Below, one piece after another: positions 1-64,000 of a stretch of 64,000 bases of DNA (the first letter of the stretch is position 1; the number at the start of each line of letters is the position of its first letter). Location: the NCBI GenBank assembly GCA_017399535.1, contig JAFQBX010000018.1, positions 124,001 through 188,000 on the forward strand. Direction: 5' to 3'. The translations under genes were made by a program, and so were the position numbers. Under the pieces are notes generated by a model, which did no database searches, was not told the DNA's origin, and worked only from the letters and a program-made list of their open reading frames with translations. The stretch comes from Clostridia bacterium (GTDB taxonomy: Bacteria; Bacillota; Clostridia; Oscillospirales; Acutalibacteraceae).

Positions 1-376
1 ATGTGCCGTCTTCTTCCATTTTGCGAAGCTGGTTAAGTCTTCTGATTCTGAGCTTGATGGTGGTGAAGTTGGTCATCATACCGCCAAGCCAACGAGCGTT
101 AACGAAGGGCATTTCGCAACGGATAGCTTCTTCCTTAACTGAATCCTGGGCCTGCTTCTTTGTTCCTACGAAAAGGATTGACTTTCCTTCCATAGAAAGG
201 TCGCGTACGAAATTGTACGCAGTTTCGAGATACTTAACGGTCTTCTGCAAGTCGATGATGTAGATACCGTTACGTTCAGCGAAAATGTACTCAGCCATTT
301 TCGGGTTCCAGCGTCTTGTCTGATGGCCGAAATGTACGCCTGCTTCAAGAAGCTGTTTCATTGAGATTACTGACAT
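1..376 (-). CDS. rpsB: 30S ribosomal protein S2, N-terminal part (runs off the left edge)
   Basis: The minus strand encodes 125 residues starting [20 protein letters not shown], the standard start of S2, and continues with the WNPKM and FVGTKKQA blocks to the window edge. S2 (uS2) binds the head-body junction of the small subunit. The remaining half, probably followed by tsf, lies outside. The ATG at 374-376 has a strong AAAGGAGG ribosome binding site about 8 bases upstream. A sigma-A promoter and a leader of roughly 100 bases with nested inverted repeats precede it, which suggests autogenous control. The identification is firm; only the left end is missing. Confidence 0.97.
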
Positions 377-480
377 TTTTAATATCCTCCTTTGGTTTTT
401 ACGCCTCCGCCAAAATCAACTTTATCGACCACCCTAAAAGGCACCATTCGATAAATCATTTGGCGTGTGTATTTTGGCAC
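377..480 (-). ncRNA. structured 5' leader of rpsB
   Basis: Between the inferred transcription start and the rpsB ribosome binding site two perfect inverted repeats are nested: GCCAAAAT (471-478) with ATTTTGGC (409-416) outside, and TTTATCGA (448-455) with TCGATAAA (421-428) inside. The outer arm begins within the first few bases of the inferred transcript. Ribosomal proteins in Firmicutes often regulate their own operons through such leaders; that this one binds S2 is inference. No poly-U terminator is visible, so any control would more likely be at translation. Confidence 0.6.
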
Positions 481-486
481 CGAATC

Positions 487-515
487 ATTTTATCACAGGT
501 TGTCAAAAAAATCAA
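487..515 (-). promoter_or_regulatory. sigma-A promoter of rpsB
   Basis: On the minus strand a -35 TTGATT (510-515) and a -10 TAAAAT (487-492) are separated by 17 bases, placing the start of transcription near 480. A perfect TTGACA nearby has no -10 at proper spacing and was not used. Confidence 0.6.
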
Positions 516-534
516 GTAATTTTTATATAATTTT

Positions 535-822
535 CTATTTTCCGAAAATTCGATTTATTACGCGCTTTTTGGGCGGCATAAAACCGCCCTGACACCTTAC
601 TAAAATAGTGTCCTCACCTATTATTTCAATCTCATTCCAAGGAATTATACAATCATCACACCGACCGAGTAATCCAAAGCATTTCAGCCGTCCAAATACG
701 ACGATAGCAATAACTCTTGCCGTCACTGTGTCTACCTCCACGTCGCCAACGCAGCCCAAAATCGCCCCGTTATGAAGGCACACAACCTCTTTATTACGTA
801 AATCTTGAATTCGACAATTCAC
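535..822 (-). CDS. YlmC/YmxH family PRC-barrel sporulation-associated protein
   Basis: This 95-residue protein begins MNCRIQDLRNKEVVCLHNG and has the small beta-rich PRC-barrel pattern (GCVGDVEVD, then the basic RLKCFGLLG, then IPWNEIEIIGEDTILV) of the YlmC/YmxH family. Members are found in spore-forming Firmicutes and are annotated as sporulation proteins, but their molecular function is poorly known. The start is GTG at 820-822. Its ribosome binding site GGGGGAG lies inside the 3' arm of the terminator that ends the sigA transcript, an unusual arrangement. It lies downstream of sigA on the same strand and upstream of rpsB, which has its own promoter. Confidence 0.85.
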   Translation of the reverse strand: MNCRIQDLRNKEVVCLHNGAILGCVGDVEVDTVTARVIAIVVFGRLKCFGLLGRCDDCIIPWNEIEIIGEDTILVRCQGGFMPPKKRVINRIFGK

Positions 823-864
823 AAAAAATCACTCCCCCACATTTTTTATTATGCAAGGGAGCGA
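823..864 (-). terminator. intrinsic terminator of dnaG-sigA that overlaps the next gene's RBS
   Basis: On the minus strand the arms 864-851 and 842-829 pair over 14 bases, including G-U pairs, around an 8-base loop, followed by six T residues. The 3' arm contains GGGGGAG, which is the ribosome binding site of the YlmC/YmxH gene starting at 822. Confidence 0.8.
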
Positions 865-876
865 GTAATAATTCAT

Positions 877-1938
877 TTATTTATCTCTGAATTTGCTGCT
901 GCGAACGGGATGACGAAGCTTTCTGAGTGCCTTTGCTTCAATCTGTCTGATACGCTCACGGGTAACGTTGAACTGGAGTCCAACCTGCTCGAGAGTGTGA
1001 CAACGTCCATCTTCGAGTCCGAAACGAAGTCTGATAACCGCTTCCTCACGCGGAGTGAGAGTTTTAAGAACGCTGTCGATATCTTCGTTAGTAATTGTTT
1101 TAAGCGCGGCTTCGTCAGGAGCAAGTGCATCTTCATCCCTGATAAAATCCATCAGTCGACTATCTTCCTCAGGGCCGATGGGAGTTTCCATAGAAACGGT
1201 TTCCTGAGCAACTCGCATAATCTCGCGTACACGTTCAATCGGCAAATCCATCGCTTCAGCAATCTGTTCCTCTGTTGGTTCACGTCCGTTTTCGTGTAAA
1301 AGCTGACTCTGCGCCTTTTTAAGCCGGTTAATTGTTTCGACCATGTGGACGGGAATACGAATTGTTCTCGCCTGGTCAGCAATCGCGCGGGTGATTGCCT
1401 GTCTGATCCACCATGTTGCGTATGTCGAGAACTTAAATCCCTTTGTATAATCAAATTTTTCAACCGCCTTAATCAAGCCGACGTTACCCTCTTGAATAAG
1501 GTCGAGGAAGTACATACCGCGTCCGACGTATCTCTTTGCAATGCTTACAACGAGTCGGAGATTGGCCTCGGCAAGTCGCTTTTTCGCCTTTTCGTCGCCT
1601 TCAATAATCTTCTTTGCGAGTTCAATTTCGTCCTCGGAAGAAAGGAGCTGAACGCGACCGATTTCCTTCAAATAAAGTTTAACAGGGTCATCGAGCGAAA
1701 CCGAGTCAACCGTAGCAAGACTTTCAATCGAATCATCAATTTCCTCATTTTCAACCTCGTTATCGAGTTCTTCGAGGTCCTCGGCAGTAGGTTCATCGCC
1801 CATAACATCAATATCAGCTACGGGAGGAAATTCCTCGATCTCGTTATCGGTAGCAATACTTGCACTGATGCTGTTAATATCATAATTTTCGGTCATCTCG
1901 GAATTATTGTCGTATCCCATTTCTGAATGCTTGTTCAT
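877..1938 (-). CDS. sigA: RNA polymerase primary sigma factor SigA/RpoD
   Basis: This 353-residue protein is the housekeeping sigma factor, which gives core RNA polymerase recognition of TTGACA/TATAAT promoters such as those seen throughout this window. Visible in order are an acidic N-terminal region (about 35-75), region 1.2 from [12 protein letters not shown], regions 2.1-2.4 including [18 protein letters not shown], region 3, and the region 4.2 helix-turn-helix [20 protein letters not shown] near residue 320. The ATG overlaps the dnaG stop as ATGA, so the two are translationally coupled, the classic Firmicutes macromolecular synthesis operon without rpsU. Transcription ends at the hairpin at 829-864. 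Confidence 0.98.
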
Positions 1939-3704
1939 TTTTTACTCCCTCTTTTTATATCTGTAATTTTTTTAATCGTTTCTGCCCAATTTTCCTCATT
2001 ATCGTTCTCGGTCGCTTCTTTTAATTTCTTATCGCTGAAAATCACCTTTACACAATCATCAATTTGCTCACGACCGGCATCTAATGAGACCTTTTTATTT
2101 AACATTTCGACTATTTTACCCATTTCGTCAGGTGCAAATTCAGCTGAAAACAAGGATATATCAGGCATTTTTTGATTTTTCAGCAATTCGATTAAATACT
2201 CAAAAACGCGCGAATTAAACCGAGTCAAAAAATCTGACGGTTTTATTCGTTCATTAACATACTCATAAAGCGACGGGTCACTCATTAAAAGTGAAATTAT
2301 CGTTTCCTCGGCAATCGCTGTACGTGTATTGTATTTACGTTCAGGATTTACTCTGTCGCTTGATGAAGCACGTTTGATTTCCTTTTCGATATGTTGCTTT
2401 TTTTCGTTCGAAACACGTGACTTGTATATCGTACTAATTTGACGGGTCAAAACGTCCTTCGACACACCAAACTCATCGGCAATTCGACCTGTGTAAAGGT
2501 CACGCGCTATACTATCATCAGTATTTGCGAGAATTTGTGCGGCTTGTTTAAGTGCCGACAGCTTGCCATCATCGGTGGATAAATCAAATTTTGACTTAGC
2601 CGCCATCAGTTTATACTCAATATCGTTGTTAGCGCCCTCAATCAGCATTCTGAATTTTTCATTACCGAATTTTTTAATAAATTCATCGGGGTCCTTTGCG
2701 TCGGTAATGCGTAAAACTCGAATTTTGATACCGGTAGATTTTAGTATTTCGATGGTTCTGTTTGTTGCCTTTTGTCCTGCTTCATCGGCGTCAAGCGTAA
2801 CAATAATTTCATCGGTGTATCGGGATAAAAGTCGTGCCTGCTCCTGGGTAAATGCCGTTCCGCAAGCGGCTACTGCGTTATCAAAACCTGCCTGATGCAG
2901 CGCAATAACGTCCATATATCCTTCCGCCAGAATTATGCCCTTATTCTTTGAGTTCTTGGCATAGTTCATAGCGTACAGAACTGTACTCTTTTTATAAACA
3001 GGGGTATCAGAGCTGTTAATATACTTTGCAACTGTTTTATCTTCGCTTAATCGACGTCCGCCGAAGGCAATAACGTTACCTCTCAAATCAATTATCGGGA
3101 ACATTACTCGGTCACGGAATCGGTCAAAGTATCCGTTGCCGCTCTTTCTCTTTGAAATCAAGTCAGAGGCAAAAATCAAATCGTCGGAATAACCGAGTTT
3201 TCGCAAATGCTTATAAAGTGAATCCCACGAATCAGGCGCGTATCCGAGTCCGAAATGCTTTATCGTTGCGGCTGAAAGCTCACGTGATTTGAAATACGCA
3301 AGCCCCTTTTTGCCGCTCTCGGTTTTAAGCTGTTCGTGAAAAAATCGCGCTGCGGCACGATTGATTTCGTAAACCTTCATACGCAGCTTTTGCATACTGT
3401 CGTCATAGCCCGTTTCGGGCATTCTCATACCCGACCTATCGGCGAGAAACTTTATCGCGTCGATGTAATCGAGATTTTCAACGCCACGAATAAATGTAAT
3501 GGGGTCGCCACCTGCACCACAACCGAAGCAATAATACGAATTACTCGACGGATAGACGGTAAATGATGGTGTTTTTTCATTGTGAAAAGGACAAAGCCCT
3601 ACAAGGTTGCTTCCCCTACGTTTAAGATTGACATAGGACGAAATAACCGATTCAATATCATTACGTTGTCTTAATTCTTCAATAAATTCGTCGGGAATTC
3701 TCAT
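1935..3704 (-). CDS. dnaG: DNA primase DnaG
   Basis: DnaG makes RNA primers for lagging-strand synthesis at the fork, working with the replicative helicase. The N-terminal CHC2 zinc finger is intact (C38, H41, C59, C62 by count). A TOPRIM domain follows, with the catalytic glutamate in [11 protein letters not shown] and the metal-binding LDADEAG. The less conserved C-terminal part is the helicase-interaction region. The length of 589 residues is normal. The start has a GAGGTGA ribosome binding site. It lies 22 bases after dgt and overlaps sigA by four bases, so dgt-dnaG-sigA looks like one transcript. Confidence 0.97.
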
Positions 3705-3726
3705 TCTATGTCACCTCGTTTCATAA

Positions 3727-4737
3727 TTATTTTTGCCAGGATTTTGGTATATAAATTTCGCTGAAAAGGAGTACCGCGTATCTGTCGGTCATTCCTGCGA
3801 TATAGTCAAGCGTCGCCCTTTCGACGCCTTCACTTTCTCTTATGTAATCAAATTCGTGCGGAAGCTTATTGCTGTTGGTAGAGTAATAATGAAACATTCG
3901 TTTAATCATATCGTCAACCTTTGTTTCCTCGCCCTTTGCAATCGGGTTGCGGTAAACATTTTCGTATAAAAATTCGAGCAGCTTGTCCGCGGCGGAGTTG
4001 ATTTCGCCCTTCATCGCGATATTATCAACGCCGTTATTTATACACGAATTAACCATTGTATTTATTCGTTCAGTCTTTGACTTTCCTAAAACATCGCGAA
4101 TTTCGGACGGAATATCTTTTTCAGCTAAAATACCAGCTCTGATAGCGTCCTCGATATCGTGATTGATATATGCTATTCTGTCGGAAAGGCGTACAATTCG
4201 ACCTTCGAGGGTGAACGCTTCGTCGCCGCAAGTATGTCGTAAAACGCCGTTTTTTACTTCCTTTGTTAAATTGAGTCCTTTGCCGTTTTTTTCAAGCTTT
4301 TCGACCACGCGTACACTTTGCTCATAATGCTTAAAGCCGATTTCGGAGCAGTCGTCGAGAGCCCTTTCTCCCGCATGACCAAAAGGCGTATGGCCCAAAT
4401 CGTGAGCAAGTGCAATCGCCTCGGTCAAATCCTCGTTAAGCGCAAATGCACGCGCAATCGTCCTTGCAATTTGAGCAACCTCGAGGGTATGAGTAAGACG
4501 TGTACGATAATGGTCAAGCTCGGGTGACAAAAAAACCTGAGTCTTATGTTTAAGGCGTCTAAATGCTTTTGAATGAATTACCCTATCTCTGTCACGCTGA
4601 AAACAGGTTCGGATATCGCAATCTTTTTCGGCTATATCACGACCCTGAGACATATCGCTGAAACTCGCCTTATCGCACAGAATAAGGTGTTCATTATATT
4701 CTGTTCTTTCTCTGACAGTTGAAAATTTCTTCATCAT
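3727..4737 (-). CDS. dgt: deoxyguanosinetriphosphate triphosphohydrolase-like HD protein
   Basis: This 336-residue HD-superfamily protein matches the dGTPase-like family that removes triphosphate from dNTPs and helps balance deoxynucleotide pools. It shows CDIRTCFQRDRDRVIHSKAF, then RTRLTHTLEVAQIARTIARA, then the HD motif in ALAHDLGHTPFGHAGE. The open frame extends 14 residues further upstream, but the GGGCGGTGA ribosome binding site points to the tandem ATGs at 4732-4737, and the first is used here. It is immediately upstream of dnaG, as in many clostridia. Substrate specificity cannot be read from sequence. Confidence 0.92.
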   Translation of the reverse strand: MMKKFSTVRERTEYNEHLILCDKASFSDMSQGRDIAEKDCDIRTCFQRDRDRVIHSKAFRRLKHKTQVFLSPELDHYRTRLTHTLEVAQIARTIARAFALNEDLTEAIALAHDLGHTPFGHAGERALDDCSEIGFKHYEQSVRVVEKLEKNGKGLNLTKEVKNGVLRHTCGDEAFTLEGRIVRLSDRIAYINHDIEDAIRAGILAEKDIPSEIRDVLGKSKTERINTMVNSCINNGVDNIAMKGEINSAADKLLEFLYENVYRNPIAKGEETKVDDMIKRMFHYYSTNSNKLPHEFDYIRESEGVERATLDYIAGMTDRYAVLLFSEIYIPKSWQK

Positions 4738-4798
4738 AATCACCGCCCGAATATACTTCTTAATTATATTATTCGACAAATATTAAAAATCTACTTTT

Positions 4799-5419
4799 TT
4801 AAAATGCTAAATATTTTTGATTTTTTTTAACAATTTCAAGTTTACCATTACAAAGCTCGATAAAATCCTTTTCAAATCTATCGATTATATCACTTTTTAC
4901 ACAGAAATTAAGCTTTACGTTATCCTCAAACTCGCTTTCGATTTCCTTGCAACCATTATTATTAAGGAATGCTTGAATTGTGCCGTAAAAGCTATAATCA
5001 CACACTATTTCGCACTCGGTCACGGGAGTCATTGAAATAATCTCTGCCTCGTCAACAGCTAGTGAAGCGCTATGTGAGTATGCGTGAACCAAGCCGCCGG
5101 TACCGAGTAAAACCCCTCCAAAATAACGAGTAACGATGACAAGAACGTCAACCAAGCCCTTTTTATCTATTACGTCGAGTACAGGCATTCCTGCCGTTCC
5201 CTGAGGTTCTCCGTCATCGGTAAAGCGCTTTATATTCCCTTCGCGGAGAATGTAAGCATATACATTATGCTTTGCGTCCCAGTACTTGCTTTTTGTTTCG
5301 GAAATAATTGCTTCGGCTTCTTCCTTTGTCGTTACAGGAAAAGCGGCACCAATAAATCGTGAACGCTTTTCGGTAAATTCGGTGTTAGATATTTTCTTCA
5401 CAGTAAGGTATTCCTTCAT
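4799..5419 (-). CDS. yigZ: YigZ/IMPACT family protein
   Basis: This 206-residue member of the UPF0029 (YigZ/IMPACT) family has the N-terminal signature from EKRSRFIGAAFPV through NVYAYI, DDGEPQGTAGMPVLDVI and VTRYFGGVLLGTGGLVHAYS, plus a C-terminal domain of the UPF0029 type. The eukaryotic relative IMPACT modulates translation control; the bacterial role is unsettled, though ribosome association has been proposed. The frame extends to a GTG at 5428, but AAAGGA is only two bases from it, so the ATG at 5417-5419 is preferred. No promoter is evident in the 30 bases after the rpmE terminator, so read-through is possible. Confidence 0.9.
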   Translation of the reverse strand: MKEYLTVKKISNTEFTEKRSRFIGAAFPVTTKEEAEAIISETKSKYWDAKHNVYAYILREGNIKRFTDDGEPQGTAGMPVLDVIDKKGLVDVLVIVTRYFGGVLLGTGGLVHAYSHSASLAVDEAEIISMTPVTECEIVCDYSFYGTIQAFLNNNGCKEIESEFEDNVKLNFCVKSDIIDRFEKDFIELCNGKLEIVKKNQKYLAF

Positions 5420-5442
5420 TGATGCCACCGTCCTTTCTGATT

Positions 5443-5479
5443 AAAAAAATAGTTCCGCAACCGTTTTGGTTGCGGAACT
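5443..5479 (-). terminator. intrinsic terminator of rpmE
   Basis: A perfect 12-bp stem around GTTTT (AGTTCCGCAACC pairing with its complement, 5451-5479) is followed on the minus strand by a run of T residues at 5443-5450. Confidence 0.9.
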
Positions 5480-5504
5480 GTCAACAACAAATAGATTAGC
5501 AAAA

Positions 5505-5711
5505 TTATTTATCCTGCAAATTGAAACGCTTCTTAAATCTGTCAACGCGTCCGCCGGTATCAACTAACTTCTGTTTGCCGGTGTAGAAAGGATGGCAGTT
5601 GGAGCAAATATCCAAACGAATGTTTTCCTTTGTTGAACGGGTTTCAAACTCAGCGCCGCAAGCACATCTAACAGTTGTCTTTTCGTACTTTGGCTGGATT
5701 TCTACTTTCAT
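5505..5711 (-). CDS. rpmE: 50S ribosomal protein L31, zinc-binding form
   Basis: This 68-residue protein has the L31 signature [18 protein letters not shown] and ends [11 protein letters not shown]. It carries the four cysteines of the C+ (zinc-binding) form: two in CAC near residue 17 and two in CSNC. The zinc-free paralogue is not in this window. The ATG at 5709-5711 is preferred over a TTG one codon upstream because of the AGAGGTGA ribosome binding site. It is a single-gene unit with its own promoter and a perfect terminator. Confidence 0.97.
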
Positions 5712-5753
5712 CAATTGTCACCTCTTTCACATACTTGTCTCATTAACGAAACA

Positions 5754-5782
5754 ATAATATCACAACATTTTCTCATTTGCAA
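5754..5782 (-). promoter_or_regulatory. sigma-A promoter of rpmE
   Basis: A -35 TTGCAA (5777-5782), 17-base spacer and -10 TATTAT (5754-5759) lie on the minus strand about 43 bases before the rpmE start codon. Confidence 0.75.
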
Positions 5783-5822
5783 GTGTTTTTTTCATTATTT
5801 TGATAAAATAGCGCAAAATTCA

Positions 5823-8800
5823 TTAAATTATGCTCAAATCAAGCCGAATCAACCTATTTAAATTGAAGGAATAGATGAAACAATCTGTCACAGGATAGCC
5901 GTAAGTATTATTCATAGCCATAGCGTACAGCTTTAACTGAGTATAATACTTATCAATAAATTTGCTCTCATCATCGATTTTATCCGTCTTATAATCGATA
6001 ATCGTCAATTTATCATCCTTAATGAGAACGCAATCGGCTACACCTTGAACGGTGACACGTTCATCACTCTTGATAGTTTCATCAATCTGACTTGCAGACA
6101 TTTCGTAAATAAATCTCGACTCGCGCAGAACCTTGTCAGCCGATTTTATCATATCATATTGTTCGCCGTTAAAGAAGACCCTAATCTTTTCTCGGTCTAG
6201 CGCCTCTGCCTCTTTTTCAGTGAATACGCCACCTGTAACCAAACGAGAAATTTCCTCCTCCGTATTTTCTGCCGCTTTATCAAAATCGCATTTTTCCATA
6301 AAGCGATGCATAAATGTTCCCTTTTCTGACGAAGAAAATCCTCCTACATTAAGGAATGAGGGTCGCTTTGTGCAATAATAGTCCTTTAAATTGACATTTT
6401 CCGATAGACCGGAAGCAGAATACTTTGAATTGAGGTTGATAATATCGGCATATTCATATTGATAAGAGATTCTTTCGTTTATGTCGTCATAGTCAAGTAC
6501 AATTTGCTCTTCGTTTTCATCGGATGTACTAATATCAATTTTAATATCGTCGGCATTGATAATGTTTACCGAAAACTCGCTGTCAAAAGCATTACATATA
6601 ACTGTACTATTATCCGCAAAAGAATCAAGCTTCACATTTGAAAATACAATATCGGAAATCCATTCCAAATACGACTTCTTACGAGTCAGTGAAGTGCTAC
6701 ACTTAATTTCATTAAAAGCAAAAAGGTCAGACATAGCATTCTTCTTTACACCGACGAGGATGAGTCGATTTTGCGCTCTCGTCAATGCAACGTATAAAAG
6801 ACGCGCTTCCTCGGCAATAACATCATTCTTTAAATGCAATTCAACACATTCTCTGGCGATGGTCGTTTGCTTTGTCCTCTTTCGCTCGTCAAAGACGAAT
6901 AGACCAATGCCGCCCTGCTGATGTATTGCAACCTTTTCGCTGCAATCCTTAAATTCAAACCGCTTTGAACAGTTTATAACAAAGCATACAGGGGCTTGCA
7001 ATCCCTTTGAATGATGGACAGACATAATACGAACCGCATTCTTTCCGCCAACTGTATAACTGCGCTTATATTCGCCCGAATTGTCCGACATAGCGTCGAC
7101 ATAGCGTAAAAATCCTGTCAGACCGCCTAAACTGTTTTTTTCATAATTCCTGGCAATTTCAACAAAATGAAGCAAATTCGCCTTTTTAGTTTCGCCATGC
7201 TCGGTGGCTAAAACAGCACTGGTTAATAAGCAATCGTCATAAATCCTTGAAATAAGCTGAGAAACCGACATTGTCGCCGACCAACGACGGTAAACAGACA
7301 ATTTTTCAAGCATATAGTCTATGCTTTTTGACCATTCGCGCTTTGATATCAGCGCAGAATAAAGCGGAATGTTCGGTATCTCTTTTCGCACATTAAGTAG
7401 TTCATCGGGCGAAATTGAAAACAACGGCGACAATGCAACCGCCAGCATTGACACGTCTTTGACAGGATTGTTAATCACTTTAAGCAGATTCCAAATAATA
7501 TATATCTCATTAAGCTTAAAATAATCTGTTTCAACCTCGGTTGAAATCGGGATACCTGCCTCGTCAAAAACCTCGATATATCTATCAAAATGGCTCTTTC
7601 CCGAACGAGCTAAAATCATAAAATCGCTGTATTCAAGCGGTCGCAATTTGCCCTTATCGGAAATGAGTTCCTTGCCAACCGATTCTTTTATATACGAAGC
7701 AATATATTCCGCTTGGAGTATATCGTCATTCTTGCCACTCTCCTGCGGGTCGATAATATCAATTCGTACCGAATCGGTGTCCCCTTGCGCAAATGTACCG
7801 ATGGGTTCAAGTCTATCCTCATCAAGATAATCCATTCCGCCCAGTTCCTTGCACATCAGCTTCTCAAAAACATAGTTGACAAAGTCACATATCTTTTTAC
7901 AGCTCCTAAAATTACCCTTCATGATAATTTTCGTTTTATCAGGGTTATTCACATCCTTTAAATAAACAGGATATGTTTCCTTTTTTAACAGAAAGTTTTT
8001 CGGATTTGCCTTTCTGAAATTGTAAATACACTGCTTAACGTCACCAACGGTAAATAGATTTTCCCCATTATCAGATACTGCGTCAAAAATAGCATTTTGG
8101 AGGTCGTTTGTGTCCTGATATTCGTCAACAAAAACGTCACAATATCTGCTCGCAATATTTTTTGCAAGTTCGGTTTGTTTCTTTTCGCCGTTTTCATTAT
8201 TCACAAGCAGTTTAAGTGCAAAATGCTCGATATCCGAAAAGTCAAATACACTGTTTTCCTTTTTAATTTCAAGAAACGCATCAGAGTATCTTTTAGTAAT
8301 CTCGACAAGCTTTTCAATCATTTCCGACGACTTTTGAATAATGTTTATAGTGCGATTTTTATCTGTCCCAAGAGTTGACGGGATAGATTTTATAGCTTCT
8401 TTATATTGCGCGTTTTTTTCTTTAAGAAACTCTCTGATATCTGTGTCACACTCTTTACCGAATGATATTGATTTAACGCCATAATTGTTGCATAGTTCAA
8501 ATATATTATCCCATTCGCCACGTTCGAGCTCACTTCTTACTTGAATGAACAATGTTTGGAATTGATAGAAATTATCGAGGCCCTTTCCTATACCTTCGGT
8601 TGAATAAAAGGTAGCGATTATAGCGTCAATTTCGTTTAAGGCGTTGGTTGCGATATCAATGCATTCGTTAGCTACCGACCTCTTCCATTCGGACGAGTCG
8701 AAATCAAAATCGCTATACATTTTAACGGCCGAATTAAGCCACTCTTCGTAAAAAGGCAAGGTGCGAGTAAAGGAATAAATCGACTTTACAATATTCTTTA

Positions 8801-9299
8801 AATCATACAAATCGCCCTTGTCACCAATAAATGAAATCAGGTTGTAAAACTCTTTGTCATCGGTTTCATAATATTCATTTATTACATGATTAAAAGCGTT
8901 GTCGCTCAAATCAAGCAACTGATTATCAGTAGAAAGAGAATAGTCCGGCTTTATTCCAAGCTGCTGAAAATTCTCTTTTACCAGGTTGTTACAAAAGGAG
9001 TCGATGGTACAAATTGATGCCGATTCAAGCAGAATTTTTTGCTTTGCGGCTCTGAAATTCGTCCTATCCTCATTGATAACCTGCTGTAAAGCATCACCGA
9101 TTCGCTTACTCATTTCGGCTGCTGCTGCATTTGTAAAAGTAACGATAAGCAGCTGATTGATGTCAACAGGATTATCATTTAAAATTCTGTCAATAACCCT
9201 CTCGGTCAATACAGCCGTTTTTCCTGACCCCGCCGCGGCCGAAACCAATATATTTCCCCTGGCTTTTATTGCTAACGCTTGTTCATCCGTCGGTTTCAT
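5823..9299 (-). CDS. addA: AddA, helicase-nuclease subunit A
   Basis: AddA is the UvrD-type 3'-5' helicase and nuclease subunit of AddAB, which resects double-strand breaks for RecA loading and degrades linear foreign DNA. The 1158-residue chain shows Walker A in SAAAGSGKTAVLTERV (Lys27), the helicase DEYQDTND motif near residue 390, later helicase motifs with MSVHHSKGLQAPV and LLYVALTRAQNRL, and a C-terminal RecB-type nuclease with GVADCVLIKDD and IIDYKTDK. Its start overlaps the end of addB by 17 bases and has a GAGGTGAGA site. Codon use resembles its neighbours. Confidence 0.97.
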   Translation of the reverse strand: MKPTDEQALAIKARGNILVSAAAGSGKTAVLTERVIDRILNDNPVDINQLLIVTFTNAAAAEMSKRIGDALQQVINEDRTNFRAAKQKILLESASICTIDSFCNNLVKENFQQLGIKPDYSLSTDNQLLDLSDNAFNHVINEYYETDDKEFYNLISFIGDKGDLYDLKNIVKSIYSFTRTLPFYEEWLNSAVKMYSDFDFDSSEWKRSVANECIDIATNALNEIDAIIATFYSTEGIGKGLDNFYQFQTLFIQVRSELERGEWDNIFELCNNYGVKSISFGKECDTDIREFLKEKNAQYKEAIKSIPSTLGTDKNRTINIIQKSSEMIEKLVEITKRYSDAFLEIKKENSVFDFSDIEHFALKLLVNNENGEKKQTELAKNIASRYCDVFVDEYQDTNDLQNAIFDAVSDNGENLFTVGDVKQCIYNFRKANPKNFLLKKETYPVYLKDVNNPDKTKIIMKGNFRSCKKICDFVNYVFEKLMCKELGGMDYLDEDRLEPIGTFAQGDTDSVRIDIIDPQESGKNDDILQAEYIASYIKESVGKELISDKGKLRPLEYSDFMILARSGKSHFDRYIEVFDEAGIPISTEVETDYFKLNEIYIIWNLLKVINNPVKDVSMLAVALSPLFSISPDELLNVRKEIPNIPLYSALISKREWSKSIDYMLEKLSVYRRWSATMSVSQLISRIYDDCLLTSAVLATEHGETKKANLLHFVEIARNYEKNSLGGLTGFLRYVDAMSDNSGEYKRSYTVGGKNAVRIMSVHHSKGLQAPVCFVINCSKRFEFKDCSEKVAIHQQGGIGLFVFDERKRTKQTTIARECVELHLKNDVIAEEARLLYVALTRAQNRLILVGVKKNAMSDLFAFNEIKCSTSLTRKKSYLEWISDIVFSNVKLDSFADNSTVICNAFDSEFSVNIINADDIKIDISTSDENEEQIVLDYDDINERISYQYEYADIINLNSKYSASGLSENVNLKDYYCTKRPSFLNVGGFSSSEKGTFMHRFMEKCDFDKAAENTEEEISRLVTGGVFTEKEAEALDREKIRVFFNGEQYDMIKSADKVLRESRFIYEMSASQIDETIKSDERVTVQGVADCVLIKDDKLTIIDYKTDKIDDESKFIDKYYTQLKLYAMAMNNTYGYPVTDCFIYSFNLNRLIRLDLSII

Positions 9300-12200
9300 T
9301 CTCTCTCACCTCATTTCGTATAATTTCCATTGTATTTGTATGCCTTTTTGCTACTTTTAAATTAGTATCTGCGCTGAGACATACCTCTCGGTAATCACAG
9401 TATTTACAAGCTGCACCGCCGTCAATGAACAATGGCGAACGTGAAATATCACCCTGTTTCATACGCGACGCAATCGACTGTACAACCGACACAATCTTCT
9501 TTTTAATATCGTCAAAATCGTCACTGCTGTATAAAGGACCGGCTCGATATTCACCATCCTTCTTATAGGAATAAGGAACGAATTTCATCTCGGCATCCCT
9601 TTCCATAGCTTCAGGAATGCGATCCTCAATATTTATCAGCCCGTTCATTGTGAAGCTAAGCTTGTCCACATCATCATTTGATTCAACAAAATCATTGTAT
9701 TTTACCGGCATATAAAGGACTCCTGCCGGCTTTGCATTCTCGTCTGATTTTGACTCGATATACGAGAATAAATATAGAAGCATTTGCATATTCAGTCCGT
9801 ACAGAATGTCCGAAAGCGAAAATGTCTTTTTACCCGTTTTATAATCAATTACTCTGATATATGCCTTATCATCCTTTTTGAAAATATCGACTCGGTCGAT
9901 AGTGCCTATTATCATGACGTTTCCGTCGTCAACAGGTATTTTAAGCGGCTTAATTTCACCTTCCGTGCCGATTTTTTCCTCAAAAGCAATTGGCTCAAAC
10001 TCGCTCTGGGCGAATTCCTGACCGATATTTTTGATTACGTCAAGAAGCAAATTCTTAATCCTCTCAACTGTAAAGACAAATCTCTTTTCGTCAATGTCAA
10101 ATCCGGCAAAATGATGCAAAATATATTCGTTGGTATAGAATTCAATTTCAATTATAATTTCATCATCGGACAGCTCGGATATTTTTGCTGAGTATTTTTT
10201 GAGTATGTTTTCGAGTACGTAATGGGCAATTGTGCCGCGATTTCTGCTCGAAATTTCGGCTTTGTCAATCTTTTTCGCCTTCATATCATAGGTGCAGAAA
10301 TACATAAAAGGACATTTGCTGAACGTTTCGACCCTCGACGGAGAAAGATACATATCTCCCGATTTATACTTATTAGTGGTTATCGACGAAATATTTTCAT
10401 CTATTCCATTCAGCATTGTATCAAAGGCGTTATTTAAAATTTCCGCATTATCTAAATCAAATTTCCCGAAATCAAAATCTTCACCGAGCTTATTGAAATT
10501 CTCAGCAATATATTCTATTAAGGAATCCTTTGATTCAAATCTATCCATTCTCGAATCGGCTTCATTATGAACAGATAAATTCAATTTACCTGTAATTAAG
10601 TTAACAAAATCAGACGCTTCAACCTTGCTGTGTGACGAGTCGAAATCGTGATATGAAATAAATATTTTTTCACTTGCCGAGCATACAGAGCTATATATAA
10701 CATATCTTTCCTTTATAGCGTCCGACTCGATACGATCATTTATATTTACATCGCATTCTTTCAAAAGTCCACGGTCGATAATTGATAATATTCCATTATT
10801 CGATGGCGGTTTAGGCATTTCGCGGTAGTTAGCGCCGAGAATAAATACAATCTTTGGATTACATGGTCTGATACGATAGGCGTCGCCAATCATAACCTCG
10901 TCCAGACGTGACGGTATCGTACCGATTGATTCACATTTTAGCAACAGCTCGTATGTATCAATCAGCTCGCTTGGCTTGATATATTTTGATGAAACGGTAA
11001 CAATTTTATCAAGCAGTTCAACAACCAAATCCCAACTTTTATACTGTAAATCGGCAAGAAAATTATTACCATCCGATTCGAGTTTTGCGGCATATTCCTT
11101 AATTTTGTCAGGAACATTTGACTTTACTAAAAAATTATATAATGCTGTGCAGATTTCTTTTGTTTCTTCGCTATCTACCGCCTTTTTTATCGGCTGCAAG
11201 AAATCAACTGCACCGTTTCTCAAATTGTTAATTAGCGCAAGTTTTTCATCGTTCATTTCGGCGTCGATGCCGTCGGGATTAGCCGTCCATTCGCTATACC
11301 AATCTCTCGGCTTTATATTCCAAATATAGACATAGTTTTCAAGCTCAGAAACATCCTCGATATTCATAAAGGATAAAGGAGATTTAAGTAATGAAAAGAT
11401 TACATCCTGCGAAAAGCCAATAACAGCAGTTTTAATAACGTTATCTAAATATGACGTGAGCATGAGGTCAATATTGTCAGCTCGTTTATCGAGATAGCAA
11501 GGAATACCATATCTGTTAAACGCAGAATCAAAAAGCTGACGATACGACTCAATATCACGTACTATTACAGTAATATCACGATATCTGTAATTATTTAAAC
11601 GAACCATCTTCTTTATCGTTCTGGCGGCAAAATCGACCTCGTCATATATTGTATCCGCCTTACAAATGGTAACGGCATCACCCGTTTCGGTTAATTCATA
11701 ATCTTCATCGCGCAATATATGCTCAACTGCGATAAGCGCATCATTGTCAAATCGCAGATAGTCGGTGAAAACCTCGGGGGGTGCCGTCTTTATTCCAAAG
11801 TTGTCAGCAATTTTTTTAATTTGGCGAATCTCTTTTTTAACATTAGAAAAAAGCCCCGTACCATCCTTTTCGTCATTCATAGAATCGGTACAGAAGGAAA
11901 AATGTACGTCATCAGCATCCCTGATGATATGCTCAATAATCTTATACTGCTGGGCTGTGAAGCCGTCAAACGCGTCAACGTATACCGTTTTTCCCTTGAA
12001 AAACCTATTATTAAACAATGCAACATTCAATCTATCAAGGTCATCATCCGAATCAAGATACTTTTCAGCCAAAATAGACGTATAGGCAGAGTAAATTAAG
12101 GCTACATCGTGAATTTTATTAGAAAAGGTTTTGTTATTGATTTTTACAGCAGCATCACCGAGCTGCATAGAATCAATACCGCTTTGCTTTAACTCTGTGA

Positions 12201-12570
12201 TAATTCCGAGCATTGAAAGTATAAATTCAGCGGTTGGCTTTGTATTATTATAAACAAGCAAGTCGTCCTTAATTGAAACGAGAGCCCTTTTCATAGCTAC
12301 GGCTTTTATTCCGTTATCAGCTCTTTTTCCGATAAATTCCTTTAAATCACCGCCGATATATTCAATTAACTTCGTAAAACTTAGAACTTCTGCCCTATCA
12401 GCAGCAGTTGCACCAAGTGATTTAAGTAGCGCCTTCTCAGATTCAAAGGTGTACTGTTCGGGCGTGAGCAGAATTATACCGCTTTTTCCTTCCTTTACCT
12501 CGTTAACTATTCTATTTCTAACGGTTGATGTCTTTCCCGTTCCGGCTGTTCCAAGTATAAAATGCAGCAT
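9283..12570 (-). CDS. addB: AddB, helicase-nuclease subunit B
   Basis: AddB is the partner of AddA and the subunit that reads Chi-like sequences. The 1095-residue protein starts with Walker A (FILGTAGTGKTSTVRN, Lys13), which is functional-looking. The C-terminal nuclease has IGTIDRVDIF and IDYKTGKKTF. The iron-sulphur cluster ligands are present: a cysteine in FSKCPFMYF before the nuclease and CKYCDYREVC near the C-terminus. The start has AAAGGAG. The addB-addA order and overlap are usual for Firmicutes. A hairpin just upstream separates it from the dap operon, and no clear promoter was found in the short gap. Confidence 0.97.
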   Translation of the reverse strand: MLHFILGTAGTGKTSTVRNRIVNEVKEGKSGIILLTPEQYTFESEKALLKSLGATAADRAEVLSFTKLIEYIGGDLKEFIGKRADNGIKAVAMKRALVSIKDDLLVYNNTKPTAEFILSMLGIITELKQSGIDSMQLGDAAVKINNKTFSNKIHDVALIYSAYTSILAEKYLDSDDDLDRLNVALFNNRFFKGKTVYVDAFDGFTAQQYKIIEHIIRDADDVHFSFCTDSMNDEKDGTGLFSNVKKEIRQIKKIADNFGIKTAPPEVFTDYLRFDNDALIAVEHILRDEDYELTETGDAVTICKADTIYDEVDFAARTIKKMVRLNNYRYRDITVIVRDIESYRQLFDSAFNRYGIPCYLDKRADNIDLMLTSYLDNVIKTAVIGFSQDVIFSLLKSPLSFMNIEDVSELENYVYIWNIKPRDWYSEWTANPDGIDAEMNDEKLALINNLRNGAVDFLQPIKKAVDSEETKEICTALYNFLVKSNVPDKIKEYAAKLESDGNNFLADLQYKSWDLVVELLDKIVTVSSKYIKPSELIDTYELLLKCESIGTIPSRLDEVMIGDAYRIRPCNPKIVFILGANYREMPKPPSNNGILSIIDRGLLKECDVNINDRIESDAIKERYVIYSSVCSASEKIFISYHDFDSSHSKVEASDFVNLITGKLNLSVHNEADSRMDRFESKDSLIEYIAENFNKLGEDFDFGKFDLDNAEILNNAFDTMLNGIDENISSITTNKYKSGDMYLSPSRVETFSKCPFMYFCTYDMKAKKIDKAEISSRNRGTIAHYVLENILKKYSAKISELSDDEIIIEIEFYTNEYILHHFAGFDIDEKRFVFTVERIKNLLLDVIKNIGQEFAQSEFEPIAFEEKIGTEGEIKPLKIPVDDGNVMIIGTIDRVDIFKKDDKAYIRVIDYKTGKKTFSLSDILYGLNMQMLLYLFSYIESKSDENAKPAGVLYMPVKYNDFVESNDDVDKLSFTMNGLINIEDRIPEAMERDAEMKFVPYSYKKDGEYRAGPLYSSDDFDDIKKKIVSVVQSIASRMKQGDISRSPLFIDGGAACKYCDYREVCLSADTNLKVAKRHTNTMEIIRNEVRENETDG

Positions 12571-12591
12571 TTTAATACTCCTTTATTTAAA

Positions 12592-12626
12592 ATTATCCGC
12601 CCAAATGAAACAAAAGGGCGGATAAT
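12592..12626 (-). terminator. hairpin between the dap operon and addB
   Basis: A perfect 11-bp stem (ATTATCCGCCC and complement, 12592-12602 with 12616-12626) lies between the two genes. On the minus strand only TTTTAAAT follows, so termination may be partial and addBA may depend on read-through. The plus strand has the better T run, but no plus-strand gene precedes it. Confidence 0.6.
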
Positions 12627-12634
12627 TTTTTTAA

Positions 12635-13306
12635 TTAAATAAGATATATACCTGATTCTAAAAGCACAACTTCATAAGCACCACATTTAACATACTGGTA
12701 AACGGGCTCGTCAAATTGCGCATATTTTTCCACAACGTACGAATTTGTATCGACCGATTCAATGCATTTGCCTGCTGAATTACATACGATGAGATTCTTT
12801 CCTTCAGCCCATAATCCACGTGGCTTTGAAAATGCATTATCCTTTTGACTACCGATTCTGAGTTCTTCGCGCATTGTTAAAGCGTTGTATCTCAAAATAG
12901 TATCGCCGTCTGGAAAGGATACCCATATAGAATTGTCAATACAAGCAACACTAGCAGGACCGCTATTGCGATATTTAAGCGTACCTTCCCAAACTATATC
13001 CCCTTTTTTACTGAAAACAACCGCATCACCATTAGGATAAACGGCTATCATTCGACCGTCGGGAAGCGTTGCGCACTTGTAATTTATAAAATCGGGAAAA
13101 ATCTTTGAATAGTACAAAAAGTCACTGCCGAACTTGGTTTCGAGATATTCAGAGCGACGAATTTGTGAAACGGTATCGTCAGAAAAATTATACATCTTAT
13201 ATGATACAATATACTTGTCGTCAACCTGCTTTTCAGCGGCAACAAAGACAATATTTTGACCGCATGGCAGTATTGCCATTGCGCTTTTATCATATATCTT
13301 TTTCAT
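12635..13306 (-). CDS. uncharacterised beta-propeller-like protein
   Basis: I do not recognise a named family for this 223-residue protein. It has no signal peptide or membrane segment. It contains at least three beta-rich repeats of roughly 40 residues with NHL/propeller character: LPDGRMIAVYPNGDAVVFSK, then IDNSIWVSFPDGDTILRYNA, then AEGKNLIVCNSAGKCIESVD. Such repeats usually form a protein-binding or ligand-binding propeller, but this is too short for a full six- or seven-blade ring unless it oligomerises. It starts 21 bases after dapL with a GGGAG ribosome binding site and is probably co-transcribed with dapF-dapL. Function unknown. Confidence 0.75.
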   Translation of the reverse strand: MKKIYDKSAMAILPCGQNIVFVAAEKQVDDKYIVSYKMYNFSDDTVSQIRRSEYLETKFGSDFLYYSKIFPDFINYKCATLPDGRMIAVYPNGDAVVFSKKGDIVWEGTLKYRNSGPASVACIDNSIWVSFPDGDTILRYNALTMREELRIGSQKDNAFSKPRGLWAEGKNLIVCNSAGKCIESVDTNSYVVEKYAQFDEPVYQYVKCGAYEVVLLESGIYLI

Positions 13307-13327
13307 AAGATAACTCCCATTTTATAA

Positions 13328-14512
13328 TTATAATACCATATTTTTAATGCGTTCCATTGCCTCAACTGTATTTTCGTAATTGCCAAAAGCGGTCAAACGG
13401 AAGAACTTTGAGCCGTTTTTACCAAATCCGGCGCCGGGGGTTCCTGCGACGTTAGCCTCTTCGAGCAATTTATCGAAGAAATCCCACGAATCCATGTCAT
13501 CCGGGCACTTAAACCAAATGTACGGCGAATTCTTACCTCCGGTGTACCAAATGCCCATTTCGTCAAAGGCATCGGCCATAACCTTTGCATTTCTCTTGTA
13601 ATAATCAATCGATTCCTGAATCTGCTTTCTACCCTCTTCGGTGAAAATAGCAGCAGCGCCAGACTGAATAATGTAAGCAACGCCGTTAAACTTTGTAGTC
13701 TGGCGACGAAGCCAAAGCTTATTGAGCATAGTATTGTCGAATACAAGTGACTTCGGAACTACCGTATATCCGCAACGAGTACCTGTAAATCCGGCAGTTT
13801 TTGAAAGTGAGCAAATTTCGATTGCGCAGGTTTTTGCTCCCTCAATCTGATAAATACTACGCGGAAGCTCGGGGTCGCTGATAAACGCTTCGTAAGCTGC
13901 GTCAAATAAAATTACTGCGCCCTTTTTGTTAGCAAAATCGACCCATTGTTTGAGCTGGTCTTTATTATAAACGGCACCTGTCGGGTTATTCGGTGAGCAG
14001 ATATAAATGATATCAGCATCATACTTTTCGTCCGGAAGGGGTAAAAATCCGTTTTGTTCATTTGCATCGGCGAAAATAATCTTTCTACCCGCCATAATGT
14101 TAGTATCAACGTAAACGGGATATACCGGGTCGGGTACCAAAACGGTATTATCAACCGAGAAAATATCAAGAATGTTTGCAATATCGCTCTTTGCTCCGTC
14201 GCTGACAAATATTTCGTCAGCTTCGAGCTCAACACCAAATGATGAATAATACGCCTTTAACGAATTACGGACAAAATCATAGCCCTGCTCAGGTCCGTAT
14301 CCCTTGAACGTAGCCGAATCAGCCATTTCGTCAACGGCCTTGTGCATATTATCGATAACCGCCTTGCAAAGAGGACGGGTTACGTCACCAATACCCATAC
14401 GAATTATTTTTTTATCCGGGTTATTTTGAGAATATTCAGCAATCTTTCTGCCTACTGTTGAGAAAAGATAGCTTTCTTCGAGATTTTTGTAATTTTCGTT
14501 AATTTTAAGCAT
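13328..14512 (-). CDS. dapL: LL-diaminopimelate aminotransferase DapL
   Basis: DapL converts tetrahydrodipicolinate directly to LL-diaminopimelate using glutamate and PLP, bypassing the succinylase or acetylase steps. The 394-residue chain has the DapL N-terminus (NENYKNLEESYLFSTVGRKI), IRMGIGDVTRPL, the YGPEQGY motif, CSPNNPTGAVY, and the PLP-lysine motif SLSKTAGFTGTRCGYTVVP. The ATG at 14510-14512 is chosen because it has an AAGGAG site and matches the family start; a longer frame runs into dapF. It overlaps the dapF stop by eight bases, so coupling is likely. Confidence 0.96.
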   Translation of the reverse strand: MLKINENYKNLEESYLFSTVGRKIAEYSQNNPDKKIIRMGIGDVTRPLCKAVIDNMHKAVDEMADSATFKGYGPEQGYDFVRNSLKAYYSSFGVELEADEIFVSDGAKSDIANILDIFSVDNTVLVPDPVYPVYVDTNIMAGRKIIFADANEQNGFLPLPDEKYDADIIYICSPNNPTGAVYNKDQLKQWVDFANKKGAVILFDAAYEAFISDPELPRSIYQIEGAKTCAIEICSLSKTAGFTGTRCGYTVVPKSLVFDNTMLNKLWLRRQTTKFNGVAYIIQSGAAAIFTEEGRKQIQESIDYYKRNAKVMADAFDEMGIWYTGGKNSPYIWFKCPDDMDSWDFFDKLLEEANVAGTPGAGFGKNGSKFFRLTAFGNYENTVEAMERIKNMVL

Positions 14513-15359
14513 ATATATCAAACTCCTTATCTGTTTCGCCATCAAATACAAAGGTCGCGGGACCGCTCATGAATACGGTTCCATCGTCCATGTAATTTAT
14601 AACCAAATCACCGCCACGTAACTTTATAGTTACGTCAGTGTTGTAATCACAAATACCCTTTAATACGGCGGCAACACATACTGCACTAGCGCCGGTACCA
14701 CAGGCCCAAGTTTCGCCGCTACCTCTCTCCCACACGCGCATTTTAAGCACATTTTTGTCAATTATTTCGACAAATTCGGTATTAACACGCTCGGGGAAAA
14801 TAGCATCATTTTCGTATTTAGGTCCAATTTTTTCAAGATCTAAATCATCAATGTTTTCGGTAAAAATTACACAATGCGGATTACCCATCGAAACGCAGGT
14901 AATCTCATGCTTGTTTCCGCCGACAATAACTTCCCTACCTACTACATTTTCGCCGTCAAGTAAAACAGGAATTTCGGCAGGATTTAATATGGCTTTACCC
15001 ATATCAACCTTAACTGATTTAACCTCACCGTTCTCAACCTGAAGTTCGAGCTTTTTAATTCCGCCGAGTGTTTCGAGGGTAAATTCAGTTTTATTAGTCA
15101 AACCCTTTTCAAAAACGTATTTGCCAATGCAACGGGTGGCGTTACCGCACATTTTACCTTCGCTACCGTCAGCATTAAACATTCTCATTCTGAAATCGGC
15201 AACATTAGAACGCATAATCATAACTATTCCGTCGCCGCCAACGCCAAAATGTCGGTCGCTCAACGCAATTGAAAGTCCGTTCGGGTCGCTAATATCGGTA
15301 TCAAGGCAATTAAAATAAATATAATCATTGCCTATTCCATGCATTTTAGTAAATTTCAT
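14505..15359 (-). CDS. dapF: diaminopimelate epimerase DapF
   Basis: DapF converts LL- to meso-diaminopimelate, the direct precursor of lysine and of the peptidoglycan cross-linking residue. The 284 residues start MKFTKMHGIGNDYIYF, as in the family, and both catalytic cysteines are present: in KMCGNATRC (Cys71) and in WACGTGASAV near residue 220. It is first in the operon with its own promoter, GGAG ribosome binding site, and dapL directly downstream. DapL then DapF is exactly the two-step route from tetrahydrodipicolinate to meso-DAP. Confidence 0.97.
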   Translation of the reverse strand: MKFTKMHGIGNDYIYFNCLDTDISDPNGLSIALSDRHFGVGGDGIVMIMRSNVADFRMRMFNADGSEGKMCGNATRCIGKYVFEKGLTNKTEFTLETLGGIKKLELQVENGEVKSVKVDMGKAILNPAEIPVLLDGENVVGREVIVGGNKHEITCVSMGNPHCVIFTENIDDLDLEKIGPKYENDAIFPERVNTEFVEIIDKNVLKMRVWERGSGETWACGTGASAVCVAAVLKGICDYNTDVTIKLRGGDLVINYMDDGTVFMSGPATFVFDGETDKEFDIYA

Positions 15360-15388
15360 ATCTTTTGCTCCAAATAAATATTTATATA

Positions 15389-15417
15389 ATTATAATATAT
15401 ATCATCTGTAATATCAA
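15389..15417 (-). promoter_or_regulatory. sigma-A promoter of dapF-dapL
   Basis: A -35 TTGATA (15412-15417) and a consensus -10 TATAAT (15389-15394) lie 17 bases apart on the minus strand, upstream of the dapF ribosome binding site. No lysine riboswitch fits in the short leader. Confidence 0.75.
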
Positions 15418-15429
15418 TACGGTAAAAAC

Positions 15430-15461
15430 AAAAAATCGCAGTTTTTACACTGCGATTTTTT
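15430..15461 (-). terminator. intrinsic terminator of the dockerin gene
   Basis: AAAAAATCGCAGT pairs with its complement around a short loop, and on the minus strand a T-rich run follows immediately. It lies a few bases after the stop codon at 15468. Confidence 0.85.
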
Positions 15462-15467
15462 ATTAAA

Positions 15468-17585
15468 TTAGAACAAAAGTGAGTATCCGAGAATATGCTG
15501 CTGAAGTTTAAGAAGATCGAGTGCATTGACCTTTCCGTCGCCATCAACATCTGCACCCTCTACAACTTCGCACTGACCAACAATCATATTCTGGATCAAA
15601 AGAAGGTCAGCAGCATCAACAACTCCGTCAGAGTTAACGTCAGAAACTATATTCAATGCTCTATCAGCGGCTGCAACTGCGGCATTAAGCTTTGCAACCA
15701 ATTCATCAGAAACGAGATCATATCTAATAAGTGCGTCGTAGTCAGCTTTGAGCTCGTAAACAGCATCAATATCGAAATAAGTGATTTTTTCCGGGAGATT
15801 GTTGATACGGTTAATAACATTATTTGCCGCATCGTTATCTTGATTTCCATACGGGGTTTCACCAACGCTAAATCGAGCAAGCTCAACGGTAATATAACCG
15901 TTTGCAGAATCTTCAATCGTTCCCTTAAATATCCATTCACCTGCGACAGAAAGTGTATACGCATTGTCTGATGTACCGGTGGATTTACCGTATCCCACCT
16001 GTGCATTTTGATTGATTCCTGCACTTTCACACACGTAATATGCATTGTAAATCTTACCCGAATAGGTTATACCGCTTGATTTATCGGTGTAATTAAATGT
16101 GTAGTTGATCCACCATGCGTTATTTTTGAGACTATCTGATACGTGGAATTCATTACTGCTGAACGAAACATAACCTGTTGAAGTAGCAGAGGTATCACCA
16201 GGAGCATAAGTAATAGTACGAGGTACATAAATAGCATCAAGCGCTGATTCGCAAGCCAATAACTTTTTATAATTTTCAACATATCCTTTGTACTCATCGT
16301 TGAGCAAGGTATACACATTACGTGCATTAAAAATTACGTCCTCATCAGAAAGGGTAACATCTCCGGGTTCGGGCAATTCAGTAATTACTGCAATTACCTC
16401 GTATGCTTTTGCACGGCCAACGCTACCATATTTGAGCGTCAAGTACGCTTCATATACTGCGATATATTTTTCTTCTTCGGTAATGAATGTCAGCGCGGCA
16501 GGAGAAAGTGCTTCGTATAATTCACAAGCAGCCAAAACAGCATCTTCGTCATCTAACGTGATTTCGTCAGCGTCAGGAAATGCACTTACAGTTTCATCAA
16601 ATAGCTTTGCATCGTTAACGTCGTCCTGTGTAGGAGTGGGATAAACCTCAATAGTCATCAAGGAGTAGTGAATACTATTATTGCTGCAAGAAAGTTCCCA
16701 TACACCTGACTTATCAAGGGTAATACCGCCGCCACCTGCACCAACGTAAAGCTGAATATTACCTGCTGAAGTATATGAACCATTGCCACCTTGTAAAGTG
16801 AAATATGCTGTCCAAGGATCATATTTTGTGCCGTCAAGGTAGATGGATGCATAAGCGGTATTGAAAACAACTCTATCGCCAACATAGAAGGGTCCGTCAC
16901 TATCGGGAGCATACCAATAGCCGTTTGTTCCGTTAGCGTCAACCATAGTAACAGTAATAGTCTGGGGCTGGTAAACGTAAGCGTCACCTTCGCCAATCTG
17001 AACAGAAACGCAATCATCAATTCCTGCAACAGAAGCGTCGGTTATAAGAGTGCCTTCGCCACCTGCAACAACGTCAAGATCGAGAACAGCAAGAGACGTA
17101 GCCGAAGTATCTAATCCTTTATTAACTGAGAAAACAGCATCAGTGTCAATTCCCTTTGCGGCAAATGAAACAGTAAATAAAACTCCGTTATTTGCGTTAA
17201 GCTGGTCGGCGGTGATATAATTTGAATTATCACCGGTCAGGACGAATGTCAAATTACCGTCATCGGCATTCAGTGCAATATTATTTTTAACCGAATCCGC
17301 GACAGTAACATTGTCTATGTCAGGGGTAACAGCGCTTTCGTCGTAGCCAATATTGATCACAGCGGCGGCAAGAACCTTATTTCCTAAAATATAGTCGCCG
17401 TAATTATCCAAAGAAACACAAAGCTCAACCGTTCCATTATTATCAATGCTTACAGCATCGGTTGATAAAACAATCTGTACGTCATTAATTGCTTCATTAG
17501 CGTTTGCGACAACACAAACCGAGAACATGGCAAATACCATACAAACAGAAACAGCAAGAGAAATAATTCTTTTTATAGTTGACAT
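15468..17585 (-). CDS. secreted modular protein: cohesin-like domain, beta and helical modules, C-terminal type I dockerin
   Basis: This 705-residue protein has a signal peptide (basic start, hydrophobic ISLAVSVCMVFAMFSVCVV, cleavage probably after ANA). Residues about 32-185 form a beta-rich module with cohesin-like spacing (DNNGTVELCVSLDN, VINIGYDESAV, DGNLTFVLTG). Two related beta modules rich in aromatic and glycine residues follow, near 195-310 and 455-580. They are separated by helical repeats of about 70 residues with ITLDDEDAV and VTLSDEDVI; a third helical unit precedes the dockerin. Residues 649-705 are a type I dockerin with both calcium repeats, DVNSDGVVDAADLLLIQNMI and DVDGDGKVNALDLLKLQQHI. 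It is likely docked to a scaffold on the cell surface. No catalytic domain is recognised and no cellulosome genes adjoin it. Confidence 0.85.
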   Translation of the reverse strand: MSTIKRIISLAVSVCMVFAMFSVCVVANANEAINDVQIVLSTDAVSIDNNGTVELCVSLDNYGDYILGNKVLAAAVINIGYDESAVTPDIDNVTVADSVKNNIALNADDGNLTFVLTGDNSNYITADQLNANNGVLFTVSFAAKGIDTDAVFSVNKGLDTSATSLAVLDLDVVAGGEGTLITDASVAGIDDCVSVQIGEGDAYVYQPQTITVTMVDANGTNGYWYAPDSDGPFYVGDRVVFNTAYASIYLDGTKYDPWTAYFTLQGGNGSYTSAGNIQLYVGAGGGGITLDKSGVWELSCSNNSIHYSLMTIEVYPTPTQDDVNDAKLFDETVSAFPDADEITLDDEDAVLAACELYEALSPAALTFITEEEKYIAVYEAYLTLKYGSVGRAKAYEVIAVITELPEPGDVTLSDEDVIFNARNVYTLLNDEYKGYVENYKKLLACESALDAIYVPRTITYAPGDTSATSTGYVSFSSNEFHVSDSLKNNAWWINYTFNYTDKSSGITYSGKIYNAYYVCESAGINQNAQVGYGKSTGTSDNAYTLSVAGEWIFKGTIEDSANGYITVELARFSVGETPYGNQDNDAANNVINRINNLPEKITYFDIDAVYELKADYDALIRYDLVSDELVAKLNAAVAAADRALNIVSDVNSDGVVDAADLLLIQNMIVGQCEVVEGADVDGDGKVNALDLLKLQQHILGYSLLF

Positions 17586-17646
17586 AGTGTTTCATCCATC
17601 CTTTTAAATTGCATATTTGCACTTTTACTTATAAATTTTACGATAG

Positions 17647-17676
17647 ATTATAAAGAATTTCAATAGATTTTTTCAA
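17647..17676 (-). promoter_or_regulatory. probable promoter of the dockerin gene
   Basis: A -35 TTGAAA (17671-17676) and -10 TATAAT (17647-17652) with an 18-base spacer precede a leader of about 55 bases. The rest of the 224 bases between this gene and tRNA-Cys is AT-rich, with nothing else seen apart from the tRNA promoter. Confidence 0.55.
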
Positions 17677-17763
17677 TTTTATTCTACTAATTCAATTTAT
17701 TAGCAATGTTTAATAGCAAAATATTAAAAATTCTATAAAATTTGTAAAAACAAAATTTTTATA

Positions 17764-17792
17764 TTGACAAAAGCAATTTTTTCGCATATACT
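17764..17792 (+). promoter_or_regulatory. sigma-A promoter of tRNA-Cys
   Basis: A consensus -35 TTGACA (17764-17769), 17-base spacer and -10 TATACT (17787-17792) place the transcription start about 10 bases before the tRNA. Confidence 0.8.
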
Positions 17793-17809
17793 GTATTAGT
17801 CGCTGATAC

Positions 17810-17884
<75 letters not shown>

Positions 17885-18006
17885 AAAATCCCTTTTGCTT
17901 CAAGCAAAAGGGATTTCACTTTTTACCTGTTCACTTTTCACTTTTCGCTAAATATATACAAAGGAATTTTTGGAAAGTAATAAGTAATAGGTAAGAGGTA
18001 ATAAGT
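17885..18006. repeat. non-coding repeat, copy A (contains the tRNA-Cys terminator)
   Basis: Over about 103 bases this stretch aligns to copy B at 18627-18744 with about a dozen differences and one gap. It consists of a terminator hairpin (AAATCCCTTTTGC with its complement, stem 17886-17916, followed by CTTTTT), a pyrimidine-rich TTCACTTTTCAC segment, the conserved TTTTTGGAAAGTAATAAG, and purine-rich GTAATAGGTAAGAGG repeats. The last part is roughly complementary to the TTACC/TTCAC part, so each copy can fold on itself. Confidence 0.75.
17886..17924 (+). terminator. intrinsic terminator of tRNA-Cys
   Basis: A 13-bp perfect stem with a five-base loop starts two bases after the tRNA CCA end and is followed by CACTTTTT. 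It forms the first part of repeat copy A. Confidence 0.85.
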
Positions 18007-18007
18007 A

Positions 18008-18036
18008 TTGCGGCTTTACCGCTTTTATGCTATAAT
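18008..18036 (+). promoter_or_regulatory. sigma-A promoter of the small membrane gene
   Basis: A -35 TTGCGG (18008-18013), 17-base spacer and a consensus -10 TATAAT (18031-18036) lie right after repeat copy A and about 20 bases before the GTG start. Confidence 0.75.
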
Positions 18037-18056
18037 ACACCCGAGGCGGTGATTGT

Positions 18057-18506
18057 GTGAAAAGATTTAAAGAGTTTTTAATAATGTTCTTTCCTTTTTT
18101 GGGGTTAAGTATTTTATCAGTTCTGTGGTTTGTTTTTAATACTTCTTCGGGCGATTTTTTTGGTGGGGCTTATTTTCTTAAATTATTGATTTCACCGTTT
18201 TTAATAATAGCATTATTTAATACTTTTGTTATTGCTGGTGCCCCTGCGCTTTTACTCACAAGTATTTTTGCAATTTTATTTAGAAACAAGAAAAGTGTTG
18301 TGGGAAGAAAAAAGTATTTTACGTATTTATTTTTAATTTCGCTTATTGCACCTGTTGTTATTATTTTGATTTTTACACGGACTTTTGATTTTGTTAACAA
18401 TACAATATATTCACTACAAATTGGAATTCTTGTGGTGTTTATACATTGGATTATTGAATGGATAATCGAAAAGTGCAAAAATAGAAAGAAAATAGAAAAA
18501 ACATAA
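18057..18506 (+). CDS. small multi-pass membrane protein, unknown function
   Basis: I do not recognise a family. The 149 residues contain about four hydrophobic segments (FLIMFFPFLGLSILSVLWFV; LLISPFLIIALFNTFVIAG; YLFLISLIAPVVIILIF; IGILVVFIHWIIEWII) and a basic C-terminal tail, so it should be an integral inner-membrane protein. The start is GTG with a GAGGCGGTGA ribosome binding site and a good promoter. It is isolated between tRNA-Cys and repeat copy A on one side and repeat copy B on the other, a position that suggests an acquired or variable gene. Copy B probably supplies its terminator. Confidence 0.75.
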   Translation: MKRFKEFLIMFFPFLGLSILSVLWFVFNTSSGDFFGGAYFLKLLISPFLIIALFNTFVIAGAPALLLTSIFAILFRNKKSVVGRKKYFTYLFLISLIAPVVIILIFTRTFDFVNNTIYSLQIGILVVFIHWIIEWIIEKCKNRKKIEKT

Positions 18507-18626
18507 CGAAAATCAGGTTTTTCGACTAGTTTCGTTTGGCGTAATATTTTTTACCTACCACACAGACTCGAACTAACAACTTGAATTTTAAAAAATAGTG
18601 TTCGTATTTTATGGTACAAAAGACAA

Positions 18627-18744
18627 AAAATCCCTTTTAGCTTTAAGCAAGAGGGATTTTTCTTTTTACCTATTCACTCTTCACTTTTCACTAAATATTT
18701 GCAACGGGATTTTTGGAAAGTAATAAGAAATAGTGAATAGTGAA
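18627..18744. repeat. non-coding repeat, copy B
   Basis: This is the second copy of the element at 17885-18006. Its hairpin (AAATCCCTTTTAGC with an imperfect complement ending GAGGGATTT) is followed by TTCTTTTT and can act as the terminator of the 149-residue membrane gene. The inner part has TATTCACTCTTCAC and, about 50 bases later, ATAGTGAATAGTGAAG, which is close to its reverse complement. Confidence 0.7.
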
Positions 18745-18876
18745 GATGTTATTTTGCAACGCCTCGCTACGGATTATATAATAATGCTTTGAGTTTATTT
18801 TATACATATTTAATGCTATGATAAATATACGTAAGCAATGAGTTATCACTTAATTAAAACTAAATTCATAACGATA

Positions 18877-18907
18877 GTCTGTTCTCGTAAGAGGGCGGAT
18901 TTTTTTT
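18877..18907 (+). terminator. strong intrinsic terminator upstream of feoA
   Basis: GTCTGTTCTC (18877-18886) pairs along all ten bases with GAGGGCGGAT (18891-18900), using some G-U pairs, around the loop GTAA, and eight T residues (18900-18907) follow. It stands about 80 bases before the feoA start with no gene directly before it, so it may end a leader RNA, a small RNA, or read-through. Confidence 0.75.
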
Positions 18908-18915
18908 GCGCACTT

Positions 18916-18944
18916 TTAACCGAATTTTTTATTTTGCATAGAAT
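18916..18944 (+). promoter_or_regulatory. possible feoAB promoter
   Basis: TTAACC (18916-18921), 17 bases, TAGAAT (18939-18944) is a moderate sigma-A match placed between the terminator and feoA. If used, the upstream terminator would not control feoAB. No clear Fur box was recognised. Confidence 0.35.
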
Positions 18945-18986
18945 GAATAATAGCGAAATTGAAATCAGCAAATCGGGTGCGTATTG

Positions 18987-19238
18987 ATGAAACAAACATA
19001 TAAACTTTCAGATATAAAGATAGGTCAAAAAGGTACTGTAACTTCGGTAAAAATCGTCGGAAATATGCGACGAAGATTACTTGATATCGGTATTACTGAA
19101 GGGACCGAAATAGAATGCGTTTGCAAAAGTCCGTTTGGTGAGCCAACGGCTTTTTTAATAAAAGGTGCACTCATCGCATTAAGAAAAGAGGAATGTGAAA
19201 AAATAACAATAGCATTAACTAATGAAGGGGTGAGCTAA
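18987..19238 (+). CDS. feoA: ferrous iron transport protein FeoA
   Basis: FeoA is the small cytoplasmic SH3-like partner of the FeoB iron transporter. The 83 residues show the family pattern: a degenerate start (YKLSDIKIGQKGTVTSV), then RRRLLDIGITEGTEIECV and PTAFLIKGALIALRKEE. The ATG at 18987 is preferred over a TTG one codon earlier; the ribosome binding site (GGGTG) is weak for both. The stop codon directly abuts the feoB start, so the two are coupled. Confidence 0.93.
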   Translation: MKQTYKLSDIKIGQKGTVTSVKIVGNMRRRLLDIGITEGTEIECVCKSPFGEPTAFLIKGALIALRKEECEKITIALTNEGVS

Positions 19239-21380
19239 TTGGGACTTACACATAATTCGACCGGTCACAATTCAATCGACTCAAAGCTGGAAATCATAAA
19301 GAAAAGCGAGAATGACATCGTAGTAGCCCTTGCGGGCAACCCAAACGTCGGCAAAAGTACGATTTTCAACGCTTTGACAGGAATGAATCAGCACACGGGA
19401 AACTGGCCCGGAAAAACCGTTTCAAACGCACAAGGGTATTTTTCTACGAATAAAAATTCATATGTTCTAGTTGACATTCCCGGTACATATTCACTTATGG
19501 CTCATTCGGCAGAGGAAGAAATCGCAAGAAACTATCTCTGTTTCGGCGAGCCCGACATTGTTGTAGTAGTATGCGATGCAACATGCTTGGAAAGAAATCT
19601 GAACCTCGTGTTACAAACCTGCGAAATCACCAATAACGTAATACTATGCATAAATTTAATCGACGAAGCGAAAAAGAAGCATATCCAAATTGACACGAAT
19701 AAAATCGAAAAAGAATTAGGCATCCCCGTAGTTACAACTGCCGCAAACAAAAAATCAGGCATAAGAAGCTTGACCGATGCTCTCGATAAATTCGATAAAA
19801 GACACTTAACCAAACCCTTAACACCAAGCTACTCAAACGAGATTGAAACAGCAGTAAAAATAATCGAAAAAGAAATTAAAAAGCAGGAATTAAAGGGGCT
19901 AAACTCCAGATGGTTGAGCTTGCGGCTTCTTGATAGCGACGATTCCCTGATGAACGAAATCAAGGCATATTTAGGGGACGATTTTATTGACAACAGTAAA
20001 ATCGTTCAGGTTATCGGTGAAGCAAAGAAATATCTCAATGAATGTGATATAAATTCAGACAAATTAAATGATTTGATAGTAAGCAGCATTATCAAGTTAT
20101 CAGACAAAATTACCAAAAAATCTGTCAAAAACAACGATGAAAAGTATTCCTCAAGGGATAGAAAAATCGACCGACTGCTGACTAACAAGCTCACGGGCTA
20201 TCCTATAATGATAATCTCTCTACTATTCATATTTTGGCTGACAATAAGCGGTGCAAATTACCCATCCGCCCTACTTTCACAAGGTTTTTCATTACTCCAA
20301 GATTATCTAAGCGAGGGATTGTTGTACTTAAATCCGCCGATTTGGTTACACGACCTACTTATTTTAGGAATATTTAAAACTGTTGCTTGGGTTGTTTCGG
20401 TTATGCTTCCGCCAATGGCAATATTTTTTCCGTTATTCACGCTATTAGAGGATTTGGGATTTTTACCGCGAATCGCATTCAATCTCGACAAGCCATTTAA
20501 ACGCTGTAACGCTTGCGGAAAACAAGCGCTTACCATGTGCATGGGATTCGGTTGCAATGCCGCAGGAGTAGTCGGATGCAGAATTATCGACTCGCCACGC
20601 GAAAGGTTGCTTGCAATACTGACAAATAATTTTGTCCCATGCAACGGTCGGTTTCCAACAATTATTACGCTTATTTCCATTCTGATTATCGGGATTTCAA
20701 GCGGTGTCTATTCATCAATTTTATCGGCAATAATCTTAACAGCGGTTATTATTCTCGGAATTCTTGCAACATTTTTAGCCACCAAACTACTCTCATCCAC
20801 ATTATTAAAAGGCGTTCCGTCGTCATACACTCTCGAATTGCCGCCATACCGAAAACCGCAAATATCAAAGGTGATTACACGTTCAATTTTTGACCGTGCT
20901 TTATTCGTACTCGGTAGAGCCGTTTCGGTAGCGGCGCCTGCGGGACTTATCATATGGTTAATGGCAAATATTAAAATTTATGATGTAAGTGTATTAACCT
21001 ACTGTTCAAATTTTTTAGACCCGTTTGCGAAACTGCTCGGACTCGACGGAGTAATTTTGATTGCATTTATTCTCGGCTTTCCTGCAAATGAAATTGTAAT
21101 CCCAATTATCATTATGGCTTATTTATCCCAAGGTTCGCTCACTGATTTTGGCAGTATTAATGAACTAAGCACTCTGTTTATCTCAAACGGTTGGAGTTGG
21201 ATTACAGTAATATGCACAATTGTTTTTTCACTGTTTCATTGGCCTTGCTCCACTACCCTGCTTACCATCAAAAAAGAAACCGGCAGTATAAAATGGACCT
21301 TTATAGCCGCCATTTTGCCGACAATTATCGGAATGATTTTCTGTTTTATTTTCAACTATTTCGCTCAATTATTTATATAA
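19239..21380 (+). CDS. feoB: ferrous iron transport protein FeoB
   Basis: FeoB is the membrane Fe(II) transporter with an N-terminal G domain. The 713 residues show G1 GNPNVGKST (33-41), the switch region WPGKTVSNAQG, G3 DIPGTYSL, and G4 in NLIDEAKKK. After a helical spacer come the paired gate modules with CNACGKQALTMCMGFGCNAAG, followed by NNFVPCNGRFPTI and the second gate with GFPANEIVIPI. About eight membrane helices are visible. The start is TTG directly after the feoA stop, with AGGGGTGAG; there is no ATG before the G domain. No feoC is present. The unit ends in a bidirectional terminator. Confidence 0.96.
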   Translation: MGLTHNSTGHNSIDSKLEIIKKSENDIVVALAGNPNVGKSTIFNALTGMNQHTGNWPGKTVSNAQGYFSTNKNSYVLVDIPGTYSLMAHSAEEEIARNYLCFGEPDIVVVVCDATCLERNLNLVLQTCEITNNVILCINLIDEAKKKHIQIDTNKIEKELGIPVVTTAANKKSGIRSLTDALDKFDKRHLTKPLTPSYSNEIETAVKIIEKEIKKQELKGLNSRWLSLRLLDSDDSLMNEIKAYLGDDFIDNSKIVQVIGEAKKYLNECDINSDKLNDLIVSSIIKLSDKITKKSVKNNDEKYSSRDRKIDRLLTNKLTGYPIMIISLLFIFWLTISGANYPSALLSQGFSLLQDYLSEGLLYLNPPIWLHDLLILGIFKTVAWVVSVMLPPMAIFFPLFTLLEDLGFLPRIAFNLDKPFKRCNACGKQALTMCMGFGCNAAGVVGCRIIDSPRERLLAILTNNFVPCNGRFPTIITLISILIIGISSGVYSSILSAIILTAVIILGILATFLATKLLSSTLLKGVPSSYTLELPPYRKPQISKVITRSIFDRALFVLGRAVSVAAPAGLIIWLMANIKIYDVSVLTYCSNFLDPFAKLLGLDGVILIAFILGFPANEIVIPIIIMAYLSQGSLTDFGSINELSTLFISNGWSWITVICTIVFSLFHWPCSTTLLTIKKETGSIKWTFIAAILPTIIGMIFCFIFNYFAQLFI

Positions 21381-21415
21381 AAAAGGTTCGCAGTGAAGTT
21401 CACTGCGAACCTTTT
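21381..21415. terminator. bidirectional terminator between feoB and gpsA
   Basis: AAAAGGTTCGCAGTGAA forms a near-perfect 17-bp palindrome with its complement, and both strands have flanking T or A runs. It serves the convergent feoB and gpsA transcripts, whose stop codons lie within a few bases of it. Confidence 0.9.
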
Positions 21416-21417
21416 AA

Positions 21418-22419
21418 TTATAACCACATGTCCTCTGATTCGTCACATTTAGGACGTTTCATCAATCTTTCTAGCGAGGTTTGAACCGATGCACCTTCAT
21501 ACAGAATTGCATAACATTCCTCAGTGATTGGCATTTCTACTCCAAATTTCTTTGCAAGTAAGACGGCGATTTTGGTTGCGTGATAGCCCTCAACCGTCAT
21601 TCCAACCTCTTTCAGAGCAGTTTCGGGATTGATACCGCTACCTACAAGCGCACCAAAACGCCTGTTACGTGAGTGTTTTGACGTGCAGGTGACGATAAGA
21701 TCGCCAAGTCCGGTTAGTCCGGCGAAAGTACGATAATGAGCACCCATCGCAACACCAAGTCGAGCCATTTCGGTAAGCCCACGCGTCATCAAGGCAGCTC
21801 TAACATTATCTCCCAGCCCGAGTCCATCGCAGATACCCGTTGCAAGTGCAATAATATTTTTCAACGCACCGCCGAGTTCGACACCGGTAATATCGTCGTT
21901 TATATACACTCTCAAAAAAGAATTCATAAACATATCCTGTACGAGCATCGCGGCATCTTTATCATCCGCCGCCGCAACGAGAGAGGTCGCCATTCCACGA
22001 GCAACCTCCTCGGCATGAGAAGGACCCGATAAAACGACAACTTTGTTATCAGGAATTTCCGATTTAATAACGTCAGCCAAGGTAAGCAAGGTGCCGTCCT
22101 CGACGCCCTTTGAAACGTTTACAATGACAGTATTCTTATTTATTAAACCCTTAATTCTTTGAGCAGTTTGCCTAATCGCAAAGGACGGTACGGCAAAGAC
22201 TACTACATCCGAATGAGAGACGCTGTCAAGTGAATTCGTCAGCTTAATTGCTTTATCAATTTTTACGCCCGGTAAAAGTCGTGTTTCGCGGTTAGCTTTG
22301 AGCGTTTCGATTTCATCCTCAAACGCCGACCAAACAGTAACATCATTACCGTTATTTAAAAGTAAAAGTGAAAGGGCTATTCCCCAGCCACCTGAACCTA
22401 ATATGGTTATTTTAGACAT
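21418..22419 (-). CDS. gpsA: NAD(P)-dependent glycerol-3-phosphate dehydrogenase
   Basis: GpsA reduces dihydroxyacetone phosphate to sn-glycerol-3-phosphate for phospholipid synthesis. The 333 residues start with a Rossmann fold ITILGSGGWGIALSLLL, followed by NVSKGVEDGTL, VVLSGPSHAEEVARG, GGALKNIIALATGI and the catalytic-domain motif HSRNRRFG. An upstream GTG is in frame, but the AGGGGTG site favours the ATG at 22417-22419. It lies 11 bases downstream of plsY, which uses its product directly, so the pair forms the first steps of phosphatidic acid synthesis. Confidence 0.96.
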   Translation of the reverse strand: MSKITILGSGGWGIALSLLLLNNGNDVTVWSAFEDEIETLKANRETRLLPGVKIDKAIKLTNSLDSVSHSDVVVFAVPSFAIRQTAQRIKGLINKNTVIVNVSKGVEDGTLLTLADVIKSEIPDNKVVVLSGPSHAEEVARGMATSLVAAADDKDAAMLVQDMFMNSFLRVYINDDITGVELGGALKNIIALATGICDGLGLGDNVRAALMTRGLTEMARLGVAMGAHYRTFAGLTGLGDLIVTCTSKHSRNRRFGALVGSGINPETALKEVGMTVEGYHATKIAVLLAKKFGVEMPITEECYAILYEGASVQTSLERLMKRPKCDESEDMWL

Positions 22420-22430
22420 AGTTTTCACCC

Positions 22431-23105
22431 CTATTTACGTGAGCTGAGTTGTTTCTCTTCTCCATTGTGAAGTCGTATAATATTCTGCTTATGCTTCAAA
22501 ATTACAACCAATGAAGTTGCCACCGACAGAATAATTATGTAGATAAATTCACTTGTCGGCAAACCCTTGTTCATATTGATTAAAAGATTAAAAACAGAAA
22601 ACTCAAACGCACCGACAATGGAGCCGATTGAAATAATTTTAGTAATCAAAAAGATTGCAAGGAATGTCAATAATACAAAGGTTGCTACAACCCAGTCAAT
22701 ACAATAAAGAACGGCAATTGAAGTCGAAACGCCCTTGCCTCCGCGGAATCCGAAAAATATCGGATATGCATGTCCGATTATGCAAAAAAATCCGCAAATA
22801 TACAGTCCATAAGTCGGCGAAAAGTACGGCGCAATACAATCGGGTGCATTCTCGAAAACAATCGGGAATAAAAGATATTTTCCAATAATGGGCGCAACAA
22901 AGCCCTTTAAAAAATCGCCAACAAAGGTGATTATACCGGGCAAAAGTCCAACCGAGCGGATAACGTTGGTCATTCCTGCGTTTCCGCTTCCCATATTACG
23001 TACATCTTCACGAGCAAAAATCTTTGACACGATGACGGCAAAATTGATGCTGCCGAGAAGATAGCTGATTACGATTGCTAATAATAGTGCTAAAAGCCAA
23101 TTCAT
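22431..23105 (-). CDS. plsY: glycerol-3-phosphate acyltransferase PlsY
   Basis: PlsY transfers the acyl chain from acyl-phosphate to glycerol-3-phosphate at the membrane. The 224-residue protein has about five membrane segments and the three family motifs: SINFAVIVSK near the start with GSGNAGMTNVIRS, then FRGGKGVSTS, then the final cytoplasmic loop with LKHKQNIIRL. The matching acyl-phosphate synthase plsX is in the same window at 50.8 kb. The start overlaps the der stop by one base (TAATG), giving translational coupling. Confidence 0.96.
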   Translation of the reverse strand: MNWLLALLLAIVISYLLGSINFAVIVSKIFAREDVRNMGSGNAGMTNVIRSVGLLPGIITFVGDFLKGFVAPIIGKYLLFPIVFENAPDCIAPYFSPTYGLYICGFFCIIGHAYPIFFGFRGGKGVSTSIAVLYCIDWVVATFVLLTFLAIFLITKIISIGSIVGAFEFSVFNLLINMNKGLPTSEFIYIIILSVATSLVVILKHKQNIIRLHNGEEKQLSSRK

Positions 23106-24427
23106 TATTTTCCCTCTCCACGTTCTCTGATGACAAAACGGACTGGTGTTCCCTCTAAGCCGAATACCGAACGAATCTGATTCTCGATATAACGCTGATA
23201 TGAATAGTGGAACAGGTCCTCACGGTTACAAAAGCATACAAACGTCGGCGGCCTGGTAGACGCCTGAGTAATGTAGTATATTCTGAGACGCTTTCCTTTA
23301 TCGGTCGGCGGCTGAACACGAGCAGTCGCATCGGCAAGCAGGTCGTTGAGCTTACCGGTCGAAATTCTCATGCTGTTCTGTTCGTTAACATACTTAATCA
23401 GCTCAAACAAGCGGTCAATGCGCTGACCTGTTTTTGCTGAGATAAAGATAATCGGAGCATACGACATAAAGGAAAAATCGGTCATCAATTTTTTACGATA
23501 CGAGTCCATTGTTTGACCGTTCTTTTCGATAGCGTCCCATTTATTTACGGCGATGATGCAACCTTTACCTGCTTCAAGAGCTAAACCAGCGACCTTTGAA
23601 TCCTGCTCGGTGAACCCTTCGACCGCATCAATCATAATTACGCAAACGTCGGCTCTGTCAACCGCCATCTGAGCGCGTAAAACGCTGAATCGCTCGATAT
23701 CATCAATTACCTTGCTCTTTCTTCTGAGCCCGGCAGTATCAATGAAATTAAACTTTCCGTATTTATTATCAACTGCGGTATCAATCGCGTCGCGAGTTGT
23801 TCCTGCGATATTAGATACAATTGAACGAACCTCACCCGAAACTGCATTCGTAAGCGATGATTTACCAACATTCGGCTTTCCGATAATAGCTACGTTAATT
23901 CTATCTGATTCCTCTTCATTATCAAAATCAGGTAAATTTTCATAAACAGCGTCGAGAAGGTCGCCAGTTCCGTGACCGTGAACTGATGAAACTGCAATAG
24001 GGTCACCGAGTCCGAGATTGTAAAATTCATAAAACTCAGGCGAAACCTCACCCACTCCGTCGCATTTATTTACGCATAACACTACGGGTTTGCCGCTTTT
24101 TTGTAAAATTGATGCAACCTCTCGATCAGTAGCGACAACGCCACTCTTTAAATCTGTAACGAAAACAATAACCTGCGCCGATTCGATAGCGAGATTAGCT
24201 TGGTCGCGGATATGAGATAATATAATATCATCTGTTTTTGTTTCGATACCGCCTGTATCGACCAGCATAATTGATTTACCACGCCAATCGCAGTATCCGT
24301 AAATTCGGTCGCGGGTAACACCCGGCTCATCATTTACGATAGAAAGGCGCTGACCAATCAGCTTGTTAAAAAGTGTAGATTTTCCGACGTTCGGACGCCC
24401 TACAATTGCAACAACAGGTTTTGCCAT
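23105..24427 (-). CDS. der: ribosome assembly GTPase Der (EngA)
   Basis: Der carries two consecutive GTPase domains and a KH-like C-terminal domain and is needed for 50S maturation. The 440 residues show the first G1 GRPNVGKSTLFNKL at the N-terminus with DTGGIET and NKCD, and the second GKPNVGKSSLTNAV with DTAGLRRKSK and NKWD. The KH-like end has STRPPTFVCFCN and RYIENQIRSVFGLEGTPVR. Length and motifs are complete. It directly follows the DUF512 gene, a neighbour often seen with der-plsY-gpsA in clostridia. Confidence 0.98.
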   Translation of the reverse strand: MAKPVVAIVGRPNVGKSTLFNKLIGQRLSIVNDEPGVTRDRIYGYCDWRGKSIMLVDTGGIETKTDDIILSHIRDQANLAIESAQVIVFVTDLKSGVVATDREVASILQKSGKPVVLCVNKCDGVGEVSPEFYEFYNLGLGDPIAVSSVHGHGTGDLLDAVYENLPDFDNEEESDRINVAIIGKPNVGKSSLTNAVSGEVRSIVSNIAGTTRDAIDTAVDNKYGKFNFIDTAGLRRKSKVIDDIERFSVLRAQMAVDRADVCVIMIDAVEGFTEQDSKVAGLALEAGKGCIIAVNKWDAIEKNGQTMDSYRKKLMTDFSFMSYAPIIFISAKTGQRIDRLFELIKYVNEQNSMRISTGKLNDLLADATARVQPPTDKGKRLRIYYITQASTRPPTFVCFCNREDLFHYSYQRYIENQIRSVFGLEGTPVRFVIRERGEGK

Positions 24428-25738
24428 TTAATTCTCTCCATCTAAAATCGCGGATAAAAGCTCATATCCGTCGTTTTGAATAATTTTAACCGTAACATCA
24501 AGTGCGGATTCAATATCCTCAACACTGGTATCATCGAGCATTATATCCCCTTGCGCCCTAAACATACAAGACGGCAAAAGAAGATAATTGCCCAATTTTT
24601 TATCCTTTAACTGTGAAATTAAGTCCTTTCCGGTAATGAGTCCTGCAACAGTAATCGACTCGCCGAAAAAGTTATTTTTAATTTCATACACGTTACATTC
24701 TAAATTATGCCATTTTTTCTTTGCAATGTCAACAAGTTCGCAAATAAGCGGATACGCCGCCGAACCTGTGGCAATGGTTGATTTCGCGAAAGAAATATAT
24801 TCGATTTCTTCGCATTCGCACGCGTCAGTAAATTCGCTCTTAAACAACGAGCACATTCCCACCCCATTATCAAGCTGAGCAAAATCCTCGTAATAGTTCT
24901 CATCAGGAAGCGGTAATTTAGCTTTTAAATAAAATTCATCAGCGGCAAATACAATTCTTGTGCCGAATTTTTCATAGCACTTAGCGGCATATTTTTCGAT
25001 AATTTCAATAGTTTCGCATGCGGTATTTTCATCATACGGAGTTAAATTTGTCAGCCCGTCGCGATATTTTGTGACGCCGAGAGGAACTGCCGCGATACTC
25101 TGAACAGCGGGATAAAGCGAAATCAAATCGTCAAGCGTTCTTTTCAGCTCGTCGCCGTCGTTAATTCCCGGGCACAAAACAAGCTGGCAATTAAGCTTTG
25201 TTCCACCCTCTGCGAGTCGATTTAGCACCATTAAAGCATCCCCTGCAAAACGATTGTTCATCATCTTGCATCTAAGTTCAGGATTTGTCGTGTGGACAGA
25301 AATATTTATCGGGCTGATGTGCATTTTAATAATCCGGTCAATTTCATGCTCGGTAATATTCGTTAAGGTGATATAATTGCCAAACAAAAATGAAAGTCGC
25401 GAATCATCATCCTTAAAATAAAGACTGTCACGAAGCCCCTTTGGAAGCTGGTCGATAAAACAGAAAATGCAATTATTTCTACATCTTCTTTGCTCATCCA
25501 TAAGGTAGGACGAAAACTCTAAACCCAAATCGTCAAATGGTTCTTTTTTTACGTTGAAGGTGAGGATTTCGCCGCTTCTTTCGACAATAATTTCGAGTTT
25601 ACTCTCGTTAGCGTAAAATTGATAGTCAAAGATGTCTACTATCTCATTCCCATTTATCGAAACGAGAATATCGCTTGATTTTATGCCAATTTTTTCGCAT
25701 ATTGAACCATTTTCGACCGATACAATTTTAACAGCCAC
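24428..25738 (-). CDS. DUF512 family PDZ-radical SAM protein
   Basis: This 436-residue protein has an N-terminal PDZ-like domain (about 1-60, GSICEKIGIKSSDILVSING), then a CRNNCIFCFIDQLPKGLR motif whose CxxxCxxC arrangement matches a radical-SAM iron-sulphur site, then the DUF512 region with NISVHTTNPELRC and QLVLCPGINDGDEL. The family is conserved in Firmicutes next to der, plsY and gpsA; its reaction is unknown. The start is GTG with GGGAGG eight bases upstream. The product name rests on family knowledge and the substrate cannot be inferred here. Confidence 0.9.
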   Translation of the reverse strand: MAVKIVSVENGSICEKIGIKSSDILVSINGNEIVDIFDYQFYANESKLEIIVERSGEILTFNVKKEPFDDLGLEFSSYLMDEQRRCRNNCIFCFIDQLPKGLRDSLYFKDDDSRLSFLFGNYITLTNITEHEIDRIIKMHISPINISVHTTNPELRCKMMNNRFAGDALMVLNRLAEGGTKLNCQLVLCPGINDGDELKRTLDDLISLYPAVQSIAAVPLGVTKYRDGLTNLTPYDENTACETIEIIEKYAAKCYEKFGTRIVFAADEFYLKAKLPLPDENYYEDFAQLDNGVGMCSLFKSEFTDACECEEIEYISFAKSTIATGSAAYPLICELVDIAKKKWHNLECNVYEIKNNFFGESITVAGLITGKDLISQLKDKKLGNYLLLPSCMFRAQGDIMLDDTSVEDIESALDVTVKIIQNDGYELLSAILDGEN

Positions 25739-25763
25739 TAATCCTACCTCCCATCATAAAGTA

Positions 25764-25799
25764 ATAAATGCCCTCACAAATATAAGTGAGAGCATTTAT
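25764..25799 (-). terminator. hairpin after rpmF
   Basis: ATAAATGC-C-CTCAC pairs with GTGAG-A-GCATTTAT with one internal mismatch. On the minus strand it is followed only by ATTACTTTATG, so termination is probably partial, allowing read-through into the DUF512-der-plsY-gpsA genes. Confidence 0.5.
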
Positions 25800-25814
25800 C
25801 AAACATACTATTAC

Positions 25815-25997
25815 TTATGCCTCTTTTACAACTACCTGTCTGCCATTATAATAGCCACAGTTCTGGCAAAGTCTGTGCGGACGCTTATACTCGTTGCACT
25901 GCGGGCATCTTACGAGTGCAGGAGCATCCATCTTCCAAACGCTTGAACGTCTCTTGTTACGTCTCTGTTTTGAGGTTTTTCTCTTCGGTACTGCCAT
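25815..25997 (-). CDS. rpmF: 50S ribosomal protein L32
   Basis: The 60 residues start MAVPKRKTSKQRRNKRRS, as in all L32 proteins, and carry a zinc ribbon, CPQC then CQNC. The ATG at 25995-25997 has a strong AAGGAGGTG site; a short in-frame extension upstream is ignored. It lies downstream of the YceD/DUF177 gene, the usual bacterial pairing, and shares its promoter. Confidence 0.98.
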   Translation of the reverse strand: MAVPKRKTSKQRRNKRRSSVWKMDAPALVRCPQCNEYKRPHRLCQNCGYYNGRQVVVKEA

Positions 25998-26042
25998 TAT
26001 CAGCACCTCCTTTGATATAGTACATTTATTTTTTTATTTTTG

Positions 26043-26540
26043 TTAATCTAACAATTGTTTGAGCGCTGCTAAACGAGGATCGATATTATCCTCTTTGCAT
26101 TCGCAATTGGCGTGATTAAGATTTTTTCCGCATCCGGCACAAAGTCCCTTGCAATCATCGTTGCAAAGATGCTTCATCGGTACGTTTAAAATCAAGTCAG
26201 CCAAAACAACCTCGTCGATGTCAATCTTTTTCTCGGATACAATGATAAAACCGTCTTTTTCATCATCGTTATCAAGCTTTTGAACTAGTGTGTAGTTGAT
26301 GTCAAAATCAATCATTTCCGAGCAAATTTCACCGCATCTGTCACAAGGAGCTGTATAATTGCATCGTACATTTCCATTCAGTGTGACAAGACCTGCGTGA
26401 TTAGAAATCTTTCCTTTTAAAACAACCTTTTCGTTAAAAGGACAAATCCCGTAATACTCGACATCATCGAAATTAAAGTCGAGGTCCAACTCGATAATCG
26501 AGCCATCTGCAACAAAAATATTACCAAGTTCGATAATCAT
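26043..26540 (-). CDS. YceD/DUF177 family protein
   Basis: This 165-residue protein has the DUF177 layout: a beta-rich N-terminal part, CDRCGEICSEMIDFDINYTL in the middle, DIDEVVLADLILNVPMKHLC, and a cysteine-rich end (CKGLCAGCGKNLN, then CEC). The family lies almost universally next to rpmF. In several bacteria and chloroplasts it is linked to 23S rRNA accumulation. The cysteine pairs suggest zinc binding. The ATG has a GAGGTGAA site and the gene has a full-consensus promoter. Confidence 0.9.
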   Translation of the reverse strand: MIIELGNIFVADGSIIELDLDFNFDDVEYYGICPFNEKVVLKGKISNHAGLVTLNGNVRCNYTAPCDRCGEICSEMIDFDINYTLVQKLDNDDEKDGFIIVSEKKIDIDEVVLADLILNVPMKHLCNDDCKGLCAGCGKNLNHANCECKEDNIDPRLAALKQLLD

Positions 26541-26568
26541 AAGTTCACCTCAAAATATAACAGATAAT

Positions 26569-26597
26569 ATTATATTATCCATAATCGCATTTGTCAA
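26569..26597 (-). promoter_or_regulatory. full-consensus sigma-A promoter of the yceD-rpmF unit
   Basis: TTGACA (26592-26597), exactly 17 bases, TATAAT (26569-26574): both hexamers are perfect. The transcription start should lie about 20 bases before the start codon. Confidence 0.85.
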
Positions 26598-26630
26598 GCA
26601 TTATAATCAATAATTTTCGACAAAATTTCA

Positions 26631-26662
26631 GGCCCTGCGGCTCTAATTTCAGCTGCAAAGCC
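26631..26662 (-). terminator. possible weak terminator after the P-loop gene
   Basis: GGCTTTGC (26662-26655) can pair with GCAGGGCC (26638-26631) through two G-U pairs around a 16-base loop, followed by TGAAATTTTG. The T run is poor, so the call is tentative. Confidence 0.3.
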
Positions 26663-26692
26663 CGAATTCATGGTATTTTGTTTTCTTACCAA

Positions 26693-27109
26693 TTAGATCT
26701 TTGCTGCGTAGTCAAAAATTCTCGCAGGAAGTTCAGATTCGTCGCAAGAAATTGTGAATACGAATTCAACCTTAACCTTTTTGCAAAGTTCATTTAATTT
26801 TGCCATAAAGTCAGCAAGTTCTTCATAATCACGGCTACCGATTCTGAGTGTAGCGTCAACAAAAATTTCGGTAAGGTCGTAGTTTCCGGCGCACATACCG
26901 CTGATAAAGCCGTAGAGAGTATCAAATCCGGAAACATTGTACTCGTCAGCGTCAACAAGACGTGCCTTATGAGTCAAGTCGTAAGTAAGCTTTAAACCTT
27001 TCTCAATACAAACAACGTTTCCCTTTGATGCATCAACTGCTTTGTTTACGAGGTCAACGAGTCGCTTAGTCTTGCCTGAACCTTTGTTTCCGATAATCAA
27101 TGAAATCAT
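26693..27109 (-). CDS. small P-loop ATP-binding protein
   Basis: The 138-residue protein begins with a clear Walker A motif, LIIGNKGSGKTKRLVDLV, and has a possible Walker B at LTEIFVDATLRI; IFDYAAKI ends it. It is too short for a full motor ATPase. Similar Ruminococcaceae proteins tend to be labelled PilT-like, but no secretion or pilus signature is visible and I would not infer one. The ATG at 27107-27109 has AAGGAG eight bases upstream; an upstream GTG overlaps that site. It follows pgi by 46 bases and is probably co-transcribed. Function unknown. Confidence 0.75.
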   Translation of the reverse strand: MISLIIGNKGSGKTKRLVDLVNKAVDASKGNVVCIEKGLKLTYDLTHKARLVDADEYNVSGFDTLYGFISGMCAGNYDLTEIFVDATLRIGSRDYEELADFMAKLNELCKKVKVEFVFTISCDESELPARIFDYAAKI

Positions 27110-27155
27110 GATGGTCACTCCTTATGTAATCCGCATAAGCGGTTATTGATAAATT

Positions 27156-28496
27156 TTATTTTGAAAGACGTGCTTCGAGAGCTGCCTTTTCATTTTCGTA
27201 ACCCGGCTTACCGAGTAATGCAAACATATTCTTCTTATAACTTTCGACACCGGGCTGGTTGAAGGGATTTACGCCAAGCATATAGCCCGAAATTGCACAA
27301 GCTTTTTCGAAGAAGTAAATGAGGTATCCGAGGTCGTATTCGTCGGCCTTGTCCATTTCGATAACAAAGTTAGGAACGCCGCCGTCGGTATGAGCGAGTA
27401 CGGTACCTTCAAATGCCTTTTCGTTGACAAATGACATTGTCTTTCCTGCGAGGAAGTTGAGTCCGTCGCCGTCATTCTCGGCCTTTTCGATTACAACGTC
27501 GCTCTCCTGTTCGCCGATTTTAACAACCGTTTCGAACATAATGCGTGAGCCCTCTTGAATAAACTGGCCAAGCGAATGAAGATCGGTCGAGAAGGTAACT
27601 GCACCCGGGAAAATACCCTTGTTATCCTTGCCTTCGCTTTCGCCAAAGAGCTGCTTGTACCATTCTGACATTAAAGTAAATCTCGGCTCGTAGCTAACGA
27701 GAAGCTCCATTGACTTTCCCTTGTTATACATAATGTTTCTGAGTGCTGCGTATTTGTAACAATCATTATTTTCGAGGTCGCATACTGCATACGCTTCTCT
27801 GGCGTCGGCAGCGCCCTTCATAAGCATATCAATATCAGCACCAGAAACGGCAATCGGTAAAATTCCAACCGGTGTCAATACCGAGAAACGTCCTCCAACG
27901 TCGTCGGGAATGACAAAGCATTCATAGCCCTCTTCGTCAGCGAGCTGCTTTAACGTGCCGCGCGCCTTATCGGTTGTGCAGTAGATGCGCTTGCGTGCTT
28001 CTTCTACGCCGTAATTTTCTTCAAGCCATTTACGGAATACGCGGAAGGCAATAGCCGGTTCGGTGGTTGTTCCCGATTTTGAAATTACGTTGACGGAAAC
28101 CCTCTTTCCTTCGCAAATATTGAGCAGGTCGGAAAGCTGTGAGCCGCTAATGCTGTTTCCTGCAAAGAAAATGTCAGGTGTATCCTTTTTGATGTTGTTA
28201 TAAAGCGGTGATCTTAAAAATTCGATAGCTGCACGAGCACCAAGATATGAGCCGCCGATACCGATTACGATAAGAATATCGCTATCGGAAATAATCTTTT
28301 TAGCTGCCTTTTTAACTCTTTCAAATTCGTCCTTGTCGTAATCAACCGGAAGGTCAAGCCAACCGAGAAAATCGTTTCCGAGTCCGTTACGGTCGGTCAG
28401 AACTTCGTGTGCTGCTTTTACGATAGGTTCGATGCCTTTGAACTCATCCTTTGAGATAAAGGATGAAGCAAACTTTTCACTAAATCTAATGGACAT
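27156..28496 (-). CDS. pgi: glucose-6-phosphate isomerase
   Basis: Pgi interconverts glucose-6-phosphate and fructose-6-phosphate. The 446 residues, the usual length of the Firmicutes form, contain [18 protein letters not shown], then [14 protein letters not shown], the sugar-binding [11 protein letters not shown] and the C-terminal [13 protein letters not shown] with the catalytic-site lysine region. The ATG at 28494-28496 is preferred over an in-frame TTG six codons earlier, which itself overlaps the GGAGGC ribosome binding site. It has its own promoter and is followed by the P-loop gene. Confidence 0.97.
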
Positions 28497-28532
28497 TGGT
28501 AAATTTGCCTCCAAATATTTATTTCTGTATAT

Positions 28533-28561
28533 ATCATACTATATTTTAACATTTAATGCAA
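28533..28561 (-). promoter_or_regulatory. sigma-A promoter of pgi
   Basis: TTGCAT (28556-28561), 17 bases, TATGAT (28533-28538) on the minus strand, with a short leader before the GGAGGC site. Confidence 0.65.
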
Positions 28562-28590
28562 TAAGAAATACTACATATATTACAATTTTT

Positions 28591-29919
28591 TTATCGATGG
28601 CGACGGGCGTTTCTCCTCTTTCGGTTAATCGAATTGATTTGGACAACGCATATAATCCAATAAATAAGCAGAGTCACTCCCAAAACAACGAAAATCAACT
28701 TAAACCAAATTGTATCAAACGAACCGATAAACAACATCCAAATATATTGAAGTGCGCTTCGATTTACCCTTTTCCCTGCGCAGAGCTCGATGGTACCGAT
28801 GGGCTCATTTGCATAATAAACGTTAGCAACAGCAATAGTTTCGCCTTTTTCAATCGGTGCGTCCACCTTTTTACCATCGATGAATTTTAAATCCACTTCG
28901 ATTGAGCTTTTATCCGCTTCATTTGGTAAAAGAGCGGTCAAACTCTCCCCTGCAAAAAGCTGAATGTTGCTATCCTCCCACGAAAGTCCGACGTCAATGT
29001 CACCAAGATATTCGTTTTCATCAATAACCGTCTTATAACTGAAATTGTTGAACGCCCATTCAAATAACCTAGCCGTATCGGTAAATTCAATTCTTCTGCG
29101 GTTTCCGTTAGCATCAATGTATTTAGGGTCGGCATTCATCACAATCGAAAGATAATGCATTCCCTCTTTTTCAGCTGTGGAAACGATGCAACGACCCGCA
29201 CTTTCGGTGTATCCGGTTTTTCCGCCTGTGCAGTATTTATAGAAATATGTAGTCGTTTTATCAATCAAAAAATTGGTGGTGGAAAGTGTTCTTTCACCAT
29301 GTAAATTGGTTGCAGGCATCTGATAACGCGAATAGCCGCAAATTGTTTTTATCTTTTCCACGGCAAAAGCAGCAGTAGCAAGCTTATGTATGTCATTAAC
29401 GGTAGTATAATGATTATCGTCGGGCAATCCGTGCGGATTGTCAAAATGTGTTGAATTCATACCCAGCTTTGCAGCAGTTTCGTTCATCATTTCGATAAAT
29501 CTGTCCACAGTACCGCCAACATATTTGGCTAAAACAAGGGCTGTATCATTTCCCGATGTGATAAGCAAATAATGAAGCAGCTGGTCGATTGAAAGCACCT
29601 CGTCCTTGACAATATAGCTGAGTGACGAGTCGGTGCCGAGTAAGGATTCAAGCAAATCGCCGTCAATAGTCACAGTTTGATTGAGATCATCGACATTTTC
29701 GCATACAACGAGGGCTGTCATCAGCTTGGTTATTGACGCAGGATAGATTCTTTCGTCAGCATTTTTTGAATAAAGAATTTCACCCGTGTCCATATTAGAC
29801 AGCATACAATACTGTGCATTGACGGTGAAATTAGACGGAGCATACGCTGAGCCGGTTATTGAAAAAAGCGAACAAAATACGCCCAAAATTATTAAAAAAG
29901 AAAGTATAGACTTTTTCAT
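28591..29919 (-). CDS. D-alanyl-D-alanine carboxypeptidase (S11 family, PBP5-like)
   Basis: This 442-residue exported enzyme trims the terminal D-alanine from peptidoglycan stem peptides. It has a signal peptide (MKKSILSFLIILGVFCSLF), the SxxK motif with the active serine in PASITKLMTALV, the second motif TSGNDTALVLA (SGN), and GGKTGYTESAGRC (KTG). A beta-rich domain follows. The C-terminus is a hydrophobic membrane helix (FKLIFVVLGVTLLIYWIICV) with a basic tail, rather than the amphipathic helix of classical PBP5. Several S11 paralogues exist in spore formers, including DacF and DacB, and I cannot say which one this is. Confidence 0.93.
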   Translation of the reverse strand: MKKSILSFLIILGVFCSLFSITGSAYAPSNFTVNAQYCMLSNMDTGEILYSKNADERIYPASITKLMTALVVCENVDDLNQTVTIDGDLLESLLGTDSSLSYIVKDEVLSIDQLLHYLLITSGNDTALVLAKYVGGTVDRFIEMMNETAAKLGMNSTHFDNPHGLPDDNHYTTVNDIHKLATAAFAVEKIKTICGYSRYQMPATNLHGERTLSTTNFLIDKTTTYFYKYCTGGKTGYTESAGRCIVSTAEKEGMHYLSIVMNADPKYIDANGNRRRIEFTDTARLFEWAFNNFSYKTVIDENEYLGDIDVGLSWEDSNIQLFAGESLTALLPNEADKSSIEVDLKFIDGKKVDAPIEKGETIAVANVYYANEPIGTIELCAGKRVNRSALQYIWMLFIGSFDTIWFKLIFVVLGVTLLIYWIICVVQINSINRKRRNARRHR

Positions 29920-29970
29920 TGAAATATCCTCAAATATGTAGTATATTATTTATATGATTATTTAGATACT

Positions 29971-29979
29971 ATTATAACA
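29971..29979 (-). promoter_or_regulatory. extended -10 promoter element of the carboxypeptidase gene
   Basis: TGTTATAAT on the minus strand is an extended -10 element; the -35 region is weak. The gene start is about 50 bases downstream. Confidence 0.45.
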
Positions 29980-30045
29980 AATATCGACAAGAAATAAAGT
30001 GTTTTGACTTAATTTTTAAAATTTTTTTATTGGGAGATGTTGGTT

Positions 30046-30732
30046 TTGGTCTATGTTACCGGTGATATGCACGGAGACGAAAATAGATTATATGATAAAA
30101 GTATCCGAAAATTAAAGGAAGGCGACACACTTATAATCTGTGGCGACTTTGGTTTCATTTGGACAGGAGACGAAAAAGAAAAGAAGCTACTCGAATATCT
30201 CGGTAGTCGCAAATTCAACGTTTGCTTCCTCGACGGCACTCACGAAAATTATGATCAACTCAATAAATACCGCGAAACCTATTGGCGCGGCGGTCGCGTT
30301 AATCGCATTCACGGCAACCTGTATCATATGTGTCGCGGTCAGATATTTAATATCGAAGGTATGCGTTTTTTCACCTTTGGCGGCGGAGAAAGTCCTGACA
30401 AAGAGCTGAGAACCGAGCACGAAACATGGTGGAGGGACGAGCTTCCCACTCAGGAGGAAATGAACGAAGGCAAGGAATCACTTAACGAAGTTGACAATCA
30501 AGTTGACGTAATTCTCAGCCACGAGCCACCTTCATTGGTAAAAAGTTCAATTCTACTTCGATTGGGCAAAACAGACAGGATAAATAAACTCAACGCCTAC
30601 CTCGATGAAATCAACCGTTCGTGTAAATTCAAGCAGTGGTATTTCGGCAGTATGCACGAGGACAGAATTATCACCCCGAATCACATCTGCGTATTCAACG
30701 AGCTTTGGCCAATTAAAAAGAGCGAATTATGA
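30046..30732 (+). CDS. calcineurin-like metallophosphoesterase
   Basis: The 228-residue cytoplasmic protein carries metal-binding motifs of the metallophosphoesterase superfamily: VTGDMHGDE (D-x-H) at the start, IICGDFGFIW (GDxx), LDGTHENYD in the position of GNHE, ILSHEPP (the first conserved His), and YFGSMHED near the end in place of GHxH. The GNHE asparagine is therefore threonine. The substrate is unknown. The start is uncertain: an ATG at 30037 is next to GGGAG, so the TTG at 30046, nine bases from it, is preferred. It is a lone plus-strand gene ending in a bidirectional terminator. Confidence 0.85.
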   Translation: MVYVTGDMHGDENRLYDKSIRKLKEGDTLIICGDFGFIWTGDEKEKKLLEYLGSRKFNVCFLDGTHENYDQLNKYRETYWRGGRVNRIHGNLYHMCRGQIFNIEGMRFFTFGGGESPDKELRTEHETWWRDELPTQEEMNEGKESLNEVDNQVDVILSHEPPSLVKSSILLRLGKTDRINKLNAYLDEINRSCKFKQWYFGSMHEDRIITPNHICVFNELWPIKKSEL

Positions 30733-30737
30733 TATAC

Positions 30738-30770
30738 AAAAAAGCGGAGTGATTTTCACTCCGCTTTTTT
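30738..30770. terminator. bidirectional terminator between convergent genes
   Basis: AAAAAAGCGGAGTGA and its near-complement around a TTTT loop (30738-30770) give poly-T runs on both strands. It ends the metallophosphoesterase gene and the minus-strand gene whose stop is at 30779. Confidence 0.9.
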
Positions 30771-30778
30771 GTTATAGC

Positions 30779-31957
30779 TTAGTACCAAGAGTTAAATTTA
30801 TCAAACAACCATTTGCCATCGTAGTTTTTCAATTCGAATTTAATCTCATGAACATTAACCATACTATCCTTTATCTTTGACTCGCTATCATACATATAAT
30901 CAAGGTACTCATCCTTAATATAACGGGCAGTAACGGTAAATTCAATTTTATCATCCTGTACATCAGTCACAGCATATTTACTATCAATGTAAGTAATGTC
31001 AGAACCTCTACCGGGACAATTGGCGTACACTCTTCCATCAACTTCAATAAACATATTATAACTCAACAATTTATCGACGAACTTTGTTGTAAAAATTGAA
31101 TTCAAGCTTTTCTTAAATGCTTTGTAACTGGAAAAATCAAGAAAACTATATTGGGGCTGTTTGCTTTTTACAGGACTGTACGTCCACATATAGCCATCAA
31201 TTTCTTTTTCGTACGTTACGTCGTATTCACAATCCAAACCTGCACCCCCATCAAATAAACCGTAAGCCATGATTGCATTTTCAAAATATCTTTTGTAAAC
31301 CTCATCGGATGAAAGATTGTACAGCCCCTCTAAATCATTATTATGACTTTCCGATACAACTTCATCAACGATTTCACTTTGTTCGGCATTATTGATGCTA
31401 TCCTTGACATCGCTCACAGTTGCTTTTCCTGTATCCGCACGATATTTATAACACGAAGCTTTATCAGTATCATATTCATTAGTTTCCGACCTGCAAAGTA
31501 AATGCTTGTATTTCAAATCGGAACTATAATACCAATATACATCTTCGTTGCCATCATAATAAAGCACTATTCTGTCATTGTCAATTGATAAAAAGCTGCC
31601 ATTATCGACACAACTATAATATTCGGTTGAATTAGTCATTAAGTCGGTTTTTTCGCAGGAATCAGCACCGGTAAACCTCCAACTGTAAACGATTCCGTCT
31701 TCGGAATTGTAGTCAATCCAATAAAAGTCAGATTTAGAATCCAATACAGCATTGGTTGACTTAAATCCAAAATCCAAAAACGAAAATCCAGAATAAGAGG
31801 TTAAAATCAAATAGCAAAATAAAACGACAAGAGCTATTAAAATCGTTCCCAATATAGCCCACTTATATTTTGCTACCTGCGGCTTTATTACTGCGGGTTG
31901 AGATAATTCATTACTGTTTTCTACATTTAAATTATTTTGATAATTTTCTTGCATCAT
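30779..31957 (-). CDS. membrane-anchored exported protein with an IseA-like C-terminal domain (tentative)
   Basis: The 392 residues comprise a short cytoplasmic tail (about 1-30), one membrane helix (WAILGTILIALVVLFCYLIL), and a large extracytoplasmic part. The first half (about 60-220) is tyrosine- and aspartate-rich beta structure of unknown type. The C-terminal 170 residues (YFENAIMAYGLFDGG, SYKAFKKSLNSIFTTKFV, IEVDGRVYANCPGRG, YDGKWLFDKFNSW) resemble the IseA D,L-endopeptidase-inhibitor/NTF2-like layout. That assignment is from remembered pattern only. AGGAGATG precedes the ATG. It starts 13 bases after the 635-residue gene and is likely co-transcribed with it. Confidence 0.6.
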   Translation of the reverse strand: MMQENYQNNLNVENSNELSQPAVIKPQVAKYKWAILGTILIALVVLFCYLILTSYSGFSFLDFGFKSTNAVLDSKSDFYWIDYNSEDGIVYSWRFTGADSCEKTDLMTNSTEYYSCVDNGSFLSIDNDRIVLYYDGNEDVYWYYSSDLKYKHLLCRSETNEYDTDKASCYKYRADTGKATVSDVKDSINNAEQSEIVDEVVSESHNNDLEGLYNLSSDEVYKRYFENAIMAYGLFDGGAGLDCEYDVTYEKEIDGYMWTYSPVKSKQPQYSFLDFSSYKAFKKSLNSIFTTKFVDKLLSYNMFIEVDGRVYANCPGRGSDITYIDSKYAVTDVQDDKIEFTVTARYIKDEYLDYMYDSESKIKDSMVNVHEIKFELKNYDGKWLFDKFNSWY

Positions 31958-31970
31958 AAATCATCTCCTA

Positions 31971-33878
31971 TCAGTCAATTTTAATCAGGCATGAATCCTC
32001 TAATCCCGAATCAGAGGTAACTGTTACAAGCACCATACCGGATTTTTTAGCTGTAATTTCGCCTGTTTTAGAGTTAATCGTCGCTATGCTTGTGTCATTA
32101 CATTTCCATTTAAGTCCCGTATCATTTGTATCAGCAGTTACTCGGAATTTATCACCGACCGAAATATGCTTTATACCGGGAATATCAATAAACTGCTGCG
32201 AAGAATATCCTTCTAATACATTACCTTTATATGAAATTCTAACCTTTAACCAAATCGGGTTCTTTTTATCCCCCGTATTATACGGTTCAATAACAGTAAC
32301 AATTGAGTTATGCACCTGTTTTACATAGCTCTTTTTATTATTCGGGTCAATGAGAATTCGCTTATACTTTGTAGATGGGCCATTTCTGAAATTCAGCCAC
32401 GATTTGATATCATTGAGGGTTACAATTCCCGTCTTGCTTGTATTACAATTATTGATGGTAAGATAGGTTGACTCATAATCATAATCATACGAATTGTCAA
32501 CAGTCGTATTGATATTATCCGACATTATATAGTATCCGGTAAGGTTGTAAGGGTCATAACAAACAAAACTGTCATTCAAGTATTTATTAACATTTTGCAG
32601 GAAGGTACTTGACGATTCGCCGCCCTCCGAGGATTTAATATTCGCACTATCCTGCTCGACTACCACTTTTTTATAATTTTCATCAAAGCGGATAAGCTCA
32701 TAATTGTAGGTTTGAGTGTAATTCGAATCGGAAATACCTTGATAATATCTGTAAATATGATATAACGAATCCTTGTTTAAAACATAGGTAGCACCATCGT
32801 CGCTACTGCTTGAATAAAGCTTATGTAAACGTGATTTTAAAAGGGTCAGTACCTCTACAAAATATTTGTCTCCGTCGCTAAAACAGCATATTACGTCCTC
32901 GCCGACCGAATCGCTAAAATCGGATATAGCAAAATGAACATCCGTATATCCCGAATCCTCCAAATATTTTGCATAACGGAAAGACATTTTTCTCAAAAAG
33001 TCCATGCCATAGCTTGATTCATTTGTTGCAAATTGTGATTCGCCAACGACCTTGCGGAAGGTAATTTTTTCACCATTTGACGAATATACAAAGTTGAGCA
33101 TTCCGTTGTCATATACAACATTGGAAACGCTGGTAGGGTTAACTTCAATCGGTATTGAATGGACAATCAATTTCTTTGAATTGCTATCATAATCGGCAAA
33201 AACACATATATCAGTCGACTCGATACAATCCGCTAACTCGTTTGAACTGTCATCAAGCTTTGAAAGGAGCTTATCCAAATAACCGGATACTAAAATGACA
33301 TACTCATTTTCACCGTCATTGTCGATATCGGAAAAGAATTTTCGCTGAGATTTACTAACAAATTGCGAAAGTTCGTCATAGTACAAATTCATAAATTCGT
33401 CAGCCGAACCAATATGCTCCAAAACGCAGGATTTATACACAAACGCCTTTCCTACCGTATCGGCTGAATTATTAAGTACAACCTCATTCTGCTTCAAGTC
33501 AACAGTAAAACTATGCTCATCCTCGCCATCACCAAATTTATATGAGATAAAGTAGTTACTACCATCCTTTTTTAAGCCACACTCATTGGAATTAGTATAC
33601 TGTTCATCAATAACAGCGGAAACAATTGATGCATCAATAAGCTGAGCCGCTTTTTCTCTATTGCTTGACACAGAACCGGCAAACAAACCGCTAAAACCAT
33701 CGGTAACGGTAAAGGCAAAAGCTGAAACAACAATAGCAAATACTGCCGTAACTGCTATCATAACTCTAAAAATCGTTCTGTTGTTCTGAATACAACTCGC
33801 CTTAATAAATCCGATAATGATGCCAATTACAACACACGCAAAAATTGCTATGACCGCATAGCATAATACAGAAAGCAT
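31971..33878 (-). CDS. membrane-anchored exported protein with SH3-like and Big2 domains
   Basis: The 635-residue protein has two N-terminal membrane helices (VLCYAVIAIFACVVIGIIIG and FRVMIAVTAVFAIVVSAFAF) and a long extracytoplasmic part. This contains a calcium-like DIDNDGENEYVILV stretch near residue 185. An SH3-like segment (about 485-565; WLNFRNGPSTKYKRIL, a typical bacterial SH3 signature) and a Big2 immunoglobulin-like domain (about 568-635; GLKWKCNDTSIATIN, KSGMVLVTVTS) close it. Such domains bind peptidoglycan or other surface components. No enzyme domain was recognised. It is first of a two-gene operon with a good promoter and AAGGAGG. Confidence 0.75.
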   Translation of the reverse strand: MLSVLCYAVIAIFACVVIGIIIGFIKASCIQNNRTIFRVMIAVTAVFAIVVSAFAFTVTDGFSGLFAGSVSSNREKAAQLIDASIVSAVIDEQYTNSNECGLKKDGSNYFISYKFGDGEDEHSFTVDLKQNEVVLNNSADTVGKAFVYKSCVLEHIGSADEFMNLYYDELSQFVSKSQRKFFSDIDNDGENEYVILVSGYLDKLLSKLDDSSNELADCIESTDICVFADYDSNSKKLIVHSIPIEVNPTSVSNVVYDNGMLNFVYSSNGEKITFRKVVGESQFATNESSYGMDFLRKMSFRYAKYLEDSGYTDVHFAISDFSDSVGEDVICCFSDGDKYFVEVLTLLKSRLHKLYSSSSDDGATYVLNKDSLYHIYRYYQGISDSNYTQTYNYELIRFDENYKKVVVEQDSANIKSSEGGESSSTFLQNVNKYLNDSFVCYDPYNLTGYYIMSDNINTTVDNSYDYDYESTYLTINNCNTSKTGIVTLNDIKSWLNFRNGPSTKYKRILIDPNNKKSYVKQVHNSIVTVIEPYNTGDKKNPIWLKVRISYKGNVLEGYSSQQFIDIPGIKHISVGDKFRVTADTNDTGLKWKCNDTSIATINSKTGEITAKKSGMVLVTVTSDSGLEDSCLIKID

Positions 33879-33909
33879 AATTAACCCTCCTTGGATTATT
33901 TATAATTCG

Positions 33910-33938
33910 ATAATAACATACATTTCTCTTTAATTCAA
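33910..33938 (-). promoter_or_regulatory. sigma-A promoter of the two exported-protein genes
   Basis: TTGAAT (33933-33938), 17 bases, TATTAT (33910-33915) lie about 30 bases before the start at 33878. Confidence 0.65.
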
Positions 33939-33953
33939 CATTATTTATAAAAG

Positions 33954-33989
33954 TAAATGCTCGGTTTCAAAACAAGAAACCGAGCATTT
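33954..33989 (-). terminator. intrinsic terminator of spoIIR
   Basis: A perfect 14-bp stem (AAATGCTCGGTTTC and complement) with an AAAACAA loop lies just after the spoIIR stop. On the minus strand ACTTTTATAAA follows the T at the stem end. Confidence 0.8.
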
Positions 33990-33991
33990 CA

Positions 33992-34612
33992 TCATAAATT
34001 GGCTGTCAATTTTTCGTACCATTCGACAAGCTTAAATTTGACCTTATAATTATCATATCCCTTTATAACGTCAATTTCATCTTCGCTCAACTTGTCGTCA
34101 AGGTTGAGCGAGGGAGAAAGGCAAATCGACGGAAACATAACGCACCACCAATTACGTCCCTGCCCCTCACCTATCGTTACATTCAGAGCAAAATATTCAC
34201 CGGCAGGCAAGGTATATCCGTCATAATGACGCGTATCGAAATCGGTGTAATCAAGCTTTGCTTGAACTGTATAATCAAAGCCATTCGCCCTAATCTCATC
34301 CTCTGTGGCATCAATTATTTGAGGTAAGATTTTGTTTGTCAATTCCACAGCTTCTTCATAGCTTGTCGAGGTTAAAAACAAATCCCCCGTTTCGCTCAAA
34401 ATTCTGTCGCGAACCTTTAATTTTAACGACTGGTCCTCTTCGCTGTCCGAATTTGCAATAACGTGAAGTCGAAGAACGTCACCACGTATTTTTTGGCAGC
34501 TCACGTTAAACCTCGACATCGAAACAAGACAGGTTAAAATTATCACACACGAAACAACAACCGAAATTTTTGATAAGTACGTATTTTTAATGATATTCAA
34601 AAAAGCATCCAT
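33992..34612 (-). CDS. spoIIR: stage II sporulation protein R
   Basis: SpoIIR is the secreted forespore signal that activates the SpoIIGA protease, so that pro-sigma-E is cleaved in the mother cell. The 206 residues show an N-terminal membrane or signal segment (ISVVVSCVIILTCLVSM), then the family core LRLHVIANSDSEEDQSLKLKVRD and GEGQGRNWWCVMFPSICL. It shows that this organism can sporulate or descends from one that did. The annotated ATG has AAAGG only three bases away, so a TTG four codons later is also possible. A small hairpin covers that ribosome binding site. It lies 36 bases after ispE. Confidence 0.95.
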   Translation of the reverse strand: MDAFLNIIKNTYLSKISVVVSCVIILTCLVSMSRFNVSCQKIRGDVLRLHVIANSDSEEDQSLKLKVRDRILSETGDLFLTSTSYEEAVELTNKILPQIIDATEDEIRANGFDYTVQAKLDYTDFDTRHYDGYTLPAGEYFALNVTIGEGQGRNWWCVMFPSICLSPSLNLDDKLSEDEIDVIKGYDNYKVKFKLVEWYEKLTANL

Positions 34613-34648
34613 CCTTTCGATAGAAAGTATTGGACGCTTTTTGTTTTT

Positions 34649-35506
34649 TTATTCAATTATTTCAATTCCCGATGAAACAGGCCGACATAAATAAATCTCA
34701 TCATACTTGTTTTTTAAATTTGCGAAACATTTTTCAGCAGCATCTTTTTCATTGAAAACGCCGAAAAATGTGGGACCGCTTCCGCTTAAAGAAACAGCAT
34801 CGGCACCATAACCAATTAGGTCATTTTGTACCTCAATCGATTTTTCATCATTCCAAAACTGCATAAAATCATTATGCATCAAACGGTAGGCATCATTTTG
34901 ACACATTATCATTTTTTTAAGCAATTCGCCTGCATTAGCATCGGAAACTTCATTCGACCCATCAATCAGCGAATACATATATCCCGTTGATTTCTTTGTT
35001 CCCGATTTAACTAGTACGAGATTGTATTTGTTATTAACATCCTGCTTTTCTATCCTGTCGCCGAAGCCCATCACCCTTGCAGTGCCGCCAATTAAACAAA
35101 ACGGCACGTCAGCGCCAATTTTTCCCGCCAAAGTAAGCAGCTCATCGTCAGACAGCTTATTATAAATACGATTCAACAAATATAAAACTGCCGCGGCATC
35201 GGCGCTTCCACCGGCAAGACCTGCGCTAATCGGTATATTTTTTTCGATACTAATACTAATATTCTGATTAGCCATATTCGCCCATTTAAAATATTCTACT
35301 GCCGCAGTTTCAGCAATATTGTCGTCGAGAATATCGCAGTCACAGAGAGTCCTAATCCCGTCCGTGTCGGTTTCTTCGACGGTAATCTTATCAGCAAGTG
35401 AAATAGACTGCATAATCATATCCAGATCATGCAGTCCGTCATTTCTTTTACCAACAACCTTTAAAAAAAGATTGATTTTCGCATAAGCAAGCGCAGATAA
35501 TTTCAT
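34649..35506 (-). CDS. ispE: 4-diphosphocytidyl-2-C-methyl-D-erythritol kinase
   Basis: IspE phosphorylates CDP-methylerythritol in the non-mevalonate isoprenoid pathway. The 285 residues begin ALAYAKINLFLKVVGKR, contain the GHMP-kinase ATP loop PISAGLAGGSADAAAVL near residue 95, and the third motif VSLSGSGPTFFGVF near residue 245. Length is standard. It lies eight bases after the aminotransferase gene and upstream of spoIIR, an order common in clostridia. Confidence 0.96.
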   Translation of the reverse strand: MKLSALAYAKINLFLKVVGKRNDGLHDLDMIMQSISLADKITVEETDTDGIRTLCDCDILDDNIAETAAVEYFKWANMANQNISISIEKNIPISAGLAGGSADAAAVLYLLNRIYNKLSDDELLTLAGKIGADVPFCLIGGTARVMGFGDRIEKQDVNNKYNLVLVKSGTKKSTGYMYSLIDGSNEVSDANAGELLKKMIMCQNDAYRLMHNDFMQFWNDEKSIEVQNDLIGYGADAVSLSGSGPTFFGVFNEKDAAEKCFANLKNKYDEIYLCRPVSSGIEIIE

Positions 35507-35514
35507 AAAAAATC

Positions 35515-36684
35515 TTATCCTTTTAGCTTATTCACAAATTGTTCAATGCGTTTTAATGCTTCCTCGATATGCTCGATTGAGTAGCAATACGAAACGCGTA
35601 TATATCCTTCGCCGCATTCACCAAAAGCGTCACCCGGTATTACTGCGACGTGATATTCACGAAGCAATCTTTCGCAAAATTCATTAGACGAAAGCCCAGT
35701 ACTCTTTATACACGGAAATGCGTAAAATGCACCCTTTGGCTCGAAGCAATGGAGTCCAATTTTATTAAATCCGTTGACCATATATCTTCTTCTGGCGTCA
35801 TACTGATTTCTCATTTTGATAATATCTTCGTCGCCGTTTTGAAGTGCTTCGATAGCGGCGAACTGTGATGTAGTAGGTGCGCTCATGATAGCGTACTGAT
35901 GGATTTTTACCATCTGCTTCATCACTTCGGAATTAGCGCAAGCGTAGCCCATTCGCCAACCGGTCATTGAGTGCGACTTTGAAAAGCCGCCGATAAGCAC
36001 TGTTCTATCCTTCATGCCGTCAATTTCGGCGATAGAAACGTGATTTGATCCGTAGGTTAGCTCACAGTAAATTTCGTCAGAAAGGATTAAAATATCGGTA
36101 TCCTTTAACACCGCGGCAATTGCTTCAAGGTCGTCCCTAGCCATAATCGCGCCGGTAGGATTACACGGATAAGGTAAAATAAGCAGCTTTGTTTTATCAC
36201 TGATTGCCGATTTAAGCTGGTCGGCAGTCAGTCTGAAATCGTTGTCTTCAACAGTATTGATAAATACAGGAACACCACCTGCAAGACGAACTATCGGTTC
36301 GTAGCAAACAAAGCTCGGCTGAGGTATAATCACCTCGTCACCGGGATTAACAATTGCTCTGATGGCGCAATCAATTCCTTCGCTACCGCCAACAGTAATG
36401 AGAATATCACTATCAGCATTGTAACAAAGATTGTACTTGCGTTTCAAATATTTCGACACCTCGTTACGAAGTGTGACGATACCTCTGTTTGCGGTGTAAC
36501 GAGTCTTCTTGTCCTCAAGAGATTGAATACCCGCCTGTCTGATATGCCAAGGTGTAGCAAAATCAGGTTCACCGACACCGAGAGATATAACATTTTCCAT
36601 TTTTTCGGCTATATCGAAATACTTTCTAATGCCCGACGGCTTTGTATCCAATACAGCGCGATTAAGCAACTTGTTAAAATCCAT
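35515..36684 (-). CDS. class I/II PLP-dependent aminotransferase
   Basis: The 389-residue fold-type I aminotransferase has VISLGVGEPDFATPWHIR, YTANRGIVTLRNEVSKYL, the ILPYPCNPTGAI block, DEIYCELTYG and the PLP-lysine in GGFSKSHSMTGWRMGYA. It resembles Firmicutes PatA-type enzymes acting on aromatic or branched substrates, but specificity cannot be set from sequence. The start overlaps the stop of the Lrp-type regulator by one base. This suggests that the regulator senses an amino acid related to the substrate. Confidence 0.93.
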   Translation of the reverse strand: MDFNKLLNRAVLDTKPSGIRKYFDIAEKMENVISLGVGEPDFATPWHIRQAGIQSLEDKKTRYTANRGIVTLRNEVSKYLKRKYNLCYNADSDILITVGGSEGIDCAIRAIVNPGDEVIIPQPSFVCYEPIVRLAGGVPVFINTVEDNDFRLTADQLKSAISDKTKLLILPYPCNPTGAIMARDDLEAIAAVLKDTDILILSDEIYCELTYGSNHVSIAEIDGMKDRTVLIGGFSKSHSMTGWRMGYACANSEVMKQMVKIHQYAIMSAPTTSQFAAIEALQNGDEDIIKMRNQYDARRRYMVNGFNKIGLHCFEPKGAFYAFPCIKSTGLSSNEFCERLLREYHVAVIPGDAFGECGEGYIRVSYCYSIEHIEEALKRIEQFVNKLKG

Positions 36685-37166
36685 TAGAACGAAACGTTCT
36701 CCCTATCATCGAGTTTTGTATCCTGAATTTCGATACCATTATCCTTGTATGTTCTGAGAATAAAATGGGTTGCGGTTGAAACGACACCTGCTATTGTAGC
36801 CAGACGCTTTGCAACGAACATTGCAATTTCCTGAAAGCTTCTACCCTTTACAATTACGCAAAGGTCGTATCCGCCCGACATAAGATATACCGATTCGACG
36901 TGCTCAAATCCCATAACACGCTCGGCAATATCCTCGAATCCGGCATCCGGCTGAGGTGTAACTTTGAGCTCAATTATCGCTGTAACGTGGGTATTATCTA
37001 CCTTGTCCCAGTTAATGAGCGCAGTATAACCTCGGATAATGCCGTCCTTGTGAAGCACTGCCATTTCGGCGGCAACGGTTTCGGTGTCGCTACCGAGCAT
37101 TAAAGCAAGTTCCTCTACCGAATATCTCGCATTTTCTTCAAGTAAAGATAAAAGTCGATTTCTCAT
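36684..37166 (-). CDS. Lrp/AsnC family transcriptional regulator
   Basis: The 160-residue protein has an N-terminal winged helix-turn-helix (MRNRLLSLLEENARYSVEEL through AAEMAVLHKDGIIRGYTALI) and a C-terminal RAM/ligand domain (VTAIIELKVTP, SVYLMSGGYDLCVIVKG). The ATG at 37164-37166 is chosen because the upstream GTG abuts its own GGAG. It sits between a small membrane gene and the aminotransferase in one probable operon, and a perfect palindrome between this operon's promoter and a divergent one could be its operator. Confidence 0.92.
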   Translation of the reverse strand: MRNRLLSLLEENARYSVEELALMLGSDTETVAAEMAVLHKDGIIRGYTALINWDKVDNTHVTAIIELKVTPQPDAGFEDIAERVMGFEHVESVYLMSGGYDLCVIVKGRSFQEIAMFVAKRLATIAGVVSTATHFILRTYKDNGIEIQDTKLDDRENVSF

Positions 37167-37182
37167 ATCTTTATTCACTCCA

Positions 37183-37536
37183 TCAACCTGCTCCGCTAAT
37201 CCAAAGAACAGCTAAAATAAGCGCGGGAACATAAAGAATTGGGCTTATAATCTTTGACCACTTGATCCAGCTCAGACGAATACCGAAATCAGCAAGTGTC
37301 TGGGTTGCCTGGCAATATTTAAGGAAAATCATGACGTAAAGGAAGATGCTGAAAACACTTGCACCACCGGCCCAAGAAATGTCAGCGATTGATGAAAGGA
37401 AGAAGCAGGTGTAAACAAAAAGAATACAAAACGCCTGAATTCCAATCATAACCAAAAGACCATTACGCTGTCTTTTTGTAATGGTTATTTTTCTGTTCTT
37501 TTCGCCTTCGTCGGCCTGCATAATTGATCTAGCCAA
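37183..37536 (-). CDS. small membrane protein, unknown
   Basis: The 117-residue protein has a basic cytoplasmic N-terminus (KNRKITITKRQRNG) and three hydrophobic segments (LLVMIGIQAFCILFVYTCFF; GASVFSIFLYVMIFLKY; ISPILYVPALILAVLWI). No family is recognised. The TTG start at 37534-37536 has GGAGGCG nine bases upstream, and the next in-frame ATG (five codons later) has none. It is the first gene of the transcript continuing to the Lrp regulator, the aminotransferase, ispE and spoIIR. Confidence 0.7.
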   Translation of the reverse strand: MARSIMQADEGEKNRKITITKRQRNGLLVMIGIQAFCILFVYTCFFLSSIADISWAGGASVFSIFLYVMIFLKYCQATQTLADFGIRLSWIKWSKIISPILYVPALILAVLWISGAG

Positions 37537-37569
37537 AATAAAACGCCTCCGTTTGTATAATTTTATGTC

Positions 37570-37598
37570 ATTATAACACAGCTTTTATAATAAGTAAA
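37570..37598 (-). promoter_or_regulatory. sigma-A promoter of the small membrane gene, lrp, aminotransferase, ispE, spoIIR transcript
   Basis: TTTACT (37593-37598), 17 bases, TATAAT (37570-37575), with TG upstream of the -10 at an approximate extended position. The divergent gene has the same two hexamers. Confidence 0.65.
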
Positions 37599-37611
37599 AC
37601 ATTTTTTTACA

Positions 37612-37621
37612 TTGTTAACAA
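37612..37621. promoter_or_regulatory. perfect palindrome between divergent promoters (candidate operator)
   Basis: TTGTTAACAA is a perfect 10-base palindrome lying between the two -35 elements of the divergent promoters at 37570-37598 and 37645-37673. It is flanked by near-direct repeats TTTTTACATTG and TTTTTACAATA. A regulator-binding role is inferred, with the nearby Lrp protein as a candidate. Confidence 0.35.
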
Positions 37622-37644
37622 AAATATAATTTTTACAATATCCA

Positions 37645-37673
37645 TTTACTTTATGGTAATATCGTGTTATAAT
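37645..37673 (+). promoter_or_regulatory. sigma-A promoter of the ACT-UPF0210 pair
   Basis: TTTACT (37645-37650), 17 bases, TATAAT (37668-37673), followed by a leader of about 25 bases and an AGAGG site. Confidence 0.7.
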
Positions 37674-37704
37674 ATTTTGAATTTTTATAAAAGAGGTAAT
37701 TATT

Positions 37705-37974
37705 ATGAGAGCTATTTTAACAGTTGTCGGAAAAGACACCGTAGGAATTATGGCAAAGATTGCTTCTCTTTGCTCGACACATAATGTCAATATCGTTGAT
37801 ATTAACCAAACTGTTATGCAGGACCTTTTCTGTATGATTATGCTGTGCGATATTGATAAGATTAAGACCGATTTCAACAGTTTTTCCGATGCCGCCGCCG
37901 AGCTAGGCGAAAAGGACAATCTTTCAATTCACGTTATGCATGAGGATATTTTTAACTCAATGCACAAGATATAA
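37705..37974 (+). CDS. ACT domain-containing protein (UPF0237)
   Basis: This 89-residue protein is a single ACT domain with MRAILTVVGKDTVGIMAKIA at its start and VNIVDINQTVMQDLFCMIML after. ACT domains usually bind amino acids and control a partner. The family is almost always encoded next to a UPF0210/PFL-like gene, as here 13 bases away, suggesting that it regulates or stabilises that protein. No ligand is known to me. The ATG has AGAGG upstream. Confidence 0.92.
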   Translation: MRAILTVVGKDTVGIMAKIASLCSTHNVNIVDINQTVMQDLFCMIMLCDIDKIKTDFNSFSDAAAELGEKDNLSIHVMHEDIFNSMHKI

Positions 37975-37987
37975 AAGGTGATACATA

Positions 37988-39349
37988 ATGCTTAATACAA
38001 AAGATATTCTCGAAACTATATCAATGATCCAGGACGAAAATCTTGATATTCGTACGGTTACAATGGGCATTTCCCTGCTCGACTGTATCGACAGCGACAT
38101 TGATGCCGCTTGCAACAAGGTTTATGATAAAATCGTCCGTTATGCACACAATCTCGTTCCTGTATGTAACCAAATCGAAAAGGAATACGGTATTCCGATT
38201 ATAAACAAGAGAATTTCGGTTACACCTATCGCAATGCTGGCTTCTGCTTGTCAGACAAGTAATATTGTCAAATTTGCTCACACTCTCGAAAAGGCGGCTA
38301 TGACAGTAGGCGTAAACTTTATCGGCGGTTACAGCGCATTGGTACAAAAGGGATTTTCTAATGGCGACTATGCCTTAATCGAGAGCATACCCGAAGCGCT
38401 TGCAACAACCGACCACGTTTGCTCGTCGGTCAATATCGGCTCGACAAAGGCCGGTATCAATATGGACGCCGTTAAAATGATGGGTAAAGCAATCAAAAAG
38501 GCGGCAGAACTTACTGCTGACCGCGACTGTATCGGCGCGGCTAAATTAGTTGTATTCTGTAACGCTCCCGAGGATAATCCCTTTATGGCAGGTGCCTTCC
38601 ACGGAGTTGGTGAAGCCGACTGTGTAATCAACGTCGGCGTTTCGGGTCCCGGTGTAGTCAGAGCTGCTCTTTCAAAGCTTGACAAGAGCGCAAATATCAC
38701 CGAGGTTGCCGACCTCATTAAGCGTACTGCATTTAAGATTACCCGTATGGGTCAGCTCGTTGCAAAAGAGGCATCGTCGCGCCTTTGCGTTCCATTTGGA
38801 ATCGTTGACCTTTCACTTGCACCCACGCCTGCAATTGGTGACTCGGTTGCTCACATTCTTGAGGAAATGGGTCTCGAACAATGCGGTTGCTGTGGAACAA
38901 CTGCCGCACTCGCCCTGCTCAACGACGCTGTTAAAAAAGGTGGCGTTATGGCTTCGTCACACGTTGGCGGACTTTCGGGCGCTTTCATTCCCGTAACCGA
39001 AGACGCAGGAATGATTGATGCGGCCAGAAGCGGCTGCCTCATTCTCGAAAAGCTCGAAGCTATGACAGCGGTTTGCTCGGTAGGTCTCGATATGATTAAC
39101 ATTCCCGGCGATACACCTGCCGAAGTAATTTCAGCCATAATCGCTGACGAAGCGGCAATCGGTATGGTAAATAGCAAGACTACTGCCGTCCGTCTCATTC
39201 CCGCAATTGGTAAAAAGATTGGCGATGAACTTTCATTCGGCGGATTGCTTGGCGGTGGTCCGGTTATGAGAGTAAATACCGGCTCACCCGAAATATTTAT
39301 CAATCGTGGTGGTCGTCTTCCCGCTCCTCTCCAAAGTCTCAAAAACTAA
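37988..39349 (+). CDS. UPF0210 (PFL-like) family protein
   Basis: The 453 residues match the UPF0210/DUF711 family: [20 protein letters not shown] at the start, [13 protein letters not shown], then [30 protein letters not shown], the cysteine-containing [14 protein letters not shown], and [19 protein letters not shown]. The fold is related to pyruvate formate-lyase barrels by structure, but there is no glycyl-radical motif and its reaction is unknown to me. The ribosome binding site is AAAGGTG. It is paired with the ACT protein in a two-gene operon ended by a good terminator. Confidence 0.93.
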
Positions 39350-39360
39350 TAAACACAATG

Positions 39361-39398
39361 TAAAAACACCGTTGCAGGTTTGCAACGGTGCTTTTTTT
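39361..39398 (+). terminator. intrinsic terminator after the UPF0210 gene
   Basis: CACCGTTGCA and its perfect complement (39367-39376 with 39381-39390) are followed by CTTTTTTT. The minus strand also has a GTTTTTAC run, so it may serve the opposite 78-residue gene as well. Confidence 0.9.
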
Positions 39399-39462
39399 GT
39401 TACTGTTCTAAATACCAAAACAAATATTATCCAAGAAACAAAAATATTATTTCACATAACAA

Positions 39463-39699
39463 TTATGATTTAAAAAATTTCTTGCGCAAAAAGTAGGTTA
39501 CACACAAAATTATCAAACACACAAACATGAATAACCAAATGTGCTCGAAACTCCATGGAATTTTTAATTTGGATAGCATTTTATTATATCCTGACGGACC
39601 TGATATTTCATACAATATCCCGGTTGCCCCAAATAAGAAAACTAAGACAAAAGAAAGTATATTTATTATTAGTAAAATAATTCGCAGGACTTCTTTCAT
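39463..39699 (-). CDS. small two-helix membrane protein, unknown
   Basis: The 78 residues are mainly two hydrophobic segments (LRIILLIINILSFVLVFLFGA and IWLFMFVCLIILCVTYFL) and a basic tail FLRKKFFKS. It has an AAGGGGTG ribosome binding site about 10 bases before the ATG, which argues for a real gene. It lies 54 bases after leuS on the same strand with no terminator seen between them. No family or function is recognised. Confidence 0.6.
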   Translation of the reverse strand: MKEVLRIILLIINILSFVLVFLFGATGILYEISGPSGYNKMLSKLKIPWSFEHIWLFMFVCLIILCVTYFLRKKFFKS

Positions 39700-39753
39700 T
39701 TATATATGCACCCCTTTGTTCTCTCATCTCAACGGGCTGTCGCTAAAAGCAGT

Positions 39754-42162
39754 TTATTTTACAACGATGTTTACAAGTTTGCCCTTGACGTAAAGTTCCT
39801 TAATAACAGTCTTGCCACTGATTTCGGCGGCAACCTTTTCGTTATTCTTTGCCTTTTCGATAACGGCATCCTGTGCATCATCAATACCGACACTCATTCT
39901 TGCTCTGATTTTTCCATTAACCTGAACAACGATTTCGACCTCGTTGTCAACGCATTTTGCGGCATCATACTTTGGCCATGACTGGTCATTGATAGTACCG
40001 CCGAATGCAAACATTTCCCACATTTCCTCGGCAAGATGCGGAGCAAACGGACTTACGAGAAGAAGAATGGTTTTCAGCTCGTCGCGTGTTACCTTACCGC
40101 CCTTTTCGGCAATAACATTGATTAAAGCCATCAGTGCAGCAATAGCGGTATTGAACTTCATTTCGTCAATGTCTTCGGTAACCTTTTTGATAGTACGGTT
40201 CATTTCGCCTACCATAAAGTCACGATAACCGTCGCCGTCAATTACGTTTTCGCCGAGTCCCCAAATACGTTCAAGGAAGCGCTTACACCCCTTAATTGAA
40301 GCCGAGCTCCAAGGCGCTGCCTTTTCGAAATCGCCGATAAACATTTCATAAAGACGCATTGTATCGGCGCCGTATTCATTAACAATGTCATCGGGATTTA
40401 CTACGTTTCCACGCGATTTTGACATCTTTTCACCGTTTTCGCCGAGAATCATGCCGTGGCTGGTTCTCTTTCCATACGGCTCGCAGGTGGGAACAACGCC
40501 GATATCATAAAGGAATTTGTGCCAGAAGCGGCTGTAAAGCAGATGGAGAGTTGTATGTTCCATACCGCCGTTATACCAAGTGACAGGCATCCAATATTCG
40601 AGAGCTTCCTTTGATGCAAGGCACTCGGTATTATGCGGGTCGCAGTAACGAAGGAAATACCACGATGAACCTGCCCACTGAGGCATTGTATCAAGCTCAC
40701 GCTTTGCGGGTTTACCGCACTTCGGACAGGTGGTATTGTACCATTCAGGTATATTTGCAAGGGGTGATTCGCCGCTATCGGTCGGCTCATACGACTCAAC
40801 GTTCGGCAAGCGAATCGGAAGGTCGGCTTCGTCAACGGGAACGTAACCGCAGCAGTCACAGTGAACAATCGGAATAGGTTCGCCCCAGTATCTCTGACGC
40901 GAGAATACCCAGTCGCGAAGCTTGTAATTAACCTTTTGAGCGCCTACGCCCTTTTCGCTAAGCCATTCAACAATGCTTACCTTTGCTTCTTCGACGCTCT
41001 TTCCGTCGAGGAAGCCCGAATTGACCATAATTCCGGTCGCACAATCGGTGAACGCTTCCTTTTCGACCTCGCCGCCCTTTACAACCTCGATAATCGGCAA
41101 ATCAAACTTTTTAGCAAATTCCCAGTCGCGAGTGTCGTGAGCAGGTACAGCCATGATTGCACCCGTACCATAAGAAATGAGAACGTAATCCGAAATAAAA
41201 ATCGGAATTTCGGTATTATTTACGGGATTGATTGCCTTTACACCTTCAAGCTTAACGCCTGTCTTTTCCTTTACAAGCTCGGTGCGCTCAAAGTCGGATT
41301 TTTTAGACGCTTCAACCTGATATTCTCTGACAGCGTCAATGTTCGAAAGCTTGTCAGCCCACTTTTCAATAAGCGGATGCTCGGGCGAAATTACCATATA
41401 TGTAGCGCCAAAAAGTGTATCGGGACGGGTTGTATAAATCATCAAATCATCGCCGAGTGTAGTTTCGAATTTCACCTCTGCGCCGGTTGAACGACCAATC
41501 CAGTTACGCTGCTGAGTCTTTACCCTTTCGATGTAATCGACGGTATCGAGGTCATTGAGCAAACGCTCGGCATAAGCGGTAATTTTGAGCATCCACTGAC
41601 TCTTTGTCTTGTGAACGACTTCGCTTCCGCATCTTTCGCATACGCCGTTTACAACCTCCTCGTTAGCGAGTACGCATTTACACGAGGTACACCAGTTTAC
41701 AGCCATCTCCTTCTTGTAAGCAAGACCCTTTTTGAACATTTGAAGAAAAATCCACTGTGTCCACTTGAAATATTCGGGGTCGGTTGTGTTAATTTCGCGC
41801 GACCAATCAAAAGAGAAGCCGAGTGATTTAAGCTGTCTCTTGAAATTTGCTACGTTATTCTTTGTAACGATTTCGGGATGAACATGATTCTTTATTGCAA
41901 AGTTTTCGGTCGGGAGACCAAATGCGTCCCAGCCAATAGGATAGAGAACATTGTATCCTTCGAGTCGCTTTTTACGGCAAATAATATCAAGCGCTGTGTA
42001 TGAACGGGGATGACCTACGTGAAGTCCCTGTGCCGACGGATAAGGAAACTCTACCAATCCGAAAAAGCTGGGCTTATCGCTGTCATTCTTTGCATGGAAA
42101 ACGCCACTTTCGTCCCATTTATCCTGCCATTTCTTTTCTACGCTACTAAAATCGTATCTCAT
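39754..42162 (-). CDS. leuS: leucyl-tRNA synthetase
   Basis: The 802-residue class I synthetase charges tRNA-Leu. It shows the HIGH-type motif in [15 protein letters not shown] near residue 50, a zinc-ribbon segment ([16 protein letters not shown]), the CP1 editing domain with [14 protein letters not shown] and [15 protein letters not shown], and KMSKSRGNV. The C-terminal anticodon and tail domains are complete. There is no T-box leader because it starts four bases after rsfS in a long operon. No terminator is evident after its stop. Confidence 0.98.
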
Positions 42163-42165
42163 CTT

Positions 42166-42528
42166 TTATTCCCCCTGCTGAGCTATAAATTCGCTGATGT
42201 CAATAATTTTTCCGTCCTGCCACTGTTTATCGAGGGAATAAAACTCTCTCGCATCTGCGGTAAAAACATGAACAATAACGGTATCGTAATCAAGCAAAAT
42301 CCAGCCGGTTGCCTTGCCTTCAATATGATGGGGTTCAAGTCCTGCCTGCGAAAGCTTGAACTCAACCTCTTCGGCAAGAGAACGCACGTGTGTAGATGAC
42401 GTACCGTTAGCTATAACAAAATATTCGGTCAAGATGGTAAGATCTCCTACTTCTATTGCCTGAATATCAGCTGCTTTTTTTGAATCGAGTGCCTCGACGG
42501 CTATCTTTAAAATTTCATTCGTTTTCAT
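42166..42528 (-). CDS. rsfS: ribosomal silencing factor RsfS
   Basis: RsfS binds L14 (uL14) on the large subunit and blocks subunit joining when nutrients are short. The 120 residues match the family: KAADIQAIEVGDLTILTEYFVIANGTSSTHVRSLAEEVE, then GLEPHHIEGKATGWILLDYD (positions about 35-110). It follows yqeK and nadD, the usual order, and has a GAGGAA ribosome binding site. Confidence 0.96.
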   Translation of the reverse strand: MKTNEILKIAVEALDSKKAADIQAIEVGDLTILTEYFVIANGTSSTHVRSLAEEVEFKLSQAGLEPHHIEGKATGWILLDYDTVIVHVFTADAREFYSLDKQWQDGKIIDISEFIAQQGE

Positions 42529-42537
42529 ATCTATTCC

Positions 42538-43098
42538 TCACATATTCATAAACACTTGGTTATACGCGGCAATCGTATCGGGGTGAATAGCTTTTTCCTG
42601 ACTCACAAGATCAGCTACCGAAAATTTGAGTGCTTCTTTCATCGCGACTGTTAAATCCTCGCGAACTGCAATTCGCATTTCGTCAACGCCATTATAATCT
42701 CTGTCCTGCGAAGTAAAATCAGCGAGATAAATTATCTTTTCCAGCAGGGTCATATCCGGCTTTGCCGTTGTATGATACCTTACAGCAGAAATTATTTCTT
42801 CATCGTCAATTTTAAGCTCGCGTCTGATATATTCACTGCCGAGAATCGCATGCCATAGCTTTGGTGCCTGTTTTTCGACATCGGTCAGTATTATATCAAA
42901 CTCTTTAAACATTTTCAACATTTCTTCCTTAGAAATGTCCTTCATTATATCGTGCAAAACACCTGCTAAATACGCCTTTTCGGTATCGCAACCGTATTTT
43001 TCGGCCAAAATCACCGCTTCCTCGGCAACGCAAAGAGAGTGAAAATATCTCTTTGGCGTAAGCTTAGGTCTTATAATTTCTTTATAGTCAACATTCAT
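42538..43098 (-). CDS. yqeK: YqeK-type HD-domain hydrolase (symmetrical Ap4A hydrolase family)
   Basis: The 186 residues carry the HD-domain signature: RYFHSLCVAEEAVILAEKYG, then AYLAGVLHDIMKDISKEEM (HD), then HAILGSEYI and AVRYHTTAKPDMTLLEKIIYLADF. Members of the YqeK family hydrolyse diadenosine tetraphosphate to two ADP. Its position between nadD and rsfS is conserved across Firmicutes. The ribosome binding site AGGTGAAA is slightly far from the ATG. Confidence 0.94.
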   Translation of the reverse strand: MNVDYKEIIRPKLTPKRYFHSLCVAEEAVILAEKYGCDTEKAYLAGVLHDIMKDISKEEMLKMFKEFDIILTDVEKQAPKLWHAILGSEYIRRELKIDDEEIISAVRYHTTAKPDMTLLEKIIYLADFTSQDRDYNGVDEMRIAVREDLTVAMKEALKFSVADLVSQEKAIHPDTIAAYNQVFMNM

Positions 43099-43109
43099 TT
43101 TTTATCTTT

Positions 43110-43706
43110 TCACCTGAATAAATTATTATTCTCAATATATTCGCAAACATTGTCGGGAACCAAGCCGGAAACGTCCTCGTTATTCATTAGCTTCTGACGG
43201 ATTTCGGTTGATGAAATATCGGTAACAGTTTCATCAATCACAATGCATTTTCCGCCATCGTTTTCGACGATTTTTGCGTATTCAGTAAGTCCGTCTGCGC
43301 CCTCTTTTCTGGGCATAGCACAGAATGCTGTCAACTTAATCAGCTCGTCATATTTATACCACGTCTTGAGGGTCAAGAACATATCTGCACCGCATAGCAT
43401 AACAAACTCGGCATCAGAATATATTTCGTGCAATTTTGAAAAGGTTATGACACTATAACTCTTTTCCTTTGCCATGATTTCAATATCCGAAACCTCGGTG
43501 TTTTCAAACCCGTCAAATGCAAGCTTACACATATTAAGCCGATCACTTGACGAGAGAAAATCAGAACTCACCGATTTATGCGGCGGTAGAAATGTAGGAA
43601 TTACAAGGGTTAAATCGGGTGAAATAAACTGCTGTGCCTTTTTCAGCATTTCTACATGGCCAATATGAACGGGATTAAAGGTTCCGCCAAAAACAAGTAT
43701 TCTCAT
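43110..43706 (-). CDS. nadD: nicotinate-nucleotide adenylyltransferase NadD
   Basis: NadD makes deamido-NAD from nicotinate mononucleotide and ATP, a late step in NAD synthesis. The 198 residues begin MRILVFGGTFNPVHIGHVEM, with the nucleotidyltransferase HxGH motif, and end with ISSTEIRQKLMNNED, the second signature. The start overlaps the yhbY stop as ATGA. Confidence 0.97.
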   Translation of the reverse strand: MRILVFGGTFNPVHIGHVEMLKKAQQFISPDLTLVIPTFLPPHKSVSSDFLSSSDRLNMCKLAFDGFENTEVSDIEIMAKEKSYSVITFSKLHEIYSDAEFVMLCGADMFLTLKTWYKYDELIKLTAFCAMPRKEGADGLTEYAKIVENDGGKCIVIDETVTDISSTEIRQKLMNNEDVSGLVPDNVCEYIENNNLFR

Positions 43707-43996
43707 TTTACAAGCTCGATTTCCTTATGTTCTTTACTTTCTCGGTAAAGTATAAATTTGGAGCCGATAACCTGAACAACGTCCGCCTTTACCTTTATGG
43801 CAATTTCGTCAGCAACTGCTCTCGACGTAGTTTGCGCATTTTCGAGAACGGTAATCTTAATAAGCTCTCTCGCTTCGAGAGCGTCATCAACCTGTTTAAT
43901 CAGAGCATCGCCAATGCCACCCTTTCCAACCTGGAAAATGGCCTGCATTCCGTTGGCAAGTCCGCGCAACTGCGCTCTCTGTTTACTAGTCAGCAT
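43703..43996 (-). CDS. yhbY: YhbY-type CRM-domain RNA-binding protein
   Basis: The 97 residues form a single CRM domain: MLTSKQRAQLRGLANGMQAI, the FQVGKGG loop (GxxG), IKITVLENA and VVQVIGSKFILYRES. Members associate with pre-50S particles and assist ribosome assembly. It is upstream of nadD with a 4-base overlap and downstream of rdgB by nine bases. Confidence 0.95.
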   Translation of the reverse strand: MLTSKQRAQLRGLANGMQAIFQVGKGGIGDALIKQVDDALEARELIKITVLENAQTTSRAVADEIAIKVKADVVQVIGSKFILYRESKEHKEIELVK

Positions 43997-44005
43997 ATTT
44001 TAACC

Positions 44006-44593
44006 TCACTTTAATACTTCTTTAAGTTTGTCGCACAAAAGGCGCATTGCCTCTCCTCTGTGGCTGCATTCGTCCTTTTGCTCGGCTGTCATTTCGGCAA
44101 AACTCAAATCACCGACAATAAACAGCGGGTCATAGCCGAAACCGCCGTTTCCGTGGGCTTCTTTTGCTATTTTTCCCTCGCATTTTCCGTTTACAAAGAA
44201 ATAATTATCCTCTGAAAAATAGCAACAAACCGAGCAAACAAAACGAGCCGTACGCATATCGTCCTCGACATCGCTAAGCCTTGAAAGCAACTTGATATTA
44301 TTCGCTTCATCCGTTCCTTCGTCGGAATATCGCGCTGAGTAAACGCCGGGTTCGCCATCAAGAGCGTCAACGCAAAGTCCCGAGTCGTCAGCAATAGCAG
44401 GAAGTCCCGACTGAACCGATGCACTTCTCGCCTTTAACAATGCATTTTCCTCAAAAGTTGTGCCGTTTTCTTCGACCTCGTCGAATGGAAAGTCAAAGTC
44501 GGCTTCGCATTTTACAGAAATGCCGAGCGGCATCAAAATCCTCTGCATTTCCTTTAATTTATTGGGATTTTTGGTAGCTAAAATAAAATCCAT
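44006..44593 (-). CDS. rdgB: non-canonical purine NTP pyrophosphatase (RdgB/HAM1)
   Basis: This enzyme hydrolyses dITP, XTP and related damaged nucleotides to monophosphates. The 195 residues show LATKNPNKLKEMQRI, the family core TFEENALLKARSAS, IADDSGLCVDALDGEPGVYSAR and GNGGFGYDPLFI. It starts two bases after ftsY, with the ribosome binding site GGAAG inside the end of that gene. Confidence 0.97.
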   Translation of the reverse strand: MDFILATKNPNKLKEMQRILMPLGISVKCEADFDFPFDEVEENGTTFEENALLKARSASVQSGLPAIADDSGLCVDALDGEPGVYSARYSDEGTDEANNIKLLSRLSDVEDDMRTARFVCSVCCYFSEDNYFFVNGKCEGKIAKEAHGNGGFGYDPLFIVGDLSFAEMTAEQKDECSHRGEAMRLLCDKLKEVLK

Positions 44594-44595
44594 AA

Positions 44596-45510
44596 TTACA
44601 CTTCCGTATCAAATAATGCATTAGCAAAATCATCGGGATTAAACGGCTGCAAATCATCAATTTGCTCTCCAACGCCGATAAATTTAACTGGAATATTCAG
44701 CTCGTCCTGAATGGTTACAACTACACCACCCCTTGCCGTACCGTCAAGCTTTGTCAGCACTATACCACTAATCTCGGTTACGTTGCTGAATTCCTTTGCT
44801 TGATTTACGGCGTTTTGACCGGTTGTTGCATCAAGTACAAGCAGTGCTTCCATATCTGCATCGGGCAATTCGCGGTGAACGATACGAAAAATCTTTGCAA
44901 GCTCATCCATCAGATTTTTCTTATTATGAAGTCGACCTGCCGTATCGCAAATTATTACGTCGCAACCTCTCGCCTTTGCGGTAGAAATTGTGTCAAATAC
45001 AACCGATGCCGGATCGCTTCCCTCGGAATTACTAATCATTGGCACACCGGCTCTTTCTGCCCAAACGCCAAGCTGATCGATTGCAGCGGCACGGAATGTG
45101 TCAGCCGCACCGAGAATAACGCTTTTTCCCTGATTTTTAAGTTGAAGCGCCATCTTTCCGATGGTGGTAGTTTTACCTGCGCCGTTAACACCGATAACGA
45201 TGATTACAGACGGCTTTGTAGTGAGTTTAAGCTCAACATCACCCGAAACAGTTTCGGAAACGATGTCCTTGATAATCCCTTTGATAAGCTGAGGGTCGGT
45301 AACACCGTCTCTTTTCACCCTCACGCGAAGTTCAGCACATATTTTTTGAGCCGTAGAAACACCTATATCCGACAAAATAAGAATTTCTTCAAGCTCCTCA
45401 AACAGCTCCTCGTCGATTTTAGTAAAGCTGTTGATAACCGAGCCCAAAGCTCCCATAAATGAATCGCGCGTTTTTTTCAGTCCGTCGCTGATTTTTTTAA
45501 AAAATCCCAT
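44596..45510 (-). CDS. ftsY: signal recognition particle receptor FtsY
   Basis: FtsY is the membrane-associated GTPase that receives SRP-ribosome complexes. The 304 residues start directly with the N domain (FFKKISDGLKKTRDSFMG), so the acidic A domain of E. coli is absent, as is normal for Firmicutes. The G domain has GVNGAGKTTTIGKMA, the AADTFRAAAIDQL box, DTAGRLHNK and TKLDGTARGG. Here it is followed by rdgB, not by ylxM-ffh. Confidence 0.98.
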   Translation of the reverse strand: MGFFKKISDGLKKTRDSFMGALGSVINSFTKIDEELFEELEEILILSDIGVSTAQKICAELRVRVKRDGVTDPQLIKGIIKDIVSETVSGDVELKLTTKPSVIIVIGVNGAGKTTTIGKMALQLKNQGKSVILGAADTFRAAAIDQLGVWAERAGVPMISNSEGSDPASVVFDTISTAKARGCDVIICDTAGRLHNKKNLMDELAKIFRIVHRELPDADMEALLVLDATTGQNAVNQAKEFSNVTEISGIVLTKLDGTARGGVVVTIQDELNIPVKFIGVGEQIDDLQPFNPDDFANALFDTEV

Positions 45511-45518
45511 TGTTTCAC

Positions 45519-48500
45519 CTAATTATCTAAACTCATTTGATGCTCAATCTCGGATACGTTGAGTTCAAGCAATTTTGAAATACCCTTTTCCTGCATGGTA
45601 ACGCCATAGAGCATATCTGCCTCCTCCATAGAGCCGCGTCTATGAGTAACAACAATATACTGGGTAGCGTCGCTCATTCGTCTCAAATACTCGGCAAAAC
45701 GGACAACGTTGACATCGTCAAGTGCCGCATCAACCTCGTCGAGAATACAGAACGGAGGCGGGTTAACCTTCATTATAGCGAAATAAATCGAAATGGCGAT
45801 AAGTGCCTTTTCTCCTCCTGAAAGCTGTTCGATAATCGAAATATTCTTTCCGGGCGGCTGAACAATAATTTCAATTCCCGATTCGAGAACGTTTTCGGGG
45901 TCGCTCAACCTTAATTCAGCAGTACCACCGCCGAAAAGTTCGGCAAATACGATTGAAAAATGCTTGTTAATTTCGTTAAATCTATTAACGAAAAGTGTCT
46001 GCATCTTTCCTGTAAGCTGATTGATAAGCTTATTGAGTTCGGTTCTCGAATTTTCGACGTCGGCTAGCTGTTCGGTAAGGAATTCATAGCGCTCCTTGAC
46101 CTCTTTGTACTCCTCGATTGCCGAAACGTTTACGCTACCGAGCGACTTAATCTTATTTTTAAGTTCGGAAAGTCGCTTGTTAGCCATTGAAATATCTTCG
46201 ATAACGATTCCGCGTGATTCGGCCTCGGTTCTGGTGAGTCCGTATTCGTCATAAAGCTTGCGAATGGTATCGTCATAATCACGAACCATAGCCGACTTTC
46301 TTTCCTCAAGTCGAGCAAGTTCACCGCTCAATTTTTCTCTGTCAGAAAGACTGTCTCGCTCACTCTGACGGAGATTGTTAATCTCTTTTTCCGCCTCGTC
46401 ACGTTCATTATTATACTGCTCAATTGATAAGAGCGCCTGCTTTGAACGTTCGCGCAAAACGGTTGTTTGGTCGATAAGGTCGGAAATAATAACCTCAATA
46501 TTCGCATTCTGTTTGGTAATATTATCGATTTCGACCTGCATTTCATCAGCACGCTTCGACTGACCGCTCATGCGCATTTCAATTTCTGAAACAGACGCTT
46601 TGAGCATCTCAACTTCCTTTTTAAGCGTAAAGGAGTTGGCCGAAATCTCGGCTGCCTTTGCACTTAAACTTTCTCTCTGCTGAGAGGTAGCATCTCGTCC
46701 ACCAGTGAGCGTATTAAGCTCGGCGGTGAGAACAGAGATTCTATTATCATTTTCGTCAATTTCTATATTAGCCGATTTCTCAATATTAGAAAGCTCGGCA
46801 ATTCTACTGTTCAGCAGTTCCTTTTCCGCATTGAGCTTATTTATATCGCTCAAATGAGCGTCCTTTTGCTCAGATACTCTGCGAATTTCGCTGAGCACTC
46901 TAATCTTATCCTCATTTGCGGTAGTAAGCTCTCCCCTTGCAGAAAGCAGCTCGGCATCAAGCGAAGCAATCGCCTCTCTAACCGATTTAAGCGAAGCATT
47001 TTCGCTCTCGATTTGGGCGAGAATTTTATCCGCCGCATCACGAAGCTTTGCAATTTCGCCGCTACGGCTCAAAATACCTGCATTCTTTGACAATGAACCA
47101 CCTGTCATTGAGCCGCCGGTATTAACAATCTGGCCGTCGAGGGTAACAATTTTAAAATTATAGCCGTACTTTCGAGCAATAGCAATAGCGCTGTCGATAT
47201 CCTCAGCAACGACAATTTCGCCCAAGAGCGAGGATGCAATAACGTCATACTGTTTATCGCACGAAATGAGCTCGTTCGCGAGTCCAATATAGCCCGGACA
47301 TTCGTCAACTCCGCCATGCTTAAAGTGACGCGGTCTAACCGATGTCAAGGGCAGGAAGGTTGATCGTCCACTCTTTGTCGCTTTGAGGTAACTGATGGCT
47401 GTTTTTGCGTCGTTTTCGGTTGAAACGACGATATTCTGAATCGAGTTTCCAAGCGCAGCTTCGATTGCAACCGAATACTTGTTATCGACCTTAAACAACT
47501 TGTAAACAGTACCATGAATTCCACGAAGTTCATTTCTGTCGGCACAAGCCATAACAGTTTTTACAGAATAGGCGAAGCCCTCCATATTTTTTTCAAGGTC
47601 CTCAATCATTTGGGCCTTGTTTCTCTTTTCGGCTTCTTCGAGGGTAAGTCGGTCGATGTTTTGCTTAATCGAATCAAACTTTTCTCTACGCTTTGAGACA
47701 AGCATTTCGCAACCGTTAATGGAATTATTACATTCACTAACAGTTTCGTCACAATGCTTTAAGTCGGTATCAAGCACCGACAATTCCTTATCAAGCTCGA
47801 TAATAAATTCTTGCTTTTCCTTGACAAAGGCATCGATATCGGAAACACGAGATATCATGCCTTCCGATGATGTTTTTGCCGTTGTGAGTTTAATTTTCAG
47901 TTCGCCGTTTTTAGCGGTAAGTACATTCAGCTCGTGATTAAGCCCATCAATTTTTTGCGAAAAGCTGTCGCTCTCGCTGACAAGACTGAGTAAATGACTT
48001 TGAACTTCATTAAACTGAACATTTACTTTTTCGATTTCGTTGTTTTTATCCTCGATTTGAGCTTTTTTGAATTCAAGCTCGGCAACAAATTCATTGTCAC
48101 CCGATTTTATCGACTCAATATCCTTTGAAATGCGCGAAATCGTTTCATTATTATGCTCAATGGTATTACGCTTAACGGCAATTTCACCTTCAATTCTTGC
48201 CGCCTGCTCCTCTGCTTCAGAGGATGAACGATGCGCTTCGTCAATGTTTACAATGAGCTGCTGTGAACGCTCGGCAAGCTGCTGAAGCTTTTTATCCGTT
48301 TCGGCAGTTTTGTCATAAATATCGTCATACTGCGCACGCGCAAGGGTGATTTTATTCTCATGCTCGCGCAAAACATCCTTGTAACGAGCTAACGAATGGA
48401 GCCAAACGCCGATTTGCAGTTCTTCCTGTTCTTTCGAAAATTCAAGGAATTTTTCGGCCTTTTTGCTCTGTTCCTCGAGTGGTCCTACGCGTCCCTCTAA

Positions 48501-49094
48501 TTCTAATAGTATATCCTTTAATCGAAGGTAATTTTCATCAGCCGCCGCAAGCTTTCTCTCCGCCTCAATTTTACGATAACGGTAACGAGAAATTCCTGCT
48601 GCTTCCTCAAATATATCGCGACGTTCAGATGAACTTTTTGTTCCGATAATATCGTCAATTTTACCCTGAGCTATCATTGAATAGCCGTCTCGACCGAGAC
48701 CTGTATCCATAAACAATTCGTGAATATCACGAAGACGAACACCGGCATTATTGATTCTGTATTCACTTTCGCCCGAGCGGTAATAACGTCGGGTGATGAG
48801 CACCTCATCAGTATCACATTCGAGCTGTCTCTTTGTATTATCAATTACGAGAGTAACCTCGGCAAAGCCAAGCGGCTTTCTGGCGGCAGTACCGCCGAAA
48901 ATAACGTCCTCCATTTTGAGTCCGCGGAGGGTTTTATTCGACTGCTCACCAAGCACCCAGCGAACAGCGTCGGAAATATTACTCTTTCCGCTTCCGTTAG
49001 GGCCTACGACCGCAGTTATTCCCTTTCCGAAATTGAGAACCGTCTTATCCGCGAAGGATTTAAAGCCCTGAATTTCGATTGATTTCAGTCTCAT
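45519..49094 (-). CDS. smc: chromosome partition protein SMC
   Basis: The 1191-residue SMC ATPase compacts and segregates chromosomes with ScpA and ScpB, which are not in this window. It shows the N-terminal Walker A (VVGPNGSGKSNISDAVRWVL), two long coiled coils flanking a hinge at about 510-670 (GGSMTGGSLS close to it), and the C-terminal signature QLSGGEKALIAISIYFAIM with Walker B FCILDEVDAALDD. The ATG at 49092-49094 is preferred because AAGGGAG lies eight bases upstream; an in-frame GTG nine bases earlier overlaps that site. Confidence 0.98.
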   Translation of the reverse strand: MRLKSIEIQGFKSFADKTVLNFGKGITAVVGPNGSGKSNISDAVRWVLGEQSNKTLRGLKMEDVIFGGTAARKPLGFAEVTLVIDNTKRQLECDTDEVLITRRYYRSGESEYRINNAGVRLRDIHELFMDTGLGRDGYSMIAQGKIDDIIGTKSSSERRDIFEEAAGISRYRYRKIEAERKLAAADENYLRLKDILLELEGRVGPLEEQSKKAEKFLEFSKEQEELQIGVWLHSLARYKDVLREHENKITLARAQYDDIYDKTAETDKKLQQLAERSQQLIVNIDEAHRSSSEAEEQAARIEGEIAVKRNTIEHNNETISRISKDIESIKSGDNEFVAELEFKKAQIEDKNNEIEKVNVQFNEVQSHLLSLVSESDSFSQKIDGLNHELNVLTAKNGELKIKLTTAKTSSEGMISRVSDIDAFVKEKQEFIIELDKELSVLDTDLKHCDETVSECNNSINGCEMLVSKRREKFDSIKQNIDRLTLEEAEKRNKAQMIEDLEKNMEGFAYSVKTVMACADRNELRGIHGTVYKLFKVDNKYSVAIEAALGNSIQNIVVSTENDAKTAISYLKATKSGRSTFLPLTSVRPRHFKHGGVDECPGYIGLANELISCDKQYDVIASSLLGEIVVAEDIDSAIAIARKYGYNFKIVTLDGQIVNTGGSMTGGSLSKNAGILSRSGEIAKLRDAADKILAQIESENASLKSVREAIASLDAELLSARGELTTANEDKIRVLSEIRRVSEQKDAHLSDINKLNAEKELLNSRIAELSNIEKSANIEIDENDNRISVLTAELNTLTGGRDATSQQRESLSAKAAEISANSFTLKKEVEMLKASVSEIEMRMSGQSKRADEMQVEIDNITKQNANIEVIISDLIDQTTVLRERSKQALLSIEQYNNERDEAEKEINNLRQSERDSLSDREKLSGELARLEERKSAMVRDYDDTIRKLYDEYGLTRTEAESRGIVIEDISMANKRLSELKNKIKSLGSVNVSAIEEYKEVKERYEFLTEQLADVENSRTELNKLINQLTGKMQTLFVNRFNEINKHFSIVFAELFGGGTAELRLSDPENVLESGIEIIVQPPGKNISIIEQLSGGEKALIAISIYFAIMKVNPPPFCILDEVDAALDDVNVVRFAEYLRRMSDATQYIVVTHRRGSMEEADMLYGVTMQEKGISKLLELNVSEIEHQMSLDN

Positions 49095-49099
49095 GCTAT

Positions 49100-50086
49100 T
49101 CACTCCCTTTCTATTTTGACGTTTCTTGGGTAAATATTATTATCCTCTTTAATCTTTATTCCATATCCAAGCGAATCAAAATAATCAATATTTGACCTCT
49201 TTTGACCAATCGCTTTTGAAACTTCCCCACGGGCAACCGAAATGGTATAATCCCCTTTTTCATTCAGTTCCGATAAAATGATGTTTCTGTAAATTTCATT
49301 TTCACACAGTTCGCTAAATGCAGGATGCCACGGTCCTGCGACATATTCGTTAGTGTCAATGGTATGTAAGCCAAGCCGGATTATATCAATACCTTCATTT
49401 TCAAAAATGAGTATCAGCCGTGTGCACAAACCGACCGCCTCACCTACTGTTTGAGGAGCATATTCGCCAATTCTGTACTTTTCAGCAAGGTAGGTATCGT
49501 TAAGTACGATTGTCGGATAAATACGGACTGTTTTGGGTTCGAGCTTAACAAATTCATTAGCGGTAAAAACGGCACCTTCGTCATCGTCACCGTAAAGTCC
49601 CGTCATCATTTGAAGCCCAAGCTCAAATCCATATTTCTTAATTAACATTGACGCATTATACACGTCAGCTGCGCTGTGTCCTCTGTTATTCAATGAGAGA
49701 ACCTCGTCTCGCATACTTTGAGCACCGAGCTCGATAGCAGTAACGCCAAAGTCCTTTAAAATATCTAAAATTTCATTATCAATGCAATCAGGACGCGTCG
49801 AAATTCTTATTCCAGAAACGTTGCCATTATCAATATGCCTCTTTGCCGCCGATAGAAGTTCGGTCATATATTCACGGTCAATCGCTGTAAAGCTGCCGCC
49901 AAAAAAGGCGATTTCGGTCTCTTTCGCATTATATCTTTTGGATTTCAACGCATCAGAAACCGCTTTGTCAACATCAACTGATTTAGGCAAATAATGCTGC
50001 TTTGTAATCGAAAATTGGTTGCAAAAGCTGCATTTACACGGGCAACCGATATGCGGCACAAAAATTGAAATGTTTGAATGTGACAT
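49100..50086 (-). CDS. radical SAM protein related to the Elp3 catalytic domain
   Basis: The 328-residue protein starts with FVPHIGCPCKCSFCNQ, a CxxxCxxC iron-sulphur site, followed by EIAFFGGSFTAIDREYM, ISTRPDCID, AIELGAQSMRDEVL and LQMMTGLYGD, the blocks shared with Elp3-type radical SAM enzymes. The C-terminal acetyltransferase of true Elp3 is absent; a different tail of about 90 residues follows. It lies between rnc and smc, a location I recall for clostridial homologues. Reaction unknown. Confidence 0.88.
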   Translation of the reverse strand: MSHSNISIFVPHIGCPCKCSFCNQFSITKQHYLPKSVDVDKAVSDALKSKRYNAKETEIAFFGGSFTAIDREYMTELLSAAKRHIDNGNVSGIRISTRPDCIDNEILDILKDFGVTAIELGAQSMRDEVLSLNNRGHSAADVYNASMLIKKYGFELGLQMMTGLYGDDDEGAVFTANEFVKLEPKTVRIYPTIVLNDTYLAEKYRIGEYAPQTVGEAVGLCTRLILIFENEGIDIIRLGLHTIDTNEYVAGPWHPAFSELCENEIYRNIILSELNEKGDYTISVARGEVSKAIGQKRSNIDYFDSLGYGIKIKEDNNIYPRNVKIERE

Positions 50087-50087
50087 T

Positions 50088-50762
50088 TTATTCGCCCATA
50101 AGCTCTAACGCTTCCTTAGCCGCAAGCTGTTCGGCCTCTTTTTTAGAGTGACCGACACCGTGACCAATTCGGTTAGAATTAAGCATTACGTCAACTGTAA
50201 ACGACTTGTTATGGTCGGGACCGGATTCATCAATGAGGACGTACTCAACCCTTTCCTCCGGATTCTTTTGTATAACCTCTTGCAAAGTGGTTTTATAATC
50301 AATAAACACGCCTTTGTTATGATTTTTCAGTTCGCGTTCGACAAATCGTAAAATAAACTTTGACGCGGGTTCAATTCCGCCGTCGAGATAAATAGCGGCG
50401 ATTACCGCCTCGAAAGCATCACAGAGGATTGACGGTCTCTTTCTTCCGCCGTTGAGCTGTTCTCCGCGACCAAGTAAAAGCGCGTCACCAAGTTCTATCT
50501 CCTCCGCAAATCCGGAAAGCGCCTTTTCGCATACAAGCGATGCCCTGATTCGTGTCAAATCACCTTCGGGCAGATGAGAATAATGCTTAAAAATATGCTC
50601 CGAAACGACAATTGACAGCACCGCATCGCCGAGAAATTCAAGACGTTCATTTGAGCCGCCCATGAGTTTATTCTCGTTTGCATACGATGAATGTGAAAGT
50701 GCACGTTCAAGCAATTTAATATTTTTGAAAGAATAGTTAATTTTTTCTTCCAGTTTATTCAT
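50088..50762 (-). CDS. rnc: ribonuclease III
   Basis: RNase III cuts double-stranded RNA, including the 30S rRNA precursor. The 224 residues contain the catalytic signature NERLEFLGDAVLSIVVSEHI, the second acidic site in CDAFEAVIAAIYLDGG, and a C-terminal double-stranded RNA-binding domain (YKTTLQEVIQKN through HSKKEAEQLAAKEALELM). The ATG at 50760-50762, eight bases inside the end of plsX, gives the usual N-terminus MNKLEEKINYSFKN; AAGGAG lies 13 bases before it. Confidence 0.97.
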   Translation of the reverse strand: MNKLEEKINYSFKNIKLLERALSHSSYANENKLMGGSNERLEFLGDAVLSIVVSEHIFKHYSHLPEGDLTRIRASLVCEKALSGFAEEIELGDALLLGRGEQLNGGRKRPSILCDAFEAVIAAIYLDGGIEPASKFILRFVERELKNHNKGVFIDYKTTLQEVIQKNPEERVEYVLIDESGPDHNKSFTVDVMLNSNRIGHGVGHSKKEAEQLAAKEALELMGE

Positions 50763-51765
50763 TATCGGTGTTTTTCTCCTTTTTAACAGCATCCGCTATT
50801 TTTGAAATCGAGCCGCCTTCTGCATAAGCTGCCGCCTGAACAAGAGCGTTTTTGAACGCCTTTGCCTTTGAGTTGCCGTGCGCCTTAATTACCGGCTTTG
50901 AAATTCCCATAAGCGGTGCTCCGCCAATCTCGGTGTAATCAAGCTTTGACTTGAATTCCTTTAACGAGCTTTTGAGAACTAACGCAGCTAACTTTGTCTT
51001 TAAATTTTTATAAAGCGCTTGTTTTAAATTTTTCATCATAAACTGGGCAACACCTTCGGTTGATTTTAGCAAAATATTGCCCGAAAAGCCGTCACAAACA
51101 ACTACGTCAGCAGCACCAAATAGGAGGTCTCTCGCCTCTACATTTCCAATGAAATTGATTGGCAAATCCTTTAACACGGCGAATGCCGCTTTTTGAAGGT
51201 CTCCGCCCTTTGTATCTTCGGTACCTACGTTAAGCAGAGCAACTCTCGGATTTTCGATATTCAAAAAGCTCTTCATGTATTCCGAGCCCATAAGTCCAAA
51301 TTGACCAAGCACTTCGGGACGACATTCAACATTTGCTCCAACATCAAGCACCATAAAACTGCCGCCGGCATCATTTGGCCAAATGGCTGCAAGTGCCGCA
51401 CGTTTTACGCCCTTTATTCTCTTTATCAAAAAGGTTGAACCGATTACAGCAGCGCCTGTACTACCTGCGGTAACAAAGGCATCCCCTTCACCCGAAGCAA
51501 GAAGCAACATACCCTTCGCCATCGAGCTATCCTTCTTTTCTTTTAATATACAATCGGGATGTTCCTCCATAGAAATCGTATCAGGAGCATGAACAATCTT
51601 CATATTTTGAAGAGAAATATTGTTATCATTAGCGCAATCACGGATTTTTTTCTCATCGCCGACAAGGGCAATTTCATATCCATATTCTTTTACAGCTAAT
51701 TCGCAACCCTTTATAATTTCAAGAGGTGCGTTATCTCCGCCGAATGCATCTACAATAAGTTTCAT
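50755..51765 (-). CDS. plsX: phosphate acyltransferase PlsX
   Basis: PlsX converts acyl-ACP to acyl-phosphate, the donor used by PlsY (present at 22.4 kb). The 336 residues show IVDAFGGDNAPLEIIKG, AFVTAGSTGAAVIGS, FMVLDVGANVECRPE, VVVCDGFSGNILLKSTEG and the C-terminal GGAPLMGISKPVIKAHGNS. It overlaps rnc. In many Firmicutes plsX is followed by fabD, fabG and acpP; here none of those is adjacent. Confidence 0.97.
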   Translation of the reverse strand: MKLIVDAFGGDNAPLEIIKGCELAVKEYGYEIALVGDEKKIRDCANDNNISLQNMKIVHAPDTISMEEHPDCILKEKKDSSMAKGMLLLASGEGDAFVTAGSTGAAVIGSTFLIKRIKGVKRAALAAIWPNDAGGSFMVLDVGANVECRPEVLGQFGLMGSEYMKSFLNIENPRVALLNVGTEDTKGGDLQKAAFAVLKDLPINFIGNVEARDLLFGAADVVVCDGFSGNILLKSTEGVAQFMMKNLKQALYKNLKTKLAALVLKSSLKEFKSKLDYTEIGGAPLMGISKPVIKAHGNSKAKAFKNALVQAAAYAEGGSISKIADAVKKEKNTDNE

Positions 51766-51778
51766 TTTTATTCTCCTA

Positions 51779-53080
51779 TTACTTTATCATTAAATTATTA
51801 TACCACAAAAGCGAGCGATTAGAAAGTGCTGAATATCTTTCTTTTTTATCCCTGATATGCGGCTCAATAGGCGGCAGTACGCCAAAATTGGCTCCCATCG
51901 GCTGAAAGTCCTTTACGCTTTCATCGGTTATATATCCGTTGAGAGCGCCAAGCATAGTATAATTTGGTAATGATAATGATTTTTCTCCTTTTAATCGGAG
52001 GTATACATTTATCCCTGCTAAAATTCCCGACGATGCCGACTCCATATAACCTTCTACACCGGTAATTTGACCGGCAAAATAGACGTTCGGATATTTCTTT
52101 AACGATTGGTCTTTATTAAGCAACTTCGGTGAATTTATAAAAGAGTTTCTATGCATTACTCCATATCGTACAAATTCGGCATTTGCCAAAGCAGGAATCA
52201 TTGAAAAAACTCTTTTTTGCTCGGCAAATTTCAAATTGGTCTGAAATCCGACTAAATTAAATAGCGTTCCCTCTTTATTCTCACGCCTGAGCTGTAAATT
52301 CGCCCATGGACGATGCCCTGTCGACGGGTCGCGTAAACCAACCGGCTTCAAGGGTCCAAAGCGCATTGTATCTGCGCCTCTTTGTGCCATAATTTCGATT
52401 GGCATACAGCCCTCGTACACTCGACCGTTAACGTCAAAGTCCTTTTGCGGCGCCCTTTCGGCACCCATTAACGCTTCGTAAAATGCTTCGTATTCCGATT
52501 TATTCATCGGGCAGTTGATATAATCGTCGCCGCCCTTATCGTATCGTGAAGCACAAAAGGCACGTGACATATCAATACTTTCGGCCGTGACAATTGGAGC
52601 TGCCGCATCAAAAAAGCTTAAATTATCGCTATCGGTGAGCTGCTTTATCGTTTCGGCAAGAGGACCGTCCGTAAGGGGACCCGAGCAAATAATCGTAATC
52701 TCATCGGGGTTTATTTCACCAACCTCTTCGTAATGCACGGTAATGTTGGGATGATTTTTTATCTCGTCGGTGATTATTTTAGAAAAAGTGTCGCGGTCAA
52801 CCGCCAATGCGCCACCTGCGGCAACGCTCGATTTTTCGGCCGCTATCATCGAAATTGAGCCGAGTTGACGCATTTCTTCCTTTAAAAGACCTGCAGCCGA
52901 GTCGATACGAGCCGCCTTTAACGAATTTGAGCACACTAGCTCGGCAAAGCCGTCGATGTGATGCGCAGGCGACCTTCTCAAAGGTTTCATTTCATATAAA
53001 TCGATCTTTACTCCCCGTGTCGCAAGGGCATAAGCCGCCTCGCATCCCGCAAGACCGGCTCCAATTACGTTAACCTTCAT
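51779..53080 (-). CDS. trmFO: tRNA m5U54 methyltransferase TrmFO
   Basis: TrmFO methylates U54 in the tRNA T-loop with methylenetetrahydrofolate and FAD. The 433 residues start with the FAD-binding VNVIGAGLAGCEAAYALATR and contain EMKPLRRSPAHH, AELVCSNSLKAA, GPLTDGPLAE, FDAAAPIV, MRFGPLKPVGL and the C-terminal FAGQITGVEGYMESA. The ATG at 53078-53080 is clear from family alignment and the AGAGGAA site; the open frame continues 47 codons further upstream only because it runs over the end of topA. Confidence 0.97.
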   Translation of the reverse strand: MKVNVIGAGLAGCEAAYALATRGVKIDLYEMKPLRRSPAHHIDGFAELVCSNSLKAARIDSAAGLLKEEMRQLGSISMIAAEKSSVAAGGALAVDRDTFSKIITDEIKNHPNITVHYEEVGEINPDEITIICSGPLTDGPLAETIKQLTDSDNLSFFDAAAPIVTAESIDMSRAFCASRYDKGGDDYINCPMNKSEYEAFYEALMGAERAPQKDFDVNGRVYEGCMPIEIMAQRGADTMRFGPLKPVGLRDPSTGHRPWANLQLRRENKEGTLFNLVGFQTNLKFAEQKRVFSMIPALANAEFVRYGVMHRNSFINSPKLLNKDQSLKKYPNVYFAGQITGVEGYMESASSGILAGINVYLRLKGEKSLSLPNYTMLGALNGYITDESVKDFQPMGANFGVLPPIEPHIRDKKERYSALSNRSLLWYNNLMIK

Positions 53081-55187
53081 TCTTTTCCTCTGATTTAGCT
53101 TTACGACCTCTGCGCTGTTTTTCCTTTTCAAATCCGCAGTTTTCGGTTGCACAGTAAAGCTTTCCGCTCTTTTTAAACAATGTCTTTCCACAATTCGGGC
53201 AATTTTCGGCGGTAGGTTCATCCCATGTCATAAAGCCGCAGGATTTACCTGTTTCACAACCAAAGAATTTGTGTCCCGATTTGGATTTAAGCTGTAAAAT
53301 CTTTGCTCCGCATTTGGGGCATGAGCCGGGCATTTCGGTAACAATCGGCTTTGTATTCTTACACTGAGGATAGCCGGGACATGCAAGGAATTTGCCAAAG
53401 CGTCCCGATTTTACCACCATCTTTTTTCCGCACTTGTCACAAACGACATCCGACTCGACATCGGGAACCTTAATCTTTGTGCCGTCGAGTTTCTTCTCTG
53501 CCTTTGAAAGAGTTGTGCTGAAACGACCATAGAAATTTTCAAGTACGGTTACCCACTCAATATTTCCGGCTTCGATTCGGTCAAGTTCATCCTCCATCTT
53601 TGCGGTGAACTGCATATCAATAATGTTGGAGAAATTGTCCTCCATTAGCTCTGTGATGATTTCTCCAAGCTGTGTAGGCATAATCGTCTTTTTACCCTTT
53701 TCGCGAATAACGTACTCGCGCTGTAAAACCGTCGAAATAATAGGCGCATAGGTGCTTGGACGACCAATCTTCTTTTCTTCGAGTTCCTTGATGAGAGTAG
53801 CTTCGGTATATCTCATAGGCGGCTGAGTAAAGTGCTGATTAGGGGTAATCTTTTTAAGCTTCAGAAGTTCATTTTCGATAAGCTTCGGAAGTGACTTCTG
53901 GTCGCTTTCTTCCTCATCCTTGCCTTCCTCGTAAAGCACGGTAAATCCGTCGAATTTAACAAGGTATCCGCTCGATTTAAAAAGGTACTTACCTGCATTT
54001 ATATCAACGTTTACCGTATCCTGTAAGCAGGGCGACATCAAGCTCGCAATAAATCTCTCCCAAATAAGTTTATAAAGCTTATATTGGTCGACTGTGAGTG
54101 CACCCTTTACCTTGTCAGGTGTGAGTGACGGAATTGTCGGGCGGATTGCTTCATGAGCGTCCTGAGCGCTTGATTTTGATTTGTAATAGGTTCTCTTTTT
54201 AGGCAGATACTTTTCGCCGTAAGCGGACAAAATGTAGTCCTCGGCGGCACTGCGAGCTTCCTCGGAAATTCTGAACGAGTCAGTTCTCATATAGGTAATA
54301 AGACCTGTTGTACCAAGCTCGTTAACGTCGACACCTTCGTAAAGAGTTTGTGCTGCACGCATTGTTCTCTGGGCGGTGAAGCCGAGCTTACGAGAAGCTT
54401 CCTGCTGCATTGTTGAGGTAATGAACGGAGGTGCGGGCTTACGAGTTCTAACGCCTTTTTTAATTGATGCAACGGTAAATTCCGCATCCTTTACTGCGTC
54501 AAAAATTTCGTTTGCTTCCTGCTCGTTATGAATATCAATTTTTTCGGTCGCGGTACCATAGAATTTGGAATCGAATGCCTTTGTATCGCCCTTTTTGCAT
54601 AATTTGGCGTCAATTGTCCAGTATTCTTCGGGAACAAAAGCTCTGATTTCGCGTTCTCTGTCGACGATTATCTTTACCGCTACCGACTGAACTCGTCCGG
54701 CAGAAAGACCGCGTCTGACCTTTTTCCACAAAAACGGACTGAGCTTATATCCAACAAGACGGTCGAGAACTCGACGCGCCTGCTGAGCATCAACTAGGTC
54801 AATGTCAATCTTTCTCGGTGCAGACATACCTTCGGTGACACCGGTTTTTGTAATTTCGTTAAAAGTAACACGATTTTCGCTATCGACATCAAGTGCTAAC
54901 ATCTGCGCCAAATGCCACGAAATTGCTTCTCCCTCGCGGTCCGGGTCGGTTGCGAGATAAACTGATTCCGATTCCGATGCTTTTTGTTTCAGCTTCTTAA
55001 TCAATTCACCCTTTGAATCAATGTTTACATACTGCGGCTTAAATCCGTGGTCAACGTCGATACCGATTTTTGACTTTGGAAGGTCACGAACGTGGCCGTT
55101 TGAAGCAACAACCTCGTAACCTGAGCCCAAGTATTTCTTTATTGTTTTTGCCTTTGCAGGCGACTCAACGATAACTAATTTGGACAC
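53070..55187 (-). CDS. topA: DNA topoisomerase I
   Basis: TopA relaxes negative supercoils through a tyrosine-linked break. The 705 residues have the TOPRIM domain (LVIVESPAKAKTIKKYLG with the catalytic Glu, and TDPDREGEAISWHL), the active-site region GLITYMRTDSFRIS with the catalytic tyrosine, the IGRPSTYAPIISTVLQREYV motif, and three C-terminal zinc ribbons (CDKCGKKM, CPKCGAKI, CPNCGKTL). The start is GTG with AAGGGGGA. It is followed by trmFO with an 11-base overlap and preceded by dprA, the typical Firmicutes order. Confidence 0.98.
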   Translation of the reverse strand: MSKLVIVESPAKAKTIKKYLGSGYEVVASNGHVRDLPKSKIGIDVDHGFKPQYVNIDSKGELIKKLKQKASESESVYLATDPDREGEAISWHLAQMLALDVDSENRVTFNEITKTGVTEGMSAPRKIDIDLVDAQQARRVLDRLVGYKLSPFLWKKVRRGLSAGRVQSVAVKIIVDREREIRAFVPEEYWTIDAKLCKKGDTKAFDSKFYGTATEKIDIHNEQEANEIFDAVKDAEFTVASIKKGVRTRKPAPPFITSTMQQEASRKLGFTAQRTMRAAQTLYEGVDVNELGTTGLITYMRTDSFRISEEARSAAEDYILSAYGEKYLPKKRTYYKSKSSAQDAHEAIRPTIPSLTPDKVKGALTVDQYKLYKLIWERFIASLMSPCLQDTVNVDINAGKYLFKSSGYLVKFDGFTVLYEEGKDEEESDQKSLPKLIENELLKLKKITPNQHFTQPPMRYTEATLIKELEEKKIGRPSTYAPIISTVLQREYVIREKGKKTIMPTQLGEIITELMEDNFSNIIDMQFTAKMEDELDRIEAGNIEWVTVLENFYGRFSTTLSKAEKKLDGTKIKVPDVESDVVCDKCGKKMVVKSGRFGKFLACPGYPQCKNTKPIVTEMPGSCPKCGAKILQLKSKSGHKFFGCETGKSCGFMTWDEPTAENCPNCGKTLFKKSGKLYCATENCGFEKEKQRRGRKAKSEEKNEG

Positions 55188-55227
55188 TTTTAGTCCCCCT
55201 TGAAATTTTTATATATTAAAACTTAAA

Positions 55228-56490
55228 TTATAAACAAACCTTATATCTTTCGCCCGCCATAGCTTCAATAATTCCCATTATTTCAAGCTCGGTTGCAGCC
55301 GAAAGTGCATTTGAAACCGACAGTCCACTCTTTTCAACCAGTTCGTCAAAAAGCATCACCGTTTTATTAAACGCAAAATACAGCTTCTTTGCATTGTCGG
55401 ATAAATTCTCGACCGATTTGTCGGGTTCAAATTCTTTAATTTCGTCAACTTTTTTAGGTTCAGGTTGAGCCGTTTTCTTAACAGGTTTTGGCTCAACAAT
55501 ATTTTTCTTTTGCTTTCTTTCCTCTCGATTATCATCATCGAAAAATATAGGAGCATCACTTGTTTCGCCTTTAAGCATTTCACTGCAACCCTTAATATTT
55601 ATCTTGTGAGGATAAATATGCGTGTATTCCTCTAAAACGTCGAGAGGTGATGTAGTAACCTTTGCTCCGTCGCGGATAAGTCCATTAGAGCCGACATATC
55701 TTTCTGACGAAAGGTCACCCGGAATAACAAAAATGTCTCTTCCCTGTTCGAGTGCGTGTTCAGCAGTTATAAGTGCGCCGCTCATTGCAGCGGCTTCAAC
55801 TACGACAGTACCTAAACAAAGACCCGAAATTATGCGATTTCTAATTCGAAAATTATGCTTAAAAACAGGATAATCGGGCTGAAATTCACTTATAAGCGCG
55901 CCATTAGAGGCGATATCCATTCTGAGCGCATCATTAGTTGCGAGATAAGCGTAATTGAGTCCACAAGCAAGTACGGCGATAGTATTTCCTTTCGCCCTAA
56001 GAGCGCCTGTGTGAGCGGAGGTATCGACACCAACAGCGCCACCGCTTACGATATATGCACCCGCTTTTGTAAGTCTTTCACTCAGTTCAAATGCCAAGTC
56101 ACGACTGAAACGGCATGCCTTTCTGGCTCCAACGATAGCAATCGCTACCTCGTTATCAATATCCGGCATATTTCCGTACACGTATAATACAGCCGGCGGA
56201 TTGATTATATGCTTTAATCGCATCGGGTATAAAGGATTTTCGGGTGTAATTATTTTATACCCTAATTTTTCACATTTTTCAATCGTTTTGTATGCAAAAT
56301 CTAAATCATATTTTTCAATTCTAGTGATTTCAGATTTGTTAAATAACATTGACGAAACCTTTTCATTATAGGAAGCGTTGTAGAACGCTTTTACAGAACC
56401 GAATGTGTCAAGCACCTTGAATATCTTTCGGCTGCCGTATCCGAGTACGTTCTGTAAATATATCCAGTAAATGTCGTTATTATTCCGCAT
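55228..56490 (-). CDS. dprA: DNA processing protein DprA (Smf)
   Basis: DprA protects incoming single-stranded DNA and loads RecA in natural transformation. The 420 residues have an N-terminal helical domain, then the Rossmann-like core with AIVGARKACRFSRDLAFEL, VSGGAVGVDTSAHTGALRA, LACGLNYAY and VVEAAAMSGALITAEHALEQ. A long charged linker rich in K and E comes next (about 315-355), then a C-terminal winged helix (VMLFDELVEKSGLSVSNALS). The gene does not prove competence, as it is widespread. It abuts the SpoU gene. Confidence 0.96.
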   Translation of the reverse strand: MRNNNDIYWIYLQNVLGYGSRKIFKVLDTFGSVKAFYNASYNEKVSSMLFNKSEITRIEKYDLDFAYKTIEKCEKLGYKIITPENPLYPMRLKHIINPPAVLYVYGNMPDIDNEVAIAIVGARKACRFSRDLAFELSERLTKAGAYIVSGGAVGVDTSAHTGALRAKGNTIAVLACGLNYAYLATNDALRMDIASNGALISEFQPDYPVFKHNFRIRNRIISGLCLGTVVVEAAAMSGALITAEHALEQGRDIFVIPGDLSSERYVGSNGLIRDGAKVTTSPLDVLEEYTHIYPHKINIKGCSEMLKGETSDAPIFFDDDNREERKQKKNIVEPKPVKKTAQPEPKKVDEIKEFEPDKSVENLSDNAKKLYFAFNKTVMLFDELVEKSGLSVSNALSAATELEIMGIIEAMAGERYKVCL

Positions 56491-56491
56491 A

Positions 56492-57283
56492 CTATTTCAT
56501 TAGCTCCCACATTAAAATCGCGGCTGCCGAAGCGGCATTAAAAGATTCCGCACGTCCGGTTATCGGTATTGTAACTCGTCTGTCACAAATTTCTTTTGCT
56601 CTCGGCGAAAGACCGTTACCCTCGTTACCGATAATGACTACGTCACCGTTTTTGAACCCGATTTCGTCCAATTTTTCGGCATCCTTATCCACAACCGAGG
56701 CAAAAAGTGTAATACCTTTGCTTTGCGATAATTCGTGCAGTGAATCAATATCGTCAAAATGAAACAGATCCAATCGAAGCATTGAACCCATTGAAACACG
56801 TTGTGCCTTTGGTCCAAACGGGTCGCAACAATTACCGATTAGAATCATTCCGCTTACACCTAGTGCTTCGGCTGTGCGCGAAATTGCACCCAAATTTGAC
56901 GGGTCGGATACATTTTCACAAGCAATATATCGTCCATCCGACAAAATGCTATCACGTGCCGATTCGATATCGGGCATAACGCAAACGGCGATTACTCCCT
57001 GAGGAGAAACGGTATCCGATATTTTTGTGAAAACGTCATTCGTCACCAAATACGCTTCGTCGGCTTTTTCAGTCAGGAGTGAAACGCTTTCGTCATAATG
57101 CTCATTTGCTGATTCGGTAAAAAACAATGTCTTAATTTCGATGCCGCTATTGGCTGCATCGGTGCAAAGACGTACACCTTCGAGGACAAAAAGACCGCTT
57201 TGTTTACGATGCTTTGACGATGATAAAAGCTTTACGGTTTCTTTGATTTTTTTATTATCTTTTGCTGTAATTTTAGTAATCAA
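56492..57283 (-). CDS. TrmH/SpoU family RNA 2'-O-ribose methyltransferase
   Basis: The 263 residues have an N-terminal substrate-binding domain (KETVKLLSSSKHRKQSGLFVLEG), then the SPOUT knot: CENVSDPSNLGAISRTAEAL (motif 1), NEGNGLSPRAKEICD (motif 2), VTIPITGRAESFNAASAAAI (motif 3). The target could be 23S rRNA or tRNA; it is not the compact TrmL type. The start is TTG with GGGAGGGG nine bases upstream. It is the first gene of the long run down to leuS. A promoter was not clearly identified. Confidence 0.92.
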   Translation of the reverse strand: MITKITAKDNKKIKETVKLLSSSKHRKQSGLFVLEGVRLCTDAANSGIEIKTLFFTESANEHYDESVSLLTEKADEAYLVTNDVFTKISDTVSPQGVIAVCVMPDIESARDSILSDGRYIACENVSDPSNLGAISRTAEALGVSGMILIGNCCDPFGPKAQRVSMGSMLRLDLFHFDDIDSLHELSQSKGITLFASVVDKDAEKLDEIGFKNGDVVIIGNEGNGLSPRAKEICDRRVTIPITGRAESFNAASAAAILMWELMK

Positions 57284-57326
57284 CGCGTCTTTCCCCTCCC
57301 AAAATTTTTGCTTATAAATTGATTAA

Positions 57327-57353
57327 AACACGCCCGAGGTTATCGAGCGTGTT
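57327..57353 (-). terminator. terminator of infC-rpmI-rplT
   Basis: AACACGCTCG pairs with CGGGCGTGTT over 10 bp (two G-U pairs) around a seven-base loop, followed on the minus strand by TTAATCAATTT. It lies six bases after the rplT stop. The T run is moderate, so some read-through into the next operon is possible. Confidence 0.65.
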
Positions 57354-57358
57354 CAAAA

Positions 57359-57718
57359 TTATTTTGCAAGAGCGTCCTTTGCAGTCTGTACAAGAGTAGC
57401 AAATCCAGCGGCATCACTTACAGCGATGTCGGCAAGCATTTTGCGGTTGATTTCAACTCCTGCTTTTTTAAGTCCGTTCATAAATGTTGAATAGTTCATA
57501 CCATTCATTTTTGCTGCTGCTGAAATACGTGTGATCCAGAGACGACGGAAATCACGCTTTTTAAGCTTACGGCCGATGTAGGCATAGTTGCCTGATTTCA
57601 TAACAGCTTCTTTTGCGGTCTTGAAAAGCTTGGATTTTGCTCCAAAATAACCCTTTGCGAGTTTTAGTGTCTTCTTTCTTCTTTTGCGCGTCATCATAGC
57701 GCCTTTAATACGAGCCAT
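57359..57718 (-). CDS. rplT: 50S ribosomal protein L20
   Basis: The 119 residues are typical bL20: [20 protein letters not shown], then [17 protein letters not shown], then [17 protein letters not shown]20 is essential for early 50S assembly and in several bacteria is the repressor of its own operon through the infC leader. It is last in infC-rpmI-rplT. Confidence 0.98.
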
Positions 57719-57761
57719 TTATAATACCTCCAATTTAATGTGCCTTTATTAGCACGGCTTT

Positions 57762-57959
57762 TTATTTATACGGGATCAGGCGCTTAATCTGCGCTGTGTT
57801 TGTCTTGTCAGCAGTGACCTGCTTACGAAGATTTCTCTTACGTTTTGTGGTCTTCTTGTTGAGAATGTGTGATTTGAAAGCATGAGCACGCTTTACCTTA
57901 CCTTTACCGGTGAGCTTAAAACGCTTTTTTGCACCACTGTGCGTTTTGATCTTAGGCAT
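57762..57959 (-). CDS. rpmI: 50S ribosomal protein L35
   Basis: The 65 residues are strongly basic and match bL35: [40 protein letters not shown] and a C-terminal RLIPYK. It lies between infC and rplT. Confidence 0.98.
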
Positions 57960-57995
57960 TGTTTAGTCCTCCTTAATGTTTATAAGACAGTTTAA

Positions 57996-58517
57996 TTATT
58001 TCTCGACAGACTTTGGCGACAGGAACATAAGCATATTTCTGCCGTCAAGCTTGGCGGGTTTTTCGACGTTACCATACTCCGAGCAGTATTCAGCAAAACG
58101 GGTCATATTGGCTAAACCAATATTCTGATGCCCCATTTCTCTACCGCGGAAGCGAATTGAAACCTTTATCTTGTTTCCTGATTTGAGGAATTTGATAGCT
58201 TGGTTACCCTTTGTTTCAAAATCGTGTGTGTCGATATTAAGCGAAAGTCGAATTTCCTTAATTTCGATCACGTGCTGATTTTTCTTTGCTTCCTTGTCTC
58301 TCTTTGCTTGTTCAAAGCGATATTTTCCGTAGTTCATAATCTTGCATACAGGGGGTGTTGCCTGGGGGGCAATCTTGACAAGGTCAAGGTCCTGTTCGTT
58401 TGCAAGTTTTTGAGCTTCTTTGGCACTCATGATGCCAAGCTGTGAGCCGTCATTACCGATGACTCTTACCTCTTTGTCAATGATTTGCTCATTGATTGCA
58501 AGTTCTTTACTGCTAAT
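57996..58517 (-). CDS. infC: translation initiation factor IF-3, AUU start
   Basis: IF-3 checks start-codon pairing and prevents premature subunit joining. The 173 residues begin ISSKELAINEQIIDKEVRVI (first residue initiated as Met) and show the two domains with LVKIAPQATPPVCKIMNYGK, RFEQAKRDKEAKKN and FRGREMGHQNIG. No ATG, GTG or TTG lies at the family start; GGAGGTG is followed eleven bases later by ATT at 58515-58517, matching the rare AUU start used for infC autoregulation elsewhere. The frame is open further upstream but crosses the leader hairpin. Confidence 0.95.
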   Translation of the reverse strand: MSSKELAINEQIIDKEVRVIGNDGSQLGIMSAKEAQKLANEQDLDLVKIAPQATPPVCKIMNYGKYRFEQAKRDKEAKKNQHVIEIKEIRLSLNIDTHDFETKGNQAIKFLKSGNKIKVSIRFRGREMGHQNIGLANMTRFAEYCSEYGNVEKPAKLDGRNMLMFLSPKSVEK

Positions 58518-58678
58518 GGGATATAGCACCTCCAAATAAAAATAAGCACGAACAAAGCTAATCTGTTCGTGCTCAATAAGCATAATATTGGCAATAATAT
58601 TGCCTCAAAAAACACTATTGACCCGAACGGACGATACCGCAAAGGTGAGAACAGATTAAACCATTCTGCTTTGTTGAC
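58518..58678 (-). ncRNA. infC leader with terminator/antiterminator alternatives
   Basis: A leader of about 160 bases contains a hairpin GCACGAAC/GTTCGTGC (58572-58565 with 58553-58546), followed by TTATTTTTATTT, which looks like an intrinsic terminator. TAATCTGTTC at 58658-58649 is perfectly complementary over ten bases to GAACAGATTA at 58568-58559, which includes four of the eight bases of the terminator's 5' arm and its loop, so the two pairings exclude each other. A further hairpin GGCAAT/ATTGCC sits between. L20-type leader control by attenuation is known in Bacillus; assigning this leader to that class is inference. Confidence 0.7.
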
Positions 58679-58684
58679 CTACTA

Positions 58685-58713
58685 ATTGTATATCACCCAA
58701 ATCGTTTTGTCAA
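58685..58713 (-). promoter_or_regulatory. sigma-A promoter of infC-rpmI-rplT
   Basis: A perfect TTGACA (58708-58713), 17 bases and TACAAT (58685-58690). The -35 hexamer overlaps the last codons of the upstream VanY-like gene, whose stop codon ends at 58710. Confidence 0.85.
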
Positions 58714-59636
58714 CTGTTTTTTTGCAAATATTCAACATATTCTTCGAGGCACATATTAAGCTGATTCATTTTCCTTGCGTGGTCCTTACCTACGTAGCGG
58801 TAATGCCACGGCTCGTAAATAACGCCGGTGTATTGCTCTTTATCCTTTGCGTAACGCATTACAAAACCGTATTCCTCGGCATGTTCCTTTAACCAAACAA
58901 GCTCGGGCTTGTTTTCGTATCGCTGTTCAAGATAGTTAAAGTCAACCGCCAATCCGAGATTATGATCACTCGTTCCCGGAATCGCAACTATTGTACTCGC
59001 CTTATTTTCTGCACCTTTTTGCGAATATCCTTGTTTGAGATAATAATTCACCTTATTTTTGTAAAGCGACTGCTGCTTTTCATACGAGCGGTATGCCGAA
59101 ACTGAAATCAGCTTGACGCCGTCCTCTTTTGCTGCTTCGATCATAGCAATAAGGTCGTCATATACCCTCTCGTCAATTTGATAATTATCATTATTCTGAC
59201 AATGCTGTGAGCCGATATATTTTGTCGGAGGTGTATAATCGTTTATTACGTTAAGCCGGTTTGCAAGTTTAAGACGCCAATCGCTCGACTGACCGACAAA
59301 ATTGTAAACAGAATAGCCGTCAATAACCTCAACCGATTCGGGTTTTGACGAAGTGGCACTTTCAGTTTTTGACGATGATGAATCAACAACAATCGATGTG
59401 TTATCTGACGCTGACGATCCATCTGCCGCTGACGAATTATCAATCACCGCTTCTGACGAGCTGTCGACGAGGAGGGTTTGCGATTCCTTGTATTCCGAAC
59501 GTGTCACAGCAATAGCGCAAATTAAGAGAATAATCATAATAACAAGCGCAATACAGGTAACGACAAAATACGGCTTTTTATTAACCGAGTATTGCTGATT
59601 ATATCTGCGGTCAATTTGATGATTATATCTTGACAT
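58710..59636 (-). CDS. VanY-like D,D-/L,D-carboxypeptidase (M15B), membrane anchored
   Basis: The 308-residue protein has a cytoplasmic start, one membrane helix (FVVTCIALVIMIILLICAIAV), a serine- and aspartate-rich linker (about 52-105), and a C-terminal M15B zinc peptidase domain. The zinc and catalytic residues are visible in ISVSAYRSYEKQQSLY, SDHNLGLAVDF (His and Asp) and EPWHYRYVG (Glu and His). It trims peptidoglycan stem peptides. There is no vanR-vanS or ligase gene near, so this is housekeeping wall metabolism, not vancomycin resistance. It is the third gene of lon-engB-vanY. Confidence 0.92.
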   Translation of the reverse strand: MSRYNHQIDRRYNQQYSVNKKPYFVVTCIALVIMIILLICAIAVTRSEYKESQTLLVDSSSEAVIDNSSAADGSSASDNTSIVVDSSSSKTESATSSKPESVEVIDGYSVYNFVGQSSDWRLKLANRLNVINDYTPPTKYIGSQHCQNNDNYQIDERVYDDLIAMIEAAKEDGVKLISVSAYRSYEKQQSLYKNKVNYYLKQGYSQKGAENKASTIVAIPGTSDHNLGLAVDFNYLEQRYENKPELVWLKEHAEEYGFVMRYAKDKEQYTGVIYEPWHYRYVGKDHARKMNQLNMCLEEYVEYLQKNS

Positions 59637-60218
59637 TTAAATTACTCCTTCGATAACTTTTTTAATCTCGTCAACGCCCATACCATTCATAGCCGAAAAA
59701 GGAATTACCGGTACATCTACACCCATATCGGCAAGAAGGGCACTGATGCTCTCCTTTTGCTTTGCAAATTCGGTTTTGTTCAGCTTGTCTGCCTTTGTCA
59801 TGGCGACCACAAAGTTAAATCCGTTTTCTTTTAAAAATGAAATCATACCGATATCATCGTTTGACGGCTTATGGCGCATATCAACAAGCTGAACGACTAA
59901 ACGAATATCACGCGAGCTATTAAAATAATTTTCCATCAAATCAGCAAAGCGCATCTTTTCTTTATCGGGCAGCTTTGCATATCCGTATCCGGGCAGGTCG
60001 ACAAAGCGCACGTCCTCTACTCTGAAAAAGTTGACGGTGATGGTCTTTCCCGGTACGGAGCTAACCCTAACGAGTGATTTTCTGTTAAATATTTTGTTCA
60101 TCAGCGAGGATTTGCCTACGTTTGACCTGCCCGAAAAGGTTATTTCGGGTAAATCTGACTTTGGTAATTGCTTTGATGTTCCGTATGATGCCTCGTAAAA
60201 AACCTTGTTATAGTTCAT
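59637..60218 (-). CDS. engB: ribosome biogenesis GTPase YsxC/EngB
   Basis: The 193-residue GTPase is required for 50S assembly. It has FSGRSNVGKSSLMNKIFN (G1), KTITVNFFR (G2), FVDLPGYGYAKLPD (G3), and MTKADKLNK (G4). The ATG at 60216-60218 overlaps the lon stop as ATGA and is preceded by GGGAG; an upstream in-frame codon gives four extra residues and is less likely. The lon-engB pairing is conserved in Firmicutes. Confidence 0.96.
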   Translation of the reverse strand: MNYNKVFYEASYGTSKQLPKSDLPEITFSGRSNVGKSSLMNKIFNRKSLVRVSSVPGKTITVNFFRVEDVRFVDLPGYGYAKLPDKEKMRFADLMENYFNSSRDIRLVVQLVDMRHKPSNDDIGMISFLKENGFNFVVAMTKADKLNKTEFAKQKESISALLADMGVDVPVIPFSAMNGMGVDEIKKVIEGVI

Positions 60219-62620
60219 TTTGACTCCCATACATTCTTATTATTTGTGATTGACTTATTCGCTTTCTTGGCGACAGAATGTCTCGGTTTTGAAACCGTTT
60301 TATTGGCAACGAGAGCGGTTTCGAGTACCTGTTTCATATCGTTAACAATAACAAATTCGATATTTTCCTTTACCCTTTCGTCAACCTCGGATAAATCCGC
60401 CTTATTTTCTTCGGGAACTATTACCTTTTTAATACCCGCTCTGTATGCCGCCATGGTCTTTTCCTTTAATCCGCCGATTGGCAACACCTTGCCGAGAAGC
60501 GAGATTTCACCCGTCATAGCCACGTCGTGACGAATGGCAATTCCCGAAAGAGCGGAAACGAGTGCCACAGCCATTGTAATACCCGCTGACGGGCCATCCT
60601 TTGGCACAGCAGCTTCGGTAGCGTGAAGATGAATATCCTTATTTTTATAGAATTTGGTATCAATTCCATAGTCGTTTGCGATACTGCGAACATAGCTGAC
60701 TGCCGTCTGTGCCGATTCCTTCATAACATCGCCGAGCGAACCTGTAAGCACAATTTTACCCGTGCCGTCGAGAGCAGATGCTTCGAGCTTCATAAGCTCG
60801 CCGCCAACCGACGTCCAAGCGAGTCCATTGACCGTTCCAACCTCGTCAAAGCATTCGTAAACCGATTCGGGACGGTACTTTCTGACACCAAGCTGACGAG
60901 CAACGTTATCTGCATCAATCTTTACCGCATCGGTCTTTCCGTCGGCAATGTCAACTGCAGCCATTCGGCAAAGGGCGGCAATATTCTGCTCCAGCTTTCT
61001 GACGCCTGCTTCACGGGTATAGTAGTCAATAACCTCGTAAAGAGCGTTATTCGTAATCTTGCAATTTTTCGAATCAAGTCCGTGCTTTTTGGTTTCCTTA
61101 GGGACGAGATATTTTTTAGCAATTCTAAACTTATCCTCGCGAGTATAGCTCGGCAATTCGATAATTTCCATTCTATCGCGAAGGGGTCCCGAAATAGCCC
61201 CCTCGTCATTAGCTGTAGTGATAAAAATTGCCTTGCTCAAATCGTACGGCATATCGATAAAATGGTCTCTGAACGAAACGTTCTGCTCGGGATCGAGTGC
61301 TTCGAGCAAAGCCGCCGAACAATCGCCCTTATGGTCACTGCCGATTTTATCAATTTCGTCCAAAAGAATAAGCGGATTTGAAACGCCCGTTTCTAAAAAA
61401 GCATTGATGATCCGTCCGGGCATCGAGCCGATATACGTGCGGCGATGTCCTCTGATCTCCGACTCGTCCTTAACTCCGCCGAGAGAAATTCGAGCAAATT
61501 TACGTCCCATACACTTTGCAATCGACCTTGCAACCGATGTCTTACCTACACCGGGAGCACCGACAAGACAGATTATCTGTCCGTTAATTTCGGGAGCAAG
61601 CTTCTTTACGGCTAAAAGTTCAATTATGCGCTTTTTAACGTCGGTCATTCCGTAATGGTCGCGTTCAAGGATTTTTCGCGATTTGTCAATATTAATATTA
61701 TCCTTTGAATAAACGCCCCAAGGAAGCTCGAGGCAGGTGTCAAGATAGCCCCTGACGACCGTCTCTTCATGAGAGCCGTGAGGCATTCTTTCAATTTTTG
61801 CTACCTCTTTTTCAAGCTTTTTCTTTACACTTTCACTAGCGTTTAAAGCGGCAATTTTCTTTCGATATTCGGCAAGTTCATCATCAGCATCGGGCGAATT
61901 CCCGAGTTCTTCGTTAAGTACCTTTAATTGCTCACGCATATAGTACTCGCGCTGATTGTCGTCGATATTTTTCTGAACGATACCGTTGATTTCGGTTTCG
62001 TAACGTAGAATTTCAGCTTCCTTGCGCAGAATTACAATCAAATCCTGCAAACGAACAGCCGGACTCAAATTATTGAGTATGGTCTGCTTGTCCTGATATT
62101 GAAGGGGCAAATTCGACGCAATATAGTCAGCGAGATGTCCCATATCATTGTCGAGCAGAACGTGACCGAGCACATCGGGCGGAATACGCGGTGACAGTGA
62201 AGCATACTCCTCAAATGCCTCGCGTGCATTTCTGAGAAGTGCTTCCTTTTTTAGCTCGGACGCTTTTGAATATTTTTCTATACATTCATTTACGACTACG
62301 TGAAAACACGGCACACTATCAAGCACGCAATCAACAGTAGCTCGGCAAACGCCCTCGACCATAACACGAATTGTGTCATTCGGTGTCTTTATAATCTGCT
62401 TAATTACGGCAACACAGCCAATCTTATAGACCTCGCTAAATTTTGGGTCCTCAACTGAAATATCCTTCTGCGTTGCTAAAAATATTGTTTGATTTGAATC
62501 CATCGCTTTATTGATAGCGGCAATCGACTTTTTTCTACCGACATCGAAATGAAGCAACATGCCGGGAAAAACAACCATTCCACGTAAAATCAGCATTGGC
62601 ATTGAGTTAAAATTAGTCAT
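60215..62620 (-). CDS. lon: ATP-dependent protease Lon
   Basis: Lon degrades misfolded and regulatory proteins. The 801 residues show the N-terminal LON domain (LILRGMVVFPGMLLHFDVGR), a coiled region, the AAA module with LVGAPGVGKTSVARSIA and LILLDEIDKIG, and the C-terminal serine-lysine protease: PKDGPSAGITMAVAL carries the catalytic serine and GGLKEKTMAAYRAG the lysine. It has a good promoter and AGAGGA. No CtsR or CIRCE-like operator was recognised upstream. Confidence 0.98.
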   Translation of the reverse strand: MTNFNSMPMLILRGMVVFPGMLLHFDVGRKKSIAAINKAMDSNQTIFLATQKDISVEDPKFSEVYKIGCVAVIKQIIKTPNDTIRVMVEGVCRATVDCVLDSVPCFHVVVNECIEKYSKASELKKEALLRNAREAFEEYASLSPRIPPDVLGHVLLDNDMGHLADYIASNLPLQYQDKQTILNNLSPAVRLQDLIVILRKEAEILRYETEINGIVQKNIDDNQREYYMREQLKVLNEELGNSPDADDELAEYRKKIAALNASESVKKKLEKEVAKIERMPHGSHEETVVRGYLDTCLELPWGVYSKDNINIDKSRKILERDHYGMTDVKKRIIELLAVKKLAPEINGQIICLVGAPGVGKTSVARSIAKCMGRKFARISLGGVKDESEIRGHRRTYIGSMPGRIINAFLETGVSNPLILLDEIDKIGSDHKGDCSAALLEALDPEQNVSFRDHFIDMPYDLSKAIFITTANDEGAISGPLRDRMEIIELPSYTREDKFRIAKKYLVPKETKKHGLDSKNCKITNNALYEVIDYYTREAGVRKLEQNIAALCRMAAVDIADGKTDAVKIDADNVARQLGVRKYRPESVYECFDEVGTVNGLAWTSVGGELMKLEASALDGTGKIVLTGSLGDVMKESAQTAVSYVRSIANDYGIDTKFYKNKDIHLHATEAAVPKDGPSAGITMAVALVSALSGIAIRHDVAMTGEISLLGKVLPIGGLKEKTMAAYRAGIKKVIVPEENKADLSEVDERVKENIEFVIVNDMKQVLETALVANKTVSKPRHSVAKKANKSITNNKNVWESK

Positions 62621-62649
62621 TAGATAGTCCTCTCAGGTTAATTTAGAAC

Positions 62650-62678
62650 ATTATAATACATAAATCCTATTATTTCAA
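62650..62678 (-). promoter_or_regulatory. sigma-A promoter of lon
   Basis: TTGAAA (62673-62678), 17 bases and TATAAT (62650-62655) on the minus strand, about 30 bases before the ATG. Confidence 0.75.
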
Positions 62679-62691
62679 CAAATTATCCAAG

Positions 62692-62697
62692 TATAAT
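62692..62697 (+). promoter_or_regulatory. probable -10 element of eno
   Basis: TATAAT on the plus strand about 40 bases before the eno start. No convincing -35 is found at 16-18 bases, so it may need an activator. It lies close to the divergent lon promoter. Confidence 0.35.
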
Positions 62698-62737
62698 TTT
62701 AGATTTTATTACAGACAATACCAACGAGGTGGATAAA

Positions 62738-64000
62738 ATGAACACAATAATTAAAAAAGTAAAGGCACGTCAGATATTCGATTCACGGTCAAATCCGACG
62801 GTTGAAGCCGAGGTCATTCTCGAAAACGATATAAGCACACTAGGTGCAGTTCCTTCAGGTGCATCGACGGGCAGCCACGAAGCCGTTGAATTAAGAGACG
62901 ACGGAAATGACTATAACGGAAAAGGCGTTTTAAAAGCGGTCGAAAATGTAAACAGCACTATCAACGGCATTTTATGCGGCAAGGATGCCGAATGTACCGC
63001 CCAAATCGACCAACTGATGATTGAAGCAGACGGGACTAAAAACAAATCAAAATTAGGATCAAATGCCACACTTGCTGTTTCTATCGCCTGCGCAAAGGCG
63101 GCGGCAAGGGCAAATAATCAGCCACTTTATAAATTCATTGGCGGTAATGATGCCGTCACTCTCCCCGTTCCGATGATGAATATTCTCAATGGCGGCGCTC
63201 ACGCAGATAATAACATTGATATTCAGGAATTTATGATAATGCCTTTTGGCGCAAAATCATTTGCCCAAGCGATGAAGATGGGCACCGAAATTTACGCATC
63301 ACTTAAAAATATATTGCACAGCAAAGGGCTTTCGACAGCGGTCGGTGATGAGGGCGGATTTGCTCCTAATCTTGCCTCGGATGAACAAGCACTTGACCTG
63401 CTCACAGAAGCGATAATTTCGGCAGGATACAAGCCCGGCGAGGATATAAAAATCGCACTCGATGCTGCGGCAAGTGAATGGTATAAAAGCGGAGAATATA
63501 TTCAGCCCAAAAGCGGCAAAAAAATGACGTCGGACGAGTTGATTTGCTACTTTGAAAAGCTGGTCGATAAGTACCCCATTTTCTCCATCGAGGACCCACT
63601 CGCCGAGGATGATTTTGACGGATTTAAAAGTATAACCGAAAAGCTCGGAAACAGAGTACAAATCGTAGGCGATGACCTTTTTGTCACCAATAGCGAACGG
63701 CTTCAAAAAGGAATCGAAACAAAGGCAGCAAACGCTATCTTAATCAAACCGAATCAGATTGGTACTATCAGCGAAACTATAAGCACGGTGAAACTAGCCA
63801 AAAACAACAATTACAACACCATTATGTCGCACAGAAGCGGCGAAACGGAGGACAGCACGATTGCCGACCTTGCCGTTGCGCTAAACTGCGGTCAAATAAA
63901 AACAGGAGCCCCTGCCAGAAGTGACCGAGTGGCAAAATACAACCAACTTTTAAGAATTGAAGAAGAACTTGGCAAAAGAGCAATTTACGGAATAAACAGA
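62738..64000 (+). CDS. eno: enolase, nearly complete (runs off the right edge)
   Basis: Enolase interconverts 2-phosphoglycerate and phosphoenolpyruvate. The 421 codons present begin [20 protein letters not shown], with [33 protein letters not shown] (catalytic glutamate), the metal-binding SIEDPL and GDDLFVTN, the lysine in LIKPNQIGT and SHRSGETED. About ten C-terminal residues are missing past the window. The ATG at 62738 has a GAGGTGGA site. Its plus-strand orientation is divergent from lon. Confidence 0.97.

Follow-up and report, generated by a model that had tools for sequence, protein, structure and literature searches.

The window analyzed here, a stretch of 64,000 nucleotides from a Clostridia bacterium genome, carries on its minus strand a promoter, a leader of ~145 nt, an intrinsic terminator, a GGAGGTG motif and the genes infC, rpmI and rplT, in that order. 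The genes encode IF-3 (57996–58517; TIGR00168, E = 3e-66), L35 (57762–57959; TIGR00001) and L20 (57359–57718; TIGR01032), the last being the presumed regulator. The promoter (58685–58713) is of the sigma-70 type, with TTGACA at 58713–58708, a 17-nt spacer and TACAAT at 58690–58685; it matches the consensus at 11 of 12 positions and is the top-scoring candidate within 2.7 kb. Similar boxes, judged by eye, lie upstream of the aptamer in relatives. A preliminary description of this locus had listed the promoter, a 10-base complementarity, the terminator, GGAGGTG and an ATT start, and we found each of them where it had been placed, on the minus strand. The gene upstream (58710–59636, minus strand) encodes a VanY/LdcB-like D,D- or L,D-carboxypeptidase, with weak family scores that fall under the resistance-specific cut-offs, and its 3′ end overlaps the −35 region of the infC promoter. 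Immediately 3′ of rplT, an RlmB/TrmH-like RNA methyltransferase gene (56492–57283, minus strand; listed start TTG) possibly belongs to the same operon.

The leader begins with a putative L20-binding aptamer (58616–58675) composed of AACAAAGCAG, hairpin H1, TCACC, helix H2 and GGGTCAATA, as delimited by covariance-model matches and covariation. The loop and 3′ arm of H1, TAATCTGTTC (58649–58658), find an exact 10-base complement in GAACAGATTA (58559–58568), which forms the 5′ arm and loop of the terminator; the two would constitute the 5′ and 3′ segments of an antiterminator that competes with H1. The terminator hairpin (58543–58575; 14-bp stem, 5-nt loop) is followed by TTTTTATTT, with its U-tract at 58534–58542, and then by the infC Shine-Dalgarno sequence GGAGGTG (58527–58533), which is kept in relatives. 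The layout of mutually exclusive folds proposed earlier was supported, and the pairing proved even longer than had been noted: AACAAAGC (58668–58675), the conserved 5′ strand of the aptamer, can also pair with GCTTTGTT (58551–58558), which belongs to the terminator loop and 3′ arm and directly adjoins the 10-base complement there, for a total of ~18 bp. This extension was seen only in the window's genus. When the upstream leader was dinucleotide-shuffled 2000 times, five of the shuffles paired with the terminator 5′ arm in a perfect run of at least 10 bases. The leader as a whole folds better than its shuffles (z = −3.8).

The infC gene starts with ATT (58517–58515), a codon of the class that IF-3 discriminates against. 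It had been called the only sensible start, and the sole in-frame extension initiated by ATG (58583) was rejected: it lacks a Shine-Dalgarno sequence and crosses the terminator, and in the congener L004 it does not share the infC reading frame. At the homologous place in 122 relatives, the start was AUU in 72, AUC in 32 and AUA in 17 (121 of 122, the last one being left unassigned by the script), mostly 8–9 nt after GGAGG, making a non-AUG infC start nearly universal in this group. Autocontrol by IF-3 at the AUU start of infC is established for E. coli; the relatives likewise carry AUU, AUC or AUA, here known from sequence, and by analogy the infC studied here may be under the same control. 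The infC gene of B. subtilis also starts at ATT (PMC6097659).

Relation to the RF00558 family

Scanning the whole window with Rfam at the gathering thresholds returned only a tRNA. Under permissive settings, the L20_leader model RF00558, a search proposed in the preliminary description, matched 58534–58677 over the full model length (42.1 bits, E = 6.1e-7). This score lies below the gathering threshold of 58.7 bits, which is a curation cut-off and not a functional feature, and it was the top match in the genome, the runner-up reaching 30.5 bits. The permissive scan also returned MicC, IR_84 and Tombus_5, which were under their own cut-offs and were taken as chance. In the same family, 120 genomes were sampled: 90 had some RF00558 match at E ≤ 0.01 and none exceeded the cut-off, whereas 45 of 149 genomes taken from the phylum at large did. 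The family thus carries a version of the leader that the curated model under-scores, and annotation pipelines miss it because no match in the group is reported above the cut-off.

We collected infC leaders from about 120 relatives and built our own covariance model on an alignment of 64 of them, excluding the window's genus. This held-out model matched 58616–58675 at 58.1 bits, with no further match in the window or the genome. It also found 65 of 74 leaders of named relatives, including Neglectibacter timonensis (L209) and many ruminant-gut Clostridia and Oscillospiraceae assemblies; the window's near relatives originate from cattle and goat colon. The aptamer pattern AACAAAG-nAG-H1-UCACC-H2-GGUCAAUA could be parsed in 116 of 122 relatives' leaders, with a few mis-parsed (e.g., L018 and L025), and doubtful parses were dropped from the tests. 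From the 64-leader alignment, in which the window's genus is absent, RNAalifold recovered H1 and H2 unaided. In these helices, 94.7% of cells were paired and double changes occurred in 79 cells, compared with 20.2 in shuffles, a signal that collapsed when the partner was slid by one column. Both aptamer helices therefore covary.

The infC-rpmI-rplT leader of Bacillus subtilis was reportedly the subject of Choonee et al. in 2007. In this leader L20 exerts control by binding, which promotes formation of a terminator (PMC6097659; PMC10931766). The leader studied here shares with RF00558 and the B. subtilis leader its operon and its position directly upstream of infC-rpmI-rplT, the aptamer order H1-TCACC-H2, a terminator immediately ahead of the infC ribosome-binding site and the ATT start. 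As in RF00558, H1 is followed by U/C-CACC and then by a helix closing with GGU, the intrinsic terminator lies between aptamer and infC, and a fold alternative to, and mutually exclusive with, the terminator is present; the use of the H1 3′ arm against the terminator 5′ arm as the alternative fold is shared with the above-threshold members. Unlike these leaders, the present one has a variable H1 that begins with AACAAAGCAGAA and whose loop lacks the CCAUCCGC consensus, an H2 that ends in GGGUCAAUA, a longer linker and a score under the Rfam cut-off, and in the window's genus AACAAAGC lengthens the antiterminator. L20 control of rpmI-rplT in E. coli has the regulator and the mimicry of the 23S rRNA site in common with it, but is translational, lies inside the operon, acts via a pseudoknot and excludes infC (PMC10931766). 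Judged by its sequence, the infC leader is a divergent but well-conserved gut-Clostridia form of the known L20 leader attenuator class. L20-controlled attenuation would thereby also operate in a large set of gut Clostridia that yield no match above the cut-off of the curated Rfam model, and the present alignment would allow RF00558 to be widened.

Pairing partners of the terminator 5′ arm

We compared the competing pairing across canonical leaders and relatives. All 29 parsed canonical L20 leaders scoring above the threshold had the same topology, in which the H1 loop and 3′ arm (typically CCAUCCGCUU) face the terminator 5′ arm (GCGGAUGG), and within these 29 their own partners fitted better than swapped ones (z = −4.3). 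In the window, UAAUCUGUUC and GAACAGAUUA are the counterparts of these two segments, in the same position. When partners of the terminator 5′ arm were swapped among 108 relatives, own partners again won, with z = −9.2 for H1 and −3.4 for H2; these values are upper bounds, since species were treated as independent without correction for shared ancestry. A control using the terminator 3′ arm with H1, without GC matching, also deviated (z = −5.3), and we therefore ran a GC-matched swap. The gain from the own aptamer was then −2.0 ± 0.28 kcal/mol for the terminator 5′ arm vs. −0.27 ± 0.21 kcal/mol for the 3′ arm. Shuffled-partner controls at single sites were weak on average.

The strongest partner of the terminator 5′ arm was H1 in 55 of the 108 relatives and H2 in 46, and the pairing was weak in seven. 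The antiterminator might accordingly use mainly H2 (UCGUCCGUUCGGGU) and not the H1 arm named in the preliminary description, a reading favored by those 46 relatives and by the congener L003, in which two of the ten antiterminator pairs are broken and the H2 pairing outweighs that of H1 (−9.0 vs. −3.0 kcal/mol). In the window itself, however, H1 pairs at −11.1 kcal/mol vs. −9.0 kcal/mol for an interrupted H2 pairing, and canonical leaders use H1, so that we consider H2 an unlikely main partner. The congener L004 retains an eight-pair H1 pairing despite sequence change. Family-wide, pairing of CUUUG in terminator tails with ACAAAG was counted in 11 of 105 leaders against 7.5 expected, which leaves a general role unsupported and confines this pairing to the window's genus.

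In the infC leaders of two relatives, L135 and L080, the terminator 5′ arm forms an unbroken helix of 12 and 15 bases, respectively, with H2 and not H1, which suggests that the antiterminator partner has moved. The alignment illustrates how the competing arm can change while the aptamer stays fixed. As a tentative and rather doubtful proposal, the partner may shift between the H1 arm and H2 among lineages of the order, with the window's genus using a two-part helix that also recruits the aptamer's conserved AACAAAGC strand; L20 binding would then block both halves together.

Proposed control by L20

We folded the leader along the growing transcript. The antiterminator reached a probability of 0.50–0.56 while the 3′ end lay at 58555–58549, and the terminator reached 0.92 from 58546 on. 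In the antiterminator state, H1 was opened and H2 was kept. For the full-length leader without L20, the terminator state was favored (−44.1 vs. −40.9 kcal/mol), implying that a switch must be kinetic, with L20 holding H1.

We estimate a probability of roughly 93% that the leader is an L20-controlled transcription attenuator with mutually exclusive folds, joined to a non-AUG infC start for control by IF-3. RNA polymerase would first make the aptamer (H1 and H2), a mimic of the L20 site of 23S rRNA. With little free L20 present, the loop and 3′ arm of H1 (UAAUCUGUUC), aided in this genus by AACAAAGC, would capture the terminator 5′ arm (GAACAGAUUA, GCUUUGUU) as it emerges; this antiterminator pairing would delay the terminator, and the operon would be read. 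Free L20 in excess would bind and hold the aptamer, making H1 unavailable, so that the terminator can fold and end transcription near 58540. An early stop when free L20 is plentiful is thus the most likely outcome by analogy; we infer L20 binding, the direction of regulation and termination itself from the B. subtilis system and from family membership. The non-AUG infC start would add a second, translational control exerted by IF-3.

The terminator could instead be constitutive, merely lowering expression, with the competing pairing incidental. Its advantage at equilibrium and the partly broken 10-bp pairing of L003 would fit such an arrangement, but the competing pairing matches its own terminator more closely than swapped terminators, recurs in all parsed canonical leaders and seldom arises by chance, which makes an incidental pairing very improbable. 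The preliminary description had left the choice of switch between L20 and ribosome passage. L20 stands, on the RF00558 match, the covariation and the co-fit of the antiterminator, with binding itself presumed from the family. Attenuation by a ribosome whose translation of a leader peptide picks between the two folds would account for the terminator and the competing pairing, but we dismiss it as scarcely credible, since a search of the leader found no open reading frame that combines a plausible ribosome-binding site with a stop codon ahead of the terminator, and what is conserved is an RNA fold of the L20-leader type.

Upstream of infC, one family member, L025 (G009), has no recognizable L20 aptamer but retains the ATT start and a hairpin with its U-tract, an apparent loss or displacement of L20 control.
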